In this document: in pieces, positions 1 to 63,569 of the stretch
Layout of the letters: each line of letters starts with the position of its first letter
Numbering within the stretch: position 1 is the first letter of the stretch
Assembly (NCBI RefSeq): GCF_000455205.1
Contig: NZ_AUWQ01000059.1
Location: 1-63,569 of the forward strand
Direction of reading: 5' to 3'
DNA length: 63,569 nucleotides
Origin: Mycobacterium sp. UM_CSW
Lineage (GTDB): Bacteria > Actinomycetota > Actinomycetes > Mycobacteriales > Mycobacteriaceae
Position numbers and translations under genes: made by a program
The notes under the pieces: model-generated
Told to the model about the DNA's origin: nothing
The model's input: the letters and a program-made list of their open reading frames with translations, nothing else
The model's database searches: none

Positions 1-576
1 GGGATGGTCACCGCGCCGACCACCGTCGCCGTCGTCACCTCCGCAACCCTCAATGGCGTCGCCTATTCGACCTCGCAGCTGCCCGCCATCCTGGGCGTCG
101 GGGTCAACCCCGGCGGACCCCTGAGCACCAGCCCCGTGACCGCGTTGCCGGGCACCTTCGGTCAGGGCGTGCTGATCGACGAACCCGCGGGCGTAATGGA
201 GTTCGGCCCCAACCCACTTCCCGCCCATGCCTCGGTGACCGGAGCGCCGGTCACCACCCTGGAGGTGCGCATCGACAACGGGGCCCTCCAAACGACCAGC
301 AACGCGTACATCGATTCCGGGGGCTTGGGCGGGGATGTCCCCACCGCTCTCAACCCGCCCAACGTCGGCGGATATCTGCCCGCAGGGACCACCATTTCCG
401 TCTACACCACCGGCGGGACGCTGCTGTACACGACAACGGTCGGGGCGCAGCAGACGAACGTCGTGTCGAGTTTCCTGGGCGGCACCTTCAACACCGGGAT
501 CGCGCCGTTCCTCCAGGATCCGATCTACCTGTCCTATAGCCCCGGCGGTACCGGGACAACGATTTTCGACGCATGA
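1..576 (+). CDS. PE-family protein, C-terminal aspartic-protease domain (5' truncated)
   Basis: The reading frame is open at the left edge, so only the last 191 codons are present. The visible part is closely related to the C-terminal domain of the complete gene at 694: both share the MVTAPxTV segment, a LGVG..P turn, a DQGVL/GQGVL segment, FGPNP and a final SY(S/D)P..GT..FD block. A D-S-G triad (Asp codon at 313-315) sits where the downstream paralogue has its second catalytic D-T-G. This type of domain is known from PecA/PE_PGRS35-like mycobacterial surface proteases. The PE and any PGRS parts must lie upstream of the window. It is a tandem paralogue of its neighbour. The family call is strong; protease activity is inferred. 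Confidence 0.8.
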   Translation, partial: GMVTAPTTVAVVTSATLNGVAYSTSQLPAILGVGVNPGGPLSTSPVTALPGTFGQGVLIDEPAGVMEFGPNPLPAHASVTGAPVTTLEVRIDNGALQTTSNAYIDSGGLGGDVPTALNPPNVGGYLPAGTTISVYTTGGTLLYTTTVGAQQTNVVSSFLGGTFNTGIAPFLQDPIYLSYSPGGTGTTIFDA

Positions 577-612
577 ATTAACTTTGAATTCGCTTTGAAA
601 ATAAGCAATTTC

Positions 613-633
613 GCGACATCGTGTCGCTATTAT
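613..633 (+). promoter_or_regulatory. Small palindrome with adjacent -10-like TATTAT before the PE_PGRS gene
   Basis: GCGACA-TCG-TGTCGC is a perfect 6-bp inverted repeat at 613-627, followed directly by TATTAT at 628-633, in an AT-richer stretch than its surroundings. The PE start lies 60 bases downstream. A palindrome abutting a -10-like hexamer could be an operator. No convincing -35 is seen at 16-18 bp, so the promoter call is tentative. Confidence 0.3.
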
Positions 634-693
634 CCGCATGTCGCACATCGGGCCGCGACCACTTAATGCCATGCATCCCTGGTGGAGGGTTTG

Positions 694-2568
694 ATGTCGT
701 TTGTCTTCGCTGTGCCCGCAGTAATGTCCGACGCGGCAACAAGTTTGGAGAGCCTGGGCTCGACAATCAACGCGGCGCACGCGGCCGCGGCGATGCCCAC
801 GACCGGGATCGCGGCGGCCGCCGGCGATGAGGTGTCGGCGACCATCGCGGCGTTCTTCTCTGAGCACGGCGCGGCATATCAGGCGCTGAGCGGTCAGGCC
901 GCGGCTTTCCACACCCAGCTGCTGCAAACCCTCAACGCGGGCACCCAGGCCTACCTGGACGTCGAGGCCCACAGCCTGGCCCAGCTGCAGGCGTTCCAGG
1001 AAGGCGTTCTGGCAGTGATCAATTCGCCTACCGACATGGTGCTGGGGCGCCCGCTGATCGGCGACGGCGTCGACGGCACCACCAACGCCCAGGGTGTGGG
1101 AACGGCGGGCGGCGCGGGCGGAATCCTTTGGGGCGAGGGCGGTCACGGCGGCGCCAGCACGGCCGACGGGGTAGCGGGCGGCGCCGGTGGCCCCGCCGGT
1201 TTGATCGGCACCGGCGGCACCGGCGGAATGGGCGGATTCGGGGCGTCCGGCGGAGCCGGGGGCACCGGCGGGCTGCTCTGGGGCAACGGTGGCGTTGGCG
1301 GTCTCGGCGGGGAACATGGAATCGGCGGTACCGGCGGCAACGCGCTGTTCTTCGGACACGGGGGCGTAGGCGGTCAAGGCGGTACCTATACGTTCGCCAA
1401 CAACGTCACCACGATCGGCGGCGCCGGCGGAACCGGGGGCACCGGCGGCCTGTTGTGGGGCGGCGGCGGGGCCGGCGGTATCGGCGGACCCTACGCCACG
1501 GGCGGCGCCGGCGGCAACGCGCAGTGGCTCGGCAACGGAGGCCACGGCGGAATGGGTGGGGCCTTTGCCAACGGCGGCGCCGGCGGAACCGGGGGGCACT
1601 TGATCGGTGACGGCGGCGACGGTGGAACCGGCGGCGTCTTGTCCGGTCTCGGCGGTCCCAGCGGCTCCAGCATCGGATTGTGGGGCCACGCCGGCACCGC
1701 CGGCGCCAATGGCGGCGCCGCCATCGTCCAGCTGAACGGAGTTGACGCCGGTCGTCCAACCATCTCGGTCTCCGTTGACGACGGGCCGACCGTGCAAGCG
1801 TTGATCGACAGCGGCTCCACCGCCACCCTCTTCCCGCAGAGCATGGTCAATCAGGCGTCCCTCGGCCCCGCCGGCGCGAAAGGCGTCTACACCTTTGGCA
1901 CGCCCGAAGACACAACCGTCGACTACTACACCACCTATCAGGCCCAGGTGAATTTCGGCAAGGGGATGGTCACCGCGCCGATGACCGTCGGTGTGATCAC
2001 CGCGGAGGTCCACAACGGAGTGGCCCAGATTCCGAACGAGGCCGTGCTCGGTGTTGGGGCGAATACGCCGCACGACCCGGATTTCGTCACCAGCCCAACG
2101 CAGCATTTGCCGGGCGTCCTCGATCAGGGTGTGCTGTTCAACGAGAGCGCGGCGCGGCCTTATGTGCAGTTCGGTCCAAACCCGGGCACCCCGTTCGCCT
2201 CCGTGACCGGGGCGCCGTACACCAACGCCTTGCAAATATCGGTCAATGGTGCGCAGCCGCAGACACTCATCGATGCGATCGTCGACACCGGCGGCAACGG
2301 CGGCCACATCCCGCAGAACTTCGTCCCCGGCTACAACCCCGGCGACTACTTGCCGCAGGGAACGAAGATTGAGGTCAACATCCAGGGCATCACCCAACCG
2401 CTGTACACAGAGATACTGGGCGCCAACGCCATGCAGGTCACCGTGTCCCAGACCGCTGTGCCCCCGGGGAACTTCAACACCGGAAACTACATCTTCAAGC
2501 AGATGCCGATCTATTTCTCCTACGACCCCACCGGTCAAGGGACCATCTATTTCGATCAGCCGTCCTGA
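694..2568 (+). CDS. PE_PGRS protein with PecA-like aspartic protease domain
   Basis: Probably a secreted or surface-bound protease of the PE_PGRS family. ATG 694 is preferred over the in-frame GTG at 682, because GGTGGAGGG at 681-689 is then the ribosome binding site and the protein begins with the classical PE opening MSFVFA. It has 624 residues: PE helical domain (about 1-100) ending in the YxxxE secretion motif (YLDVE), Gly-Gly-x PGRS repeats (about 135-340), then a protease domain (about 348-624). That domain carries D-S-G-S-T with Asp372 and D-T-G with Asp531, as in PecA/PE_PGRS35-type retropepsin-like proteases. Oddity: the signature Pro-Glu is Pro-Ala (VPAV). ESX-5 would be the expected exporter. 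Catalysis is inferred. Confidence 0.88.
1096..1710 (+). repeat. PGRS repeat region (Gly-Gly-x coding repeats)
   Basis: Degenerate tandem repeats of GGCGGC/GGCACC units encode runs of GGTGG, GGAGG and GGVGG motifs, in frame inside the PE_PGRS gene. The segment is short for a PGRS domain (about 200 residues). Copies of this type are prone to slippage and recombination and cause long spurious arginine- or proline-rich frames on both strands. Confidence 0.85.
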
Positions 2569-2579
2569 TCCGGTCCAAT

Positions 2580-2999
2580 TCAGGCTGCGGCGGTGGTCGG
2601 TTCCACTTTTGGAATGCGCCCGCCGACGTTGCGCTTTGACCGCACCGACACGACCAGGGCGGCCGCCCACAACACCACGCACAGCACCTCGGACCCCACG
2701 CTGAGTGCCGCGTGCGGCGCCGGGTCCCAGCCGTGCTCGGTAAAGCCAAAGAGCCCAACGGTTCTCGACAGCGCGAAGGCGACCAGTGAGCCGCCGGCCA
2801 ACCCGGCGGCCGACCATTCCAGCCACCAGGGGCCACCGGCCGCGACCAGCAGGGCCAGCGAGAACGAAACGCTGGCCTGGGTCAGGAAGCTGGTGCCGAT
2901 CATCGGAATGTGCTGATAGCCATGGACGTACAGGTAGGCGTGGCTGAAGGCGCTGACGGCCAGGGAGGCGGCCAGCGCGAGCCGGAGGAAGATTTTCAT
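2580..2999 (-). CDS. Small four-helix membrane protein
   Basis: This is a 139-residue hydrophobic protein with about four membrane spans (near residues 5-25, 40-57, 64-82 and 103-122) and a basic C-terminus (VRSKRNVGGR). I do not recognise a named family. It is the last gene of the five-gene operon that starts with the ECF sigma factor. Its ATG overlaps the stop of the metallophosphoesterase gene (ATGA), which implies translational coupling. His residues in the first extracytoplasmic loop (AYLYVHGYQHIP) might bind metal or haem, but that is speculation. Confidence 0.75.
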   Translation of the reverse strand: MKIFLRLALAASLAVSAFSHAYLYVHGYQHIPMIGTSFLTQASVSFSLALLVAAGGPWWLEWSAAGLAGGSLVAFALSRTVGLFGFTEHGWDPAPHAALSVGSEVLCVVLWAAALVVSVRSKRNVGGRIPKVEPTTAAA

Positions 3000-3922
3000 T
3001 GCAGCTTGGTCTCTTTCAATGCGAGGGCGGCCTGGCCCTTGGTGTAGTTGACCTCGCGGATCCCCAGGGCGTCGTGCAGCTTGCCCGCCGGCAGCGTGAT
3101 CGGCTTGGGCGCCGGCCCGTCACCGGGATGAGGCAGCGGGTAGGCGGTCGTCGTCCCGCTGTAGAACGTCACGTTGCCTTCCGTCTTGGAAAACAGTTGG
3201 TGCACATGGCCGTTGAGGCATGTCACCGACGAGAACCGGCTCAGGTAGCTCAGGGCCTGGGTGGCGTCGTCGGTGCCCCAGCCCCAGTCCGGGTACATCG
3301 CGAACAGCGGAATGTGGCTGAACACGATGATGGGTGTATCGCTGGACAAGCCCGCGACGTCCTTCTCGACGAACTCCAGCTGGTCGACACCCAAGTGCCC
3401 GAGCTTCTTGAGGTTCAAGGTGTTCACCAACGCGATCACGTGGACACCCGCGATGTCGAAGCTGTACCAACCGTCGCCGCGCGTCCCGGCGCCGAAGACG
3501 CTGCGGTACTTCTGTCCCGCGTCGTCGACAGAATCGTGCTCGCCGGGCACCGTGAACACGTGCGGCGTCTGCACTTTGGTGAGCATCTGCTTGACCTGGT
3601 CGAACTGCTCGGGGGTCGACAGGTGGGTGAGGTCGCCGGTGTGGATGACGAAGTCCGGTGCGTAGCCGAGGCCGTTGATCTGGTCGATCGCGTGGCCGAA
3701 GGTGCCGGCGACGTCCGGGTTGGGCGGGCCCGAAAAGCCGATGTGGCTGTCGCTCACCTGGGCGAAGCGCAGCGTGGGCCGGGCGCTGGTGTGCGAGGCC
3801 GACGCCGTCCCGGCGACGTGCGAGATGACCTCGCCACCGACGACGGCGAAGCCGACCGCCGCGCCGAACCACGCCGAGTGCCGGATCAGCTGCCGGCGGG
3901 TCATCGTGTTCGGATCGTTCAT
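2996..3922 (-). CDS. Tat-exported calcineurin-like metallophosphoesterase
   Basis: Predicted extracytoplasmic phosphoesterase with a dinuclear metal centre, 308 residues. The N-terminus has a twin-arginine signal (TRRQLIRHSAW plus a hydrophobic stretch to about residue 33). Metallophosphoesterase motifs follow in order: D-S-H (QVSDSHIG), G-D (HTGDLTH), G-E-H-D (a GNHD variant, VPGEHDS), a His in VFSHIPLF, and G-H-V-H (NGHVHQL). The ATG at 3922 overlaps the cupredoxin stop by 4 bases. A much longer frame runs upstream, but it is only the opened-up shadow of the neighbouring genes. Position in a Rieske/cupredoxin operon suggests an envelope redox or metal response; the substrate is unknown. Confidence 0.88.
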   Translation of the reverse strand: MNDPNTMTRRQLIRHSAWFGAAVGFAVVGGEVISHVAGTASASHTSARPTLRFAQVSDSHIGFSGPPNPDVAGTFGHAIDQINGLGYAPDFVIHTGDLTHLSTPEQFDQVKQMLTKVQTPHVFTVPGEHDSVDDAGQKYRSVFGAGTRGDGWYSFDIAGVHVIALVNTLNLKKLGHLGVDQLEFVEKDVAGLSSDTPIIVFSHIPLFAMYPDWGWGTDDATQALSYLSRFSSVTCLNGHVHQLFSKTEGNVTFYSGTTTAYPLPHPGDGPAPKPITLPAGKLHDALGIREVNYTKGQAALALKETKLQ

Positions 3923-4389
3923 CCCGTCACCACCACGGTGCCGTGCATCATCGGGTGGATCGAGCAGACGTAGTCGAACTTCCCCGCGGTGGGAAAGGTG
4001 TGCGAAAAGGTTGCGCCCGTGCCCATTCCGGGCGACTTGAACGACCCGTCGGCGGCGGCGACCGTGTGCGGTTCCTCGTCCTTGTTGGTCCAGGTGACGG
4101 TGCTGCCGGCCTTGACGGTCAGCGTGGCCGGCGCGAAGGCGAAGTTGTCGATGGTGACCGCATCGCCCGTGGCCGCGGCCGGCGACCCCGTCGCGGACGC
4201 GGCGCCCGGCTGCGGACCCGGCGCCGAGGGCATCCCGCTCATGCCCGGCATCCCGGGCGTGCCGCTGGCATTCGATCCGAAGGTCACCGACGGCGGCTGC
4301 GCGGCGGGCGGCGACGACGAGCAGCCGGCCAGCAACACACCGACGGCCGACGCCGCGACCACATGTTTTCGAAGCTTGGCGATGTTCAT
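3919..4389 (-). CDS. Cupredoxin (plastocyanin/amicyanin-like) lipoprotein
   Basis: A 156-residue exported copper protein. The signal peptide ends in the lipobox LLAGC, with Cys23 as the lipidated residue. A Pro/Gly/Met/Ala-rich linker (about 24-75) leads to one cupredoxin domain (about 76-156). Type I copper ligands are visible: His108 (EEPHTV), then Cys142, His145 and Met148 in YVCSIHPMM, the C-x2-H-x2-M spacing of amicyanin. It should carry electrons, or bind copper, at the outer face of the membrane. It sits directly downstream of the membrane Rieske gene and overlaps the phosphoesterase gene, so the two metalloproteins are probably made together and may exchange electrons. Confidence 0.9.
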   Translation of the reverse strand: MNIAKLRKHVVAASAVGVLLAGCSSSPPAAQPPSVTFGSNASGTPGMPGMSGMPSAPGPQPGAASATGSPAAATGDAVTIDNFAFAPATLTVKAGSTVTWTNKDEEPHTVAAADGSFKSPGMGTGATFSHTFPTAGKFDYVCSIHPMMHGTVVVTG

Positions 4390-4410
4390 GCCAAGAGATA
4401 TGGCGGCGGG

Positions 4411-5100
4411 TTACACGTCGCGGCGCGGCGGGGCGAACACCTCGATTGCGCCGTCGACCTCGCGAACCTGCAGCGCGGGCAAGGGCTTTGGAGCGATCGG
4501 CAGCTGGTGGGTGCGCACCTGCCCGGTGGGCGAGAACGACGTGGTGTGGCAGGGGCATTGCAGCGCGTCGTTCTGTGCGTCGAACCACAGCTTGCACCCC
4601 TGATGGGTGCAGACGCCGGAGATCGCCTGGGGTTTGCCGTCGACGCGGTGGACGAACCCGGCGACCGAACCGAGGTCGAACGGATGCATGACGCCGTCGG
4701 GCACGTCCGCGCTCGACGCGACGCGCTGCCACGTCCCGTCGTTGGGCGTAAGCTCACCCGCGACCGCCGGGCCCTGCGTGGGGCTGCCGATCAGGGCGCG
4801 ATCGATGGAAACCGCGGCGGCCGCGGCGACCGCGGCTGCCGACGTGCCCACGATGACCTGTCGGCGCGTCGCGCTCTGCTTGGGCGCCGCCGGCGCCGGC
4901 GCGCCGTCCATCTGCTCCGCGAGGCGCCGGTGCAGGTCGGCGAGGAACTCCTGGCGCGGCTCGGCATCCGCGGTCCCCGCCGCCCGCAGGTCGATCGCCG
5001 TGCGGATCTGCGCGGCCTCGAAGTCGTCGGGCGCAAACGGCTTCGGCCGGCGACCCCGCAACAGGTCATCGACATAGCGCCGCAGCCCTCGCGCGTTCAT
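4411..5100 (-). CDS. Membrane-anchored Rieske [2Fe-2S] protein, possible redox-sensing anti-sigma factor
   Basis: 229 residues in three parts. A charged N-terminal region (1-77) with no signal peptide is followed by twin-Arg at 79-80 and a hydrophobic segment (about 82-100), then a C-terminal Rieske domain. All Rieske residues are present: ligands Cys164, His166, Cys182 and His185, plus Cys169 and Cys184 for the bc1-type disulfide (CTHQGC and CPCH). The ATG overlaps the stop of the ECF sigma gene (ATGA). Membrane proteins in that position are commonly anti-sigma factors with a cytosolic N-terminal arm, and the 77-residue arm here would fit. I infer a sensor whose outer Rieske cluster controls the sigma factor. 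Alternatively it is a simple Tat-exported electron carrier. Confidence 0.85.
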   Translation of the reverse strand: MNARGLRRYVDDLLRGRRPKPFAPDDFEAAQIRTAIDLRAAGTADAEPRQEFLADLHRRLAEQMDGAPAPAAPKQSATRRQVIVGTSAAAVAAAAAVSIDRALIGSPTQGPAVAGELTPNDGTWQRVASSADVPDGVMHPFDLGSVAGFVHRVDGKPQAISGVCTHQGCKLWFDAQNDALQCPCHTTSFSPTGQVRTHQLPIAPKPLPALQVREVDGAIEVFAPPRRDV

Positions 5101-5654
5101 CGTTGCCCTCCATCGTTGACCTGTGCCGCCAGCCGCAGGGCGCGGTGCTGCAGCACCTTGGCGTTGGCGACGCTGATCCCAAGCTCGGCCGCGGACTCCT
5201 TGATCGAATTTCCTTGCAGGAAACGGATTTCGAGAATCTGGCGATACCGGTCCGGCAGTCCGTCGAGAACCCGCGCGACGCGCTGGGGCGCGGTGCTGAT
5301 CGCTTCCTCGCTCTCGGGTGGTTGTTCGATGTCGTCGATCGAGGTTATCTCCCGGCCCATGGTCTCCCGCCAGTGTGCGGCCAGCACCGTCCTGGCGGTG
5401 GCCCGCAGGTAGGCGCGCACCTCGCCGACGGTCGCGGTCAGGCGCAGTGGCCGCAGCGCCGCCAGAAAGACCTCAGCGGTGAGGTCCTCGGCGTCGGCGC
5501 GGTTACCCACCCGCGCGAACAGCGTGCGGTACACCCAGGACGCGTTGTCGGAGTACACCGCTTCCCAGTCGGGATAGCTTTCATAACCACTGTCGGGCAC
5601 CGCGCGCAGCGGTCGCGAGACTAGCGGTTTCTGGGGGTCGTTTTGCGCCGCCAC
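5097..5654 (-). CDS. ECF (sigma-70 family, extracytoplasmic function) sigma factor
   Basis: A 185-residue RNA polymerase sigma factor with region 2 (about 28-95, including NRADAEDLTAEVFLAALR) and region 4 (about 125-180, with LPDRYRQILEIRFLQGNSI and the helix-turn-helix ESAAELGISVANAKVLQHRAL). No region 1.1 or 3 is seen, and the length is normal for the ECF class. The start is GTG at 5654, behind a good ribosome binding site (GAAGGAGG). It is the first gene of the operon sigma - Rieske - cupredoxin - phosphoesterase - membrane protein. The 17-bp gap to the flavoprotein gene upstream leaves its promoter inside that gene's 3' end. I do not match it to a named M. tuberculosis sigma factor. Confidence 0.9.
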   Translation of the reverse strand: MAAQNDPQKPLVSRPLRAVPDSGYESYPDWEAVYSDNASWVYRTLFARVGNRADAEDLTAEVFLAALRPLRLTATVGEVRAYLRATARTVLAAHWRETMGREITSIDDIEQPPESEEAISTAPQRVARVLDGLPDRYRQILEIRFLQGNSIKESAAELGISVANAKVLQHRALRLAAQVNDGGQR

Positions 5655-5671
5655 GGTCCTCCTTCACCGAT

Positions 5672-7102
5672 TCAATATCGGACCGGGTTACACGCGGGCA
5701 CGTCGGCTGCCGAGGCCATCAGCTCGTCCAGTTTCGCGGCGGCGGCCGCCAGGGCCGACTTGGCCATGCCCAAGACCCTCTCCCGCACCCGCGGCTTCGC
5801 CGACGCGGGCGCCAGTGAGTCGCCCACCAGACGCCCGAAGACGTCCAGGCGCGCCGCGGCCAGCCAGGCGGTCAATTCCGGGTCCTCGAGCCAGCGCAGC
5901 TGATTGCGGTAGTAGGCCCGCGTGATGCGCAGCCAGTCGAGGTCGGTGTCGGGATGCGGCAGTGGGTCGCACAGCTCGTTCTTCACCGCGTCGTCGGGGT
6001 AGGCGGCCTCGACGTGGGCGACGAGCGCGGCGCTGAACACCTGCTGGCATCCGCGCACGCTCTGCAGCGTGATGCCGGCGCCATCGAAAATCGGTGTGGC
6101 GGGCCGTGTCTCGGCGCCGTCGGCGGTGCAGTCGACGTACAACGCCGAGGGGTTGACGGGCACGGCGCCACCCTCCAGGACCGCCTCGCCGGCGTCGGCG
6201 CGCAGCAGGTGGCCCATGCGCACCACGTCGGTGATGCGCCGCAGCTGCTCCAACTCGGCGTGGGTGACGGTTGCGCAGCGGTACATGGTCGGGCGGATCG
6301 CCGGGTCGATCCGCAACAGCGCGCCGGCTTCCTCGAGGCGGACGAACAGGTCGTCGATCGACGCCGCGTCCCGGATCGCCCGCAGCTGCGCGGTGACGGC
6401 GGTCTTGATCTTGTCGGCGAACAGCGATCCCGGCTGCAGCGTCGCGCGATCGAGCAACCACGAGTCGCGCGGCACGACCCACGTCAGTCGATCCGGCGCT
6501 ATGTCCTGGCCCAGCAGCCACAGGCACGCGTCGATGCCGGTCTTGCCGGCCCCCACGATGACGTAACGGGGGCGGGCGGCCAGCCGGGGCAGCTCGTTGG
6601 GCGCGACGCAGTCGATGCCCGGCGCCACCCGGTAGGGCGGCGGGCGCATCGAGGGCACCATGACGCGCATGTAGGTGGCGTCCACGATGCGGCGCGTCAC
6701 GTCGACGGCGTACTCGGTCCCGGCCAGCGTCCTGAACCGGCCGCCACCGGAGTATTCGCTCATCGGGAAGTAGGCCACGCGCCCGGTGGGCAGGAACCGC
6801 TGGCGCATGACGTGGTCGTAGTAGGCGCACACCTCACCCGCGGTCGCCAACTCGTAAAGCCCTTGGTTCCAGCCGACTTGGTCGATCGCGTCGCTGCCCA
6901 GGGCTAGCGAGTTGACGCCGTAGAACGCCGACGGCTGATGCAGCCGCACGAATGGGTAGGCCATGGTCCAGTGCCCGCCGGGCTGATGGTGGCGGTCCAC
7001 CAGCACCACGCGTGCCTCGGTTTCGGTGACCAGCGTGTCGATGAACGCCATCCCCATGGCGCCCGCGCCGACTACCAGGTAGTCGGCCTCGATGGTGCGC
7101 AT
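5672..7102 (-). CDS. FAD/NAD(P)-binding oxidoreductase (flavin monooxygenase-like)
   Basis: 476 residues with an N-terminal dinucleotide-binding fold (YLVVGAGAMGMAFID, GxGxxG) ending in an acidic-basic strand (VVLVDRHHQPGGHW). A second Rossmann motif is at about 177-190 (YVIVGAGKTGIDACLW). This two-nucleotide layout is typical of flavoprotein monooxygenases that use FAD and NADPH. The substrate is unknown. The gene lies 32 bases downstream of the TetR gene on the same strand and is probably co-transcribed, so it is the likely target of that repressor. No signal peptide is seen, so it is cytosolic. Confidence 0.82.
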   Translation of the reverse strand: MRTIEADYLVVGAGAMGMAFIDTLVTETEARVVLVDRHHQPGGHWTMAYPFVRLHQPSAFYGVNSLALGSDAIDQVGWNQGLYELATAGEVCAYYDHVMRQRFLPTGRVAYFPMSEYSGGGRFRTLAGTEYAVDVTRRIVDATYMRVMVPSMRPPPYRVAPGIDCVAPNELPRLAARPRYVIVGAGKTGIDACLWLLGQDIAPDRLTWVVPRDSWLLDRATLQPGSLFADKIKTAVTAQLRAIRDAASIDDLFVRLEEAGALLRIDPAIRPTMYRCATVTHAELEQLRRITDVVRMGHLLRADAGEAVLEGGAVPVNPSALYVDCTADGAETRPATPIFDGAGITLQSVRGCQQVFSAALVAHVEAAYPDDAVKNELCDPLPHPDTDLDWLRITRAYYRNQLRWLEDPELTAWLAAARLDVFGRLVGDSLAPASAKPRVRERVLGMAKSALAAAAAKLDELMASAADVPACNPVRY

Positions 7103-7134
7103 ACGGGCTAAAGGCTAATCGGCCCGGGGTCGCT

Positions 7135-7707
7135 TCAGCGGATTTCGGCCGCCGCGGTGCGCAGGTCGTCCAGGGCCGCGCGGGCCAATTCGCCCAAGCT
7201 CCGGTCACCGTCTGACGTAATCCATTCGGCAAACGCCTCTTTGAACGCGAGCCCACCCAGCTCGGCGGCCAGGGCGGCAGCGCGATCCGGCACGCCGCGC
7301 GCTCGCAGCGCGTTCGCCATGGCCGCGGCGAGGCCGACCTGTTTGAGCGCATCGCGCTCCTGCAGTTCGGCGCTGGACGCGATGACGGCCTTCACCCGGG
7401 GAGCAAGCTCGCGGTTGCGCGGGGTCATCGCCCCGGCAGCACGCTCCAGCCCGGCGGCGACCGCGGTAAGCGGCGTGGCGTCCGCGGGCGCCGAGGCGAT
7501 GCCCTCGGTCAGCAGTTGCGACAACGCCTCCTGGCCGGCCGCCAGCACCTCCCGCTTGTCGGGGAAATACCGGAAGAAGGTGCTCTTGGTCAGGCCGGCC
7601 CGATCGGCGATCTCGGCGACGGTGGTTCGGTCGTAGCCCTGCTCGGAGAAAAGGTGCAGCGCGGCCTCGACCAGGCGCGCACGCGCATCGGGTTCCCATC
7701 GGGGCAT
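7135..7707 (-). CDS. TetR/AcrR-family transcriptional regulator
   Basis: A 190-residue repressor with an N-terminal helix-turn-helix of TetR type (ARLVEAALHLFSEQGYDRTT, then VAEIADRAGLTKSTFFRYFPDKREVL at about 29-54). The all-helical ligand domain is not specific enough to name an inducer. It is transcribed divergently from the SDR-like gene at 7792 and probably together with the flavoprotein at 5672. Two near-identical palindromes in the 84-bp divergent region are its likely operators, which predicts autoregulation and control of both sides. Confidence 0.92.
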   Translation of the reverse strand: MPRWEPDARARLVEAALHLFSEQGYDRTTVAEIADRAGLTKSTFFRYFPDKREVLAAGQEALSQLLTEGIASAPADATPLTAVAAGLERAAGAMTPRNRELAPRVKAVIASSAELQERDALKQVGLAAAMANALRARGVPDRAAALAAELGGLAFKEAFAEWITSDGDRSLGELARAALDDLRTAAAEIR

Positions 7708-7722
7708 GCCGCCATGGTAAGC

Positions 7723-7742
7723 GATGAGACCTTTGTCCCATC
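7723..7742. promoter_or_regulatory. Likely TetR operator, copy 1
   Basis: GATGAGAC-N4-GTCCCATC is an imperfect palindrome with one mismatch between the 8-bp arms. It lies 15 bp outside the start of the TetR gene, and its centre is 32 bp (about three helical turns) from an identical-armed copy at 7755. Such paired sites on one face of the helix are typical for cooperative TetR binding. Confidence 0.72.
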
Positions 7743-7754
7743 ACCGTGGTAGCG

Positions 7755-7774
7755 TGATGAGACATCGGTCCCAT
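7755..7774. promoter_or_regulatory. Likely TetR operator, copy 2
   Basis: GATGAGAC-N4-GTCCCATC has the same arms as copy 1; only the 4-base spacer differs (ATCG here, CTTT there). It ends 17 bases before the ATG of the divergent SDR-like gene and abuts its AGGAG ribosome binding site, so bound repressor would block that promoter or the early transcript. Confidence 0.72.
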
Positions 7775-7791
7775 CACTTGAGGAGTGTCTC

Positions 7792-8670
7792 ATGCGCGTA
7801 TTCGTCACGGGTGCCACCGGCGGAGTCGGCTCGGCCGTCGTTCCCGAACTCATCGGAGCCGGCCACGAGGTCCTGGCGCTGGCCCGCTCCGACGCGTCGG
7901 CCCGGGCCGCCACCGCGATGGGGGCCGACGTGCTGCGCGGCGACCTCGACGACCCCGAGAGCCTGCGCGTCGGCGCCAAGGAGTCCGACGGGGTCGTCCA
8001 CCTCGCCTTCCTGCACTTCGACGACTTCGAGAGGGCGGTCGCCCAGGAGGCGGCTGCGGTCGAGACGTTCGGCGCCGCACTCGCCGGGAGCGGCAAGCCG
8101 TTCGTCATGGCCTCGGGCACGCCGCCCGTCGCCGGCCGCGTCGCCACCGAGCGCGACTCGGTGCCGACCGACGGACTCGTCGGCGGGCGCGGCCGGAACG
8201 CCCAGGCCGCCCTGGAGCTGGCCGGCAACGATGTCCGGTCGGCGGTGGTCCGCCTTCCCCGCTCCGTCCATCGGGCGGGCGGCCCCTGCGGGTTCGCCTC
8301 CCTGCTCGTCGCGGCCGCCCGAGGGACCGGTGTGTCCGGCTACGTCGGCGACGGCACCCAACGCTGGCCGGCCGTGCACGTCGTCGACGCCGCGCTGCTC
8401 TTCCGCCTTGTCCTCGAACAGGCCGATCCCGGGACGGTGGCGCACGCCGTCGGCGACGAGGGCGACCCGATGCGCGCGCTCGCCGAGGCCATCGGGCGCC
8501 AGCTCGGCCTTCCCGCGGCGTCGGTACCCGCCGAGCATTTCGGACCCCTCGGCGCCATATTCGCCCTGGACCAGCCGGCCTCGAGCGCGTTGACCCAGGA
8601 GACATTCGGCTGGCGGCCCACGCATCCGAGCCTGCTCGAGGATCTGGAGGCCGGAAACTACCCGGTGTGA
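7792..8670 (+). CDS. NAD(P)-binding atypical extended SDR / epimerase-like protein
   Basis: 292 residues with an N-terminal Rossmann fold (VFVTGATGGVGSAV; GxxGxxG at about 7-13), followed by the usual RGDLDD element that contacts the adenine. The canonical YxxxK catalytic pair of short-chain dehydrogenases is not seen where expected after VMASGTP, so it may be a non-classical SDR or an NmrA-like binder. An AGGAG ribosome binding site precedes ATG 7792. The gene sits directly beyond the two TetR operators and is divergent from the repressor, so it is probably induced with the flavoprotein. The substrate is not predictable. Confidence 0.85.
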   Translation: MRVFVTGATGGVGSAVVPELIGAGHEVLALARSDASARAATAMGADVLRGDLDDPESLRVGAKESDGVVHLAFLHFDDFERAVAQEAAAVETFGAALAGSGKPFVMASGTPPVAGRVATERDSVPTDGLVGGRGRNAQAALELAGNDVRSAVVRLPRSVHRAGGPCGFASLLVAAARGTGVSGYVGDGTQRWPAVHVVDAALLFRLVLEQADPGTVAHAVGDEGDPMRALAEAIGRQLGLPAASVPAEHFGPLGAIFALDQPASSALTQETFGWRPTHPSLLEDLEAGNYPV

Positions 8671-8678
8671 GGCGCGCC

Positions 8679-8708
8679 TTGCCAACGCACGAGCCAAGTT
8701 ACTAGGAT
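8679..8708 (+). promoter_or_regulatory. Candidate housekeeping promoter of the mmsA operon
   Basis: TTGCCA (8679-8684) and TAGGAT (8703-8708) are separated by 18 bases and lie 39 bases before the mmsA ATG, in a 77-bp non-coding gap. The match to a SigA-type -35/-10 pair is fair. No operator was recognised beside it. Confidence 0.45.
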
Positions 8709-8747
8709 ATGCAAGTATTCGCTGCGTAACGACGACTCGAGGGCACC

Positions 8748-10268
8748 ATGACCACACAGATCCCGCACTTCATCGACGGGAAGCGCACCGCCGGCCAGTC
8801 CGACCGCACCGCCGACGTCTTCAACCCCAGCACCGGCCAGGTGCAGGCGAAGGTTCCGATGGCCGGCAAGGCCGACGTCGACGCGGCGGTGGCCTCGGCC
8901 GTCGAGGCCCAAAAGGATTGGGCGGCATGGAATCCGCAGCGACGCGCGCGGGTGATGATGCGCTTCATCGAGCTGGTCAACTCCAACAGCGACGAGCTCG
9001 CCGAGCTGCTGTCCCTGGAGCACGGCAAGACAGTCGCCGATTCCAAGGGCGACATCCAGCGCGGCATCGAGGTCATCGAGTTCTGCATCGGGATCCCACA
9101 CCTGCTCAAGGGTGAGTACAGCGAGGGCGCCGGCCCGGGCATCGACGTCTACTCGTTGCGCCAGCCGTTGGGCGTGGTCGCCGGCATCACGCCGTTCAAC
9201 TTCCCGGCGATGATCCCGCTGTGGAAGGCCGGGCCGGCGTTGGCGTGCGGAAACGCGTTCGTGCTCAAGCCCAGTGAGCGTGACCCGTCGGTCCCGGTGC
9301 GCCTGGCCGAGCTGTTCTTGGAGGCGGGCCTGCCGCCGGGCGTGTTCCAGGTGGTGCACGGCGACAAGGAGGCCGTCGACGCGATCCTGCACCACCCCGA
9401 CATCAAGGCCGTCGGTTTCGTCGGCAGCTCCGACATCGCGCACTACATCTACTCGACGGCCGCGGCCAACGACAAGCGGTCGCAGTGCTTCGGCGGCGCC
9501 AAGAACCACATGATCGTGATGCCCGACGCCGACCTCGACCAGGCCGTCGACGCGTTGATCGGCGCGGGGTACGGCAGCGCCGGCGAACGCTGCATGGCGA
9601 TCAGCGTCGCCGTGCCGGTCGGCGAGCAGACCGCGGATCGGTTGCGCGCCAGGCTGATCGAGCGGATCAACAACCTGCGCGTGGGCCACAGCCTGGACCC
9701 CAAGGCCGACTACGGCCCGCTGGTCACCGAGGCCGCGCTGGCGCGGGTGCGCGACTACATCGGCCAGGGCGTGGCCGCCGGCGCCGAGCTGGTGATCGAC
9801 GGGCGCGAGCGGACCAGCGACGACCTGACGTTCGGCGACGCCAACCTCGAGGGCGGATTCTTCATCGGCCCAACCCTTTTCGACCACGTCACCCCCGACA
9901 TGTCGATCTACACCGACGAGATCTTCGGGCCGGTGCTGTGCATCGTTCGTGCGCATGACTATGAAGAGGCCCTGCGGCTGCCCTCGGAGCACGAGTACGG
10001 CAACGGCGTGGCGGTCTTCACCCGCGACGGCGACACCGCCCGCGACTTCGTGTCCCGGGTGCAGGTGGGCATGGTCGGCGTCAACGTGCCGATCCCCGTC
10101 CCGGTGGCCTACCACACCTTCGGCGGCTGGAAGCGCTCCGGCTTCGGCGACCTGAACCAGCACGGGCCGGCCTCGATCCAGTTCTACACCAAGGTCAAGA
10201 CCGTCACGTCCCGCTGGCCGTCCGGCATCAAGGATGGCGCCGAATTCGTCATCCCGACAATGAATTAG
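8748..10268 (+). CDS. mmsA: Methylmalonate-semialdehyde dehydrogenase (acylating)
   Basis: Converts methylmalonate semialdehyde to propionyl-CoA with NAD and CoA in valine catabolism; cytosolic. The 506-residue aldehyde dehydrogenase has the catalytic nucleophile Cys282 in GSAGERCMAIS and the substrate loop ITPFNFPAM. The general-base Glu of ordinary aldehyde dehydrogenases is not found in its usual ELGG context; CFGGAKN stands there, as in CoA-dependent MMSDH enzymes. It is the first gene of mmsA-fadE9-mmsB, 9 bases before fadE9, and matches the M. tuberculosis Rv0753c-Rv0751c order. Confidence 0.95.
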   Translation: MTTQIPHFIDGKRTAGQSDRTADVFNPSTGQVQAKVPMAGKADVDAAVASAVEAQKDWAAWNPQRRARVMMRFIELVNSNSDELAELLSLEHGKTVADSKGDIQRGIEVIEFCIGIPHLLKGEYSEGAGPGIDVYSLRQPLGVVAGITPFNFPAMIPLWKAGPALACGNAFVLKPSERDPSVPVRLAELFLEAGLPPGVFQVVHGDKEAVDAILHHPDIKAVGFVGSSDIAHYIYSTAAANDKRSQCFGGAKNHMIVMPDADLDQAVDALIGAGYGSAGERCMAISVAVPVGEQTADRLRARLIERINNLRVGHSLDPKADYGPLVTEAALARVRDYIGQGVAAGAELVIDGRERTSDDLTFGDANLEGGFFIGPTLFDHVTPDMSIYTDEIFGPVLCIVRAHDYEEALRLPSEHEYGNGVAVFTRDGDTARDFVSRVQVGMVGVNVPIPVPVAYHTFGGWKRSGFGDLNQHGPASIQFYTKVKTVTSRWPSGIKDGAEFVIPTMN

Positions 10269-10277
10269 ACCCGCGAC

Positions 10278-11438
10278 ATGTTCACCCTGAACGACGACGA
10301 GCGGGTCATTACCGAGACGGCGGCCGCGTTCGCCGCCAAACGAATCGCCCCGCACGTGCTGGAATGGGATGCCACCAAGCACTTCCCGACCGACGTGCTG
10401 CGCGAGGCCGCCGAACTGGGCATGGCGGCCATCTACTGCCGCGAGGACGTCGGGGGCAGCGGGCTGCGCCGGCTCGACGGGGTCCGCATCTTCGAGCAGC
10501 TGGCGATCGCATGTCCGACCGTCGCCGCGTTTTTGTCGATTCACAACATGTGCGCCTGGATGATCGACAGCTTCGGCACCGACGAGCAACGCAAGGAATG
10601 GATCCCGCGGCTGGCGCCGATGGACGTCATCGCCAGCTACTGCCTCACGGAGCCGGGCGCCGGATCCGACGCCAGCGCGCTGAGCACCCGCGCGGTCAAA
10701 CAGGGCGGCGACTACGTGCTCGACGGCGTCAAGCAGTTCATCTCCGGCGCGGGGGCCTCGGACGTGTATGTGGTGATGGCCAGGACCGGCGGCGAGGGAC
10801 CGCGCGGCATCTCCGCCTTCATCGTCGAAAAGGGCGCTCCCGGGCTGAGTTTCGGCGCGCTCGAGGAGAAGATGGGCTGGCACGCGCAGCCCACCGCGCA
10901 GGTGATTCTGGAGGGCGTGCGGGTGCCCGCCGATGCGATGCTGGGCGGCGCGGACGGCGAGGGCGCCGGCTTCGGCATCGCGATGAACGGCCTCAACGGC
11001 GGTCGGCTCAACATCGCAGCCTGCTCCCTGGGCGGCGCGCAGGCCGCCTTCGACAAGGCCGGCGCGTACGTGCGGGAGCGCCACGCGTTCGGCAACTCTC
11101 TGCTCGACGAGCCGACCGTCCGGTTCACCCTGGCCGACATGGCCACCGGGCTGGAGACCTCGCGAATGATGTTGTGGCGGGCCGCAAGCGCGTTGGACGA
11201 CGACGACCCGGACAAGGTCGAGCTGTGCGCGATGGCCAAGCGCTACGTCACCGACACCTGCTTCGAGGTCGCCGACAAGGCCCTGCAACTGCACGGCGGC
11301 TACGGCTATCTGCGCGAGTACGGTCTGGAGAAGATCGTCCGCGACCTGCGGGTGCATCGCATCCTGGAAGGCACCAACGAGATCATGCGGGTGGTCATCG
11401 GCCGCGCCGAGGCCGCCCGATTCAGGGCAAGCGCGTAG
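10278..11438 (+). CDS. fadE9: Acyl-CoA dehydrogenase (isobutyryl-CoA type)
   Basis: FAD-dependent enzyme of 386 residues that probably oxidises isobutyryl-CoA to methacrylyl-CoA in the valine pathway. Acyl-CoA dehydrogenase signatures are present: YCLTEPGAGSDAS (FAD/substrate loop), GHG-type contacts replaced by LQLHGGYGYLREYGLEKIVRD, and the catalytic Glu in RILEGTNEIMR near the C-terminus. It sits between mmsA and mmsB with gaps of 9 and 12 bases, which supports the branched-chain role over general fatty-acid oxidation. Confidence 0.93.
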   Translation: MFTLNDDERVITETAAAFAAKRIAPHVLEWDATKHFPTDVLREAAELGMAAIYCREDVGGSGLRRLDGVRIFEQLAIACPTVAAFLSIHNMCAWMIDSFGTDEQRKEWIPRLAPMDVIASYCLTEPGAGSDASALSTRAVKQGGDYVLDGVKQFISGAGASDVYVVMARTGGEGPRGISAFIVEKGAPGLSFGALEEKMGWHAQPTAQVILEGVRVPADAMLGGADGEGAGFGIAMNGLNGGRLNIAACSLGGAQAAFDKAGAYVRERHAFGNSLLDEPTVRFTLADMATGLETSRMMLWRAASALDDDDPDKVELCAMAKRYVTDTCFEVADKALQLHGGYGYLREYGLEKIVRDLRVHRILEGTNEIMRVVIGRAEAARFRASA

Positions 11439-11450
11439 AAAGGCTCACAG

Positions 11451-12326
11451 ATGACCCGGATTGCGTTCCTGGGATTGGGCCACATGGGCGGCCCGATGTC
11501 GGCGAACCTCGTCACCGCCGGTCACACCGTGCGCGGATTCGATCCCGTGCCGGCGGCGGTGGAGGCCGCGGTCGCCACGGGCGTCGAGGCGTTCGACAGC
11601 GCCGCCGACGCGGTGGCCGACGCGGACGTGGTGATCACCATGCTGCCCAACGGCGACATCGTGAAGCGCTGCTACGCCGACATCCTGCCCGCCGCGCGGG
11701 CGGGCGCGCTGTTCATCGACAGCTCCACGATTTCGGTCAGCGACGCCCGCGAGGTGCACGCGCTGGCCGAGGGGCACGGGATTGCGCAGCTGGACGCGCC
11801 GGTCTCCGGCGGGGTGAAGGGCGCCGTCGCCGGGACGCTGGCGTTCATGGTGGGCGGCGACGACGCCGCGGTGCAGCGCGCCCGCCCGGTGCTGGAACCC
11901 ATGGCGGGCAAGGTCATTCACTGCGGCGCGGCCGGCGCGGGCCAGGCCGCCAAGGTGTGCAACAACATGGTGCTGGCGGTGCAGCAGATCGCCGTCGGCG
12001 AGGCGTTCGTGCTGGCCGAGAAGCTCGGGCTGTCCGCCCAGTCGCTGTTCGACGTGATCACCGGCGCGACGGGCAACTGCTGGGCGGTGCACACCAACTG
12101 CCCGGTGCCAGGCCCGGTCCCGACCTCGCCGGCCAACAACGACTTCAAGCCCGGTTTCGCGACCGCGCTGATGAACAAGGACCTGGGCCTGGCGATGGAC
12201 GCCGTCACGTCCACCGGCTCGGCCGCGCCGCTGGGCACGCACGCCGCGGAGATCTACGCCAAGTTCGCGGCCTCCCACGCGGACAAGGACTTCAGCGCCG
12301 TCATCGAGATGCTGCGCTCGAGTTAA
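11451..12326 (+). CDS. mmsB: 3-hydroxyisobutyrate dehydrogenase
   Basis: Oxidises 3-hydroxyisobutyrate to methylmalonate semialdehyde with NAD, feeding mmsA. The 291-residue protein starts with the NAD fold IAFLGLGHMGGPMSANL. It has the substrate motif DAPVSGGVKGA and the catalytic Lys in GAGQAAKVCNNM, all diagnostic of the beta-hydroxyacid dehydrogenase family. A ribosome binding site (AGAAAGG) precedes ATG 11451. It is the last gene of the operon and ends 26 bases before the convergent gene at 12353. Confidence 0.94.
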   Translation: MTRIAFLGLGHMGGPMSANLVTAGHTVRGFDPVPAAVEAAVATGVEAFDSAADAVADADVVITMLPNGDIVKRCYADILPAARAGALFIDSSTISVSDAREVHALAEGHGIAQLDAPVSGGVKGAVAGTLAFMVGGDDAAVQRARPVLEPMAGKVIHCGAAGAGQAAKVCNNMVLAVQQIAVGEAFVLAEKLGLSAQSLFDVITGATGNCWAVHTNCPVPGPVPTSPANNDFKPGFATALMNKDLGLAMDAVTSTGSAAPLGTHAAEIYAKFAASHADKDFSAVIEMLRSS

Positions 12327-12352
12327 TTCGAGGCTGGGCGGGAAGCCCTGCG

Positions 12353-12901
12353 TCACTGCACGTTTCGCCCGAGGAACGCGGCCAGCTGGTCGGCCGGCGC
12401 GCGGCCGTGCGGGCACGGCCGCTCAGCGGCGAACGGCTTGTCCGGCCCGCGGAATTGCGGGCCCACGAAAGCGCGCACCGCTTCGAGTTCCTCGGCTGCC
12501 AGCTCGGGATCGAGATCGGTGGACTGGCCGGTGGCGGTCGCCAGATCCCAGGCGTGGGTCAGCACGTCGCTGGTGCGCATCCCGATATACATCTGCCCTG
12601 GGACCTGCCCGAACGGCAGCTTGAACGTGGTGGTCATCCCGTCCGGGGCCGCGAAGACCTCCTGCGCGGCAGCGGCGGACGCCCGGTGCGCCGCCGCGAT
12701 GTCGTCGGGACGTGCGGGCGGCTTATCGGCGCGGCCCGCCAATATCGCGACGCGCTCGTTGCCGCCGATGACGTGCTCGATGAGGTCACGAATCGTCCAC
12801 TCCGAGCAGGGTGTTCGGCCGCGGTACCGATCGGGGCTGACGTGGGCGAGGACGCCGGCGAACGCCTCCTGTGCGCGCTGGTGAGCAACTAGTGGGTCCA
12901 C
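12353..12901 (-). CDS. TIGR03086-type / DinB-mycothiol maleylpyruvate isomerase-like protein (Rv0738 orthologue)
   Basis: The protein is 182 residues from GTG 12901, preceded by AGGCAGGA, the same length as M. tuberculosis Rv0738. The longer open frame to 13060 runs into the MarR gene and is rejected. It opens with the four-helix pattern of the DinB/mycothiol-dependent isomerase superfamily (CSEWTIRDLIEHVIGGNERVA, with the His of the metal site). Later His-bearing elements include DVLTHAWDLATATG. Members bind a divalent metal and often use mycothiol, but the reaction is unknown here. It is the last gene of the minus-strand cluster that begins with the ThDP enzyme. Confidence 0.85.
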   Translation of the reverse strand: MDPLVAHQRAQEAFAGVLAHVSPDRYRGRTPCSEWTIRDLIEHVIGGNERVAILAGRADKPPARPDDIAAAHRASAAAAQEVFAAPDGMTTTFKLPFGQVPGQMYIGMRTSDVLTHAWDLATATGQSTDLDPELAAEELEAVRAFVGPQFRGPDKPFAAERPCPHGRAPADQLAAFLGRNVQ

Positions 12902-12923
12902 GGTCCTGCCTTTCTCCCGTTGT

Positions 12924-13427
12924 TCAGAAGTCGCCCGCATTGCGGCGCAACGTTTCGATGGATGACACCAGCGCCGCCGACTCGGCGGCATCCATTCCGA
13001 TGTCGGCGAACACCTGCTCGTTGAGCGTGACGGTGGCGTCCTCGACGGTGGAGCGGCCAAGATCGGTGATGGCCACCAGCGTCGTGCGCCCGTCGGTGGG
13101 GTGCGGCACCCGCTGCACCAGCCCGTCGGCCTCCAGCCGGCGGATGGCGTGGGTCACGCTGGTCACGTGCACCTGCAGGCGATCGGACGCCTTGGTGATC
13201 GGCAGCGCCCCGGTCCGGCTGAACGCCAGCAGCCGCAGCAACTCGTAGCGGGAGAAACTCAGGTCATAGGGGCGCAGCGCGGTCTCGACGCGGGCCAGCA
13301 GGATCTGGTGCGCGCGCATCACCGAGGTGACGGCGACCATGCCCTCCGACACGTCGCCCCACCCGGCGCGCTCCCAGTTGGCCCGCGCCGCGGCGATCGG
13401 ATCGCGTTTCGGGCTCGATGCGGCCAC
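12924..13427 (-). CDS. MarR-family transcriptional regulator (Rv0737 orthologue)
   Basis: A 167-residue winged-helix regulator. The recognition region reads ITKASDRLQVHVTSVTHAIRRLEADGLVQRV, followed by the wing HPTDGRTTLVAITDLG, the classic MarR layout. The start is GTG 13427. It lies 8 bases after the aminotransferase gene and about 22 bases before the Rv0738-like gene, so it is probably co-transcribed with the biosynthetic genes upstream. It could respond to their product or substrate. No operator was identified. Confidence 0.92.
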   Translation of the reverse strand: MAASSPKRDPIAAARANWERAGWGDVSEGMVAVTSVMRAHQILLARVETALRPYDLSFSRYELLRLLAFSRTGALPITKASDRLQVHVTSVTHAIRRLEADGLVQRVPHPTDGRTTLVAITDLGRSTVEDATVTLNEQVFADIGMDAAESAALVSSIETLRRNAGDF

Positions 13428-13435
13428 GCCCTTTC

Positions 13436-14488
13436 TTACCGCATCTGGGACCGAATCGGGACCTTTCCTATTGCCGACAGCACCGCCAGGGTCGACGCGC
13501 GGTTACCCACGGTGATCCGCGCGCCGCCGTCCGGGTAGTGGCGGACACGCAGCCCGCTGTCCGCGAACACCTCATGCCACTGCCTACCCCTCGATGGCAG
13601 GTACATGAAGTTCGCGTGGGCGTCCGTGGTGTAGATGTCCAACGCGCTCAGCCGCATCCGCAGGTAGCGGCGTTCGGCGTTGATCGACTGGATCCGTTGC
13701 AGCAGTTGGTCTTCGGCGTCGTACGACGCCGCGACCGCAAGCAGGCTGGTGAGCGCGATGCCGAACGGCAACTGCTGGGACCACAGGGTGGCGGCCAGCT
13801 CGGGTGACGCGAGGCCGTAGCCGATGCGCAGCCCGGCCAGCCCGTAGGCCTTGGAGAACGTCCGGACCACCAGGACGTTGGGAAAACGCGCGAGCAGCGC
13901 CGCGACGTCGATGCGGTGCTCGGGCGCGGCGAACTCGATGTAGGCCTCGTCGAGCAGCACGACGGTGTCACGCGGCACCCGGCGCAAAAACCGCGCCACC
14001 TCGTCTGCGCTCTCCAGCGTGCCGGTCGGGTTGTGCGGGCGGCACAGCACCACCACCCGGGCATCCCCGGCGGCGTCGGCCAGCCCGTCGAGGTCGTTGT
14101 GGCCGTCCGCGTCGAGGGGGACGAGCAGCGGGTGCAACCGGGCCATCCGGGCGATGATCGGATAACCGTCGAAGGTCGGCGACGCCATCGCGACCTTGTC
14201 ACCCGGGGCGGTCAGCGCGTGCAGGGCCTGCAACGCCACGCCCGTCGCGCCGGCGCCGAGCACCACCTGCTCGGCGGGCAGGCCGGCGTGGCCCGCGATC
14301 AGCCCGCGCAGCCGCTCGGGCAGGAACTCCGGATACCGGTTGACCGCGTAGATCGAACGGATCAACGCCGAGCGCACCGCCGGCAACGGCGGAAACGGAT
14401 TCTCGTTGAGCGACAACGCAAGCGGGTCGATCGCGGTGGGGAACGCCTCATCGATGTCGTCGGCGAAGGGGCTGCGGACGGGTTGCAT
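13436..14488 (-). CDS. PLP-dependent class I/II aminotransferase, HisC-like
   Basis: 350 residues with the fold type I aminotransferase pattern of histidinol-phosphate aminotransferases: LSLNENPFPPLP at the N-terminus, CRPHNPTGT, DEAYIEF, and the PLP lysine in RTFSKAYGLAGLRIGY. Its ATG overlaps the stop of the KAS III-like gene by one base (TGATG). The neighbours argue against a role in histidine synthesis: KAS III-like, SRPBCC and ThDP genes. I infer that it transaminates a ketone or acyloin made by those enzymes, or supplies an amino-acid-derived keto acid. A second general hisC-like function cannot be excluded. Confidence 0.88.
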   Translation of the reverse strand: MQPVRSPFADDIDEAFPTAIDPLALSLNENPFPPLPAVRSALIRSIYAVNRYPEFLPERLRGLIAGHAGLPAEQVVLGAGATGVALQALHALTAPGDKVAMASPTFDGYPIIARMARLHPLLVPLDADGHNDLDGLADAAGDARVVVLCRPHNPTGTLESADEVARFLRRVPRDTVVLLDEAYIEFAAPEHRIDVAALLARFPNVLVVRTFSKAYGLAGLRIGYGLASPELAATLWSQQLPFGIALTSLLAVAASYDAEDQLLQRIQSINAERRYLRMRLSALDIYTTDAHANFMYLPSRGRQWHEVFADSGLRVRHYPDGGARITVGNRASTLAVLSAIGKVPIRSQMR

Positions 14489-15507
14489 CAGCCCCGTCCG
14501 CCCCAGCGCACCGCCGCCGCGCCGGCGAAGTCACCGGCGTGGGCGAAGGCAGCCATCAGCACCACGTCGCCCGCCTCGAGCTGACCGTCGGATATCGCGT
14601 GGTCGAGGTTGACCGGGATGCCGGCGCCGAACAGGTTGCCGCACTGATCGAAGGTGTCGCGGTGGCGTTCGGGCGGCAGCTCGAGGGCCTCGCGCCAGTT
14701 GCGCAGGAACGCCCGGTTGGGCTGGTTGGTGACCAGCAGGTCGATGTCCTTGGTGGACAGGCCGATTCGATCACAGACCGCCAGCGCCACCTCGGGCACC
14801 TGCCGGTTGCCGCGGGCCAGCACCTTGGTGATCTTGCTCTCGGTGAAGCCGATCGAGCCCTCGCCGGGGCCGGCCTGCCACCACTTGCGGGGCGGGTCGA
14901 AGGACAGCGTCATCTCGCCGGCGTATTCGCCGTAGGTGCGGCACTCGACGTCGAGGATCGGCGACTGGTCGCCCACGGTGACCAGGGCGGCCGCCGCCCC
15001 GTCCCCGGGCACCGCCGACTGTGCCTTGCGGCGGATCGTCGGCTGGTCGAAGAACTGCCCGGCGGCGTTTTGCGCGATCGCGATCAGCGCGGTGTGCCCC
15101 TCGCCCGACGACAGCAGCTTGCGGGCCACGTTGAGCGCCAACACGAATGCCGCGCAGCCGCCGTTGTTCAGGTCGAGCACCCAGGACGGTCGCATGCCCA
15201 ACCGGTGCGCGATGCCGCCCCCCTGCCCGTAGAACGCCATGTCCGGCACCTGGGTGTGGGTGATCAGCACGTCGGCGCCCTCGACGACGTCGGGGCCATG
15301 CCGCTCGATCAGGCCCTGCACCGCCTGCTCGATCATGTCGATCGAGCTTTCCCCCGGCGCGACGTGATGGCGAAACTTCGGGGCGCGGAACATGAGATTG
15401 TCGCGCAGGTCGTCGGATTCGGCGAATTGCGCGTAATACTCGGCGCCGATCGGCTCACCGGGCAGATAGGTCGAGAGGTCGATCAGGCTGACGCTCGGCT
15501 TGGTCAT
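14488..15507 (-). CDS. KAS III (FabH)-like thiolase-fold enzyme with altered catalytic triad
   Basis: 339 residues of thiolase fold with the nucleophile Cys118 in LDLNNGGCAAFVLAL. FabH enzymes use Cys-His-Asn. Here the usual HQAN is TNQPN, so the His position is Asn261 (with Asn264 kept), while the third residue Asn291 is present in QCGNLFGAGIP. Loss of the His suggests acyl transfer, C-O or C-N bond formation, or a non-decarboxylating reaction rather than ordinary malonyl-ACP condensation. The gene is 3 bases downstream of the SRPBCC gene and overlaps the aminotransferase by one base, so the cluster is translated as a unit. Its substrate is unknown. Confidence 0.88.
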   Translation of the reverse strand: MTKPSVSLIDLSTYLPGEPIGAEYYAQFAESDDLRDNLMFRAPKFRHHVAPGESSIDMIEQAVQGLIERHGPDVVEGADVLITHTQVPDMAFYGQGGGIAHRLGMRPSWVLDLNNGGCAAFVLALNVARKLLSSGEGHTALIAIAQNAAGQFFDQPTIRRKAQSAVPGDGAAAALVTVGDQSPILDVECRTYGEYAGEMTLSFDPPRKWWQAGPGEGSIGFTESKITKVLARGNRQVPEVALAVCDRIGLSTKDIDLLVTNQPNRAFLRNWREALELPPERHRDTFDQCGNLFGAGIPVNLDHAISDGQLEAGDVVLMAAFAHAGDFAGAAAVRWGGRG

Positions 15508-15510
15508 GGT

Positions 15511-16158
15511 TCACCTCATCCACTTCGGGGTCACCGGTAACCCGTTGCGGTGCCGGTACTCGGCGATGGCCTTGAGGTTCTTCAGCTCCAGCAGGTGGCC
15601 GGCGCCGAACATGTCCCAGAAATCGCCCACCCACACCGGGCGCTGCGGCGGCGCGGTCTCCGGGTACGGGTTTTCGTCGTAGAACGGGTGATGGCAATTC
15701 GTCCACAGCACAACGGAACCCGGCTTGTCCAGGACCGTCTGCGCGTCGACGACCCGCATCAGGTAGATCATCCACAGGTGCTTGCCCTGGTCCCACGCGC
15801 AGTGGTAGTCGACGGTGCGGGCCTGTTCGTTGGCGACGGTCCGCGTGTAGATCTTGGTCTCCGAGCCGAGCCGGTCGTAGGCCAGCCACAGGCCGGGTTC
15901 GTCGGTGGGGGTGAAACCGCGCAGGCTGTAGGTCCACTCCTCGAGGCTGCGGGTGTCGGACATGTACTCGAACAACTCGTCCGGCGGGCAGTCGACGTAA
16001 TCGTTGACGGTGCAGTACTCCCCGAAGACCTGGTCGTGCGGGTAGACCGAGCGCATCATGTCCATGATGATCGGGGTGGCCTTTTCCCGGGGGCTGGTTT
16101 CGATGCGGGTCACACCGTCGAGGGGCGTGGGGATGTCATCGAGCGCTGGCAGCGACAT
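15511..16158 (-). CDS. SRPBCC (START/polyketide cyclase-like) protein
   Basis: A 215-residue protein with an SRPBCC-type start after a 50-residue extension: YCTVNDYVDCPPDELFEYMSDTRSLEEWTYSLRGF matches the beta-strand then cavity-helix opening of this superfamily. Late motifs include WTNCHHPFYDENPYP and DFWDMFGAGHLLELKNLKAIAEYR. These folds bind hydrophobic ligands and include aromatases and cyclases in polyketide clusters. It overlaps the end of the ThDP gene by 23 bases. In this operon it may shape or hydrolyse an intermediate. The assignment to the superfamily is good; the function is open. Confidence 0.75.
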   Translation of the reverse strand: MSLPALDDIPTPLDGVTRIETSPREKATPIIMDMMRSVYPHDQVFGEYCTVNDYVDCPPDELFEYMSDTRSLEEWTYSLRGFTPTDEPGLWLAYDRLGSETKIYTRTVANEQARTVDYHCAWDQGKHLWMIYLMRVVDAQTVLDKPGSVVLWTNCHHPFYDENPYPETAPPQRPVWVGDFWDMFGAGHLLELKNLKAIAEYRHRNGLPVTPKWMR

Positions 16159-17857
16159 CGGTCCGGTTCTCCTTTGCGATTGACGTCAAGAACGGTGCGA
16201 ACGGCGGCATCTCGTCGGCCGCGCATTCGACGCTGACGACGGCGGGCCCGTCGGTGGCCAGCACCGCGCGCATCCAGGCAGCCAGATGATCGAGGTCGTC
16301 GACGTCGACGGCCGTCAGCCCCGGGAACATCGCCGCCAGCCCGGCGCCCAGCCGGCTGGACCGAAATCGGTTGTAGCTGTAGAGGTCGTCGTAGAAGAGC
16401 TGCTCGCGGGTCACGCACATGGCGTGGGCGTTGTTGTTGAAGACCACGAACGTCACCGGCAGCCGGTACTGCAACGCGGTGTGCACCTCCATGCCGTGCA
16501 TGAAGAATGCCCCGTCCCCGGCCACCACCACGGTGCGCCCGGGGGGCCGCCCGCTGTTCGCGCGGCCGAACGCCATGCCGATGCCGGCGCCGAAACTGTA
16601 GCCCATGCCGCCCATGCCCAGCGCGACCGCGAACCTGCCGTCCCGGCGGGCCGGCAGATAGTGGATCGCCGCCGCGCCGGTGTTGCCGGCATCCACGACG
16701 ATGTCCGCGCCGTCGGGCAGGCAGCGATCCAGCACCGTCATCGCATCCCGGTAGCGCACCCCGGGCCCGGCGCACGGCGGCGGGGACAATTCGGTGTGGC
16801 GCACCGCGTCGGGCACCCGCACCCTCGGCGGCCGTCCCGCCCCGGACAGCGCCTGGGTCAGCATGCGCAGCGAGCCGCGCAGGTCGTCGGTGTGGACGTG
16901 CGTGCACGGAACATACGGCGGCGCCGAGCCGATCGAGACCGTCCGCACCGCCGCGAGGGCGTCGTCGAGCCCGGTGCGCGCGGTGACCGACAGGCGCGTG
17001 CCGACCACCAGGCACACGGCGCTGCCGGCCACCGCTTCAACCACACCGGGGTGGCCCATGACACCGGTCACCCCCAGCGCGGACGACGACCCGAGACCCG
17101 GTGTGCCGGCGACGTCCTTGGCATCGGGCACGGTCGCCACCCGCGCCCGCAGCACCGCGCGCAGGGCCTCCAGCTCGGCGCGGGCGTTGTCGCGGGCGAC
17201 CTGCTCGCCGACGATGATGGTGACCGGGCCGTTCGCGTCGCGCAGCAGCCCGACGATCGGATGCGGGTTGCCGATGGGGCGCAGCTCCTCAGAGGGCCAC
17301 CCGTTCTGCCCGCAAACCACGCTGCCCTGCTGAATGTCCTTGGGCAACAACAGCACCGCGGGGCCGCCGGTACGCGCAGCGGCGATCGCCCGCGTCAAGG
17401 CCGGTGCGGCGTCGGCGGGGCGCAGCACCCGCTCGCACGACACCGACACCGCGGAAAACAACGCCAGCGCGTTCAGCGAGCCGTTCTCGCCGCTGGTGTC
17501 CTGAAAGCTGCCGCGGCCGTCCAGGGCGGTCGGGGCTTGACCGACAAGCGCCAGCACCGGGACGCGGCTCGTCAGCGACTCCCCAAGGGCGGCAACAAGA
17601 TTCAGTGCCCCGCCGCCCGATGTCGCCGCGACCACGCCCAGCCCGGAGCCCAGCCCGGCCCCGCTGCGGCTGTAGCCGTCGGCCATGGCCGCGGCGGAGA
17701 ATTCGTGCTTGGCCAGCACGGCGGTGATGTCGCTGCGGAAGTGCGCGGCGTCGTAGAGGTCCTCGATGTTGGCGCCGTCGACACCGAAGATGTGGTCGAC
17801 GCCGACCGAGGCGAGCCGCTCGACGATGTGGTCGACCACTCGCTGCTTCCTGGGCAT
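16136..17857 (-). CDS. ThDP-dependent enzyme (acetolactate synthase/benzoylformate decarboxylase family)
   Basis: 573 residues in the three-domain layout of ThDP decarboxylases and ligases. The N-terminal PYR domain has the cofactor-activating Glu in AKHEFSAAAMADGYSR. A middle Rossmann-like domain follows, and the C-terminal PP domain has the GDG...NN ThDP/Mg motif (GDGAFFMHG to FVVFNNN). It could decarboxylate a 2-keto acid and join the active aldehyde to an acceptor. It is the first gene of the unusual cluster. ATG 17857 stands only 10 bases from a large hairpin and lacks a good ribosome site. GTG 17839 has AGGAAG 6 bases ahead and would give 567 residues, so it may be the real start. Confidence 0.88.
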   Translation of the reverse strand: MPRKQRVVDHIVERLASVGVDHIFGVDGANIEDLYDAAHFRSDITAVLAKHEFSAAAMADGYSRSGAGLGSGLGVVAATSGGGALNLVAALGESLTSRVPVLALVGQAPTALDGRGSFQDTSGENGSLNALALFSAVSVSCERVLRPADAAPALTRAIAAARTGGPAVLLLPKDIQQGSVVCGQNGWPSEELRPIGNPHPIVGLLRDANGPVTIIVGEQVARDNARAELEALRAVLRARVATVPDAKDVAGTPGLGSSSALGVTGVMGHPGVVEAVAGSAVCLVVGTRLSVTARTGLDDALAAVRTVSIGSAPPYVPCTHVHTDDLRGSLRMLTQALSGAGRPPRVRVPDAVRHTELSPPPCAGPGVRYRDAMTVLDRCLPDGADIVVDAGNTGAAAIHYLPARRDGRFAVALGMGGMGYSFGAGIGMAFGRANSGRPPGRTVVVAGDGAFFMHGMEVHTALQYRLPVTFVVFNNNAHAMCVTREQLFYDDLYSYNRFRSSRLGAGLAAMFPGLTAVDVDDLDHLAAWMRAVLATDGPAVVSVECAADEMPPFAPFLTSIAKENRTDVAASAR

Positions 17858-17867
17858 GCCTGTAACA

Positions 17868-17901
17868 CGACGCGCGGCGAACTTGAGTTCACCGCGCGTC
17901 G
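17868..17901. terminator. 15-bp stem hairpin between rslA and the ThDP gene
   Basis: The arms at 17868-17882 and 17887-17901 pair over 15 positions with one G-U/mismatch and a 4-base loop (TTGA). The plus-strand side is followed by GTTTTTAC, so as a classic intrinsic terminator it faces the plus strand. On the minus strand it would fold in the RNA right after the rslA stop. It probably ends sigL-rslA transcription and separates it from the ThDP operon, which therefore needs its own promoter or readthrough. Confidence 0.7.
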
Positions 17902-17916
17902 GTTTTTACAGACGGG

Positions 17917-18687
17917 TTACAGCGAACGCTGCAGCAGAACCTGCCCGCTGTCAGCGGAAACCACTTGCACGGCAGCGATCTGGTCGACCGGCGTCGAGAT
18001 GCTGCCCGCGGGCGTGGCGGTGTGACCGGGTTCGGCCACCCACGTCGCCAACCGGGTTTGGCTGCCGTCGCGACCCACGACGACCATCGCCAGCGTGTCG
18101 TGGTGTGCGTTCAGCGGAGCCAGGCAGACACACTTCAGGTTGATCGACGTCCCCCAATGTTGGCTGGACAGCTGCACCGTGGAGGCCAACAGGGTGGTGC
18201 CGATCTGCGCCATCGGCTGCGAGGAACCGGCCACCTGCTGCGCGGGCGCCGAGTTCCCCTGCACCCCGACCAGCACGCCAATCCCCAGCACCGCGGCCGC
18301 GGCCGACGATGCCACCCACGTCGCCACCCGGGCGCGGCGCCGACGCCAGCGCACCGTTGCGAGCAACGAGGGCAACAACTCCGGCGAGATCTCCGGCGCC
18401 ACCGTTGCGGTGCGGCCGGACTCATTCATCGCGGCCACCTGTTCGGCGTCGAGCTGGGACAGCAGGGCCGGCACGCCACTCAGATCGGCGACGGCCTCCC
18501 GGCATGCCGGGCAGCCGGCCATGTGCGCCTCGAACTCGCGGCGGTCGGAAGCCGACAGCGACCCCAACACGTATGCGGCATCCCACATCGCGTAGCGGTG
18601 ATCGTCTTCCACGGTCAACACCTCTTTGTCAAACGGGTTGTCACCCGGCGGGCCGATGCCCCGTAGCGGCGTCCTCATCTCGTCCAT
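17917..18687 (-). CDS. rslA: Anti-sigma-L factor
   Basis: A membrane anti-sigma factor of 256 residues that holds SigL. The cytosolic zinc-associated anti-sigma motif His55-x3-Cys59-x2-Cys62 (HMAGCPACR) is intact. One membrane span lies at about 122-142, followed by an extracytoplasmic domain. The C-terminal half is very close to the RslA sequence I remember from M. tuberculosis, including CVCLAP and EPGHTATPAGSISTPVDQIAAVQVV. RslA is known to release SigL when its zinc-thiol site is oxidised. It lies 46 bases downstream of sigL, as in M. tuberculosis Rv0735-Rv0736. Confidence 0.95.
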   Translation of the reverse strand: MDEMRTPLRGIGPPGDNPFDKEVLTVEDDHRYAMWDAAYVLGSLSASDRREFEAHMAGCPACREAVADLSGVPALLSQLDAEQVAAMNESGRTATVAPEISPELLPSLLATVRWRRRRARVATWVASSAAAAVLGIGVLVGVQGNSAPAQQVAGSSQPMAQIGTTLLASTVQLSSQHWGTSINLKCVCLAPLNAHHDTLAMVVVGRDGSQTRLATWVAEPGHTATPAGSISTPVDQIAAVQVVSADSGQVLLQRSL

Positions 18688-18733
18688 CTCCTGTCACCCA
18701 TCAAGCATTCGGAGCCGACGACCGTCTGGATGG

Positions 18734-19282
18734 TCATCGCGTGACTCCAAGTTCCTGCAGAGTGAGCCGCAACGCCCGCACGGCATAGTGTAGTCGCGAC
18801 TTCACGGTTCCTTCAGCGATCTCGAGGTCGGTAGCAATCTGCGCGGTTGTCCAGCCGCGGTAGTAGGACCGCTCGATCACCGCCCGGTGCTCGGCGGACA
18901 ACTGCGTCATGGCCTCGGCTATCAGCAGCCGGTCCAGCGCCGCGTTCACCTCGTCCGGCGTCGATTGCTCGGGCGCCCCCGATTCGTCCAGCGAACCGAC
19001 GACGTTGCGGTACCTGGCGCTGCGTCGGTCGTCGATGATCATGTTGCGCGCCACGGTGAACAACCACGCCCGCGCCGACCTCTCGGTGTCGCCGATGACC
19101 TCCGGATGTTGCCAGGCCCGCAACAGCGTCTCCTGGACGACGTCCTCGGCCTGGCTGGCGTCCCCCGTCAACCGGAGCGCATAGCGCCACAAGACCGCGG
19201 CGTGTTCGTCGTAGAGCGCCTTCATCAGAGCGGCCTCGGCAGCAGCCCCGGACGCCCCCCGAGTGCCGGCCACACGAGCCAC
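18734..19282 (-). CDS. sigL: ECF RNA polymerase sigma factor SigL
   Basis: A 182-residue ECF sigma factor nearly identical in pattern to M. tuberculosis SigL: region 2 with DEHAAVLWRYALRLTGD and AEDVVQETLLRAWQHPEVIGD, region 4 with RSYYRGWTTAQIATDLEIAEGTVKSRLHYAVRALR. The start is GTG 19282 behind a very strong ribosome binding site (AGGAGGTGA). SigL is known to control its own operon, pks10-pks7 and mpt53-type secreted thiol genes in M. tuberculosis. Its likely autoregulated promoter overlaps the mapA stop codon. rslA follows and encodes its antagonist. Confidence 0.96.
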   Translation of the reverse strand: MARVAGTRGASGAAAEAALMKALYDEHAAVLWRYALRLTGDASQAEDVVQETLLRAWQHPEVIGDTERSARAWLFTVARNMIIDDRRSARYRNVVGSLDESGAPEQSTPDEVNAALDRLLIAEAMTQLSAEHRAVIERSYYRGWTTAQIATDLEIAEGTVKSRLHYAVRALRLTLQELGVTR

Positions 19283-19302
19283 TCGATCACCTCCTGCCCT
19301 CA

Positions 19303-19330
19303 GAAACGAGTGGAGCAGGCGTTTAGTTCA
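19303..19330 (-). promoter_or_regulatory. SigL-type autoregulatory promoter
   Basis: On the minus strand TGAACT (19330-19325), 16 bases, then CGTTTC (19308-19303) resembles the SigL consensus as I recall it (TGAACC with a CGT-type -10). It lies 21 bases upstream of the sigL GTG. The first three bases of the -35 are the mapA stop codon TGA. Confidence 0.6.
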
Positions 19331-20128
19331 GCCGACCGTCAGGATGCGCGGCCCGGAATCGGTCACCGCGACGGTGTGCTCCCAATGCGCCGCGCGCGAC
19401 CCGTCGGCGGTCGTGACGGTCCATTCGTCGTCGAGCACCCTTGTTTTGCTGGTTCCCAGCGTCAGCATGGGTTCGATCGCGAGCACCGAGCCCGGGGCCA
19501 GCAGGGGCCCCCGCCCGGGCGAGCCCTCGTTGGGCAGGAAAGGGTCCATGTGCATTTGCCGGCCGATGCCGTGACCGCCGTAGCCCTCGACGATCCCGAA
19601 CGCGAGCCCGTAGCGGGCCGCGGCGGCGCGGGTGCCCATTTCAATGGCGTGCGCCACGTCGGTCAGCCGGTTGCCGACGACCATCGCCGCGATGCCGGCC
19701 TGCAGCGACTCCCTGGTCGCGTCGCACAGCGCTTCGTCGGCCTCATCCAGCCTCCCGACCCCGAAGGTGATGGCGGCGTCGCCGTGCCAGCCGTCCAGCA
19801 CCGCGCCGCAGTCGATGGACACCAGGTCGCCGGGCGCCAGTACTTCGGCGGCGGACGGGATGCCGTGCACGACGCGGTCGTTGACGGAGGCGCAGATCGA
19901 CGCCGGGTAGCCGTGATAACCCAGGAACGACGGGACCGCCCCGGCCTCGCGGATCACCGACTCGGCGATCTCGTCGAGGCTGAGGGTGGACGCACCCTCG
20001 ACCGCGGCCGCGTGGACCGCCTGCAGCGCGGCGGCGACCACGGCGCCGGCCGCCGCCATCGCGTCGAGCTCACCGGGGCTGCGCTGCGGCACGACCCTGC
20101 GACTCCGCAGCCGCGCCAGCGCGCTCAT
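19328..20128 (-). CDS. mapA: Methionine aminopeptidase, type I
   Basis: Removes the initiator Met from new proteins; cytosolic metalloenzyme of 266 residues. The conserved metal ligands and substrate His are visible in order: [14 protein letters not shown] (His), [13 protein letters not shown] (two Asp), [11 protein letters not shown] (His), AIEPML (Glu) and WEHTVAVT (Glu). It follows adk by 2 bases in the order secY-adk-mapA, which matches Rv0732-Rv0734. Mycobacteria have a second enzyme (mapB) elsewhere that carries an N-terminal extension; none is present here. Confidence 0.95.
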
Positions 20129-20130
20129 GA

Positions 20131-20676
20131 TTACTTGCCCAGCGCCCGCAGCGCGCGGGCGAACACCTCGTCCACCGTGCCGACCGCGTCGACCGTCTTC
20201 AATTCGCTGCTGTAGTACTCCAGCAGCGGCGCCGTCTCGTCGCGGTAGACCTTCATCCGGTTGAGGATGACGTCGTCGGTGTCATCGGCCCGGCCGCGCC
20301 CCTTGAGCCGGTGCAGCAGTTCGTCCTGCGAGACGCGGAATTCGACCACGGCGTCGATGTCGGTGCCCCGCCGTTCGAGCATCTCGTGCAGAGCCTTGGC
20401 CTGCTCGAGGGAGCGCGGGTAGCCGTCCAGGATGAAACCGTTGGCCGCGTCCGGGTCGTCGAGCCGGTCGTCGACGAGTTGGTTGGTCAGCTCGGAAGGC
20501 ACCAGGTCGCCGGCGTCGAGGTAGCGCTTGGCCTCCAGGCCGAGTTTGGTGCCGTTTTCGATGTTGTTGCGGAAGAGCTCCCCGGTCGAGATTTGCGGGA
20601 TGCCAAGCTTTTCGGCGAGCTTTTCGGCCTGCGTACCCTTGCCCGCCCCGGGCGGTCCCAGCAAAACCACTCTCAC
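20131..20676 (-). CDS. adk: Adenylate kinase
   Basis: Catalyses ATP + AMP to 2 ADP; 181 residues, cytosolic. It begins with the P-loop [15 protein letters not shown], then [11 protein letters not shown] (AMP site), [14 protein letters not shown], and the short LID typical of the mycobacterial enzyme ([19 protein letters not shown]), which lacks the zinc cysteines of long forms. The start is GTG 20676, overlapping the secY stop (GTGA), which gives the known family length. An extended upstream frame is only the secY region in another frame. Confidence 0.97.
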
Positions 20677-21998
20677 TTGAGGAACCCTTCGTAGTTGCGC
20701 TGCATGAGTTGGCTCTCGATTTGTTTGACCGTATCCAAACCGACACCAATCATGATCAAAACCGCAGTGCCGCCAAACGGCAAATTCTGGACCGCTCCGC
20801 CATTGCCGATCTGCAGGAACAGATTGGGCAGCACGGAAATGGCGCCCAGGTAAATCGAGCCCGGAAGGGTGATCCTGCTCAGCACGTAACGCAGATAATC
20901 CGCCGTCGGCTTGCCCGGCCGGATGCCCGGAATGAAGCCGCCGAACTTTTTCATCTCGTCGGCGCGCTCGTCGGGGTTGAACGTGATCGACACGTAGAAG
21001 TACGTGAAGAAGATGATGAGGCCGAAGTAGATGCTGATGTAGACCGGATCGCTCGGGTCCGACAGGTAGCTGCCGACGAACTTGTCCCACCAACTGTTGC
21101 CCACGCCGCCGCTGCCGCTGCGGATCAGCTGGGTGATCAGGTGCGGAATGTAGATCAGCGACGACGCGAAGATGACCGGAATAACGCCGGCCTGGTTGAC
21201 CTTCAGCGGCAAATACGTCGACGTTCCGCCGTACATGCGCCGGCCCACCATGCGCTTGGCGTATTGCACCGGGATGCGGCGCTGGCCCTGCTCGACGAAG
21301 ACCACGCCGACGATGATGAGCAGCGCGGCGCCGCAGACGGCGGCGAAGATGACCCCGCCGCGGCTGTCCAGGATGGACTTGCCCTCGGCCGGGATGCGCG
21401 CCGCGATGCCGACGAAGATCAGCAGCGACATGCCGTTGCCGATGCCGCGCTCGGTGACCAGCTCGCCCATCCACATGACCAGGGCCGCACCGGCCGTCAT
21501 CACCAGCACGATGACGACGAGCGTGAAGATTTTCTGGTCGGCGATGATGTCCAGCGAGCAGCCCTGCAGCAGGCCGCCGTTGGCGGCCAGCGCCACGATG
21601 CTGGTGGCCTGCAGGATGGCCAGCGCGATCGCCAGGTACCGGGTGTACTGGGTCATCTTCGCCTGGCCGGACTGGCCCTCTTTGCGCAATTCCTCGAAGC
21701 GAGGGATGACCACGGTCAGCAGCTGCACGATGATGCTCGCCGTGATGTAGGGCATTACACCGACGGCGAACACCGTGAGCTTGAGCAGCGCGCCACCGGA
21801 GAACAGGTTGATCAGCGAATAGATCTGCCCGGCCTCGCCGCCGCTGGCCTCCTTGATGCACTGCTGCACGTTCGGGTAGTTCACCCCCGGAGAGGGCAAT
21901 GCGGCGCCGACCCGATAGAGAAGGACGATGCCAAGCGTGAAGAGGATCTTCCGTCTCAGGTCGACTGTCCGCAGCGATGAGATGAAAGCCGAAAGCAC
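20673..21998 (-). CDS. secY: Protein translocase channel subunit SecY
   Basis: The core pore of the Sec translocon, 441 residues with ten membrane spans. Recognisable parts are the start [33 protein letters not shown], the plug region after the first span, and [20 protein letters not shown] in the large cytosolic loop. The start is GTG 21998 behind GGAGGAAGAG. It heads secY-adk-mapA. In most bacteria it follows rplO directly; here, as in M. tuberculosis, about 16 kb separate them, so it must have its own promoter in the 176-bp gap upstream, which also holds a 10-bp palindrome AACAGCTGTT at 22082-22091. Confidence 0.97.
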
Positions 21999-22150
21999 TC
22001 TTCCTCCTGCGTCCTGCGTCTCGCGCCTAACACCCGCAGGCCAGGACGTACGGCGCCGCGCGTCAAACCGTGTACGAGACTAACAGCTGTTCGGGGCGGG
22101 TCCTGCCAACACCCTTCGAGGCGTAGAGTTCGAATCGCTTGGCTCGTTGC

Positions 22151-22162
22151 ATTTGCTAAATA
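22151..22162 (+). promoter_or_regulatory. ATTTGCTAAATA motif upstream of a methyltransferase
   Basis: This 12-mer matches ATTGGCTAAATA at 32289-32300 in 11 of 12 positions; both precede genes of the same methyltransferase family (24 and 44 bases before the start). In GC-rich DNA such AT-rich identity is notable. It may be a -10 element or a shared regulator site. Confidence 0.35.
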
Positions 22163-22174
22163 AGTGGGAGCACC

Positions 22175-23080
22175 GTGACGCGAACCGATCAGGACACCTG
22201 GGACCTGGCCTCCAGCGTCGGCGCGACGGCAACGATGGTCGCCGCCGCCCGCGCGCTGGCCACCACCGAGACCGACGCGATCATCGACGACCCGTTCGCG
22301 GCGCCGCTGGTGCGCGCGGTCGGCCTGGACTTCTTCGTCCGCCTGATCGACGGCGAGGTGGCGCCGGGCCCCGACGACGGCGGGGAACGGGACCTGCAGC
22401 TCGAGACCGACTCGATCGCGGTGCGCACCCGCTTCTTCGACGATTTCTTCCTCAACGCCGCCCGCGACGGCATTCGCCAATCGGTGATCCTGGCCGCGGG
22501 CCTGGACGTGCGCGCCTACCGGCTGGCCTGGCCGCCCGGCAGCGTGGTCTACGAGGTCGACCAGCCCAAGGTCGTCGAGTTCAAGACCGCCGCCATGGAC
22601 AACCTGGGCGCCGCCCCGACCGCGGACCGGCGCACCGTCGCCGTCGACCTGCGCGACGACTGGCCGGAAGCGTTGCGCCGCAGCGGATTTGACGCGTCAC
22701 AACCGACGTCGTGGAGCGCCGAAGGCTTGCTGATGTACCTTCCGCCCGACGCCCAGGACCGGCTCTTCGACAACATCACCGAGCTCAGCGCGCCCGGCAG
22801 CAAGCTGGCCACCGAATACCACGGCGACTCCGGCCGCACGATGACCCAACGCGCGCAGCAATTCAACCAGCGGTGGGCCAACCTGGGCTGCGACATCGAC
22901 CTATCCGGGCTGTTCTTCGACGGCGAGCGCAGCAACGTCGTCGACTACCTGGCCGGCAAGGGCTGGCAGGTGAGCACCCGGCCACGGCGGGAGTTCTTCG
23001 CCGACTACGGCCGCGTCTTCCCCGAGGACGAGGAGTCGCAGCTGCGCAACATCATCTCCGTCACCGCCACGCTGGCTTGA
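22175..23080 (+). CDS. TIGR00027-type SAM-dependent methyltransferase (Rv0731c-like)
   Basis: 301 residues of the mycobacterial family of putative S-adenosylmethionine methyltransferases related to leucine carboxyl methyltransferases. The start [23 protein letters not shown], the SAM loop ILAAGLDVRAYRL, the acidic strand VYEVDQPKV and the late WSAEGLLMYLPP are family hallmarks. It starts at GTG 22175 with GTGGGAG ahead. It is divergent from secY and convergent with the GNAT gene, as Rv0731c is. Three further paralogues lie at 32333-35100. Substrates of this family are unknown. Confidence 0.92.
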   Translation: MTRTDQDTWDLASSVGATATMVAAARALATTETDAIIDDPFAAPLVRAVGLDFFVRLIDGEVAPGPDDGGERDLQLETDSIAVRTRFFDDFFLNAARDGIRQSVILAAGLDVRAYRLAWPPGSVVYEVDQPKVVEFKTAAMDNLGAAPTADRRTVAVDLRDDWPEALRRSGFDASQPTSWSAEGLLMYLPPDAQDRLFDNITELSAPGSKLATEYHGDSGRTMTQRAQQFNQRWANLGCDIDLSGLFFDGERSNVVDYLAGKGWQVSTRPRREFFADYGRVFPEDEESQLRNIISVTATLA

Positions 23081-23087
23081 GCTCGGC

Positions 23088-23759
23088 CTAGCTGGGCCGG
23101 GCCGGCGGCGTCCGGACCACCAGCGGCACGGCGGGGAAGCACCACGCCATCTCGGTGCGCGACTTGCGCAGCGCGGCGGTGCCGTAACCCTTCTTGCGGT
23201 GCTCCGGGTGGATCCAGATCCGCACGTTCACCTCGCCGCCGACCAGCTCGCCGAACACCATGCCGACCTTCTCGCCGGAGTCCACCGCCACGAACCACGC
23301 GGCCTCCTCGTCGCCGACGCGCCCCAGCGCCGCGCGGATCTCGTCGTCGAGGTTGCCCGCCGGCCCGCCGGACCCGTCGCCGGCGGCGCCGACGTCCTCG
23401 GTGCGGGCGGCGAAGATGTCGCGGTCGGCGTCGGCGGAAAACGGGCGAAGCTCGAGGGTCTCCCCCGAGCTGGCGGGACGCTCGCCGAGCGTGAAGCTCA
23501 GCTGCTTGTTGAGGTCCTCCAGCTCGGCCAGGATCTTGCGGCGCGAGTCGATGGTCAGTTGGGCGAAGGACATGCCCATCACCGCCTCGGCGGCCAGGTG
23601 GGACGTGTCGAGCAGGCGGACGATCGCCTCCACCGCCGCGGCCTTGTCCTCGGACTCCACCACGACGTCGGCGATTTCATGCCGGTGTTCGAGGGCTTTC
23701 AACAGGGCGTCGGCGATCTCGCGGCGGGCGGCTTTGCGGTCCTGGTCAGTCATTGCCAC
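23088..23759 (-). CDS. GNAT acetyltransferase with GyrA/ParC-like N-terminal helix (Rv0730-like)
   Basis: 223 residues in two parts. Residues about 5-85 read like the GyrA/ParC tower and coiled-coil segment (an IADALLKALEHRHEIADVV start, then AVEAIVRLLD and SFAQLTIDSRRKILAELEDLNKQL). The C-terminal half is a GNAT domain with the acetyl-CoA loop RKKGYGTAALRKS. The combination suggests protein or small-molecule acetylation tied to a gyrase-like surface, but it may just be a helical dimerisation arm. It overlaps the xylB-like gene by 10 bases and is probably co-transcribed with it, as in the Rv0729-Rv0730 order. Confidence 0.85.
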   Translation of the reverse strand: MAMTDQDRKAARREIADALLKALEHRHEIADVVVESEDKAAAVEAIVRLLDTSHLAAEAVMGMSFAQLTIDSRRKILAELEDLNKQLSFTLGERPASSGETLELRPFSADADRDIFAARTEDVGAAGDGSGGPAGNLDDEIRAALGRVGDEEAAWFVAVDSGEKVGMVFGELVGGEVNVRIWIHPEHRKKGYGTAALRKSRTEMAWCFPAVPLVVRTPPARPS

Positions 23760-25096
23760 AGCCTAGACAGTTCCAGGAATCGTTGGTAGCGCTCGGCGGT
23801 CGGCTCCGCCCAAGCGGGATCGGGCTCGACGACGCGCTCGGTGCGGGCCCACCGGCCCGCGTCGGTGATCGACGTCTCCAGGCCGACCGCCATCCGGCCC
23901 AGGAAGGCCGCCCCGAGCGCCGCGCCCTCGGCCACCGCGGACACCTCCACCGGCCGGCCGGTGGCGTCGGCGATGGCCTGCATCCACGACCCGACCCGGG
24001 TGCCGCCACCGCAGGCGACGATGCGCGCCACCGGCGCGCCGCCCAGCTCGATGAGCTGACGCACGACGAAGCCCGCCGCCTCGTAGGCGGCCCGGCGCAC
24101 GGCGGCCGGGTCGTGGGTGAGGTCGAGGGCGTCGAGCACGGCCCGGCGATCCGGGTCGTGAAACGGCGTGCGCTCGCCGCGGATGTAGGGCGACCACACC
24201 GGCACACGCCGCGGATCGGCCGTCGCCGGGTCACCCGGTCCGAGCAGGCGGTCCACCCAGCCGAGGAACAGGCCGCCGGCGTTGCTGGCGCCGCCGATCT
24301 GGCTCTTGCCCGGACTGGTATGCGGAATGGTCCACAGGCCGGGCACCTGCCGCGCCTCGGCGATCGTGTTCCACACGATCAGCGTGGTGCCACACAGCAC
24401 CAGCACGTCGCCGTCGCGGTCGGCGCCGGCCACGATCTGTTCGCACAGGGCGTCGATGGCCCCGATCGCCAGCACGGCGCCCGTTCCGGGGAGCTGTCCC
24501 GCGGCCGTGCCGATCGTCTCCACCCGCGGCATCTGCTCGACGCTCGCGCCGCAGTCGGCGCAGGCCGCCGGGTCCCAGCCGGTCCCGTCGAACAGGGGGT
24601 AGCTGGTGGCGGCGGTGGCGACGTCCATCACCGCCTCGCCCGCCAGCGCGTGGTTGGCCACCGCGGGCGCGGGCCAGTACCCCGCCGCGCCGGGCGCCTG
24701 CGCCGACGTCCAGCGCAGGAACTCGGCGGCCTCGCCCAGCGCCGGAAGCGGCTTGTCGTCCGAGCCGGGCACCCGGCCCCTGCCGTCGCCGTACAACAGC
24801 CCGGGGGTCAGCGGCGCGCCGGCGGCGTCGACGGCGGTCAGCGAGGGCACCATCGCCGACACGGCGACCGCGCGGACCTCAGGTCCGGGGGCAAGGCGCT
24901 CCAGCGCCGCCAGCGGCCCCCGGCGCCACGCCTCGTCGGCGTCGTGCTCGAGCCGGTCGGGCGCCGGCACCCGCAACTCGTGCGGAATGCGCACCCGCGC
25001 CGTCACCCGGCCGTCCCCGTCGGCGGCCACCGCCTTGACGGCGGTGCTGCCGACGTCGATGCCGATTGTGACGCCATCACGTGACACGGGCGTCAC
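23750..25096 (-). CDS. xylB: Xylulokinase-like FGGY carbohydrate kinase
   Basis: Phosphorylates a sugar or polyol with ATP; 448 residues from GTG 25096, the same length as M. tuberculosis Rv0729. The FGGY fold shows phosphate-1 (IGIDVGSTAVKAV), the C-terminal adenosine motif (VACGGGTRVGSWMQAIADATGRPVEV) and GASNAGGLFLGWVD. A second GTG at 25087 is possible. It is divergent from serA2 with only about 21 bases between start codons, and precedes the GNAT gene. Together with serA2 and fucA it suggests breakdown of a pentose or deoxy-sugar. The exact sugar is unknown. Confidence 0.88.
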   Translation of the reverse strand: MTPVSRDGVTIGIDVGSTAVKAVAADGDGRVTARVRIPHELRVPAPDRLEHDADEAWRRGPLAALERLAPGPEVRAVAVSAMVPSLTAVDAAGAPLTPGLLYGDGRGRVPGSDDKPLPALGEAAEFLRWTSAQAPGAAGYWPAPAVANHALAGEAVMDVATAATSYPLFDGTGWDPAACADCGASVEQMPRVETIGTAAGQLPGTGAVLAIGAIDALCEQIVAGADRDGDVLVLCGTTLIVWNTIAEARQVPGLWTIPHTSPGKSQIGGASNAGGLFLGWVDRLLGPGDPATADPRRVPVWSPYIRGERTPFHDPDRRAVLDALDLTHDPAAVRRAAYEAAGFVVRQLIELGGAPVARIVACGGGTRVGSWMQAIADATGRPVEVSAVAEGAALGAAFLGRMAVGLETSITDAGRWARTERVVEPDPAWAEPTAERYQRFLELSRLWQ

Positions 25097-25117
25097 CGTA
25101 CGCCAGCATTGGCGTCT

Positions 25118-26098
25118 GTGACATCGAGACCGCGTGCCCTGGTGACCGCGCCGCTGCGGGGGCCGGGGTTGGACAAGCTCCGGCAACTGGCCGACGTGGT
25201 GTACGACCCCTGGATAGAGCAGACCCCGCTGCGGATCTACAGCCCCGAGCAACTGGCCGAGCGGATCGCGGCCGAGTCCGCCGATGTCGTTGTGGTGGAA
25301 GGCGACTCGGTACGCGGGCCGGTTTTCGAGCAGGGCCTGCGCGCGATCGCCTCCACCCGGGGTGACCCGAACAACGTCGACATCGACGGGGCCACCGCGG
25401 CCGGCATCCCGGTGCTGAACACCCCGGCCCGCAACGCCGACGCCGTCGCCGAGATGGCGGTGGCGCTGCTGCTGGCCGTGACCCGGCACCTGCTGACCGC
25501 CGACGCGGATGTCCGCGGCGGCAACATCTTTCGCGACGGCAGCATTCCGTATCAGCGGTTCCGCGGCTGGGAGATCGCCGGGCGCACCGCCGGGCTGGTG
25601 GGCCTCGGCGCCGTTGGCCGGGCCACCCAGTGGCGGCTGGCCGGGCTGGGCATGCGGGTGATCGCGCACGACCCGTACAACGACGAGGCCCGTCACGGCC
25701 TGGACGAACTGCTCGCCGAGGCCGACGTGGTGTCCCTGCACGCGCCCGTCACCGACGACACCGCCGGCATGATCGGCGCGCAGCAGTTCGCGGCCATGCG
25801 CGACGGCGTCGTCTTCCTCAACACCGCCCGGGCGCAGCTGCACGACACCGACGCGCTCGTCGACGCGCTGCGCGGCGGCAAGGTGGCCGCCGCGGCCCTG
25901 GACCACTTCGTCGGCGAATGGCTGCCGGCCGATCATCCGTTGACTGCAATGCCCAATGTCGTGCTGACGCCCCACATCGGGGGCGCCACATGGAACACTG
26001 AGGCCCGGCAGGCGCTGATGGTGGCCGACGACCTGGAAGCCCTGCTGAGCGGCGAGACGCCCACCCATATCGTCAACCCGGAGGTGCTGGGCCCATGA
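25118..26098 (+). CDS. serA2: D-2-hydroxyacid dehydrogenase (SerA2)
   Basis: NAD-dependent dehydrogenase of 326 residues, labelled phosphoglycerate dehydrogenase-like in M. tuberculosis (Rv0728c). GTG 25118 gives the familiar MTSRPRALVTAPLRG start; TTG 25109 is less likely. It has the Rossmann motif LVGLGAVGRATQWRLAGLGMRV, the catalytic Arg in NTARAQLHD, an acidic partner near DHFVGEW, and the His in TPHIGGAT. It lacks the C-terminal ACT and intervening domains of the true serine-pathway SerA. It overlaps fucA by 4 bases (ATGA) and heads a four-gene plus-strand operon. Confidence 0.9.
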   Translation: MTSRPRALVTAPLRGPGLDKLRQLADVVYDPWIEQTPLRIYSPEQLAERIAAESADVVVVEGDSVRGPVFEQGLRAIASTRGDPNNVDIDGATAAGIPVLNTPARNADAVAEMAVALLLAVTRHLLTADADVRGGNIFRDGSIPYQRFRGWEIAGRTAGLVGLGAVGRATQWRLAGLGMRVIAHDPYNDEARHGLDELLAEADVVSLHAPVTDDTAGMIGAQQFAAMRDGVVFLNTARAQLHDTDALVDALRGGKVAAAALDHFVGEWLPADHPLTAMPNVVLTPHIGGATWNTEARQALMVADDLEALLSGETPTHIVNPEVLGP

Positions 26099-26748
26099 AA
26101 TCCGTCACCAACCCCGAGGACGCCGTGCTGGACGCGGCCAAGGACATGCTGCGCCGCGGCCTGGTCGAGGGCACCGCAGGCAACATCTCGGCGCGCCGCT
26201 CGGACGGCAACATCGTCATCACGCCGTCGTCCGTCGACTACCGCGACATGCAGCTGGACGACCTGGTGCTGATCGACCCGGACGGCGAGGTGCTGCGCGC
26301 CGCCGAGGGCCGCTTCCCGTCGTCGGAGGCGAAGCTGCACCTGGCGTGCTACCAGGCGTTCGACGACATCGGCAGCGTCATCCACAGCCATCCGGTGTGG
26401 GCGACCATGTTCGCCATTGCGCACCAGCCGATTCCGGCGTGCATCGACGAGTTCGCCGTCTACTGCGGCGGGGAGGTGCGCTGCGCCGACTACGCCGCGT
26501 CCGGCACGCCCGAGGTCGGCACCAACGCGGTCAAGGCGCTCGAGGGCCGCGGCGCCGCCTTGATCGCCAACCACGGCCTGGTGGCCGTGGCGCCACGGCC
26601 CGACAAGGCCCTGCACATCACCGCCCTGGTCGAGCGGACCGCCCAAATCGTCTGGGGGGCAAGAGCTCTCGGCGGTCCCGTGCCGATCCCCGACGAGGTG
26701 AACCGCAACTTCGCCGGCGTATACGGCTACCTGCGCGCCAACGCCTAG
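26095..26748 (+). CDS. fucA: Class II aldolase, L-fuculose-phosphate aldolase-like
   Basis: 217 residues of the class II aldolase/adducin fold (zinc enzyme, cleaves a sugar phosphate into dihydroxyacetone phosphate and an aldehyde). The zinc ligands are seen in VIHSHPVWATMF and later NHGLVAVAPRP; the catalytic acidic residue is in SSEAKLHLACY, and the phosphate-binding start is GTAGNISARR. It corresponds to Rv0727c. It follows serA2 with a 4-base overlap and is followed directly by the MBL gene (adjacent stop and start). With the kinase XylB, a kinase-then-aldolase route for a pentulose or deoxy-sugar is plausible. Confidence 0.9.
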   Translation: MKSVTNPEDAVLDAAKDMLRRGLVEGTAGNISARRSDGNIVITPSSVDYRDMQLDDLVLIDPDGEVLRAAEGRFPSSEAKLHLACYQAFDDIGSVIHSHPVWATMFAIAHQPIPACIDEFAVYCGGEVRCADYAASGTPEVGTNAVKALEGRGAALIANHGLVAVAPRPDKALHITALVERTAQIVWGARALGGPVPIPDEVNRNFAGVYGYLRANA

Positions 26749-27633
26749 ATGCGCCGGGTCCGGTTCGGCCAGGCGAGCGTGACGCGCGTGCTGGAACTGC
26801 AATTCGACCTGGGCGCCCACTGTTTCCCGCAGACGCCGCCGTCGGGATGGCGGGACAACGCCGACCTGCTGGTGCCCGACTTCTTCGACCCCGCGACCGA
26901 CAAGTGGCACATCGCGGTCCAGAGCTGGGTCATCGAGGTCGACGGGCTGACCGTCGTCGTGGACACCGGTGTCGGCAACGATCGCGAGCGCCCGCACATG
27001 CCACCGCTGGACCACCTCGACACCGGGTTCCTGGCGGCGCTGGCGGCCGCGGCCGTGGACCGCAATGCCGTCGACGTCGTGATCAACACGCACATTCACT
27101 CCGATCACGTCGGGTGGAACACGATGCTCGAGGACGGTGCCTGGGTGCCGACGTTCCCCAACGCCCGATACCTGGTGCCGGCCGCCGACTACCGCCACTT
27201 CTCCCCCGACGGGCCGGCGGGCGGGCAGCCCGGTGACCGGCTGGTGTTCGCGGACAGCGTCGCGCCCATCGCCGAGGCGGGCCAGCTCGTCCTGTGGTCG
27301 GACGACTGCCAGATCAGCCCGTCGCTGCGCCTGCGTCCCGCCCCCGGGCACACACCGGGCTCCTCGGTGCTGTGGCTCGACGCGGGCCGGCCCGCGATCT
27401 TCGTCGGCGACCTAACCCACAGCCCCTTGCAACTGCGCCGGCCCGCCGACGCCTGCGCCTTCGACGTCGACGCGCCGGCGGCCGCGGTGACCCGCCGCCG
27501 AATCTTCACCGAGGCCGTCGGCGCCAAGGCCGCGGTGATACCCGCGCACTACCCGGGCCGCGGCGGCGCCACGCTGCGCGCGGTCGCCGACCGGTTCGAC
27601 GTCGAGGACTGGCTGGACATCGATACGGTGTGA
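26749..27633 (+). CDS. Metallo-beta-lactamase-fold hydrolase
   Basis: A 294-residue hydrolase with the zinc motif NTHIHSDHVGWN (HxHxDH), the preceding VVVDTGVGND strand, the later PAPGHTPGSS (His ligand), FVGDLTHSP (Asp ligand) and PAHYPGRGG (His). This is the layout of lactonase/quorum-quenching and glyoxalase II-like proteins. It begins on the base after the fucA stop and ends 3 bases before the DapB-like gene, so it is part of the serA2 operon. It may open a sugar lactone or hydrolyse a side product. It is not at this place in M. tuberculosis, as far as I recall. Confidence 0.9.
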   Translation: MRRVRFGQASVTRVLELQFDLGAHCFPQTPPSGWRDNADLLVPDFFDPATDKWHIAVQSWVIEVDGLTVVVDTGVGNDRERPHMPPLDHLDTGFLAALAAAAVDRNAVDVVINTHIHSDHVGWNTMLEDGAWVPTFPNARYLVPAADYRHFSPDGPAGGQPGDRLVFADSVAPIAEAGQLVLWSDDCQISPSLRLRPAPGHTPGSSVLWLDAGRPAIFVGDLTHSPLQLRRPADACAFDVDAPAAAVTRRRIFTEAVGAKAAVIPAHYPGRGGATLRAVADRFDVEDWLDIDTV

Positions 27634-27636
27634 GCC

Positions 27637-28671
27637 ATGGCGTACCGCGTAGTCCAATGGTCGACCGGCAACATCGGCACTCGCGCCCTCGGCGTCCTGC
27701 TGGATCGTGACGACTTCGAGGTGGTGGGTGTCCACGCCTTCGGCTCGGACAAGGTGGGCCGCGACGCCGGCGAGCTGGCGGGCCAGGCCCCGGTCGGTGT
27801 CGCCGCGACCGACGACGTCGACGCGTTGATCGCGCTAAAACCGGATTGCGTGAACTACATGCCCCGCGCCATCGACTACGACCTGGTGATCGGGCTGCTG
27901 CGCGCCGGCATCAACGTCGTCACCACGGGGGATTTCGTGACCGGCACCCATCACCCGACCGAGCTCCCCGCGCTGCAGCAGGCGGCGCGACAGGGCGGTG
28001 CGACCTTCCTGGGAACGGGGTTCGAGCCGGGCTTCATCAACGTCGTCGCCGGATTTCTCACCGGCGCCTGCCGAACGGTCCGCAGCGTCAAGCTCGTCGA
28101 AACGCTGGACTGCACAACCTATCCCGTCCAGGACGTGTGGAAGGTGCTCGGATTCGGGAAAACACCCCGGGAGCCGGTGACGCACCTCGACCCCGCGACG
28201 CAACGATATGGCCTGGGCTACTTCGAGACGCTGGACATGATCGCCACCATGCTGGGCACCGAGCTCGACTCCAAGGACGCATTCGTCGAGCCCGCGGTGC
28301 TGACCCGGGATCTGAATCTGGGCTGGGTGGACTATGCCGCCGGCACCGCCGGGGGCCAGCGCCGCACCTATCGCGGCTTTCGCGGCGGCCGTCCGGTGGT
28401 CGAGCTGGCCATCTGCTGGACCATGAGCGACGACGCGCTCGACCCGAAATGGACCGACCCCAAGGGTTTCAGCGTGGTGATCGAGGGCCAACCACGCGTC
28501 GACGCGACGATCCGATTCGGCGAGCCCGGCCAGGACGTGATGACCGTGTTGATGGACAGCACCGCCGTTGCGGCGGTCAACGCCATACCGTTCCTGTGCG
28601 AGGCGCCGCCGGGCGTCATCACCCCGATCGACCTGCCCATCATGGGATCACATGGGGCACTAGCGGTTTGA
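27637..28671 (+). CDS. NAD(P)-dependent DapB/amine-dehydrogenase-like oxidoreductase
   Basis: 344 residues with an N-terminal Rossmann motif close to the start (YRVVQWSTGNIGTRALGVL), as in the mycobacterial family related to dihydrodipicolinate reductase and 2,4-diaminopentanoate dehydrogenase. The middle has CVNYMPRAIDYDLVIGLL and GTGFEPGFINVV. It does not have the DapB tetrapicolinate motif, so lysine synthesis is unlikely. It is the last gene of the serA2-fucA-MBL unit. Its stop overlaps the end of the convergent AraC gene by 12 bases, which leaves no room for a terminator between them. Confidence 0.82.
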   Translation: MAYRVVQWSTGNIGTRALGVLLDRDDFEVVGVHAFGSDKVGRDAGELAGQAPVGVAATDDVDALIALKPDCVNYMPRAIDYDLVIGLLRAGINVVTTGDFVTGTHHPTELPALQQAARQGGATFLGTGFEPGFINVVAGFLTGACRTVRSVKLVETLDCTTYPVQDVWKVLGFGKTPREPVTHLDPATQRYGLGYFETLDMIATMLGTELDSKDAFVEPAVLTRDLNLGWVDYAAGTAGGQRRTYRGFRGGRPVVELAICWTMSDDALDPKWTDPKGFSVVIEGQPRVDATIRFGEPGQDVMTVLMDSTAVAAVNAIPFLCEAPPGVITPIDLPIMGSHGALAV

Positions 28672-29517
28672 ACCGCGCCACGCGCGGGGTGAGGTGCCGT
28701 GCGTGCGGCGGAAGAGCCTGCTGAAATAGCCCGGGTCGTCGATCCCGACGCGGCCGGCGACCTCCGCGATCGGCAGATCCGTTTCGGTGAGCAACGTCCG
28801 GGCCTCGGCCATCCGGCGCTCGACGATCCACTCCTGCACGGTGCGCCCGGTGCGGCGCCGCACCACGGTGGTCAGGTGTCCCGGCGTGATGCCGAGTTCG
28901 CCGGCCACGTCGCGCAGCGACAACGGCTCGGCGTGGCGACGGTCGATCACCTCGAACACCTCGGCCAGCAGTGGCTCGCCGCTGCGCCGCAGGTCGCCGA
29001 CCACGTCGACCGCCAGCCGCGCGAGGTCGATCAGCAGCAGGGTGAGATGCGCCAGCGACGCCTGCTGGTAACCCTCTTGGCGCGCGGTCAATTCGGTTTC
29101 GATCGACGCGATGGCACCCTCCCACGCCGACCGCCGGTGCGCGGGCACCTCCAGCCGCAGTAGTCCCCCGGATCGGCCGTGCAGGAACGGGAACAGCAGC
29201 GGATGCGCCCGCCACGTCGGCCATGGCGATCGCCCGTCCTCCCCCAGCGCCGCGGGATCGAAGAAGACCCCGACCCCGACATCGATACGACCCACGACCT
29301 GGGCCGGGTCGATCACCTCACCCGCCGCCAGTACATACACGCAGCCCGGACCGGGGCTGTACCAGAGCGCCGGAAAGTCGTGGATGTGTCGGCCGTGCTC
29401 CGGCAGGTCTTCGCGACTGGCCCGCAGCACCGACACCGGCGGGGTGTCCGGATCGGTCCGATATGCGTAAATAGGCACGCCGCGGCGATGCCGGACCATC
29501 CGAGCTGGCTGGGTCAT
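28660..29517 (-). CDS. AraC/XylS-family transcriptional regulator
   Basis: 285 residues. A cupin-like N-terminal sensor region (HIHDFPALWYSPG and RIDVGVGVFFDP) is followed by the AraC DNA-binding domain: first helix-turn-helix LSLRDVAGELGITPGHLTTVVRRRTGRTV and second IAEVAGRVGIDDPGYFSRLFRRTHGTSPRAWR. It is divergent from the class I methyltransferase at 29583 across 65 bases, and its 3' end overlaps the DapB-like gene. The likely target is the divergent gene or itself; the inducer is unknown. Confidence 0.93.
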   Translation of the reverse strand: MTQPARMVRHRRGVPIYAYRTDPDTPPVSVLRASREDLPEHGRHIHDFPALWYSPGPGCVYVLAAGEVIDPAQVVGRIDVGVGVFFDPAALGEDGRSPWPTWRAHPLLFPFLHGRSGGLLRLEVPAHRRSAWEGAIASIETELTARQEGYQQASLAHLTLLLIDLARLAVDVVGDLRRSGEPLLAEVFEVIDRRHAEPLSLRDVAGELGITPGHLTTVVRRRTGRTVQEWIVERRMAEARTLLTETDLPIAEVAGRVGIDDPGYFSRLFRRTHGTSPRAWRGSNR

Positions 29518-29582
29518 GGTGCGAAAGATAATCCTAGTTTCATCGAAGATCGACCAATTCTGAAGCAGGATAGGGGTTAATC

Positions 29583-30239
29583 ATGAAGTCTATGACAAAG
29601 CATCATCCACATGACTATCTGCCCGCCGCCGGTCACGACGCTCTGCTCCCGTGCTACGACCTGTTCGCCCGCCTGCTGGGCATGCCGAAGGTCTACGACA
29701 CGCTGATCGCGCAGGCTGAACTCGCCGACGGCCAGAGGGTTCTGGAAATCGGCTGCGGCACGGGCAATCTCACCACCCGTGTCAAACGTGCCCACCCCAC
29801 GGTTGACGTCACGGGATCCGACCCCGATCCCCGGGCACTGGAGCGGGCGCGGCGCAAGGGCATTGGGCTCAAAGACATCCGCTTCGAACAGGGCTACGCC
29901 GAGCGGCTGCCCTACCCCGACGGTGAATTCGACCGGGTGCTGTCCTCGATGATGCTGCACCACATCAACGAAGACGCGAAACCCGCCGCCGCGGAAGAGA
30001 TCTTCCGCGTCCTGCGTCCCGGCGGCAGGCTGCACCTCGTCGACATCGGCGGCGAGATTACCGCCGAGCACGGCCTGTTGACGCGACTCATCAGGCGCAA
30101 CCCCCACGCGGCCGGCAACCTCGGCGACGCGATTCCCCGACTGCTGAACGCGGCGGGATTCGACTGCGCAGAGGTTGCGTCGACGCCGCACCGCGTCCTC
30201 GGGCGGTTGAACTACTACCGCGCCACGCACCCCGCCTAG
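29583..30239 (+). CDS. Class I SAM-dependent methyltransferase
   Basis: 218 residues with the seven-strand methyltransferase motifs: VLEIGCGTGNLTTRVK (motif I), VTGSDPDPRALERAR (motif II acidic end), YPDGEFDRVLSSMMLHHI and LRPGGRLHLVDIGGE. A ubiE/methyltransf-11-like protein; the acceptor is unknown. It is divergent from the AraC gene, which may control it. Its TAG stop shares a CTAG with the stop of the convergent alcohol dehydrogenase. The N-terminus is rich in His and Lys (MTKHHPHDYLP). Confidence 0.9.
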   Translation: MKSMTKHHPHDYLPAAGHDALLPCYDLFARLLGMPKVYDTLIAQAELADGQRVLEIGCGTGNLTTRVKRAHPTVDVTGSDPDPRALERARRKGIGLKDIRFEQGYAERLPYPDGEFDRVLSSMMLHHINEDAKPAAAEEIFRVLRPGGRLHLVDIGGEITAEHGLLTRLIRRNPHAAGNLGDAIPRLLNAAGFDCAEVASTPHRVLGRLNYYRATHPA

Positions 30240-31450
30240 CGCTGGTCGAATGCGACCTTGACGGCGCCGCTGTCGGCCTGGTTGGCGATCGCCAGGAAGG
30301 CCTCGCGCCACTGCTCGAGGCCGAAGGTGTGGGTCAGCATGGGGCGCAGGTCCACCCGGCCGGCGGCGGCCAGGTCCAGGTAGTGGGCGATGGCGTGGCG
30401 GCGCTCGCCCTCGACCTCCTCGACGCCGAAGGCGTTCGACCCCACCCAGCTGATCTCCTTGAAATACAAGGGACTCCACTCCCACCGCCCGGGCGCGTGC
30501 ACGCCGGCCTTCACCAGCGTGCCGCGGGCCCGCAGCACCCGCACCCCGACCTCGAACGTCTCGGGCTTGCCGACGGTGTCGTAGACGACGTCGAGCGCCC
30601 CCGGATAGGCCATCGGCAGGCCGAGCAGCGGCTGGCGCAGCCGGCCACCGCCCCACACGACCAGTTCCTCGATGACGGCCAGGCGCGGTTCGTGGTTCAC
30701 CACCAGCGCCGCGCCGAACCGGCGGGCCAGTTCCTTCTGGGCCTCGAACCGCGCCACCACCGCGACGGCCACGTCGGGGTAGAGCGCCCGCAGGATCGCG
30801 AGCGCGCACAACCCCAGCGAGCCGGCCCCGTACACCAGTGCCCGGCCCGAGGGCGGCGGCGGATGGCGGGTGATCGCGTGCAGGGACACCGAGAACGGGT
30901 CGGCGAACACCGCGAGCTCGTCGGGCACGGAATCGGGAACCGCAAAGAGCATGCTGTCGTGGGCGGGCATCAGTTCGGCGTAGCCACCCGTGACGTCGGC
31001 CGACACCCCGGTGTGGATGCCGGGCTTGATGCCGCCGTCGGTAAAGCTCCAGCACAGGCTGTAGTCGCCGCTTTCGCATGCGGGACAAGGCGGCTCGATG
31101 CCGCGCGGGCCGCAGGACAGCCACGGGTTGAGCACCACGCGCTGGCCCACCTCCAGCCCCCGGGCCTTGGGTCCCATCGCCACCACGTCGGCGACCACTT
31201 CGTGGCCCATGACCTGCGGGAAGGAACAGAAGGCGGACATGGCGTTGTCGGCGTCGCCCTCGCCGAAGTCCATCAGGATCTGCTTGGAGTCCGACCCGCA
31301 GATGCCGGTCAGCCGCGGCCGGGTGAGCACCCAATCCTTGTGCGGCAGTTGAGGATCCGCGACCTCCCGCAGTGCGACCGGGCTGTGGGTCAGTGCGTCG
31401 TCGGGTCCGGGCGACGGCTCCGGCGGGACGCCGTAGACCAGCGCCCTCAT
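30236..31450 (-). CDS. Zinc-dependent alcohol dehydrogenase (MDR family)
   Basis: 404 residues of the medium-chain dehydrogenase family. The catalytic zinc site is seen in TGICGSDSKQ and GHEVVADV. The structural zinc lobe has four cysteines (SCGPRGIEPPCPACESGDYSLC region), and the NAD fold is GAGSLGLCALAILRAL. ATG 31450 overlaps the SDR stop (ATGA), so the two dehydrogenases form an operon. A longer open frame upstream is the SDR gene in another frame. The substrate is unknown; the context of two alcohol dehydrogenases suggests a two-step oxidation. Confidence 0.92.
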   Translation of the reverse strand: MRALVYGVPPEPSPGPDDALTHSPVALREVADPQLPHKDWVLTRPRLTGICGSDSKQILMDFGEGDADNAMSAFCSFPQVMGHEVVADVVAMGPKARGLEVGQRVVLNPWLSCGPRGIEPPCPACESGDYSLCWSFTDGGIKPGIHTGVSADVTGGYAELMPAHDSMLFAVPDSVPDELAVFADPFSVSLHAITRHPPPPSGRALVYGAGSLGLCALAILRALYPDVAVAVVARFEAQKELARRFGAALVVNHEPRLAVIEELVVWGGGRLRQPLLGLPMAYPGALDVVYDTVGKPETFEVGVRVLRARGTLVKAGVHAPGRWEWSPLYFKEISWVGSNAFGVEEVEGERRHAIAHYLDLAAAGRVDLRPMLTHTFGLEQWREAFLAIANQADSGAVKVAFDQR

Positions 31451-32235
31451 CGCGGAGCCATTCCTGCGACACCGGCGATGAACGCGTCGAGGTCGGCGTT
31501 CTTCGCGTCCACGACCGCTTTCATATCCGGAACGTAATGCTCGAACGTGTCGCCGGCCAGCGCCTCGATGATGCCCTCGGCCACCTCGTCGGCGGGCACC
31601 TTCGGCCCCTGGTAGAGCGGCTCCTCGCTGCCCGGGTGATCCCAGATCTCGGTGTCGACGGGCCCCGGCTCGATCAGCTTCACCGCAACCCCGCTGCCGT
31701 GCAGGTCGACCGCCATCGCCTCGCTCCAGCCGCACAGCGCGAATTTGCTTGCACAATAAGCGGTTTCGTGGATGATGCCGAGCCGGCCGCCGACGCTGGA
31801 CACGTTGACGATCAGACCGGACCCGCGCTCCAGCATCCGCGGCAGCAGGGCCAGCGTGAGGCGCATCGGGGCGAAGAAGTTGATCCGCATGACGTTCTCG
31901 ACCTCGTCGGGATCCAGGGCCGCGACCGGGCGCCGTTTCGGGATCGCGGCGTTGTTGATCAGTACGTCGACGCCGCCGAGCTCGTCCCACGCCCGCAGCG
32001 CCAGCTCCCGCAGCGCCGAGCTGTCCGCCAGGTCGGCCACCCACATCGCCGATTCCGGCGAGGTCCGCCGGCACTCCGCCAGCACCTCGGCCAGGCGATC
32101 CCGGCGGCGGGCGATCAGCCCCACCACCGCCCCTTGCCCCGCCAACCGCCGGGCCAGGGCCGCGCCCAGTCCCGACGAGGCACCCGTGATCAGCACCCGC
32201 TTACCCGCCGCCTCGAAGGGATCTGCGTTCGCCAT
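31447..32235 (-). CDS. Short-chain dehydrogenase/reductase
   Basis: A classical SDR of 262 residues: cofactor motif VLITGASSGLGAALARRL, the INNAA element (DVLINNAAIPK), the catalytic Ser in VNVSSVGGR, and the Tyr/Lys pair in ETAYCASKFAL. The basic residues after the first strand (ARRRDR) favour NADP(H). It is the first gene of a two-gene operon with the zinc alcohol dehydrogenase and is divergent from the methyltransferase at 32333 across 97 bases. The substrate cannot be read from the sequence. Confidence 0.93.
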   Translation of the reverse strand: MANADPFEAAGKRVLITGASSGLGAALARRLAGQGAVVGLIARRRDRLAEVLAECRRTSPESAMWVADLADSSALRELALRAWDELGGVDVLINNAAIPKRRPVAALDPDEVENVMRINFFAPMRLTLALLPRMLERGSGLIVNVSSVGGRLGIIHETAYCASKFALCGWSEAMAVDLHGSGVAVKLIEPGPVDTEIWDHPGSEEPLYQGPKVPADEVAEGIIEALAGDTFEHYVPDMKAVVDAKNADLDAFIAGVAGMAPR

Positions 32236-32288
32236 CCGTCAAGGTTGCCGCGAATCGCGGGAAGCGTACAGTGGGGGAAGCTTGTTAT

Positions 32289-32300
32289 ATTGGCTAAATA
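32289..32300 (+). promoter_or_regulatory. ATTGGCTAAATA motif upstream of the methyltransferase operon
   Basis: The near-copy of the motif at 22151, within an AT-rich stretch (TATATTGGCTAAATATTAGA) that is unusual for this genome. It lies 33 bases before the ATG of the first of three tandem methyltransferases. It may hold the promoter -10 region or a regulator site shared by the paralogues. Confidence 0.35.
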
Positions 32301-32332
32301 TTAGATTAACTACGTCCGAATAGGGGCAGACC

Positions 32333-33277
32333 ATGACTTCCACCAGGTATGAGGGCGACACCTGGGACCTGGCATCCAGCGTCGGGGTGACCGCGACGAT
32401 GGTCGCGGCCGCCCGCGCCGTGGCGAGCCGTGCCGATCGTCCGCTCATCGACGATCCGTTCGCCGAGCCGCTGGTCCGGGCCGTCGGCGTCGACCTGCTC
32501 ACCCGGCTGGCGACCGGCGAGGTGGATCCGAGCGACCTGAACGACGTGCACGACGGCGCGAACGGGTCGACCGGGGCGATGTCCCGGATGGCCGACAACA
32601 TGGCGGTGCGCACCAAGTTTTTCGACGAGTTCTTCCTGAGTGCGACGCAGGCGGGCGTCAAGCAGGTCGTGATCCTGGCCTCGGGCCTGGACTCCCGCGC
32701 GTACCGGTTGGACTGGCCGGCCGGGACCGTGGTCTACGAGGTCGACCAGCCGCAGGTCATCGAGTTCAAGTCCCGCACGCTGGCCGAGCTCGGCGCCGCG
32801 CCGACCGCTTACCGGCGGGTGGTGGCCGTCGACCTGCGCGACGACTGGCCCGCCGCGCTGCGCGCCGCCGGATTCGACCCGACGCGGCCGACCGCGTGGA
32901 GCGCCGAGGGCCTGCTGGGCTATCTGCCCCCGGAGGCGCAGGACCGCCTGCTGGACACGATCACCGAACTCAGCGCTCCGGGCAGCAGGCTGGCGACCGA
33001 AAGCGCGCCCAGCCCCGAGCCCGGGGACGAGGAGAAGCTGAAGGAGCGCATGCAGCGGATCTCCGAACGCTGGCGTGCGCACGGGTTCGAGCTGGACATG
33101 GCGGGGCTGGTCTACTTCGGGGAGCGCAACGAGGCGGCTTCCTACCTGAGGGACCGTGGTTGGGCGCTGGAAGGCATCAGCATCCGAGAGCTGTTCGCGG
33201 CCAACGACCTTCCGCCCCTGGAGGGAGACGACACCCGGATGGGCGACGTGCTCTACGTGAGCGGCACCCATGAGTGA
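32333..33277 (+). CDS. TIGR00027-type SAM-dependent methyltransferase (Rv0726c/Rv0725c-like), copy 1 of tandem array
   Basis: 314 residues, same family as the gene at 22175: [23 protein letters not shown] start, [19 protein letters not shown] loop, [13 protein letters not shown], and [20 protein letters not shown]. It carries an insertion after residue 60 (a [18 protein letters not shown] segment) that its neighbours lack. It overlaps the next copy by 8 bases, so the array is one transcript. The number of copies here resembles the Rv0725c/Rv0726c region plus one. The substrate is unknown; fatty-acid or polyketide acids are the usual guess. Confidence 0.92.
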
Positions 33278-34178
33278 GGGCCGCACCGAGGGTGACAGCT
33301 GGGGACCGGCGTCCAGTGTGGGCGCGACGGCCACCATGGTCGCGGCCTCCCGCGCGGTGGCGTCACAGGGACCCGATGCGCTGCTCGACGACCCGTTCGC
33401 CGATCCTCTGGTCCGCGCCGTCGGGCTGGATCCGTTCATCCGCATCATCGACGGCGAGATCGATTTCGAGGACGACGCCCTGTTCAACCGGAAGACCCGG
33501 CGCGAACAGATCACGGTGCGCACCAGGTTCTTCGACGACTTCTTCACCGGCGCCACCGCGGACGGTGTGCGGCAGGCGGTGATCCTGGCGTCCGGCCTGG
33601 ACACCAGGGCCTACCGGTTGCCGTGGCCGGCCGGCACGGTGGTCTACGAGATCGACCAGCCCCAGGTCATCGCGTTCAAGACCGGCACGCTGGCCAACCT
33701 CGGCGCCACCCCCACCGCCGAGCACCGCACGATCGCCGTCGACCTGCGCGACGACTGGCCGGCCGCGTTGGCCCACGGCGGATTTGACGTCACCCAACCG
33801 ACCGCGTGGAGCGCCGAGGGCCTGCTGCCCTACCTGCCGCCCGACGCCCAGGACCGGCTGTTCGACCACATCACGGCGCTCAGCGCTCCGGACAGCCGGC
33901 TGGCCACCGAACACGTCCCGGACCCGAACGCGTTCACCGACGAGCGGTTGCAGCGCATCTCCGAGCGCTGGCAGCGCTTCGGATTCAACCTCAACGCGGC
34001 CGACCTGTTCTACCGCGGTGAGCGCAACGTCGTCGTCGACTACCTGAAGACCCACGGCTGGCAGGTGACGGCCTACCCGGCCCGGGAGTTGTACGCCAGC
34101 AACGGATTTGAATTCCCCGAGGACGCGATGGCGGCCGCCTTCGGCGACTTGAGTTACGTGGCCGCGACCTTCAAGTAG
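33270..34178 (+). CDS. TIGR00027-type SAM-dependent methyltransferase, copy 2
   Basis: 302 residues with the same motifs as copy 1, beginning [19 protein letters not shown]. The usual WDLASS is WGPASS, a change at the family's N-terminal signature. The SAM loop [16 protein letters not shown] and [22 protein letters not shown] are intact. ATG 33270 lies inside the end of copy 1 (ATGAGTGA), which implies coupled translation; copy 3 follows after 10 bases. Confidence 0.92.
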
Positions 34179-34188
34179 GGTTTCGCCT

Positions 34189-35100
34189 ATGCCACGCGCT
34201 CATGACGACAACTGGGATCTGGCCTCCAGCGTGGGCGTCACCGCGACGATGGTCGCGGCCGGCCGCGCCATGGCCACGAGGGACCCCCGCGGCCTGATCA
34301 ACGACCCGTTCGCCGAGCCATTGGTGCGCGCGGTCGGGGTGGATCTGTTCACCAAGATGCTGGACGGCGAGCTCGACCTCGACGCGTTCGAGAACGCGTC
34401 GCCGGCGCGCATGCAGGCAATGGCCGACGGAATGGCAGTGCGCACCAAGTATTTCGACGATTACTTCATCGACGCGGTCGGCGCCGGGGTGCGCCAGGCG
34501 GTCATCCTGGCATCCGGCCTGGACTCGCGCGCCTACCGGCTACCGTGGCCGGACGGCACGGTGGTCTACGAGATCGACCAGCCGCAGGTGATCGAGTTCA
34601 AGACGATCACGCTGGCCGGCATCGGCGCCGAACCCACCGCCACCCGGCGCACCGTCGCAATTGATCTGCGGCAAGACTGGCCGGCCGCGCTGCGGGAGGC
34701 CGGGCTGGACACGACGGCGCCGACCGCGTGGTTGGCCGAGGGCCTGCTGATCTATTTGCCGCCGGAGGCCCAGGACCGGCTGTTCGACAACATCACCGCG
34801 CTCAGCGCGCCCGGCAGCACCGTGGCCACCGAATTCGTCCCCGGCATCATCGATTTCGACCCCAGCCGGGTGCAGGACATGGCCGGCGTATTCCGCGAGC
34901 ACGGCGTCGACGTCGACATGGCGTCACTGGTCTACACCGGGGAACGCAACCACGTCGTCGACTACCTGCGGTCCAAGGGGTGGAACGCCGAGGGTGTCGA
35001 GCGAACTGAACTGTTCCGGCGCAACGACATCGAGGTGCCGCCCCCGGAGCAGGACGATCCGCTCGGCGAGATCATCTTCATCAGCGGCACGCTGAACTAG
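34189..35100 (+). CDS. TIGR00027-type SAM-dependent methyltransferase, copy 3
   Basis: 303 residues with [23 protein letters not shown] at the start, [29 protein letters not shown], and [22 protein letters not shown] (WLAEG instead of the WSAEG of its sisters). It closes the tandem array. Its TAG stop overlaps the stop of the convergent sppA gene within CTAG. The three copies differ enough that recent duplication is unlikely, so distinct substrates are plausible. Confidence 0.92.
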
Positions 35101-36872
35101 AGACGCGGGTTTCCCAGCCACAGCGCGCTGACGCCGCCCAGCGTCTGCTCGACATTGCTGAGGATCCCGGCGATCGAGCGGCCCAGCAGCACGCCCAGCG
35201 CATCCGGCAGCGAAGCGGCGGCCGGTTGCGACGAGGCCCGCGGCCGCACCAGATCCAGCAGCGACGACCCCGGATAACTGACGACTCGCACCTCGGCGTC
35301 CTCGTCCAGGCCGGCCAGGACCTTGGCCCGGCGCACCGCGACCCGGAAGCCGCCGAGCTCGTCGACCAGGCCGCGTTCGAGGGCGTCGGCTCCGGTCCAA
35401 ACCCGGCCCCGCGCAACGAGTTCCACGGCTTCGGCGGTCAAGTTGCGACCCTCGGCGACCCGTTCGACGAAGTCCCTGTACAGCAGCTCGGCCTCGGCCT
35501 CGCGATGCCGGCGCTGTTCCGGCGTGAACGGCGCGTCGGCCGACCAGGCGTCGGCATTCGCGTTGGTGCGCACCGTATCCGACGCGACTCCGAGCCGATC
35601 CTTCAGATCGCGCACCACGAGCTTGCCGGTGATCACGCCGATCGAGCCGGTGATCGTGCCGGGATTGGCCAGGATCGCGTCGGCGCCCATTGCGACGTAG
35701 TAACCGCCGGACGCGGCGACGGCACCCATCGACGCCACCACCGGCTTACCGTGCTCGCGGGTCCTTGCCACCTCGCGCCAGATGGTTTCCGACGCGATGA
35801 CCGCGCCCCCGGGGCTGTCCACCCGCAGCACGATCGCGGACACCGCATCGTCGGCGGCGGCCTCCCGCAGCGCCGCCGCGATGGTGTCGGCGCCGGCGGT
35901 CGACGTGCCCAGCGGCAGGAACTGCGGGCCACCGCGCCCGGTGACGATCGTGCCGTCGACGGTGACCACGGCCAGCGTCGGCTTGGGCCGGCGGCCCGGG
36001 ACGGACGGCACGGGCGGACTCAGTCGCGGCCGGGCCGCGCCGGCGTAGCGCGTCAGGTAGAGCCGGGGCTGAGCGTTTTCGTCCGAAACATCCTGCACGC
36101 CAACCAGTTCCGTGATCCGCGCGTAGGCCTCGTCGCGGAATCCGATCCGGTCGACGAGGCCCGAGGCCACCGCGTCGTCGCGCAGCAGCGGGCCCCGGTC
36201 GGCAAACTCGTCGAGCGCCTCCGGCTCGACCTTGCGCGACTCGGCGATCGCTGCCCACACCTGCTCTTGCAGGCTCTCGAGCATCCGCGTGACGGCCTCG
36301 CGGTGGGCCTCGGTGAAGCCGCCCTCGGTCAAAAGGTTTGCCGCCGACTTGTATTCGCCCGTCGCGATGATCTGGGCTTCGATCCCCGCCTTGTCGAGCG
36401 CGTCGCGCAAGAACATGGCGTTGCTCGCGAAGCCGATCAGCCCGACGCTGCCCGAGGGCTGCAACCAGACCTCGCCGAACGCCGAGGCCAGGTAGTAGGA
36501 CAGCGTGCCCGGGTAGGTCTCGGCCCAGGCCAGCGACGGCTTGACGGCGGCGAACGCCGCGATCGCCTCCCTCAGTTCCTGGACCGCGGCCGGCGGCGCC
36601 GCCGCGAGCTGCACGCGCGCGATCAACCCGGCGACCCGCGGGTCCTCGGCGGCGCGGTGGATCGCCGCGACGGTGTCGCGCAGCGACATCGGCCGGTTGC
36701 CCCCGGTGATCATCGCCACCGGGTCGAAGCCGGTGCTCTCCGGCGGTGCCGAGCGCAGGTCGAACTCGAGGACGCAGCCGTTGGGCACGCCGTGGTGGCG
36801 CGCCGTGTCGACGCGGCCGGCGAGGGCGCGGACGTCGTCGAGGCTTGGGACCGAGGGCAGGAAACCGAACAT
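35097..36872 (-). CDS. sppA: Signal peptide peptidase SppA (protease IV)
   Basis: A 591-residue double-domain serine protease that cuts leftover signal peptides at the membrane. The Ser-Lys dyad of the long SppA type is visible: Lys175 in [10 protein letters not shown] and Ser388 in [19 protein letters not shown] marks the oxyanion region. The start [13 protein letters not shown] has no clear hydrophobic anchor, which is unlike E. coli SppA but is common in actinobacterial forms. It matches the place of Rv0724 next to rplO and the methyltransferases. It is divergent from the LLM gene across 38 bases. Confidence 0.92.
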
Positions 36873-36910
36873 GTTCGCAGCCTACCGATCGGGCGCCGTA
36901 CGGTGGTCGG

Positions 36911-37837
36911 GTGAGGTTTTCCATCGCGATCCCCCAATTCGACTACGACCGTTTCGACGCGCCCGGCCTGCGCGCCTACCTTGCCCGCGCCGAGGAGCTC
37001 GGGTTCGAGGGCGGCTGGGTGCTCGAGCAGATCATCGGCGAGGCGCCGCTGCTGGCGCCACTGGAGCTGCTGGCGTATTGCGCCGCCTGCACCGAGCGGC
37101 TACGCCTCGGGGTCGCCGTCTTGGTGACGTCGCTGCACGACCCCCTGCAGCTGGCCTCGTCCGCGACCGCCGTCGACCGGCTCAGCCACGGGCGGCTGGA
37201 CATCGGGGTGGGGGCCGGCGGCGGCTTTCGCCGATTCGACGCCTTCGGCGTCGAAAAGGCAACCTACATCTCGTATTTCACCGAGGGTCTGGAGCTGATG
37301 AAGGCGGCCTGGTCCGACGAGCCCCGGGTGACGTTTCACGGGCGGTTCCGCGACGTCGACGACCTGCCCATTCAACCCAAGCCGGTGCAGCGGCCGCATC
37401 CGCCGATCTGGTTCGGCGGGCTGGCCCCCAAGGCGCTGGCCAGGGCGGTGCGCCACGGTGATTCGTTTCTGGGCGCGGGCTCGTCGACCACCGAGGCGTT
37501 CGCCGGGGCTGTCGCCGTGGTGCGCCGCGAACTCGCCGAGGAACGAAAGGACCCGGCGCACTTCACCATCGGCAAGCGGGTCTACCTGACGGTCGACGAC
37601 GACGCGGCGCGGGCCCGAGAGCGGGTGCTCGCGGGGCTGCGCCGCATCTATGGCGAAATGCCCGGCGTCGACGCGGTTCCCGTGTCGGGCACGCCCGATG
37701 ACGTGGTGCGCGGGCTGCGCGAGGTGATCGACGCGGGGGCCGAGTACCTGCTACTCAACCCCGTCGGCGCCGACGTAGGAGAGAACCGCGAACAGATGGA
37801 ACGCCTTGCCGCGGAGGTCATTCCGCAGCTGAGCTGA
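36911..37837 (+). CDS. LLM-class flavin-dependent (F420-type) oxidoreductase
   Basis: A 308-residue luciferase-like TIM-barrel protein. Typical motifs are FSIAIPQFDYD, LGVAVLVTSLHDPLQLA, GRLDIGVGAGGGFRRFDAFGV and PIWFGGLAPKALARAVRHGDSF. In mycobacteria this class mostly uses coenzyme F420, sometimes FMN; the substrate is unknown. GTG 36911 is chosen because it fits the family's beginning; the longer frame to 36746 covers sppA antisense. No clear ribosome site precedes it, so a leaderless mRNA is possible. Its stop is directly next to that of rplO. Confidence 0.88.
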   Translation: MRFSIAIPQFDYDRFDAPGLRAYLARAEELGFEGGWVLEQIIGEAPLLAPLELLAYCAACTERLRLGVAVLVTSLHDPLQLASSATAVDRLSHGRLDIGVGAGGGFRRFDAFGVEKATYISYFTEGLELMKAAWSDEPRVTFHGRFRDVDDLPIQPKPVQRPHPPIWFGGLAPKALARAVRHGDSFLGAGSSTTEAFAGAVAVVRRELAEERKDPAHFTIGKRVYLTVDDDAARARERVLAGLRRIYGEMPGVDAVPVSGTPDDVVRGLREVIDAGAEYLLLNPVGADVGENREQMERLAAEVIPQLS

Positions 37838-38278
37838 CTACAGCTCGGTGACCGAGCCGCCCGCCGCGGTGATCTTCTCGCGCGCGCTGCCGCTGAACTT
37901 GTGCGCGGACAGGTCAACCTTGACGGTCAGCTTGCCGTCGCCGAGGACCTTGACCAACGAGTTCTTGCGAACCGCGCCCTTGGCCACCAGCTCGTCCAGG
38001 CCGACCGAACCGCCCTGCGGGAACAGCCGGTTGATGTCGCCGACGTTGACGATCTCGTACTCGGTGCGGAAGCGATTCCGGAATCCCTTGAGCTTGGGCA
38101 GCCGCATGTGAATCGGCATCTGGCCACCCTCGAAGGTCGCCGGCACGTTCTTGCGGGCCTTGGTGCCCTTGGTGCCGCGCCCGGCCGACTTGCCCTTGGA
38201 GCCCTCGCCGCGACCGACACGGGTGCGCGCTTTCTTCGACCCGGGTGCGGGTTTCAGGTCGTGCAATTTGATGGTCAC
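37838..38278 (-). CDS. rplO: 50S ribosomal protein L15
   Basis: 146 residues with the glycine-rich L15 signature ([24 protein letters not shown]) and [27 protein letters not shown]. It is the last spc-operon gene of this half and overlaps rpmD by 4 bases. Its stop lies back to back with the LLM gene's stop. In many bacteria secY follows; here sppA and others intervene, as in M. tuberculosis. Confidence 0.97.
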
Positions 38279-38457
38279 TTGGCCTCCTCCACCTCGACGA
38301 GGTGGCGCACGACCGCGATCAGGCCGCGGGTCTGTGCGTTGTCCTCACGGACCACCGAATGGCGGATCCGCCGCAGGCCCAGGGTCCGCAGGCTCTCGCG
38401 CTGCTTCCAGCGAGCACCGATGGTGCTGCGCACCTGGGTGATCTTGAGCTGACTCAT
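38275..38457 (-). CDS. rpmD: 50S ribosomal protein L30
   Basis: A 60-residue L30 of usual length: [28 protein letters not shown] and a C-terminal [15 protein letters not shown]. It overlaps both rpsE and rplO by 4 bases (ATGA), so translation is coupled. Confidence 0.97.
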
Positions 38458-39149
38458 GGTTGCGCTCCTGAAATCTGAGCCTCACGCGCCGCCGCCGCAC
38501 TGGCCAGTGCGTCGCTTTCCCGGCGCGCCTTCAACATGCCGGCCGGGGCGACGTCCTCGATCGGCAGTCCGCGGCGAGCGGCCACCTCCTCGGGACGCTG
38601 CAGGAGCTTGAGCGCGGCCACGGTCGCGTGCACCACGTTGATCGCGTTGTCACTGCCCAACGACTTGGCCAGAATGTCGTGCACCCCAGCACATTCCAGG
38701 ACGGCGCGGGCCGCGCCGCCGGCGATGACGCCGGTACCCGGGCTGGCGGGGCGCAGCAGCACCACGCCCGCGGCCGCCTCACCCTGCACCGGGTGCGTGA
38801 TGGTGCCGCCGATCAACGGGACCCGGAAGAAGCCCTTGCGCGCCTCCTCGACACCCTTGGCGATCGCGGCCGGCACCTCCTTGGCCTTTCCGTAGCCGAC
38901 GCCGACCATGCCGTTGCCGTCGCCGACGATGACCAGAGCGGTGAAGCTGAATCGCCGTCCACCCTTGACCACCTTGGAGACGCGGTTGATCGCGACGACC
39001 CGCTCCAGGTAGTTGCTCTTCTCGCCGTCGCGGTCACGACCGCCGCGGCCACCACCGTCGCGCCGGCCGCGGCTGTCGCGGCCGTCACCGCGCGAGTCGC
39101 GGCTGTCGCGGCTGTCCGGGCTCTGCCCGCCGGCCGACTGTTCCGCCAT
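38454..39149 (-). CDS. rpsE: 30S ribosomal protein S5
   Basis: 231 residues; the body has the S5 double-stranded RNA fold ([50 protein letters not shown]). It is longer than E. coli S5 because of an N-terminal disordered arm of about 42 residues made of SRDSRDSRG and RRDGGGRGG repeats. Such arms are known in mycobacterial S5. It overlaps rpmD by 4 bases and follows rplR by 40 bases. Confidence 0.97.
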
Positions 39150-39189
39150 TATGCGGTCCTTCCAGTTGTCATCAGGCTGAGGTTGTTCA

Positions 39190-39597
39190 TCAGAAAGTCA
39201 ATCCGTTCTCGCGCGCGGCATCCGCCAGCGCGGCGATCCGTCCGCCGTAGGTGTACCCGCCGCGGTCGAAGACCACGGTGTCGATGCCGGCGGCCTTGGC
39301 GCGCTCGGCGATCAACTGACCGACCCGCACGCTGCGCGCCTTCTTGTCGCCGTCCAGGCCACGCACGTCGGCCTCGATCGACGACGCCGCGGCCACCGTG
39401 GTGCCGTTCTCGTCGTTGACCAGTTGCACGTGGATGTGCCGCGCGGAGCGGTGCACCACCAGCCGCGGGCGCTCCGGGGTGCCCGCCAGCTTCTTGCGCA
39501 GCCGCGCGTGCCTGCGCAGCCGGGAGACCCGCCGCGTCTCGGATACGTTCTGCCCCACCGGCTTTCCGGCCGGGACGGCCGTCTTCGTTTGCGCCAT
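39190..39597 (-). CDS. rplR: 50S ribosomal protein L18
   Basis: 135 residues that bind 5S rRNA. Signature parts are [35 protein letters not shown] and the C-terminal [26 protein letters not shown]. It follows rplF by 2 bases. The first 18 residues are a species-specific extension. Confidence 0.97.
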
Positions 39598-39599
39598 GA

Positions 39600-40139
39600 C
39601 TACTTACCTGTCTTTCCGACCTTGCGGCGGATCTGCTCGCCCTCGTAGCGCACGCCCTTGCCCTTGTACGGGTCGGGACGGCGCAGGCGGCGGATGTTCG
39701 CCGAGATCTGACCGACCTTCTGCTTGTCGATCCCGGTGACCGTGAACTTCGTCGGTGACTGGACCGCGAACGTGATGCCCTCGGGCGCCTCGATCACGAC
39801 GGGGTGGCTGTAGCCCAGCGCGAACTCGAGGTTGGAGCCCTTGAGCTGCACGCGGTAGCCGACACCGAAGATCTCCATCTTGACTGTGTAGCCCTCCGTC
39901 ACGCCGGTGACCAGGTTGGACACCAGGGTGCGCGACAGCCCGTGCAGCGAGCGGTTGCGCCGCTCGTCGTTGGGGCGGGTGACCACGATCGCGCCGTCGT
40001 CGTTGCGCGCCACCGTGATCGGTTCGGCGACGGTCAGGTTCAGGCTGCCCTTGGGGCCCTTCACCGAGACGTTCTGGCCGTCGATCGTTACGTCGACTCC
40101 GGAGGGGACCGGAACCGGCTGCTTACCAATACGTGACAT
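39600..40139 (-). CDS. rplF: 50S ribosomal protein L6
   Basis: 179 residues of normal length, with [19 protein letters not shown] at the start and the C-terminal L6 signature ([35 protein letters not shown]). It lies 11 bases downstream of rpsH in the spc operon. Confidence 0.97.
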
Positions 40140-40150
40140 GTTTTAACCCC

Positions 40151-40549
40151 TCACCACACGTACGCGAGGACTTCGCCGCCCACGCCCTGTCTGGCTGCCT
40201 GACGGTCGGTGAGCAGACCCGACGAGGTCGAGATGATCGCCACGCCCAGTCCGCCGAGCACGCGCGGCAGGTTGGTGGATTTCGCGTACACCCGCAACCC
40301 GGGCTTGGACACGCGGCGCAGGCCGGCGATGCTGCGCTCCCGGCTCGGCCCGTACTTGAGCTGGACGACCAGCGACTTGCCGACCCGAGCGTCTTCGGTG
40401 TGGAAGTCGTTGATGTAGCCCTCGTTCTTGAGGATCTGGGCGATGTTGGCCTTGATCTTGGAGTGCGGCAACGTCACCTCGTCGTGATACGCCGAGTTGG
40501 CGTTGCGCAGACGGGTCAGGAAGTCGGCGATCGGATCGGTCATCGTCAT
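40151..40549 (-). CDS. rpsH: 30S ribosomal protein S8
   Basis: 132 residues: [37 protein letters not shown] and the C-terminal [34 protein letters not shown]. In other bacteria S8 represses the spc operon by binding rplE mRNA; I did not look for that fold here. Confidence 0.97.
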
Positions 40550-40568
40550 AGTTGCGTCCTATGTCCCG

Positions 40569-40754
40569 TCACCAGCTGCTCTTCTGCACGCCGGGCAGCT
40601 CGCCCGCGTGCGCCATCTCGCGCAGGCAGATTCTGCACAGCCCGAACTTGCGGAAGACCGCGCGCGGACGTCCGCACTTGCTGCAGCGGGTGTAGCCGCG
40701 CACCGCGAACTTGGGCTTGCGCGCGGCCTTGTTAACCAGTGCCTTCTTAGCCAT
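40569..40754 (-). CDS. rpsN: 30S ribosomal protein S14, type Z (zinc ribbon)
   Basis: 61 residues with two zinc-binding CxxC pairs (CSKC and CRIC). This is the short zinc-containing S14. Mycobacteria also have a zinc-free paralogue in a Zur-controlled cluster elsewhere, so this is the zinc-replete form. It lies 4 bases after rplE. Confidence 0.97.
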
Positions 40755-40758
40755 CTAG

Positions 40759-41322
40759 TCAGTTCTCCTTGAACGGAAATCCGAGGGCCCGCAACAGGGC
40801 TCGTCCTTCGTCGTCGGTCGTCGCCGAGGTGACGACGTTGATGTCCATGCCGCGGACCCGGTCGATCTTGTCCACGTCGATCTCGTGGAACACCGACTGC
40901 TCGGCCAGTCCGAACGTGTAGTTGCCAACGCCGTCGAACTGCTTGGGCGAAAGCCCGCGGAAGTCACGGATACGCGGCAGCGCGATCGAGGTGAGCCGGT
41001 CGAGGAACTCCCACATGCGGTCCCCGCGCAGCGTCACCCGCACGCCGATCGGCATGCCCTCGCGCAACTTGAACTGCGCGATGGACTTTCGCGCCTTGCG
41101 GATCTCCGGCTTCTGGCCGGTGATCAGCGCCAGATCGTTGACCGCACCGTTGATCAGTTTGGCGTCGCGAGCCGCCTCGCCGACGCCCATGTTCACGACG
41201 ACCTTGGTGATGGTCGGGATCTGCATGACGTTGCCGTAGCCGAACTGCTTGTGCAACGCATCGCGAATCTCGTTGCGGTAGCGCTCTTTGAGGCGCGGCT
41301 GAACCTTCTCTGCTGTGGTCAT
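40759..41322 (-). CDS. rplE: 50S ribosomal protein L5
   Basis: 187 residues that bind 5S rRNA in the central protuberance. The signature region is [22 protein letters not shown] and [32 protein letters not shown]. The first base of its ATG codon coincides with the final base of the rplX stop. Confidence 0.97.
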
Positions 41323-41639
41323 TAGATGTCCTTGCCGTTGCGCTTGGAGACGCGGACGCGCTTGCCGGTTTCCTCGTCCAGCCGGTAGCCGATGCGGGTG
41401 GGCTTGCCGTCCGAGTCGACCACCATCACGTTGGACACGTGGATCGGGGCTTCCTGCGTGACGATGCCGCCCGAGCGGGCGCCACGCTGGTTGGTCGAAA
41501 CCGCGGTGTGCTTCTTGATCCGGTTGACGCCCTCCACCAGCACGCGGTTGCGTTCCGGGTACGCCTGCAGCACCTTGCCCTTGGCACCCTTGTCCTTGCC
41601 CGCGATGACGAGGACGGTGTCGCCCTTGTGGACCTTCAT
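41322..41639 (-). CDS. rplX: 50S ribosomal protein L24
   Basis: 105 residues with the KOW motif near the start ([39 protein letters not shown]) and the C-terminal [22 protein letters not shown]. It directly follows rplN with no gap and overlaps rplE by one base. Confidence 0.97.
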
Positions 41640-42008
41640 CTACAACACCTCCGGGGCCAGCGAGATGATCTTCATGAATCGCTTCTCGCGCAGTTCGCGC
41701 CCGACGGGCCCGAAGATGCGCGTCCCGCGCGGGTCGTTGTCGGGCTTGATGATCACCGCGGCGTTCTCGTCGAACTTGATGTAGCTGCCGTCGGGACGCC
41801 GGCGCTCCTTGACCGTGCGCACCACGACGGCCTTGACGACGTCCCCGCGCTTGACGTTGCCGCCGGGGATGGCGTCCTTGACCGTGGCGACGATGACGTC
41901 ACCAATGCCGGCGTAGCGTCGCGACGAACCGCCGAGCACCCGGATGCACAAGATCTCCTTGGCGCCGGTGTTGTCGGCAACCTTCAGCCGCGATTCCTGC
42001 TGAATCAC
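41640..42008 (-). CDS. rplN: 50S ribosomal protein L14
   Basis: 122 residues from GTG 42008 ([21 protein letters not shown]), the standard L14 length. The longer open frame to 42113 is rejected. AGGAGATCGA lies ahead of the GTG. It is the first gene of the spc half; the S10 half is 12 kb upstream, so a separate promoter is expected in the 196-bp gap to 42205. Confidence 0.96.
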
Positions 42009-42162
42009 TCGATCTCCTGACCTGGTTTCATATGTGCACGGCAGGAGAAAACGTCTCAATGAGCAGTGCTCACCAAAAACCTGACGTGCGCGGTCTTTGT
42101 CACCTAAGGGCACGCGGGGCCGATAGTGCTTTCGCTTACCGGCCGAGGTCTGCCCAAGGCAA

Positions 42163-42179
42163 CCCCTAGAGTCTAGGGG
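42163..42179. terminator. Perfect 17-bp palindrome between the HNH gene and rplN
   Basis: CCCCTAGA-G-TCTAGGGG is a perfect 8-bp inverted repeat with a single central base, 26 bases beyond the stop of the 13E12-type gene. No U-run follows. It may end that transcript, or act as a binding site near the rplN promoter. The rest of the 196-bp gap shows no clear structure. Confidence 0.45.
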
Positions 42180-42204
42180 ACGACCAGCTCAGAGCCAAAT
42201 TCGC

Positions 42205-43722
42205 CTAGAAGGGTGGCGGTTCTTCGTCGCCGGTGGGCGGGGGCAGGGCGAAGTAGTCGCGGGTCTCGGCTTTTCGGGCTAGGCGGGCGTCGCGGTTGTG
42301 GCGGCGTTCGGTGGCCACCCGGTAGGCGCGGCCTTGGGTGCGGGTGCGGCGGCGTTTGGGCATCATCGCGGTGCGTTGGTCGCAGTACTCGATGGGTGGG
42401 TCGGCCTCGGGCGTGGGCATGCCGCCGACGGCGTAACACAGGCTGGGGAATAGCAGCGCGCTGCCCGGGGTGGTCACGTAGGTGTGCCCGGCCGGGGAGG
42501 TCAAGATCAGGGTGCCGTCGGCCAGTTGTTTTTCCGTCCAGCCCCAAAACGTTTTGATCAAATGATGCGTGCGGCAATAACACTTGAGGTTGGCCGCATG
42601 CGTGGGCCCGCCCTGGGCGTAGGGGATCGTATGATCCAAATCGCAGCCGATGGCCGGGGCATCACAGCCGGGCCAGCGACACGTCAAATCCCGACACCGC
42701 ACGAAATCGGCCAGCGCCTTCGACGGGGTGTAGCCGTCCTCCGGCGGCGCGTCGCCGGGGTGCACCAACGGCACCAACTTGGCCGACTTGGCGAGTTCCT
42801 GCAGGAGTTCGGGGGTGATCAGCCCATCGGCACCCACCTCGGAGCCCGGGGCGGCGCCGCGCCCGTCCAGGGTGGCCTGCTCGGCGATCACATGCATCAC
42901 CACCGGTGAGGCCGCGGGGCGTTTGGCGGCCGTGCAGTCGGTTCTCCCGCAGCGGCAGCCCAGCCGATCCGCCCCCGCGGCCAGTGCCCCTAAGGCGTCG
43001 GCGCGGCGCTGCTCACGGGTGCGCGGATCGTGCGGGCACACCGTGGCCGCCAACGCATCCAGGCGCTTGTCCAACGCGTGCGCATCCGGGGTGAACAGCG
43101 TCCCACGAATCTCAGAGATGCCGATTTGCAGCCGATCATCGATCCACACCTCACGGTCGACCTGCTGCTCCTTTCGCCGGCGCACCGCATCCACATCGGC
43201 GCGGGCCACGATCCGATCCACCTGACCGGCCAACCGGCCCCGGCTCATCGACGGCCAGCGCGCCACATTGGCCGCCAACTGCGCATCCACGCTCGCCAAC
43301 ACCGAGGGGTCCTCGATCAAATCGGTGCGATACACGATCGTCTGAAACAACCGAAAATCGATGTCACCGGCCTTAAAGACCTCTCCCACGTCGGGGAGGC
43401 GTTCGCGCATGGCGCGGGCATAGTGCAGCCGGCTGGCCGCCAGCCCCTGGCCGATCCGCAACGCCGCCCCCACCTCAGCGGCGACGGCCTCCATCGTGTC
43501 GATCGCCCAATCCTCGGCCTCCGAACAGCGCGAGAGCCGATAGCGGAACAACCGCCCGATGGCATCCAGCTGCGCGGCCGCCTGCTGGTTCTCGGCCCGC
43601 GCCGCCGCGCTGATCTCGTCGATCAGCGCCGCCGACTCGCGCGTCGTCGACGGGTGATGCCGCTCGATCATCTCATCGAGACGAGCCACCGCCTCCGCCG
43701 ACACCACCCGTCGTTCGAACAT
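42205..43722 (-). CDS. 13E12-type DUF222 / HNH endonuclease domain protein
   Basis: 505 residues from ATG 43722 (MFERRVVSAEAVARLDEMI). The N-terminal two-thirds is the DUF222 alpha-helical domain of the M. tuberculosis 13E12 repeat proteins. The C-terminal HNH domain has CRWPGCDAPAIGCDLDHTIPYAQGG and later CYCRTHHLIKTFWGW, with the two zinc-type Cys and the His-Asn-His elements. The in-frame start at 43752 is disfavoured because a TATACT -10 stands 7 bases before 43722, which fits a leaderless mRNA, and a LexA box covers it. A DNA-damage-induced nuclease is likely. No flanking repeat was found, so mobility is unproven. Confidence 0.88.
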   Translation of the reverse strand: MFERRVVSAEAVARLDEMIERHHPSTTRESAALIDEISAAARAENQQAAAQLDAIGRLFRYRLSRCSEAEDWAIDTMEAVAAEVGAALRIGQGLAASRLHYARAMRERLPDVGEVFKAGDIDFRLFQTIVYRTDLIEDPSVLASVDAQLAANVARWPSMSRGRLAGQVDRIVARADVDAVRRRKEQQVDREVWIDDRLQIGISEIRGTLFTPDAHALDKRLDALAATVCPHDPRTREQRRADALGALAAGADRLGCRCGRTDCTAAKRPAASPVVMHVIAEQATLDGRGAAPGSEVGADGLITPELLQELAKSAKLVPLVHPGDAPPEDGYTPSKALADFVRCRDLTCRWPGCDAPAIGCDLDHTIPYAQGGPTHAANLKCYCRTHHLIKTFWGWTEKQLADGTLILTSPAGHTYVTTPGSALLFPSLCYAVGGMPTPEADPPIEYCDQRTAMMPKRRRTRTQGRAYRVATERRHNRDARLARKAETRDYFALPPPTGDEEPPPF

Positions 43723-43735
43723 GTGTTCGAGTATA
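43715..43735 (-). promoter_or_regulatory. LexA (SOS) box overlapping -10 and start codon
   Basis: TCGAAC-ATGT-GTTCGA (43715-43730) is a perfect match to the mycobacterial SOS box TCGAAC-N4-GTTCGA. On the minus strand TATACT (43735-43730) overlaps its edge and the ATG 43722 lies within it. A LexA dimer here would cover the promoter and first codon, giving tight repression until DNA damage. Confidence 0.85.
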
Positions 43736-43885
43736 GCCGCGCCCGGCGACAAGAGGTCGGTGTCAGGAGATCGGTGACAGTTCCGGTGGTCGTGGTGGTG
43801 ACACGTCTGCCGGCCGCGGTGCTCGAACCCCGGAGCCGGCCGAGGTCAAAGAAACGGGCGGTGGCAGTGCGGGCCGACAAGAGCC

Positions 43886-44848
43886 TCAGCTCGAATGTCG
43901 GTACCAGGCGACGATATAGAGGACCAGCGCCGTCGCCAGCGCGATCAGGACCCAGATCACCACGGCCTGGTCGATCCATGAACCCGCGGGAGGGGTCCCG
44001 GGCAGGATGTTGCGCAGCGGCACGACGGCGAACAGCATCGCGGCGTACCAGGTGGAAAACGGCGGCAGGAACTGCCGCCGGCCGGTCAGCATCTGAATGG
44101 CCACGAACAGCGCCAGCGTCGGCAGCGTGATGAGGACCAGGCAGATCCCGAGGTCGAACACCAGCGGACCCTTCGCCCGGTGCAGCATGATGATGACGTT
44201 GTCCGGGCGGTCGGGGTCGCTCGGGTTACGCGCGACCCGGGTGGCGGAGACGTCCCAGCCGTCGAGCTTTCCGGTCACCTCGACCCGGCCGGGTTTCAAT
44301 ACGCGGTTTTCGCCGGACCCGACGAGGACGTCGGCCTGGATGGTGTCGGTCTTGTACGAGTCGAACGGCCAGTCGCTGGGGTCACCGTGCGCCTCGATGG
44401 TGGTGGCCACCTGGGCCGGCAGCTTTCCCACCGGGTACTGCAGGTCTCCCAGGTCGTTCTGCGGAAAGATGCGCACGGAGGTGTCGGTGTTCAGGACGTT
44501 GAGGCGCTTGTTGATCATCGAATCGTCGGGCATCACCAAGACCTTCACGTCGAGGCGATTGGCCACGGTGTGCAGCTGCTCGAAACGCATCAAGACCACC
44601 GTGCCGTCGGCGGTGTTCAGTTCCGGGTCGGGAAGCGGGCCCGGCGCGGTGGCCAGCCAGTGATAGCCGAGCAGTGACAGGACGTACACGACGGCGACGC
44701 CCACGATGATCGAGATGTCGAGGACGAGGTGCCGTCGTCGCGGCTTACGCTCCGGCGCCTCCGGCGCGGCCGGTGCGGGCGGCGCCGTCGGGGCAGCGCC
44801 GTGGCCGTTCGAGGGCAGCGCTACGACGACGTCCCGTTGAACCGACAC
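43886..44848 (-). CDS. DUF4436 membrane protein, paralogue D
   Basis: 320 residues of the family of M. tuberculosis Rv0713. Topology: a Pro/Ala-rich cytosolic start, one span (about 42-62), a large extracytoplasmic beta-rich domain (VVLMRFEQLHTVANRLDVKVLVMPDD and VGKLPAQVATTIEAHGDPSDWPFDSYK), and three C-terminal spans ending in WIDQAVVIWVLIALATALVLYIVAWY. The motif DNVIIMLHRAKGPLVFDLGICLVLI is shared with the other three copies. The function is unknown. It is the last of four copies, 117 bases from the next. Confidence 0.85.
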   Translation of the reverse strand: MSVQRDVVVALPSNGHGAAPTAPPAPAAPEAPERKPRRRHLVLDISIIVGVAVVYVLSLLGYHWLATAPGPLPDPELNTADGTVVLMRFEQLHTVANRLDVKVLVMPDDSMINKRLNVLNTDTSVRIFPQNDLGDLQYPVGKLPAQVATTIEAHGDPSDWPFDSYKTDTIQADVLVGSGENRVLKPGRVEVTGKLDGWDVSATRVARNPSDPDRPDNVIIMLHRAKGPLVFDLGICLVLITLPTLALFVAIQMLTGRRQFLPPFSTWYAAMLFAVVPLRNILPGTPPAGSWIDQAVVIWVLIALATALVLYIVAWYRHSS

Positions 44849-44965
44849 CGACGCAGACTAGCAACGGCGCCGTTTGCTGGCACCCTGAAGCGAGCCTCGC
44901 TACGAGTTCTTAACACGCGGCGCTACCAGCTTTAACACAACGCCGTTAACCGGCGCGCCGGAACG

Positions 44966-45967
44966 TCAGTCCCCTTGCCGCACCCAGGCGAAGATGTACA
45001 GGCTCATCGCCGTCACCAGAGCGATCAGCACCCACTGGACGATGGCCTGGTCGATCCAGGAACCGGGCGGTGGCGCACCGGGAAGGATGTTGCGCAACGG
45101 GACGATGGCGAACAGGTTCGCGGCGTACCAGGTTGCGAAGGGCGGCAAGAACTTACGCCGGCCCAGCGCCATCGGGATGGCGACCAACAGCGCCAGGGTG
45201 GGCAGGCTGATGAGCACCAGGCAGATGCCGAGGTCGAAAATCAGCGGCCCCTTGGCCCGCTTCAAGGTGATGACCACGTTCCCGTTGTCCGAACCGCGCT
45301 GGGTTGGCAGGGCGGCGGGGTCGTGAAGGCGGGTGACCGTGGCGTCCCACCCGTCAAGCTCCCCGGTCACTTCCACGCGGGCGGGCACCTTCTTGACGTT
45401 GTCGCCCGACCCGACGAACGCATCCGCCGAGATCGGCTCGGTGCTGTAGGAGTCGAAGGGCCAGTTACCCGGATCGCCGTGCGCCTGGACGGCCGTCGTG
45501 AGCTGCCCCGGGGCCTTCCCCTTCGGGTAATGCAGGTCCCCCAACTCGCTCGTCGGGTACAGGCGCACGCCGACGTCGGTACCCAGCACGTCGAGTCGAT
45601 TGTCGTAGGCCGAAATCCCTGGATAGACAAGAACATTCACGGTCAGGCGATTCGCCACCGTCTTGAGCTCCTCGAGGCGCAGCTGCACGATGGTGGCATC
45701 GCCGCCACCCTGGCTCAGGTCCAATGGCGGAAGCGGGGCCTCCGCTTCCTGCAATTGGTGCACGCCGAACAGCGACAGGGCATAGGTGGAGACGACAACC
45801 ACGAGGATCGCGATGCCGATCGCGATGCGCGGTCGCGACCGTGGCTTGCGCGCCGGCGGCGGGGGCGTCGGCGGTGTGTCCGGAGGTGGCGGCGGGGCCT
45901 GTGTCGTAGGGGCCTCGGTGGTCGCTGCAACCCCGTCGATGACATCTGGCTCGTCTACGGCCGACAC
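44966..45967 (-). CDS. DUF4436 membrane protein, paralogue C
   Basis: 333 residues with the same architecture: one N-terminal span (about 50-70), an extracytoplasmic domain (LRLEELKTVANRLTVNVLVYPG), and NVVITLKRAKGPLIFDLGICLVLISLPTLALLVAI followed by two more spans. The N-terminal tail is a Pro/Thr-rich linker. It starts at GTG 45967. This copy sits just downstream of the formylglycine-generating enzyme and is separated from it by 152 bases. Within the array it is clearly a divergent copy. Confidence 0.85.
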   Translation of the reverse strand: MSAVDEPDVIDGVAATTEAPTTQAPPPPPDTPPTPPPPARKPRSRPRIAIGIAILVVVVSTYALSLFGVHQLQEAEAPLPPLDLSQGGGDATIVQLRLEELKTVANRLTVNVLVYPGISAYDNRLDVLGTDVGVRLYPTSELGDLHYPKGKAPGQLTTAVQAHGDPGNWPFDSYSTEPISADAFVGSGDNVKKVPARVEVTGELDGWDATVTRLHDPAALPTQRGSDNGNVVITLKRAKGPLIFDLGICLVLISLPTLALLVAIPMALGRRKFLPPFATWYAANLFAIVPLRNILPGAPPPGSWIDQAIVQWVLIALVTAMSLYIFAWVRQGD

Positions 45968-46119
45968 GTGGCGATGCTAGCGAATTCGCGGCGGCCGCGC
46001 GCGATGACGGAAGGTCCGTCACTCGCCGTCCACCCGACGGTAACCCCTTGGTCGCATTTGCTGGCTGAGGTGCGGCGCAGAGCCGGTCCCGGTTTGCTGC
46101 ACGGCCGGCGCCGGGCCGC

Positions 46120-47010
46120 CTATCCCGACGCGTGCTTCGCGACGCAGCGAAACCCGATGTGCGTCGTCGCGGTGTCCTGCGACTGCGGCGACCGTGCGGC
46201 CGGCCGGTAGCGGTGGCAGTATTCCGGCGCGCACAGGTGCGACCCGCCCTTCAGCGTCTGGCTGACGCTCGGGTCCGCCGGCCCCGACGGCGCGCAACAG
46301 GCCTTCGGTGGCTGATCGAGCCGGTGATGCGCGGAAAACTCGGTGGCCGTCCACTCCCACACGTTGCCGATCATGTCGAGCAGCCCAAATCCGTTGGGCG
46401 GGAAGGTCCCCACCGGGGAGGTTCCCACCCAGCCGAGCGCGCCGTCGTTGCGGTACGGGAACTTTCCCTGCCACGTGTTGGCCATCAGCCGACCATCGGG
46501 GTTCGCTTCCTCCCCCCAGGAGTAGGTCCACGCATTTCCGCCGCGGGCCGCATACTCCCACTCGGCTTCGGTGGGCAGCCGTCGGCCGGCCCAACGCGCG
46601 TACGCCGCGGCGTCGGGATACGCCACCTGCACCACCGGATGATCCGCCCGGTCCGTGAGATCGCTGTTCGGTCCGAACGGATTTCGCCAGTTGGCCCCGG
46701 GCACCCAGGCCCACCACTGGCGCCAGTCACGCAGGTCGACCGGCCCCGGCGTCGGGCGGAAGACCATGGCGCCGGGCACCAGGTCCTTCGGGTCCGCCCC
46801 CGGGTAAAGCGCCGGGTCGATCGGTTGCTCGGCCACTGTGACATAGCCTGTGGCGGCGACGAATTCGGCGAACTGCGCGTTGGTCACCGGGTGCCGCTCG
46901 ACCGCGAACGGCCCCACGGTCACGGTGTGGATCGGCGCCTCTTCGGGGTAGAAGCTCGTCGAGCCCATGCGGAACGATCCGCCGGGCAGGTCGACCAGCT
47001 CTGTGAGCAC
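46120..47010 (-). CDS. Formylglycine-generating enzyme (sulfatase-modifying factor)
   Basis: Oxidises the active-site Cys of type I sulfatases to formylglycine using O2 and copper. The 296-residue protein has the FGE-sulfatase fold: LPGGSFRMGS at the start, HPVTNAQFAEFVAATGYVT, RLPTEAEWEYAARGG, LLDMIGNVWEWTATEF and the catalytic pair in GGSHLCAPEYCHRYRPAARSP (both Cys present, matching the human FGE C336/C341 arrangement). It corresponds to Rv0712 and lies 3 kb downstream of its likely client atsA. It acts in the cytosol on the unfolded sulfatase. Confidence 0.95.
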   Translation of the reverse strand: MLTELVDLPGGSFRMGSTSFYPEEAPIHTVTVGPFAVERHPVTNAQFAEFVAATGYVTVAEQPIDPALYPGADPKDLVPGAMVFRPTPGPVDLRDWRQWWAWVPGANWRNPFGPNSDLTDRADHPVVQVAYPDAAAYARWAGRRLPTEAEWEYAARGGNAWTYSWGEEANPDGRLMANTWQGKFPYRNDGALGWVGTSPVGTFPPNGFGLLDMIGNVWEWTATEFSAHHRLDQPPKACCAPSGPADPSVSQTLKGGSHLCAPEYCHRYRPAARSPQSQDTATTHIGFRCVAKHASG

Positions 47011-47043
47011 CCCTTCAGGTTAGGACGACCGTGCGCCGGGGCC

Positions 47044-47985
47044 TCAGTCCGATTGTCGGTACCAGGTGAACATGTACAGGGCCATCGCGGCGACGAGCGC
47101 CATCAGCACCCAGATCACCAGGACCTGGTCGATCCACGCGCCCGGTGGCGGAGACCCGGGCAGGAAATTGCGGATCGGGATCACGGCGAACAGCATGGCG
47201 GCGAACCACGTCACAAACGGCGGCACGAATTTCCGCCTGCCCAGGGCGATTTGGATGGCCACGGCGAACGCCAGGGTGGGCAGGGCGAACAGCACCAGGC
47301 AGATGCCCAAGTCGAAGATCAGCGGCCCCTTGGCGCGGTGCAGCGTGATGATCACGTTGTCCGGGCGATCCGCCTCCTGGCTTGCCTCACCCACCCGCTG
47401 GACACTGACGTCCCAGCCGTCCAGCGCCCCGGTGACCTCGACCCGGGCGGGTATGTACTGGCGGGCATCGCCTTGCCCGACGAGCACCTCCGCCGACAGG
47501 GTGTCGGTGCTGTAGGAGTCGAACGGCCAGTTGTTGGGATCGCCGTGGGCCTCGATCGTGGTGGCGACCTGCGCCGGCGACTTCCCCGCCGGATACTGCA
47601 GGTCGCCCAGGTCATTCGGCGGGTCCATCCGCACCGCGGTGTCGGTCTTCAGCACATCAAGACGCTTGTCGAACATGGAATCCTCGGGAATCACGAGCAC
47701 CTTGACCGTGAGGCGATTCGCGATGGTTTCCAGCTTTTCCAGACGCACCAGCACGACCGTGTCGTTGGTCGCGTTCAAGTCCGGCGGCTTGATCGGCGCC
47801 GCCGATTTGGCCAGCAAATGGACCCCGAACAGCGACAGGCCGTAGACGATGAGGAACGCGACCAGGATCCCGATCACCAACAGGGTGCGGCTTCGCCTGC
47901 GGGCGGGGGGCGCCTCCGGGGGCGCCGCGGCGGGTTGCTCCGGTGGCGTTGGAGGCGGCGGAGCCGGTGGGGCTTGATGGGTCAT
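47044..47985 (-). CDS. DUF4436 membrane protein, paralogue B (closest to Rv0713 by context)
   Basis: 313 residues, the same length as I recall for Rv0713, and it directly precedes the FGE gene by 33 bases on the same strand. One span (about 33-53), extracytoplasmic domain (VRLEKLETIANRLTVKVLVIPEDS), VIITLHRAKGPLIFDLGICLVLFALPTLAFAVAI, and a C-terminal pair of spans (WIDQVLVIWVLMALVAAMALYMFTW). The unit B-FGE could be an operon. The biological role is unknown; link to sulfate ester use is inferred from place only. Confidence 0.85.
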   Translation of the reverse strand: MTHQAPPAPPPPTPPEQPAAAPPEAPPARRRSRTLLVIGILVAFLIVYGLSLFGVHLLAKSAAPIKPPDLNATNDTVVLVRLEKLETIANRLTVKVLVIPEDSMFDKRLDVLKTDTAVRMDPPNDLGDLQYPAGKSPAQVATTIEAHGDPNNWPFDSYSTDTLSAEVLVGQGDARQYIPARVEVTGALDGWDVSVQRVGEASQEADRPDNVIITLHRAKGPLIFDLGICLVLFALPTLAFAVAIQIALGRRKFVPPFVTWFAAMLFAVIPIRNFLPGSPPPGAWIDQVLVIWVLMALVAAMALYMFTWYRQSD

Positions 47986-48147
47986 CGGTCAGCACCTCCG
48001 TTGGGTGGCAGCAAACTCGGCGGGCCATGCGCGGATTAGATCGTAGCGAACCGGTCGCGTCCGCGCGAGGAGTCATAATTTACTTCATCAATCAGGTAAT
48101 TTCCGTCAACCCGCGCAACGGTTGCTCGCTACTCAGCGAAACCCGGC

Positions 48148-48202
48148 GGTCGGCCCAATTGCCGACCCGTTCATCCGTTGTTGGTTTGCCTGTTAATTCG
48201 GT
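48148..48202 (+). promoter_or_regulatory. Inverted repeat and PHO-box-like direct repeats before pstS
   Basis: GGTCGGC-CCAATT-GCCGACC (48148-48167) is a perfect 7-bp inverted repeat. Directly after it GTT-rich units recur at 48169, 48180 and 48192 (GTTCATCC..., GTTGGTTTGCC, GTTAATTCGG), spaced 11-12 bases, which recalls PhoP/RegX3-type phosphate boxes. The flanking 47986-48282 region has no gene. The match to a RegX3 site is loose. Confidence 0.3.
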
Positions 48203-48282
48203 GGCTGTAGAAGTCGAGGTGTATCCGGACACAACAGCTCGCCGTCGACGCCGGGCGCCCCCCTCGCCTGGAGGCAATCACC

Positions 48283-49410
48283 GTGAGGCACACGCGACCG
48301 GCCGCCGCCATCAGCTTGCTGGCGGCGGTTGCCATGGTGGGCTCGGCATGCAGCAACTCCCACGCGACCCTGGCGTATGCCGCGGGCGCCAAGGTCGACT
48401 GCGGCGGCAAACAGACCCTGGTGGCCAGCGGGTCGACCGCGCAGGCGAATGCGATGACGAAGTTCGTCGAGGCGTACCACCGGGCCTGCCCGGGCCAGAA
48501 CCTCAACTACACCGCCAACGGGTCGGGCGCCGGGATCAAAGAATTCCTGGCCGGCAAGACAGATTTCGGCGGATCGGACATACCGCTCGCCGATGATCAA
48601 TACGCCGCCGCCAAACAGCGTTGCGGCGGCGCCGACGCGTGGAACCTGCCCGTGGTGTTCGGCCCGCTCGCTATCACCTACAACCTCGGCGCCGTCGACT
48701 CCCTGGTGCTCGACGCGCCCACACTGGCGAAGATCTTCAACGGCACCATCACCCGCTGGGACGACCCGGCGCTTACCGCGTTCAACACCTCCATGCCGGC
48801 CGAGGACATCAAAGTCATCTACCGCAGCGACGATTCGGGCACCACCGACAACTTCCAGAACTACCTGCAGTCCGCGTCCGGCGGGGCGTGGAAACAGGGC
48901 ACCGGCAAGGCGTTCAAGGGCGGGGTCGGCGTCGGTGCGTCCGGCAACAAGGGCACCTCGGAGCTCGTGAAGACGACCGAGGGTGCGATCAGCTACAACG
49001 AGCTGTCATTCGCGCTGCAGCAAGGCCTTTACGCGGCCGAGATCAAGACCCCCGCGAGCCGCCGCTCGCTGCGCCCGGTGCGCATCGGCACCGACACGGT
49101 CGGCAAGACGATCCTGGGCGCCAAGATCACCGGCGCCGGAAACAATCTCGTGCTCGACATTTCGTCGTTCTACAACCCGGCCCAGCCGGACGTCTACCCG
49201 ATTGTCCTGGCCACCTACGAGGTCGTCTGCTCGAAATACCCCAACGCCGACGACGCCAAGGCGGTCAAGGCGTTCCTGCAGGCGGCGATCGGGCCCGGCC
49301 AGGTCGAGCTGGCCAGGAACGGCTACATCCCGCTGCCGCCCGACTTCCAAGCCCGGGTCTCGAGCGCCGTCGACGCGATCAGCTGGGCCGGAGCGGCGGT
49401 TGCGGAGTAG
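48283..49410 (+). CDS. Phosphate-binding lipoprotein PstS (PstS3-like)
   Basis: The substrate-binding part of a high-affinity phosphate ABC importer. 375 residues with a lipobox at GSACSNS (lipidated Cys about 24) and the PstS body: [53 protein letters not shown] and YEVVCSKYP. Several stretches are almost the same as M. tuberculosis PstS3. It is alone: no pstA, pstB or pstC genes are near. It is inserted in the plus direction between two DUF4436 copies, and ends 5 bases before the convergent copy. Confidence 0.93.
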
Positions 49411-49414
49411 GCGT

Positions 49415-50341
49415 TCAGCCCTTCTTCGGTGACCTTCGGTCCCGTTGCTGCCACCAACCGGACAGAAACAGTGCCATCGCGCTGACCAGTCCGATCAGCA
49501 CCCAAAGCACGACGGCCTGATCGATCCATGAACCGTACGGCGGGCTCCCCGGCAGGATGCTGCGCAACGGGACGATGGCGAACAGCATCGCGCCGTACCA
49601 CGTCACCATCGGCGGCAAGAACGAGGTTTTGCCCAACGCCACCGGAATGGCCACCCACAGTGCCAACACGGGCAGGGCGATAAGGACGAGGCAGATTCCG
49701 AGGTCGAAGATCAGCGGGCCCTTGGCACGCTGCAGGGTGATGGTCACGTCGTCCTGGATGTCCGGGTTGGAGTCCGCCGGGTCATGGACACGCGTGACGG
49801 TGGCGTCCCAACCATCGAGCTTTCCGGATACCTCGACGCGCGCGGGCGCCTTCTCGCGGTTCTGACCGGAACCGGTGAACACGTCGGCCGCGATGACCTC
49901 CGTCTTGTAGGTGTCGAAGGGCCAGTTACCGGGATCGCCGTGCGCCTCAATGGTGGTGCTGACCTGTGCCGGCGCTTTTCCGACCGGGTATTGCAAGTCG
50001 CCGAGGTCGTTCTCCGGATACAGGCGCACGGCCGCGTCGGTGGTGAGCACGCCGAAGTTCTTGTCGTAGAGCGAATCCTTCGGGTAGACAAGGACATTCA
50101 CCGTCAAGCGGTTGGCGACGGTATCGAGTTTCTCGAGGCGCACCTGCACGACGCTATCCTCGGCCTCGACCTTGCTCAGGTCCGCCGCGGGCAGCGGGGG
50201 CGTCGATTTCGCCAGCAGGTGCACCGCGATCAGGGACAGGACGTAGATGACGATGAGGGCGACGATGATCCCGAACGCGATCGCAAAGCGCGGTCCACGC
50301 GACTGGGGTGGCGCCGGAGACGGGGGTGCTTCGGTGGTCAT
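49415..50341 (-). CDS. DUF4436 membrane protein, paralogue A
   Basis: 308 residues; one span (about 20-40), an extracytoplasmic domain (VVQVRLEKLDTVANRLTVNVLVYPKDS), DVTITLQRAKGPLIFDLGICLVLIALPVLALWVAI and a final span pair ending LFLSGWWQQRDRRSPKKG with a basic tail. It is the copy next to atsA, 138 bases downstream of it, which is a gap that shows no clear terminator. The role is unknown. Confidence 0.85.
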   Translation of the reverse strand: MTTEAPPSPAPPQSRGPRFAIAFGIIVALIVIYVLSLIAVHLLAKSTPPLPAADLSKVEAEDSVVQVRLEKLDTVANRLTVNVLVYPKDSLYDKNFGVLTTDAAVRLYPENDLGDLQYPVGKAPAQVSTTIEAHGDPGNWPFDTYKTEVIAADVFTGSGQNREKAPARVEVSGKLDGWDATVTRVHDPADSNPDIQDDVTITLQRAKGPLIFDLGICLVLIALPVLALWVAIPVALGKTSFLPPMVTWYGAMLFAIVPLRSILPGSPPYGSWIDQAVVLWVLIGLVSAMALFLSGWWQQRDRRSPKKG

Positions 50342-50479
50342 TGGGGCATCACGGGGCCAGATGCTACCGCCCGCCGGCCCTGAAACCGCTCTTTTTCAGG
50401 GGATGACGACCGCAAATTGTTGCATCATCGTGGATTTCGCCGCGTCGAAACCGGACGCGCCGGCGGCCCGGCCGCCGGC

Positions 50480-52840
50480 TCAGTCGCGCGAAAACGCGAG
50501 CGCCAGTTCCCTTTCCACGTCCGCGTACGGCCTGCCCGAGAAGTCGACGGTGACCTCGGCGATGGTGCCGCCGGTGAACGTGAACGGCGCCTTATAGCGG
50601 CTCGACACCCGCGAGCCGCCGTTGCGCCCGACGGTGATCCCGGCCCCCGCCAGTCCGAACGTTCCCGGATGGGTCACCACGTCCGCCAGGGTGCCGACCA
50701 CCTCGGCGTCGACGAACAGGGTCAGGTCACCGAGCGGGGTGTGGCTGTTCTCCACCGCTCCGGTCCGCGCGTAACGAACCCCCAGCAGGTGCCGGCCCAG
50801 CGGCACCGGGCCGGACGACGACACCAGCTGCTGGCGCTCGCCGAGGAAGTTGTAGACGTAGTGCAGCCGCCCGTCCTGGACGAACAGCACGTGGCCGCCG
50901 TGCGCGCCGCCCTGCTTGAACAGCACGCCTTCGGCACCGGTGGTATCCACGGTCACCTCGGCCAGCACGGCGAACGAGCGCCCGCGGATCTCGGCGGCGG
51001 CGCCGATGCCGACGTCGGCGCAGTCGGGATAGTAGGTGTAGCTGGACCGTTCGCCGACCAGGTAGGGCCGCGAGCGCATCATCGTCTCGATGATGTTCAG
51101 ATCCGACAGCGGCAGGCCGTTGTACTTGGCGGCCTCGGAGTACCACAGCGCCTTGAGCTCTTCCAGCTTCTCGGGTTGCTCGCCGGCCAGGTCGTGGCAC
51201 TGGCTGCGGTCGGCCTCGATGTGGAACAGCTCCCAGCGGTCGGCGTCGAAATGCGACCAACCGGCCGGTGTGGCGGCATGGACGGTGTTGGCGAACCAGC
51301 CCTCGTGCCAGATCCCGCGGGTGCCCAGCATGGTGTAGAACTGGGTCCGTTTGCCGGTGTCGGCACCCGGATCCGCAAGGGCCACTTTGAAACTCACGCC
51401 GTCCAGAGGTTTCTGCATGATGCCCTTGACCTGCTCGGGCGGCGTCATGCCCAGCAGGTCGTAGACGGTCGGGGTGATGTCGCAGACATTGACGTAGTTG
51501 TCGCGGACCTCGCCGTGCGCGGCAATTCCGTTGGGCCACGAGACGATTGCCGTGTCGGCGATGCCGCCCTCGTGCGAGGCGTAGCGCTTGTACAGCTTGT
51601 ACGGCGTGTTGAAAGCCATCGCCCACCCGATCGGGTAATGGTTGTAGGTCTCCGGGCCGCCCAGGTGGTCGAAGAGCTTCATGCTCTCCTCGACGGTGTC
51701 GATGTAGCCGTTGAAGAACTTGCCCTCGTTCACCGAGCCGTTGGGGCCGCCCTCGCCGCTGGCGCCGTTGTCGGAGATCACCACGATGATGGTGTCGTCC
51801 AGCTGGCCGGACTCCTCGAGGTAGTCCAGGATGCGGCCGATCTGGGCGTCGGTGTAGCTGAGGAAGCCGGCGAACACCTCGGCCATGCGGCAGAACAGCT
51901 TCTTTTCTTCTTCGCCCAGCGAATCCCAGGGCCGCACGGTGTCCTGCAGCGGCCACGGCTCGCCGTTGGGCCCCTTCACGTCGGCGTACGGGTTCACCGG
52001 CGACAGTTCGGTGTCCTGCGGCACGATGCCCATCGACTTCTGGTTTTCCAGCACGATCTCGCGGTAGCGCTCGTAGCCCATGTCGAACCGGCTCGCGTAG
52101 CGATCCGCCCACTCCTTGAAGACGTGGTGCGGGGCGTGGCCCGCGCCGGGGCACACATAGCTGAACCACGGCTTGTCGGGGGCGATCACCTTGGCGTCGC
52201 GGATGAACTCGATGGTCTTGTCCGCGATGTCCTTCGACAGGTGATAGCCGTCTTCCGGGGTGGCCGGCGGGTTGACCGGGTGGTTGTCGTACACCAGGTC
52301 CGGATACCACTGATCGGTCTCGCCGCCCATGAACCCGTAGAACCGCTCGAATCCGCGCGAGGTGGGCCAATGCCGTTTCGTCGAAGCCAGGTTCGACTCT
52401 TCCAGCGGCGTGAGGTGCCACTTCCCGACGCAGTAGGTGTTGTAGCCGCGCTCGGCGAGCACCTCGGAGATCAGCGCGGTGTCGGCGGGGATCCGTCCGT
52501 TGCAGTTGGGAAACCCGTCGGTGAACTCCTCGATGGTGGCCATGCCGACGGTGGTCGCGTTGCGCCCGGTCAGCAGGGACGCTCGCGTCGGCGAGCACAG
52601 CGCGGTGGTGTGGAACTGCGACAACCGCACGCCGCGCTCGGCGATCCGCGTCATTGCGGGCATCTCGACCAGGCCGCCGAAGCAGTCCCAGGTGGCGATC
52701 CCGGTGTCATCCCAGACGAGGTAGAGGATGTTCGGCGAGTTCTCCGGCGCCGTCGGTGCCGCGTACGGCCCCCAATCCGGCTCCGAGTCGCGGATATCCA
52801 GCTCGATCTTGCCTTTGAAATCCATCGATTCCGTTGTCAT
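50480..52840 (-). CDS. atsA: Arylsulfatase
   Basis: Hydrolyses aryl or steroid sulfate esters; 786 residues, the length of M. tuberculosis AtsA (Rv0711, 787). The type I sulfatase core has the FGE target C-S-P-T-R-A at Cys82 (ALCSPTRASLL) that becomes formylglycine. Metal ligands are in LVWDDTG, VISDNGAS (Asp, Asn) and GKWHLT. The C-terminal third is a beta-rich extension present in long sulfatases. No signal peptide is seen, so it is cytosolic or exported by another path. Coupled with FGE at 46120. Confidence 0.95.
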   Translation of the reverse strand: MTTESMDFKGKIELDIRDSEPDWGPYAAPTAPENSPNILYLVWDDTGIATWDCFGGLVEMPAMTRIAERGVRLSQFHTTALCSPTRASLLTGRNATTVGMATIEEFTDGFPNCNGRIPADTALISEVLAERGYNTYCVGKWHLTPLEESNLASTKRHWPTSRGFERFYGFMGGETDQWYPDLVYDNHPVNPPATPEDGYHLSKDIADKTIEFIRDAKVIAPDKPWFSYVCPGAGHAPHHVFKEWADRYASRFDMGYERYREIVLENQKSMGIVPQDTELSPVNPYADVKGPNGEPWPLQDTVRPWDSLGEEEKKLFCRMAEVFAGFLSYTDAQIGRILDYLEESGQLDDTIIVVISDNGASGEGGPNGSVNEGKFFNGYIDTVEESMKLFDHLGGPETYNHYPIGWAMAFNTPYKLYKRYASHEGGIADTAIVSWPNGIAAHGEVRDNYVNVCDITPTVYDLLGMTPPEQVKGIMQKPLDGVSFKVALADPGADTGKRTQFYTMLGTRGIWHEGWFANTVHAATPAGWSHFDADRWELFHIEADRSQCHDLAGEQPEKLEELKALWYSEAAKYNGLPLSDLNIIETMMRSRPYLVGERSSYTYYPDCADVGIGAAAEIRGRSFAVLAEVTVDTTGAEGVLFKQGGAHGGHVLFVQDGRLHYVYNFLGERQQLVSSSGPVPLGRHLLGVRYARTGAVENSHTPLGDLTLFVDAEVVGTLADVVTHPGTFGLAGAGITVGRNGGSRVSSRYKAPFTFTGGTIAEVTVDFSGRPYADVERELALAFSRD

Positions 52841-52885
52841 TCCAGCCTCGCCCCGGATAGCGCTCGATTGAAGGTCGCCCGGAGA

Positions 52886-53548
52886 TTACACCCGCGATGT
52901 ATGAGTTGGCTGAGGAATCGTCGACGGCGTGAGCGGAGTGCGACGCAGCCACCGTCGCACGCACAAGAACGGTATCGTCCAACCCAGCCACGCGCCGAGG
53001 CCCGCAACGAACCACAGGTAGTGCTGCGCGTTGCCACCAAAGACGCTGTCGCGCAACGGCAGCAGGGTGATGAACAGTATCGGCGTCCAGATCCGGTTGG
53101 TGATGACCGACAGCGCGAGCGTCGCGCTGCTGACCATGTGGCGACGGTGGTCGGCGAACCTGCGTTGCCGCGCCGCCTGGTAGCCGTTCATCGTGTACCA
53201 AAGCCACAGCGACGCCAGGAAGATGTTGCTGGCCGCCAGGAAAGGGCCGAACGGCGTCGCCGCCCCGATGGCCATCGCGCATACGGCGGCCGGGATCGCG
53301 GCCGCGACATAAATCCGCCCCATGCGCCGGTGCAGCGCGGGCCGGCGTGCCCGCAGCCCCGGCCAGATCTGCACAACGGCGGCCACCATCGCGGCGGCGG
53401 CGAACATCACGTGGCCAACGAGCAGCGGGTAGTGCAGCGCGAACGTGGCCGGGACGCGCGTCGCACCGGTGAAGTAGGGCGGCAGGGAGTAGGCGAGGAA
53501 GGCGACGACGACCACGGCCAGGCCCGTCGCGGACTTTGCGTATGACAT
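52886..53548 (-). CDS. DUF2306-type membrane protein
   Basis: 220 residues with about six membrane spans (near 5-22, 42-60, 79-100, 105-125, 145-165 and 180-200). The motifs HYPLLVGHVMFAAAAMVAAVVQIWP and HRRMGRIYVAAAIPAAVCAMAIG match the DUF2306 family, and RFADHRRHMVSSATLALSVITNRIW is its second half. Its function is unknown. It is divergent from the TetR gene at 53594 across 45 bases, so it is the probable target of that repressor. Confidence 0.8.
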   Translation of the reverse strand: MSYAKSATGLAVVVVAFLAYSLPPYFTGATRVPATFALHYPLLVGHVMFAAAAMVAAVVQIWPGLRARRPALHRRMGRIYVAAAIPAAVCAMAIGAATPFGPFLAASNIFLASLWLWYTMNGYQAARQRRFADHRRHMVSSATLALSVITNRIWTPILFITLLPLRDSVFGGNAQHYLWFVAGLGAWLGWTIPFLCVRRWLRRTPLTPSTIPQPTHTSRV

Positions 53549-53593
53549 ACGCCGGAGCGTACGCTATACGCATCAGGCACGCATCTCTATACG

Positions 53594-54301
53594 ATGGCGG
53601 TGATGTCTGACGAGGATCTGCCCCGCGCCCTGAAGCTGCTCTGGCGGGAGCCCGCCCGCGACCGGCGGACGGGGGGCCTGAACCGGGAGCGCATCGTCGC
53701 CGCGGCGGTCGAGCTGGCCGACGCCGACGGGTTGGCCGCCCTGTCGATGGCCCGGCTGGCCGAGCGGCTGGGCTGCGGGACGATGTCGCTGTACCGCCAC
53801 GTCGCCAACAAGGACGAACTTCTGACGTTCATGCTGTCGACGGCGCCGGGACCGCCCCCCGCGCCGTCGGATCCGGCGGATTGGCGTGGCGCTCTTGGCG
53901 ATTGGGCCACGGGGCTGTGGGACGTGTACCACCGCCACCCGTGGGTGTTGCAGGCGGCCGCGGCCGGGCCGCCCGCCGATCCGGGGCAGTTGGCATGGCT
54001 GGACGCCGGGCTCGCGACGCTCGATGCCACGAAGTTGGCCGAGCGCGACAAGCTGGCCGCGGTCATGGCCGTGCTGCATTTCGTTCGCGGCGCCGCGGCG
54101 CTGGCGATCGAGGCCGCGCCCGTCGACGGCCCCGCCTACCCAGCCCTGCTACGCCGGGTGATCGACGCCGACCGATTCCCCGCGCTGTCGGCCGCGCTGG
54201 ACGCCGGGGCCTTCGACGACGCGGACGCTGACTACCGCGCCGAGTTCCGGTCCGGGTTAGGACAGCTGCTCGACGGCATCGCGGTCAGGGCCGCGAGTTA
54301 A
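53594..54301 (+). CDS. TetR/AcrR-family regulator
   Basis: 235 residues. The helix-turn-helix reads NRERIVAAAVELADADGLAALSMARLAERLGCGTMSLYRHVANKDELLTFM, a TetR type with an N-terminal arm of 35 residues. ATG 53594 is the outermost start; ATG 53603 (MSDEDLP) is an alternative. The 45-bp divergent region has a repeated TATACG (53565-53570 and 53588-53593) that may be part of operator or -10 sites. The likely target is the DUF2306 gene. It ends 6 bases before rpsQ stops on the other strand. Confidence 0.9.
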   Translation: MAVMSDEDLPRALKLLWREPARDRRTGGLNRERIVAAAVELADADGLAALSMARLAERLGCGTMSLYRHVANKDELLTFMLSTAPGPPPAPSDPADWRGALGDWATGLWDVYHRHPWVLQAAAAGPPADPGQLAWLDAGLATLDATKLAERDKLAAVMAVLHFVRGAAALAIEAAPVDGPAYPALLRRVIDADRFPALSAALDAGAFDDADADYRAEFRSGLGQLLDGIAVRAAS

Positions 54302-54307
54302 GACCGG

Positions 54308-54667
54308 CTACTTGGCCTTCTCGAGGATCTCGACGAGCCGCCAGCGCTTAGTGGCGGACATCGGGCGCGTCTCCATCAGCGAGACGCGGTCGCCGATGCC
54401 GGCGGTGCTGTTCTCGTCGTGCGCCTTGACCTTCTTGGTGGTCCGGATGATCTTGCCGTACAACGGGTGACGCATGCGGTCTTCCAGCTCGACCACGATG
54501 GTCTTCTGCATCTTGTCGCTGACCACGTAGCCGATGCGCACCTTGCGCCGGCCGCGCGCCTTCGGGTTGGCCGGAGTGTGCTTGGGGCCCTTGTCCTTCG
54601 CCGCGGCGTCGGTGGGAGCGGCCTTCTTGGGGGCAGCCTTTGCGGGCGCCTTCTTAGCTTCTGCCAT
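54308..54667 (-). CDS. rpsQ: 30S ribosomal protein S17
   Basis: 119 residues from ATG 54667, which overlaps the rpmC stop (TGATG); GTG 54670 is an alternative. The S17 core is [43 protein letters not shown]. It carries a long Lys/Ala/Pro N-terminal extension of about 35 residues ([15 protein letters not shown]) not found in E. coli S17, but typical of mycobacteria. It is the last gene of the S10 half. Confidence 0.96.
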
Positions 54668-54912
54668 CACGAATCCTTAGTTCCGTCGGTGCCGTCGGGT
54701 CCGCTGGCCAGGCCCAGTTCCCGTTCGCGCAGCACGGTGTAGACGCGCGCGATTTCCTGACGCACCGTGCGGAGCCGGCGGTTGTTGTTGAGCTGTCCGG
54801 TCGCCATCTGGAAGCGCAGGTTGAACAGCTCCTCCTTGGATTCGCGCAGGCGATCGGTGAGCTCTTCGTCGGTGAGCTCGCGCAGTTCGCCCGGCGAAAT
54901 GCCCAGTGCCAT
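54667..54912 (-). CDS. rpmC: 50S ribosomal protein L29
   Basis: 81 residues: [56 protein letters not shown] 54912 overlaps the rplP stop by one base. The longer upstream frame is part of rplP in another frame. L29 sits near the exit tunnel where chaperones and SRP dock. Confidence 0.96.
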
Positions 54913-55328
54913 CAGAACTGATCCTCTCGGGTCACGATGCGTGCCTTGATCGGCAGCTTGTGGATTGCGCGGGTGAGCGCGGCGCGGGCCGTCTGCTCGT
55001 TGGGGTAGCTGAGCTCGAACAGCACCCGGCCCGGCTTGACGTTGACGACCCACCACTCCGGGGAGCCCTTACCCGAACCCATCCGGGTCTCGGCGGGCTT
55101 CTTGGTCAGCGGGCGGTCGGGGAAGACGTTGATCCACACCTTGCCGCCACGCTTGATGTGCCGATTGATCGCGATACGAGCCGATTCGATCTGGCGGTTG
55201 GTCACGTATGCGTGCTCGAGCGCCTGGATGCCGTAGTCACCGAAGTTCACCTGCGTGCCGCCGCTGGCGATGCCGCGCTGGCGCGGGTGGTGTTGCTTGC
55301 GGTGCTTAACCTTGCGGGGAATCAACAT
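54912..55328 (-). CDS. rplP: 50S ribosomal protein L16
   Basis: 138 residues: [19 protein letters not shown] start, [46 protein letters not shown]. Standard length. It lies 3 bases after rpsC. Confidence 0.97.
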
Positions 55329-55331
55329 GAT

Positions 55332-57003
<1,672 letters not shown>

Positions 57004-57018
57004 GTCTTGCTACTCCTG

Positions 57019-57861
<843 letters not shown>

Positions 57862-57877
57862 GTCTAATCAGGTCTTT

Positions 57878-58180
57878 CTAGCTCGGTGCGCCGAAGAGGT
57901 CGATCGGCTTGCTGCCCGGGGCCAGGGTCACGATGGCGCGCTTGGTGCCCTTGCGCTTGCCGTAACCGGTCCGGGTGCGCTTGCGCTTGCCCTGCCGGTT
58001 CGCGGTGTTCACCGACGCGACCTTGACGGAGAAGATCTTCTCGATGGCGATCTTGATCTGCGTCTTGTTCGAGTCGGGGTGCACCACGAACGTGTAGACG
58101 TTGTCGTCCAGCAGCGAATAGGACTTCTCGGAGATGACCGGCGCCAGGATGATGTCGCGGGGGTCAGCGATGGTCGCCAT
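57878..58180 (-). CDS. rplW: 50S ribosomal protein L23
   Basis: 100 residues: [45 protein letters not shown]. Docking site at the tunnel exit for trigger factor and SRP. The start shares a base with the rplD stop. Confidence 0.97.
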
Positions 58181-58845
58181 CAGGCCGAAACCTCCTCGGC
58201 AGAGCTGGTGTTGGCGGCAGTGTTAGCCGCGATGTAGGCGTTGAGGGCCTCGACGCTGAACACCACGTCATCGGAGCGCAGCACGTCGTAGGTGTTGAGC
58301 TGGTCGGGCGCCAACACATGCACGCCGGGCAGGTTGCGCACGCTCTTGGCACCTGTCTCGTCGGCGCGGCCGATGACCAGCAGCAGCCGCTTGCGATCGG
58401 ACAGCGTGTCCAGAAATGCCTTGGCGCTCTTGGTCGACGGGGTCTGGCCCGCGACCAACTCGGTGATCGCGTGGATGCGTCCGTTGCGCGCGCGGTCGGA
58501 CAGCGCCCCCCGCAATGCCGCGGCGATCATCTTCTTGGGTGTCCGCTGGCTGTAGTCGCGCGGCTTGGGGCCGTGCACCGTGCCACCGCCGGTGAACTGC
58601 GGGGCCCGCGTCGAACCCTGCCGGGCGCGTCCGGTGCCCTTCTGCCGGTAGGGCTTGCGGCCACCGCCGCTCACCTCGCCGCGCGTCTTGGTCGAGTGCG
58701 TGCCCTGGCGGGCGGCGGCGCGTTGCGCGGTGACCACCTGGTGCATCAGCGCGATATTGGCCGGGGCGTCGAACAATTCAGCGGGCAGCTCGACGGAGCC
58801 GTCGACCGTGCCGTCCGGCGTCTTGACGTCAATCTTGAGTGCCAT
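58180..58845 (-). CDS. rplD: 50S ribosomal protein L4
   Basis: 221 residues: the loop [49 protein letters not shown] lies in the tunnel. In E. coli, L4 represses the S10 operon through its leader; whether this holds here is unknown. It overlaps rplC by one base. Confidence 0.97.
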
Positions 58846-59519
58846 CAGTTCTCACCTCGTTTGATCGCGCTGCGAACCATCACGAGTCCGCCGGTGCGGC
58901 CGGGGACCGCACCCTTGATCAACAGCACGCCGTTCTCGGCATCGACCTTGTGCACCAACAGGTTCTGCACGGTCACCCGGTCGTTGCCCATCCGGCCGGC
59001 CATCCGGGTGCCCTTGAAGACCCGGGCGGGCGTGGCGCAGCCGCCGATCGAACCCGGCCGGCGGTGCACCGCCTGGGCACCGTGGCTGGCGCCCTGGCCG
59101 CGAAAGCCGTGCCGCTTCATGGTGCCGGCGAACCCCTTGCCCTTGGAGGTGCCGGTCACGTCGACGTAGGCGCCGTCGGCGAAGATCTCCGCCGTCAGCT
59201 CCTGGCCGACCTCGTATTCGGCGGCGGCGTCGGGGTTGTCCAGCCGCAGCTCGGCCAGGAAGCGGCGCGGGTTGACGCCCGCCGCCGTGTACTGACCGGT
59301 GACCGGCTTGTTGACCTTGCGCGGGCTGATCTCGCCGTACGCCAACTGCACGGCGCTGTAGCCGTCGCGCTCCGGCGTGCGGATGCGGGTCACCACGTTG
59401 GGACCGGCCTTGACCACCGTCACCGGCACGACCCGGTTGTTCTCGTCGAACACCTGCGTCATGCCCAGCTTGGTACCCAGAAGGCCCCGCCTTTGGGCGG
59501 GATTGCTCTGTCTTGCCAT
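58845..59519 (-). CDS. rplC: 50S ribosomal protein L3
   Basis: 224 residues: [32 protein letters not shown] and the [36 protein letters not shown] signature. The start [11 protein letters not shown] has seven more residues than the M. tuberculosis MARKGILGTKLG start as I recall it. It is 14 bases downstream of rpsJ. Confidence 0.97.
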
Positions 59520-59533
59520 GAGTTCTGGATCTC

Positions 59534-59839
59534 CTACTGGATGTTGACGTCGACACTGGCCGGAAGGTCGATGCGCATCAGCGCGTCGACCGTCTTCGGC
59601 GTCGGATCGAGGATGTCAATCAACCGCTTATGCGTGCGCATCTCGAAGTGCTCCCGCGAGTCCTTGTACTTGTGCGGGGAGCGGATGACGCAATACACGT
59701 TCTTCTCGGTCGGCAGCGGCACCGGCCCTACGACGCTGGCACCCGTGCGGACGACGGTCTCGACGATCTTTCGCGCCGATGCGTCGATGGCCTCATGGTC
59801 GTAGGCCTTAAGCCTGATGCGGATCTTCTGTCCCGCCAC
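59534..59839 (-). CDS. rpsJ: 30S ribosomal protein S10 (NusE)
   Basis: 101 residues from GTG 59839 (the [25 protein letters not shown] start); GTAGGAGAAAGC precedes it. The frame open to 59911 is rejected since it enters the leader. S10 also acts in antitermination with NusB. It is the first gene of the S10 half of the ribosomal cluster. Confidence 0.97.
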
Positions 59840-60169
59840 GCTTTCTCCTACCCTCACTCCTCTTAAAGCCCGTGTCCCGGGCTGGTGCCCCCGGCGCGCG
59901 GATCGGCCCAACCTTGGGCCGGTCGAGCGTCGCGCCGGATACTGCGCCGCTGTTTACCTGTCGTGGTCCACCGGCCCCCGCGGTCGGGCGTGTCACCCTT
60001 ACGCAGCCTCGTGCGCGGCCGAAATTGGTCGCATTCCGAGGTGGGGACCGGATGCGCCCGGTTGGGCGCTGGTCGTATGCCCGGCCAGGCAGAACCCGGC
60101 GCAAGGCAACCTGAACAGTATGCCTCAGATCATGGGTTTGGCCAAATCCCAGGCAAACCTCGCCGGGAC
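59840..60169 (-). other. Non-coding S10 leader/promoter region
   Basis: 330 bases upstream of rpsJ without a supported gene. It should hold the S10-operon promoter and 5' leader. Two inverted repeats are seen near the rpsJ end: AGCCCG...CGGGCT (59867-59883) and the stronger palindrome at 59904-59921. I could not fix a -35/-10 pair with confidence. The far side holds the stop of the TetR gene. Confidence 0.6.
59904..59921 (-). promoter_or_regulatory. Palindrome in the S10 leader
   Basis: CGGCCCAA-CC-TTGGGCCG is a perfect 8-bp stem with a 2-base loop, 65 bases upstream of the rpsJ GTG. In the transcript it would be a stable hairpin if the start lies further upstream, otherwise it is an operator-like DNA site. 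A weaker hairpin stands between it and the ribosome site. Confidence 0.5.
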
Positions 60170-60781
60170 TCAGGCACCAGCGGATTCGGTGGTCGCCGCG
60201 TCGGCCCTGTGCTGGGCCCGCTGCACGTGCAGGAAACCATCGACGGCGGCGCGCGCGCACTCGCGGTAGTCGAAGTCGGGCAGGGTCGACAGGCGTCCCA
60301 GCATCAGCGGGCCGATCAGCAGCGCGATGGCGCGCGACCGGTCGACCTCGCCCAGTTCGGCGGCGGCCTCGGGGCTGTCGAAAACCGCGTCGAACGGGGC
60401 AGCGTACTGCTGCGCGATGCGCTCCCGCAGCGTGCATATCGACGCGCTGTCGGCGGTGCCAACCTGGTGGGGTTCCGGCAACTTATCCAGGTCGCGGCCC
60501 AGCGAGAGCCACGACATGGCCGTCAGCAGGGCCGGCGCCTGCGCCACGGTTTCGGCATGGGCGAGGACCAACCCGATCAGGCGATCGCGCAGCGAGCCGT
60601 CGGCCGGCGGCATCGGCGGCGGCGGTATCAGGCTGTTGAATGCCGCTGCCAGCAAATCATTTCCACTCGGGAAGTGGCGATACAGGGTCGCCCTCGCTAC
60701 ATTGGCGCTACGAGTGACCGCATCGACGGTCACCGCGCTGGGCCCCCCCGAACGCAGCAGCGCAGCCGCGGCCTCGAGCAA
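60170..60781 (-). CDS. TetR/AcrR-family regulator of the adjacent MFS efflux gene
   Basis: 203 residues from the TTG at 60781. The helix-turn-helix is VTVDAVTRSANVARATLYRHFPSGNDLL. The start is odd: the conserved helix begins upstream of the TTG (PRPARSRAR precedes LLEAAA), and the open frame upstream has no ATG or GTG before a stop, only ATT. Either a rare ATT start is used, or the gene begins at TTG with a shortened first helix. It is divergent from the MFS gene and presumably represses it. Confidence 0.88.
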   Translation of the reverse strand: MLEAAAALLRSGGPSAVTVDAVTRSANVARATLYRHFPSGNDLLAAAFNSLIPPPPMPPADGSLRDRLIGLVLAHAETVAQAPALLTAMSWLSLGRDLDKLPEPHQVGTADSASICTLRERIAQQYAAPFDAVFDSPEAAAELGEVDRSRAIALLIGPLMLGRLSTLPDFDYRECARAAVDGFLHVQRAQHRADAATTESAGA

Positions 60782-60851
60782 ACGGGCCCTGGACCGCGCT
60801 GGACGGGGATCGGTACTTCCGCCGGTAATTGTGAGCTACCTCCCGGTTTGG

Positions 60852-60889
60852 GACCAAGACTATCGGTTTACCTACAAGACCAAGAGTCT
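60852..60889. promoter_or_regulatory. Repeats in the TetR/MFS divergent region
   Basis: GACCAAGA occurs at 60852-60859 and 60878-60885 (period 26), and AGACT...AGTCT forms an inverted repeat at 60857-60889. On the minus strand TTGGTC, 15 bases, TAGTCT could be a promoter for the TetR gene. These overlap, as expected for a repressor site, but no single clean palindrome stands out. Confidence 0.4.
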
Positions 60890-60927
60890 CGAAAATCTCG
60901 CTACGCCCCCGCTAGGAGGCGCTCCAT

Positions 60928-62541
60928 ATGATCGAAACGCTGGTACGGCCTGATCAGCGTAATGAGGCAAGGCGCATCGGGGGTAGTCCCCGCGCCCGAA
61001 CTTGGACCCTGGCCGTCGCCTGCATGGGCGTCGGGCTGGTCGTCGCGTCGATGACGGCGCTGAACACCGCGCTGGGCGACCTTGCGGTCGCCACCTCGGC
61101 GACCCAGTCCCAGCTGACCTGGGTCGTCGACGGTTACACGGTGGCGCTGGCCTGCTTGCTGCTGCCCGCCGGCGCGATCGGTGACCGCTACGGCAGGCGG
61201 GGCGCATTGCTCGTCGGTTTGCTCGTCTTCGCCCTGGGCTCCGCGGCGCCGGCGCTGTTGCACAGCCCGCTGCAGATCATCGCGGGACGGGCCGTTGCCG
61301 GCGTCGGCGCCGCGTTCGTGATGCCCGCGACGCTGTCGCTGCTGACGGTGGCCTACCCGAAGGAGGACCGCATCAAGGCCGTCGGGATCTGGGCCGGGAC
61401 GGCCGGTTCGGGCGGGGTGCTGGGCATGTTCGGATCCGGCCTGCTGCTGCGCTTTTGGGACTGGCACGCGATCTTCTGGTCGTTGGGCGCCGCCGCGCTG
61501 GCGATCTTCGCGCTGGCGTGCACCGTCGCGTCGTCGCGGGAAGCCAACGCGCCCCGGGTCGATTCGCTAGGCGCGGTGCTGATCGGCGCGGCCGTCGCGA
61601 TCGCGGTGGCCGCGATCCTGGAGGCGCCCGACCGCGGCTGGAGCGACCCCCTGATCTGGAGCGGGCTGGTCGCCGGGGCGATCATCGCGGCCGTGTTCGG
61701 CGTCGTCGAATTCCGGACCCGCCATCCCCTGCTCGACGTGCGACTGTTCGGCGATCCGAGTTTCGCCACCGGCGTGGCGACGATCGTCGTCCTGTTCGGC
61801 GCTACGTTCGGCTTCTTCTACCTGGGCATGCAGTACGTGCAGCAGATCATGGGCTACTCCCCGCTGATGACGGCGGTGGCGTTCGGCCCGTTCATGGTGC
61901 CGCTGGGCATTTTTTCGGCGCTGTCGTTTTGGTATGTGCCGAAGTTCGGGCTGCGGCTGGTGCTATTCGTGGGCACGTTGACGATGGCGGTCGGCTTCCT
62001 GTGCATGCAGACACTCGACCTGCATTCGAGTTTCCTCGGCATGGCGTGGCCGACGCTGATCCTGAGCACCGGCATCGGATTCTGCACCGCGCCTACGACT
62101 TCGGCGATCATGGGCGCGGTCCCGGACGAAAAGCAGGGGGTCGCGTCCGCGGTCAACGACACGTCGCGCGAGATGGGCGGCGCCCTGGGGATCGCCGTGG
62201 CCGGCTCGATACTGGCCGGCCGCTACTCCCACGAGCTGGCGCCCAGGTTGGCGGGGTTCCCCGCCCCGGTGCGCGGCCCGGCGACCGACTCGCTCGCCAA
62301 GGCGGTCGAGGTGGCCGGGAAGCTGGGGCCGCAAGGCGCCCAGCTGGCCGATGTCAGCAAAGCGGCGTTCATGACGGCGATGCACGCCTCGACGACGGTC
62401 ATGGCCGTGATCGTCACCATCGCCGCGGTCCTGATCGGCCTGTGGGCTCCCGGCCGCGACGGGCGGCAGCTGAAGGCGGTGCGCCGGCTCTTGGCCGGGG
62501 CGCGCCCCGGCGTCGGGCGGCATCGAGAACCGGCGCGCTGA
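60928..62541 (+). CDS. MFS multidrug efflux transporter (EmrB/QacA, 14-span)
   Basis: 537 residues with 14 predicted spans, a proton antiporter of the DHA2 class. The antiporter motif in loop 2-3 is GAIGDRYGRRGALLVG; WVVDGYTVALACLLLPAG (span 2) and the ILAGRYSHELAP segment near the last loop are typical. AGGAGG (60914-60919) lies 8 bases ahead of ATG 60928. It is divergent from the TetR gene, which is the classical repressor/pump pair. Drug or lipid substrates are unknown. A 40-residue basic C-terminal tail is cytosolic. Confidence 0.93.
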   Translation: MIETLVRPDQRNEARRIGGSPRARTWTLAVACMGVGLVVASMTALNTALGDLAVATSATQSQLTWVVDGYTVALACLLLPAGAIGDRYGRRGALLVGLLVFALGSAAPALLHSPLQIIAGRAVAGVGAAFVMPATLSLLTVAYPKEDRIKAVGIWAGTAGSGGVLGMFGSGLLLRFWDWHAIFWSLGAAALAIFALACTVASSREANAPRVDSLGAVLIGAAVAIAVAAILEAPDRGWSDPLIWSGLVAGAIIAAVFGVVEFRTRHPLLDVRLFGDPSFATGVATIVVLFGATFGFFYLGMQYVQQIMGYSPLMTAVAFGPFMVPLGIFSALSFWYVPKFGLRLVLFVGTLTMAVGFLCMQTLDLHSSFLGMAWPTLILSTGIGFCTAPTTSAIMGAVPDEKQGVASAVNDTSREMGGALGIAVAGSILAGRYSHELAPRLAGFPAPVRGPATDSLAKAVEVAGKLGPQGAQLADVSKAAFMTAMHASTTVMAVIVTIAAVLIGLWAPGRDGRQLKAVRRLLAGARPGVGRHREPAR

Positions 62542-63113
62542 CGCCCAATGTCGCTGCCGGAGAACGACACCGGCTGACCGGTGGTCGCTGATCGGGCCCG
62601 CTCGGCCTGAATTTTTCTCGGCGGTCAGACCGGGCCGGCTCAGATACTTGCGAACGTCCGCTCGTCGTGGTATTTCAAAACATATATCGACAGGTGCAGG
62701 TCATCTCGCGGGTTGAGGTGGATGTGGTGTTGATGGGTATCGACTCGTTCAGCAAACAGGCGCCGGTTTTACGGGAGCGATCGCCTCCGGGAAACCGTGT
62801 GCGGATCGCGGATCGCTGAAGGGAGGTGATATTCGACATCGGGACGTCGTGCCGTCCACGAACATTGCGACGCAGAGTTCGCGCCTGACGGGAAGTCAGC
62901 CGCGCGCCCGCCACTTGTCGTGGCCATCTACGTGGGCAGCATGAATGTCACCGCATTTTCGGGGCGGGTCACGCTGCGGCGTGGCCCGCCCCACTGAATG
63001 CATGGTGAAGATCCGCCGAAAACGCCTCGGGAGACCCCGGGTGGGCGATAGTGTGCGCTGAGCGGTGTCCGTGATGGGGAGGCGGACGACGTCGAGACAG
63101 GCGGGGGAGCCGA
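62542..63113 (+). other. Non-coding region between the MFS and PE genes
   Basis: 572 bases with no credible gene; short frames lack family features and use atypical codons. It holds a strong hairpin (62961-62992) and an AT-rich patch around 62676-62690 (CAAAACATATATCG). It presumably contains the promoter and 5' UTR of the PE gene, whose ribosome site is GGGGGAG at 63103-63109. Confidence 0.6.
62961..62992. repeat. 14-bp stem hairpin upstream of the PE gene
   Basis: The arms GGGGCGGGTCACGC and GCGTGGCCCGCCCC pair over 14 positions with one G-T wobble and a TGCG loop. No T-run follows on either strand. It may end MFS transcription without a U-tract, as often in mycobacteria, or fold in the PE mRNA leader. 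Confidence 0.55.
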
Positions 63114-63569
63114 ATGTCGTATGTGTTCGCAGCGCCCGAGTATGTGGCCAATGCCGCAATGGATTTGGCCAACATCGGTTCGGCGATCAGCGATGCGAAC
63201 TCGGCCGCTTTGGGACCGGTATCCAGCGTGTTGCCCGCGGGCGCCGACGAGGTGTCGGCCAATATCGCGAGCCTGTTCGACGCGCACGCCCAGGTCTATC
63301 AGGCGCTCAGCGCCGCGGCGCAGGCCTTCCACACCCAGTTCGTCCAGCTGATGAGCGCCGGCGCCGAGCAGTACGCCCTCACCGAGGCGGCGAACGCCGC
63401 ACCCCTGCAAACCGTCCAGAACATGGTGACGGGCAATGTCCCCGGCCAGGCGCTGTCGAGCGCGCAACCGCTGGCGAGCACCGCGGCCTCGGCAGGTTCC
63501 GCGGCGGCGGGGGTGCCTGCGGCAGCGGCCGGCGTCTCCGGTGGTGCGGCGCCGGCGACACCGGCAGCC
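63114..63569 (+). CDS. PE-family protein (3' truncated by window end)
   Basis: At least 152 residues, frame open at the right edge. The PE domain is classical: MSYVFAAPEYVANAAMDLAN with the Pro-Glu pair, VYQALSAAAQAFHTQFVQLMSAGAEQYALTE with the YxxxE export motif. After about residue 100 an Ala/Ser-rich linker (STAASAGSAAAGVPAAAAG) follows. No PGRS repeats appear before the edge, so the class of C-terminal domain is unknown. Export by ESX-5 with a PPE-like partner or chaperone EspG is expected. Ribosome site GGGGGAG lies 4 bases before ATG. Confidence 0.92.
   Translation, partial: MSYVFAAPEYVANAAMDLANIGSAISDANSAALGPVSSVLPAGADEVSANIASLFDAHAQVYQALSAAAQAFHTQFVQLMSAGAEQYALTEAANAAPLQTVQNMVTGNVPGQALSSAQPLASTAASAGSAAAGVPAAAAGVSGGAAPATPAA

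Follow-up and report, generated by a model that had tools for sequence, protein, structure and literature searches.

A putative SigL-controlled operon for a carbazole-type aromatic core in mycobacteria

Many mycobacteria appear, from gene content and order, to carry a compact four-gene pathway for a carbazole-type alkaloid beside a redox-sensing sigma factor, and that sigma factor probably switches the pathway on. Such aromatic alkaloids are known so far mainly from Streptomyces, and a search of open-licence PMC papers recovered no report of a carbazole-type pathway in Mycobacterium. In the stretch analysed here—the window, 63,569 nucleotides of Mycobacterium sp. UM_CSW contig NZ_AUWQ01000059.1—we consider it likely that the operon is controlled by SigL and builds a carbazole-type aromatic core; the substrates, product and in-cell regulation discussed below are what we infer from gene order, homology, active-site residues, motif conservation and linkage.

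The four core genes lie on the minus strand and encode, in order of transcription, a thiamine diphosphate (ThDP)-dependent carboligase (16136..17857; Pfam TPP_enzyme N, M and C) in the putative role of CqsB3/NzsH, an SRPBCC cyclase (15511..16158) homologous to the carbazole synthase CqsB2, a KASIII-like condensing enzyme (14488..15507; Pfam ACP_syn_III and ACP_syn_III_C) in the putative role of CqsB1/NzsJ and a HisC/PheAT-like class I aminotransferase (13436..14488) in the putative role of CqsB7/NzsD. The first two genes overlap by 23 bases, the second and third are separated by 3 bases and the third and fourth overlap by 1 base, so these genes form a real, tightly packed operon and are probably co-transcribed; re-reading the sequence confirmed the coordinates and spacings (−23, 3 and −1) in the initial annotation. 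After a gap of 8 bases, the aminotransferase gene is followed on the same strand by genes for a MarR regulator and an Rv0738-like protein, the whole series lying downstream of sigL and rslA.

The initial annotation had taken the four genes for a biosynthetic set, made together, and had proposed searching genomes for the four families in this order. In one genome collection, 493 stretches encoded a relative, stretches from M. sphagni and M. llatzerense among them, and in the best 80 of these the order ThDP–SRPBCC–KAS–aminotransferase was contiguous in 75, which places the grouping far beyond chance and bears out that view. As the operon brings together every core activity of the CQS pathway, this contiguity also supports the carbazole reading. 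Of 60 genomes sampled from the genus Mycobacterium, 37 had the cyclase; its mean pairwise identity over 65 loci was 0.87 (0.83 for map), consistent with purifying selection. Where the cyclase was lacking and rslA was kept, rslA and the MarR gene lay no more than about 270 bases apart (18/18 genomes), in agreement with the position between the two that had been described for the block.

A six-gene operon, in which the MarR regulator and the DinB-like (Rv0738-like) protein would serve the pathway, was not upheld. MarR (12924..13427, Rv0737-like) was at least 81% identical in all 30 genomes of the genus that gave no match to the cyclase, and is by this measure a core gene of the genus. The Rv0738-like gene (12353..12901, with a probable GTG start at 12901), which encodes a TIGR03086 metal-binding protein, occurred in 14 of the best 80 loci, 70 of which extend more than 900 bases past MarR; in 13 of the 14 it directly followed MarR, and it was absent from the best-matching locus (L013). 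On these counts both were rejected as pathway members, and neither gene looks like a pathway part.

In its enzyme families the operon is not undescribed, these being known from bacterial carbazole biosynthesis. What had been called a possible cyclase or lipid-binding protein proved to be an SRPBCC cyclase whose sole PDB match at E ≤ 1 is CqsB2 (6ipv/6ipw, E 4.2e-48); an AlphaFold model was poor (pLDDT 54) and was left out of the analysis. In a tree of the fetched rows, a single branch with support of 1.0 split the cyclases of group I from the group containing CqsB2. In CqsB2 numbering, Y144, H206 and E209 were kept in 124/124 group I rows and Y172 in 123/124 (the exception being a shortened copy in L085), while E105, which is Glu in Cqs/Nzs-type loci, was Asp in 124/124. 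A sole PDB relative in CqsB2, together with catalytic residues that are kept apart from this Glu-to-Asp change, likewise counts in favour of the carbazole reading.

The KASIII-like protein had been noted as an altered thiolase-fold enzyme, and alignment with FabH agrees: the catalytic Cys and Asn are kept, but the His is Asn, within the sequence TNQPN in the window. This Cys-Asn-Asn site was shared by 122/123 group I rows, the exception (L038) having a split KAS match; by a criterion inferred from the Cqs-type rows themselves, group I departs from the Cys-His-Asn site seen in 5/5 Cqs-type KAS rows and in 2/2 second KASIII rows. The enzyme is only 27–29% identical to the KAS beside the cyclase in Cqs-type loci, which speaks against the carbazole reading. 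The replacement of His by Asn could alter or abolish decarboxylative condensation. Judged by these residues, the operon falls in a subgroup in which both changes are fixed: His to Asn in the KAS and Glu105 to Asp in the cyclase. Both substitutions are diagnostic, and group I might therefore share the fold and early steps yet end in an indole product that is mono-oxygenated or open-chain; according to a review, the enzymes behind mono-oxygenated carbazoles have yet to be identified (PMC7466098). We think such an outcome quite improbable, given that the other four CqsB2 residues are kept (124, 123, 124 and 124 of 124) and that carbazoles have been attributed to the chlocarbazomycin (chlCz) cluster, to which some group I loci bear a resemblance.

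The ThDP enzyme carries the Glu of a KHE motif and a GDG...NN motif, and shares the stretches GQ-P-----GRG-FQD and MC-(T/S)R-Q with group II enzymes. Its gene adjoins those for the SRPBCC and KAS proteins and encodes the catalytic Glu, features by which we assign it to a carbazole core. Its best PDB matches were BbmA (E 3.9e-46) and CsmA (E 1.5e-40), on which a literature search found nothing relevant. A housekeeping role as acetolactate synthase and HisC was considered and rejected: in the rows shown, the ThDP, KAS and aminotransferase proteins miss curated cut-offs, and the cyclase would go unexplained.

The aminotransferase matched PRK03321 (E 3e-88, below that model's curated cut-off) and PDB 4r2n, a putative phenylalanine aminotransferase (E 1.3e-54), and its TFSK lysine was present in 101/101 rows (80 by pattern, 21 by eye). 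As its nearest relatives act on phenylalanine and histidinol phosphate, the keto acid might be one without an indole ring, and the same chemistry on phenylpyruvate or 4-hydroxyphenylpyruvate would give a naphthalene- or quinone-type ring; the two changes fixed in the cyclase and KAS of group I would suit such a shift. However, a benzene ring would serve less well as the nucleophile in ring closure, the aminotransferase of the CQS pathway and the HisC-like enzyme of chlCz both serve Trp, and a passage of PMC9822442 places NzsH in a distinct clade with indole-3-pyruvate as donor, all of which makes a non-indolic ring unlikely. The initial annotation had instead drawn on the co-occurrence of ThDP enzyme and aminotransferase to propose ThDP condensation followed by transamination, giving an amino-ketone or acyl-amine. 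This seems scarcely credible: the aminotransferase acts upstream in characterised sets, several group I loci have ThDP, SRPBCC and KAS genes but no aminotransferase match in the fetched stretch, the cyclase would be left without a role, and the characterised pathway starts with an aminotransferase converting Trp to indole-3-pyruvate and ends in a carbazole (PMC7466098).

For the carbazole-type core that we favour, the aminotransferase would first convert L-Trp to indole-3-pyruvate. The Cys of the KASIII-like enzyme would be loaded with an acyl group from a host ACP or CoA, and condensation with the acid from the preceding ThDP step would proceed with loss of CO2; the cyclase would then close ring A and make it aromatic, ahead of a rearrangement of the unstable product. 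The operon itself has no ACP gene, which speaks against this scheme.

The adjoining regulatory genes encode an ECF sigma factor (18734..19282, minus strand; Pfam Sigma70_r2 and r4), which we take to be SigL from its position and synteny, and a zinc-type anti-sigma factor, RslA (17917..18687, minus strand; Pfam zf-HC2), with an HxxxCxxC motif reading HMAGCPAC. The operon has a promoter like that of sigL itself: a predicted SigL promoter, TGAACT-N16-CGTGT, lies at 17865..17891 (minus strand), pointing to a leaderless start at 17857, and an exact match lies before sigL at 19304..19330 (minus strand). The motif TGAAC[CT]-N16-CGT preceded the operon in all 51 loci with the ThDP gene after rslA, always with a spacer of 16 (0.26 expected by chance from mononucleotide shuffles), and preceded sigL in 71 of 89 loci. 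It was found in 21 of 24 other mycobacterial loci and 2 of 45 other loci, upstream of MarR in 0/18 and 0/71, and before the ThDP gene in none of the Cqs-type loci L120 and L192–L195. Across the 6.4 Mb genome the strict motif gave 24 matches (several inside coding frames) against 10 for a reversed control, and the loose motif 112 against 34. Recognition of the motif by SigL is presumed from the consensus of that factor, on which a literature search gave nothing usable; an early pattern with obligatory TGAACC gave one unrelated match and missed the TGAACT sites of the window. A strong inverted repeat (17858..17913, minus strand; stems of 15 and 8 pairs, RNA fold −40.1 kcal/mol, z −7.24) overlaps the operon promoter; it was rejected as a conserved terminator between rslA and the ThDP gene, being found in some relatives only, and the promoter hexamers are conserved instead.

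The motif also occurs upstream of genes for a P450, a flavin monooxygenase (FMO) and an FAD monooxygenase elsewhere in the same genome, homologues of which adjoin the core in other mycobacteria. Orthologues of the FAD monooxygenase (E ≤ 1e-60) occurred in 20 genomes, each of which has the cyclase, and in 0/23 cyclase-negative ones; 20 of the fetched loci had them close to the core, and the motif was upstream in 6/20. P450 homologues (E ≤ 1e-90) occurred in 12 genomes, again all cyclase-positive, eight within 8.3 kb of the cyclase gene by coordinates and the other four with the motif 10–11 bases before the start. The FMO promoter site matches the loose form only, and an O-methyltransferase at a satellite locus had no close homologue among the core loci. 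These unlinked same-motif genes (FAD monooxygenase, FMO, P450, perhaps the O-methyltransferase) probably tailor the product.

In M. tuberculosis, RslA loses affinity for SigL on oxidation, from which we propose that RslA would make production redox-responsive, and bacterial carbazoles have been described as antioxidants, which makes an antioxidant or redox-active lipid role likeliest. The main input might be something other than redox, as a passage of PMC10449499 reports that an M. tuberculosis sigL mutant grew poorly in low iron. A wider picture, which we hold tentatively and with somewhat less than even confidence, is that cassette-bearing mycobacteria make a carbazole-type, probably lipid-tailored redox alkaloid from the core operon and scattered same-motif tailoring genes (P450, FMO, FAD monooxygenase, perhaps O-methyltransferase), with SigL/RslA as a stress switch that is without such an output in cassette-less species, and with the Cys-Asn-Asn KAS and Asp cyclase marking a second branch in the chemistry of carbazole formation. 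If true, the SigL/RslA switch would gain a concrete small-molecule output, a KASIII variant without the catalytic His is predicted, and the question of mono-oxygenated carbazoles would become approachable with four small enzymes.

Among known systems, the cqs and nzs clusters of Streptomyces (carquinostatin and neocarazostatin) have in common with the operon the aminotransferase, ThDP carboligase, KASIII-like enzyme and CqsB2-type cyclase, with four of the five catalytic residues of the last. The ThDP/SRPBCC/KAS trio is also adjacent in Cqs-type loci (L120, L192–L195), but in the order KAS–SRPBCC–ThDP and with a Cys-His-Asn KAS and a Glu105 cyclase. The cqs and nzs clusters include genes for a pathway ACP, a second KASIII and a prenyltransferase (PMC7466098), all missing from the mycobacterial operon. 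Three group I loci (L186, L187 and L191) resemble chlCz, by description rather than by sequence, in several gene types and in protein sizes (an ACP of 83 aa; an FAD oxidoreductase of 440–441 aa in L186 and L191), but these loci, which we tentatively regard as Streptomyces-like, also have genes not in the chlCz table. As proposed here, chlCz has tailoring genes outside the cluster too; the mycobacterial operon differs in lacking an ACP, SDR or oxidoreductase and in sitting at sigL–rslA. The lipocarbazoles, with Tsukamurella as producer, are carbazoles from the same bacterial order, and a literature search found no gene cluster for them. A review lists them in the 3-oxygenated group (PMC7466098). 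The SigL regulon of M. tuberculosis offers a further comparison, comprising sigL–rslA, pks10 and mpt53: the same promoter shape stands here before sigL, a type III PKS gene and a redoxin-fold gene that may be read as Mpt53-like, and to this set the present genome would add a carbazole-type operon and its candidate tailoring oxygenases.

Re-examination of the sequence confirmed the positions and spacings of the six minus-strand genes described in the initial annotation: a ThDP enzyme (17857-16136), an SRPBCC cyclase (16158-15511), a KASIII-like protein (15507-14488), an aminotransferase (14488-13436), a MarR regulator (13427-12924) and an Rv0738-like protein ending at 12353, with sigL (19282-18734) and rslA (18687-17917) upstream on the same strand. 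Pfam and NCBIfam named the ThDP enzyme, the KASIII-like protein, the class I aminotransferase (which retains the TFSK lysine), MarR and TIGR03086 in this block, while a Pfam search at E 0.001 assigned the SRPBCC protein to no family. The source genome is a 6.39 Mb assembly and the top-matching named locus belongs to Mycobacterium sp. E796. For the Rv0738-like gene (12353-12901), GTG at 12901 is the probable start, rather than the TTG of the longer open frame.

The sole PDB relative of the SRPBCC protein at E values up to 1 was CqsB2 (E 4.2e-48), which the available text of a review (PMC7466098) describes as the carbazole synthase of carquinostatin biosynthesis, closing ring A. In the same text, CqsB7 deaminates tryptophan, the ThDP enzyme CqsB3 couples indole-3-pyruvate with pyruvate and the KASIII-like CqsB1 condenses the CqsB3 product with acyl-ACP. 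Each of these four roles has one predicted counterpart in the window operon, and four of the five CqsB2 residues named there are identical in the window protein, Glu105 being replaced by Asp. Judged by sequence, this is probably a carbazole-type biosynthetic operon of Mycobacterium, with predicted product and substrates.

Loci were compared in a class-wide sample (28/394 genomes, including the source genome) and in one Streptomyces-like genus (36/392), revealing two kinds. Group I, which includes the window, is ordered ThDP>SRPBCC>KAS, often with the aminotransferase, and occurs in mycobacteria, other genera of the family and most Streptomyces-like loci. Group II, with which CqsB2 clusters, is ordered KAS>SRPBCC>ThDP (stretches L120 and L192-L195) and shares 35-36% (ThDP), 39-44% (SRPBCC) and 27-29% (adjacent KAS) identity with the window. 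Protein trees supported the split at 1.0 for the cyclase, 1.0 for ThDP and 0.998 for KAS. The KAS site reads Cys-Asn-Asn in 122 of 123 group I rows (the exception, L038, is a contig with a split KAS match) and Cys-His-Asn in 5/5 group II rows; cyclase position 105 is Asp in 124/124 group I rows versus Glu in 6/6 of group II, counting CqsB2 itself. Mycobacterial rows form a single clade (support 0.90 cyclase, 0.62 KAS, 1.0 ThDP). M. shimoidei (L085) carries a full-length cyclase 3′ of rslA (L085 10001-10666) and, 8 kb away, a second ThDP-cyclase-KAS set (18076-20663) whose cyclase is shortened, with one catalytic position altered.

Among the best 80 of 493 matching stretches, the four core genes were contiguous in 75 and directly followed rslA in 51. 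Of 60 genomes sampled in the genus, 37 had the cyclase. Across 65 loci, the four proteins' pairwise distances correlated with those of map and MarR (r 0.63-0.88), the pattern expected for descent with losses. Eighteen of 30 cyclase-lacking genomes examined kept rslA, adjoining MarR in all 18; in the other 12, sigL-rslA was also not found within the fetched stretch. Two of the 30 (L217, L218) have a ThDP relative elsewhere (72%, 64%), with no KAS or cyclase match adjoining.

The motif TGAAC[CT]-N16-CGT stood upstream of ThDP in all 51 loci with ThDP after rslA (0.26 expected from mononucleotide shuffles), always with a 16-base spacer of variable letters, these loci being mutually related rather than 51 independent cases. 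It also occurred in 21/24 other mycobacterial loci, including ones with genes inserted between rslA and ThDP, in 2/45 other loci and upstream of sigL in 71/89, and was absent upstream of MarR (0/18 and 0/71). Because sigL itself carries the motif, which we take to fit the SigL consensus, we predict that it is a SigL promoter, and the operon is probably under SigL control. Genome-wide, the loose form gave 112 matches (reversed control 34) and a stricter form with CGTNT gave 24 (control 10). Two of the 24 belong to a redoxin-fold gene read as Mpt53-like and to a type III PKS, both of kinds that are SigL targets in M. tuberculosis; several of the remaining strict matches fall inside coding frames. 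On another contig of the source genome, a 227-aa methyltransferase (L287 6504-7222) starts 8 bases after a SigL-type motif. At 17858-17913, an inverted repeat of 15 + 8 bp, interrupted by a small internal loop (folding energy -40.1 kcal/mol, z -7.24), overlies the operon's -35/-10 promoter region; some relatives share this arrangement and many do not, and the repeat is a possible operator. In M. tuberculosis, oxidation deprives RslA of its zinc and of its affinity for SigL (PMC2877774), the MarR protein Rv0737 binds to the promoter of sigL-rslA and reportedly increases its expression (PMC13002591), and poor growth under iron limitation has been described for a sigL mutant (PMC10449499); redox input to the operon is therefore plausible.

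Putative tailoring genes accompany the core in other mycobacteria. In L019 and L085 it lies near an FAD monooxygenase, DUF4389 and an FtsX exporter, and in L132, L072, L083 and L089 near some of an AMP ligase, MMPL, O-methyltransferases, an FMO and a P450. Core copies away from sigL (L132, L133, L072, L083) have some of an AMP ligase, MMPL exporter, O-methyltransferase and P450 as neighbours, which suggests an exported, lipid-like product. The source genome has an FAD monooxygenase (L286), 66-71% identical to core-linked ones and preceded by the motif. Orthologues occurred in 20/37 genomes with the cyclase versus 0/23 without it (P 3.8e-6 before any correction for relatedness), with the motif within 150 bases in 6/20 (0.005 expected); in four more of the 20 (L261, L264-L266) the sequence before the gene reads as an rslA end. 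Another contig of the source genome (L285 9,415-15,513) holds an O-methyltransferase, an FMO and a P450, each with the motif upstream, the three sites lying within 4.7 kb, and is possibly a satellite tailoring locus. Its FMO is 68% identical to that of L072 (its site fits the loose form only) and its P450 46-52% to six core-linked P450s; no close homologue of its O-methyltransferase was found in core loci. P450 homologues occurred in 12 genomes, all cyclase-positive: in the four closest (66-100%) the motif is conserved 10-11 bases upstream of the start, and the other eight, each within 8.3 kb of a cyclase gene, lack it at that place, one (L283) having it at 512 bases.

By gene types and protein sizes, not sequence, three loci (L186, L187, L191) are similar to the chlocarbazomycin cluster as set out in PMC10100901. 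They share with it an 83-aa ACP (Pfam PP-binding), SDRs, a KAS of 338-341 aa and an FAD oxidoreductase, which in L186 and L191 is 440-441 aa long; they add a CMAS-like methyltransferase, MFS and desaturase absent from its table. The chemistry predicted for the window operon is already known; what is new is a subgroup with two fixed active-site changes, its host lineage and its regulatory context.
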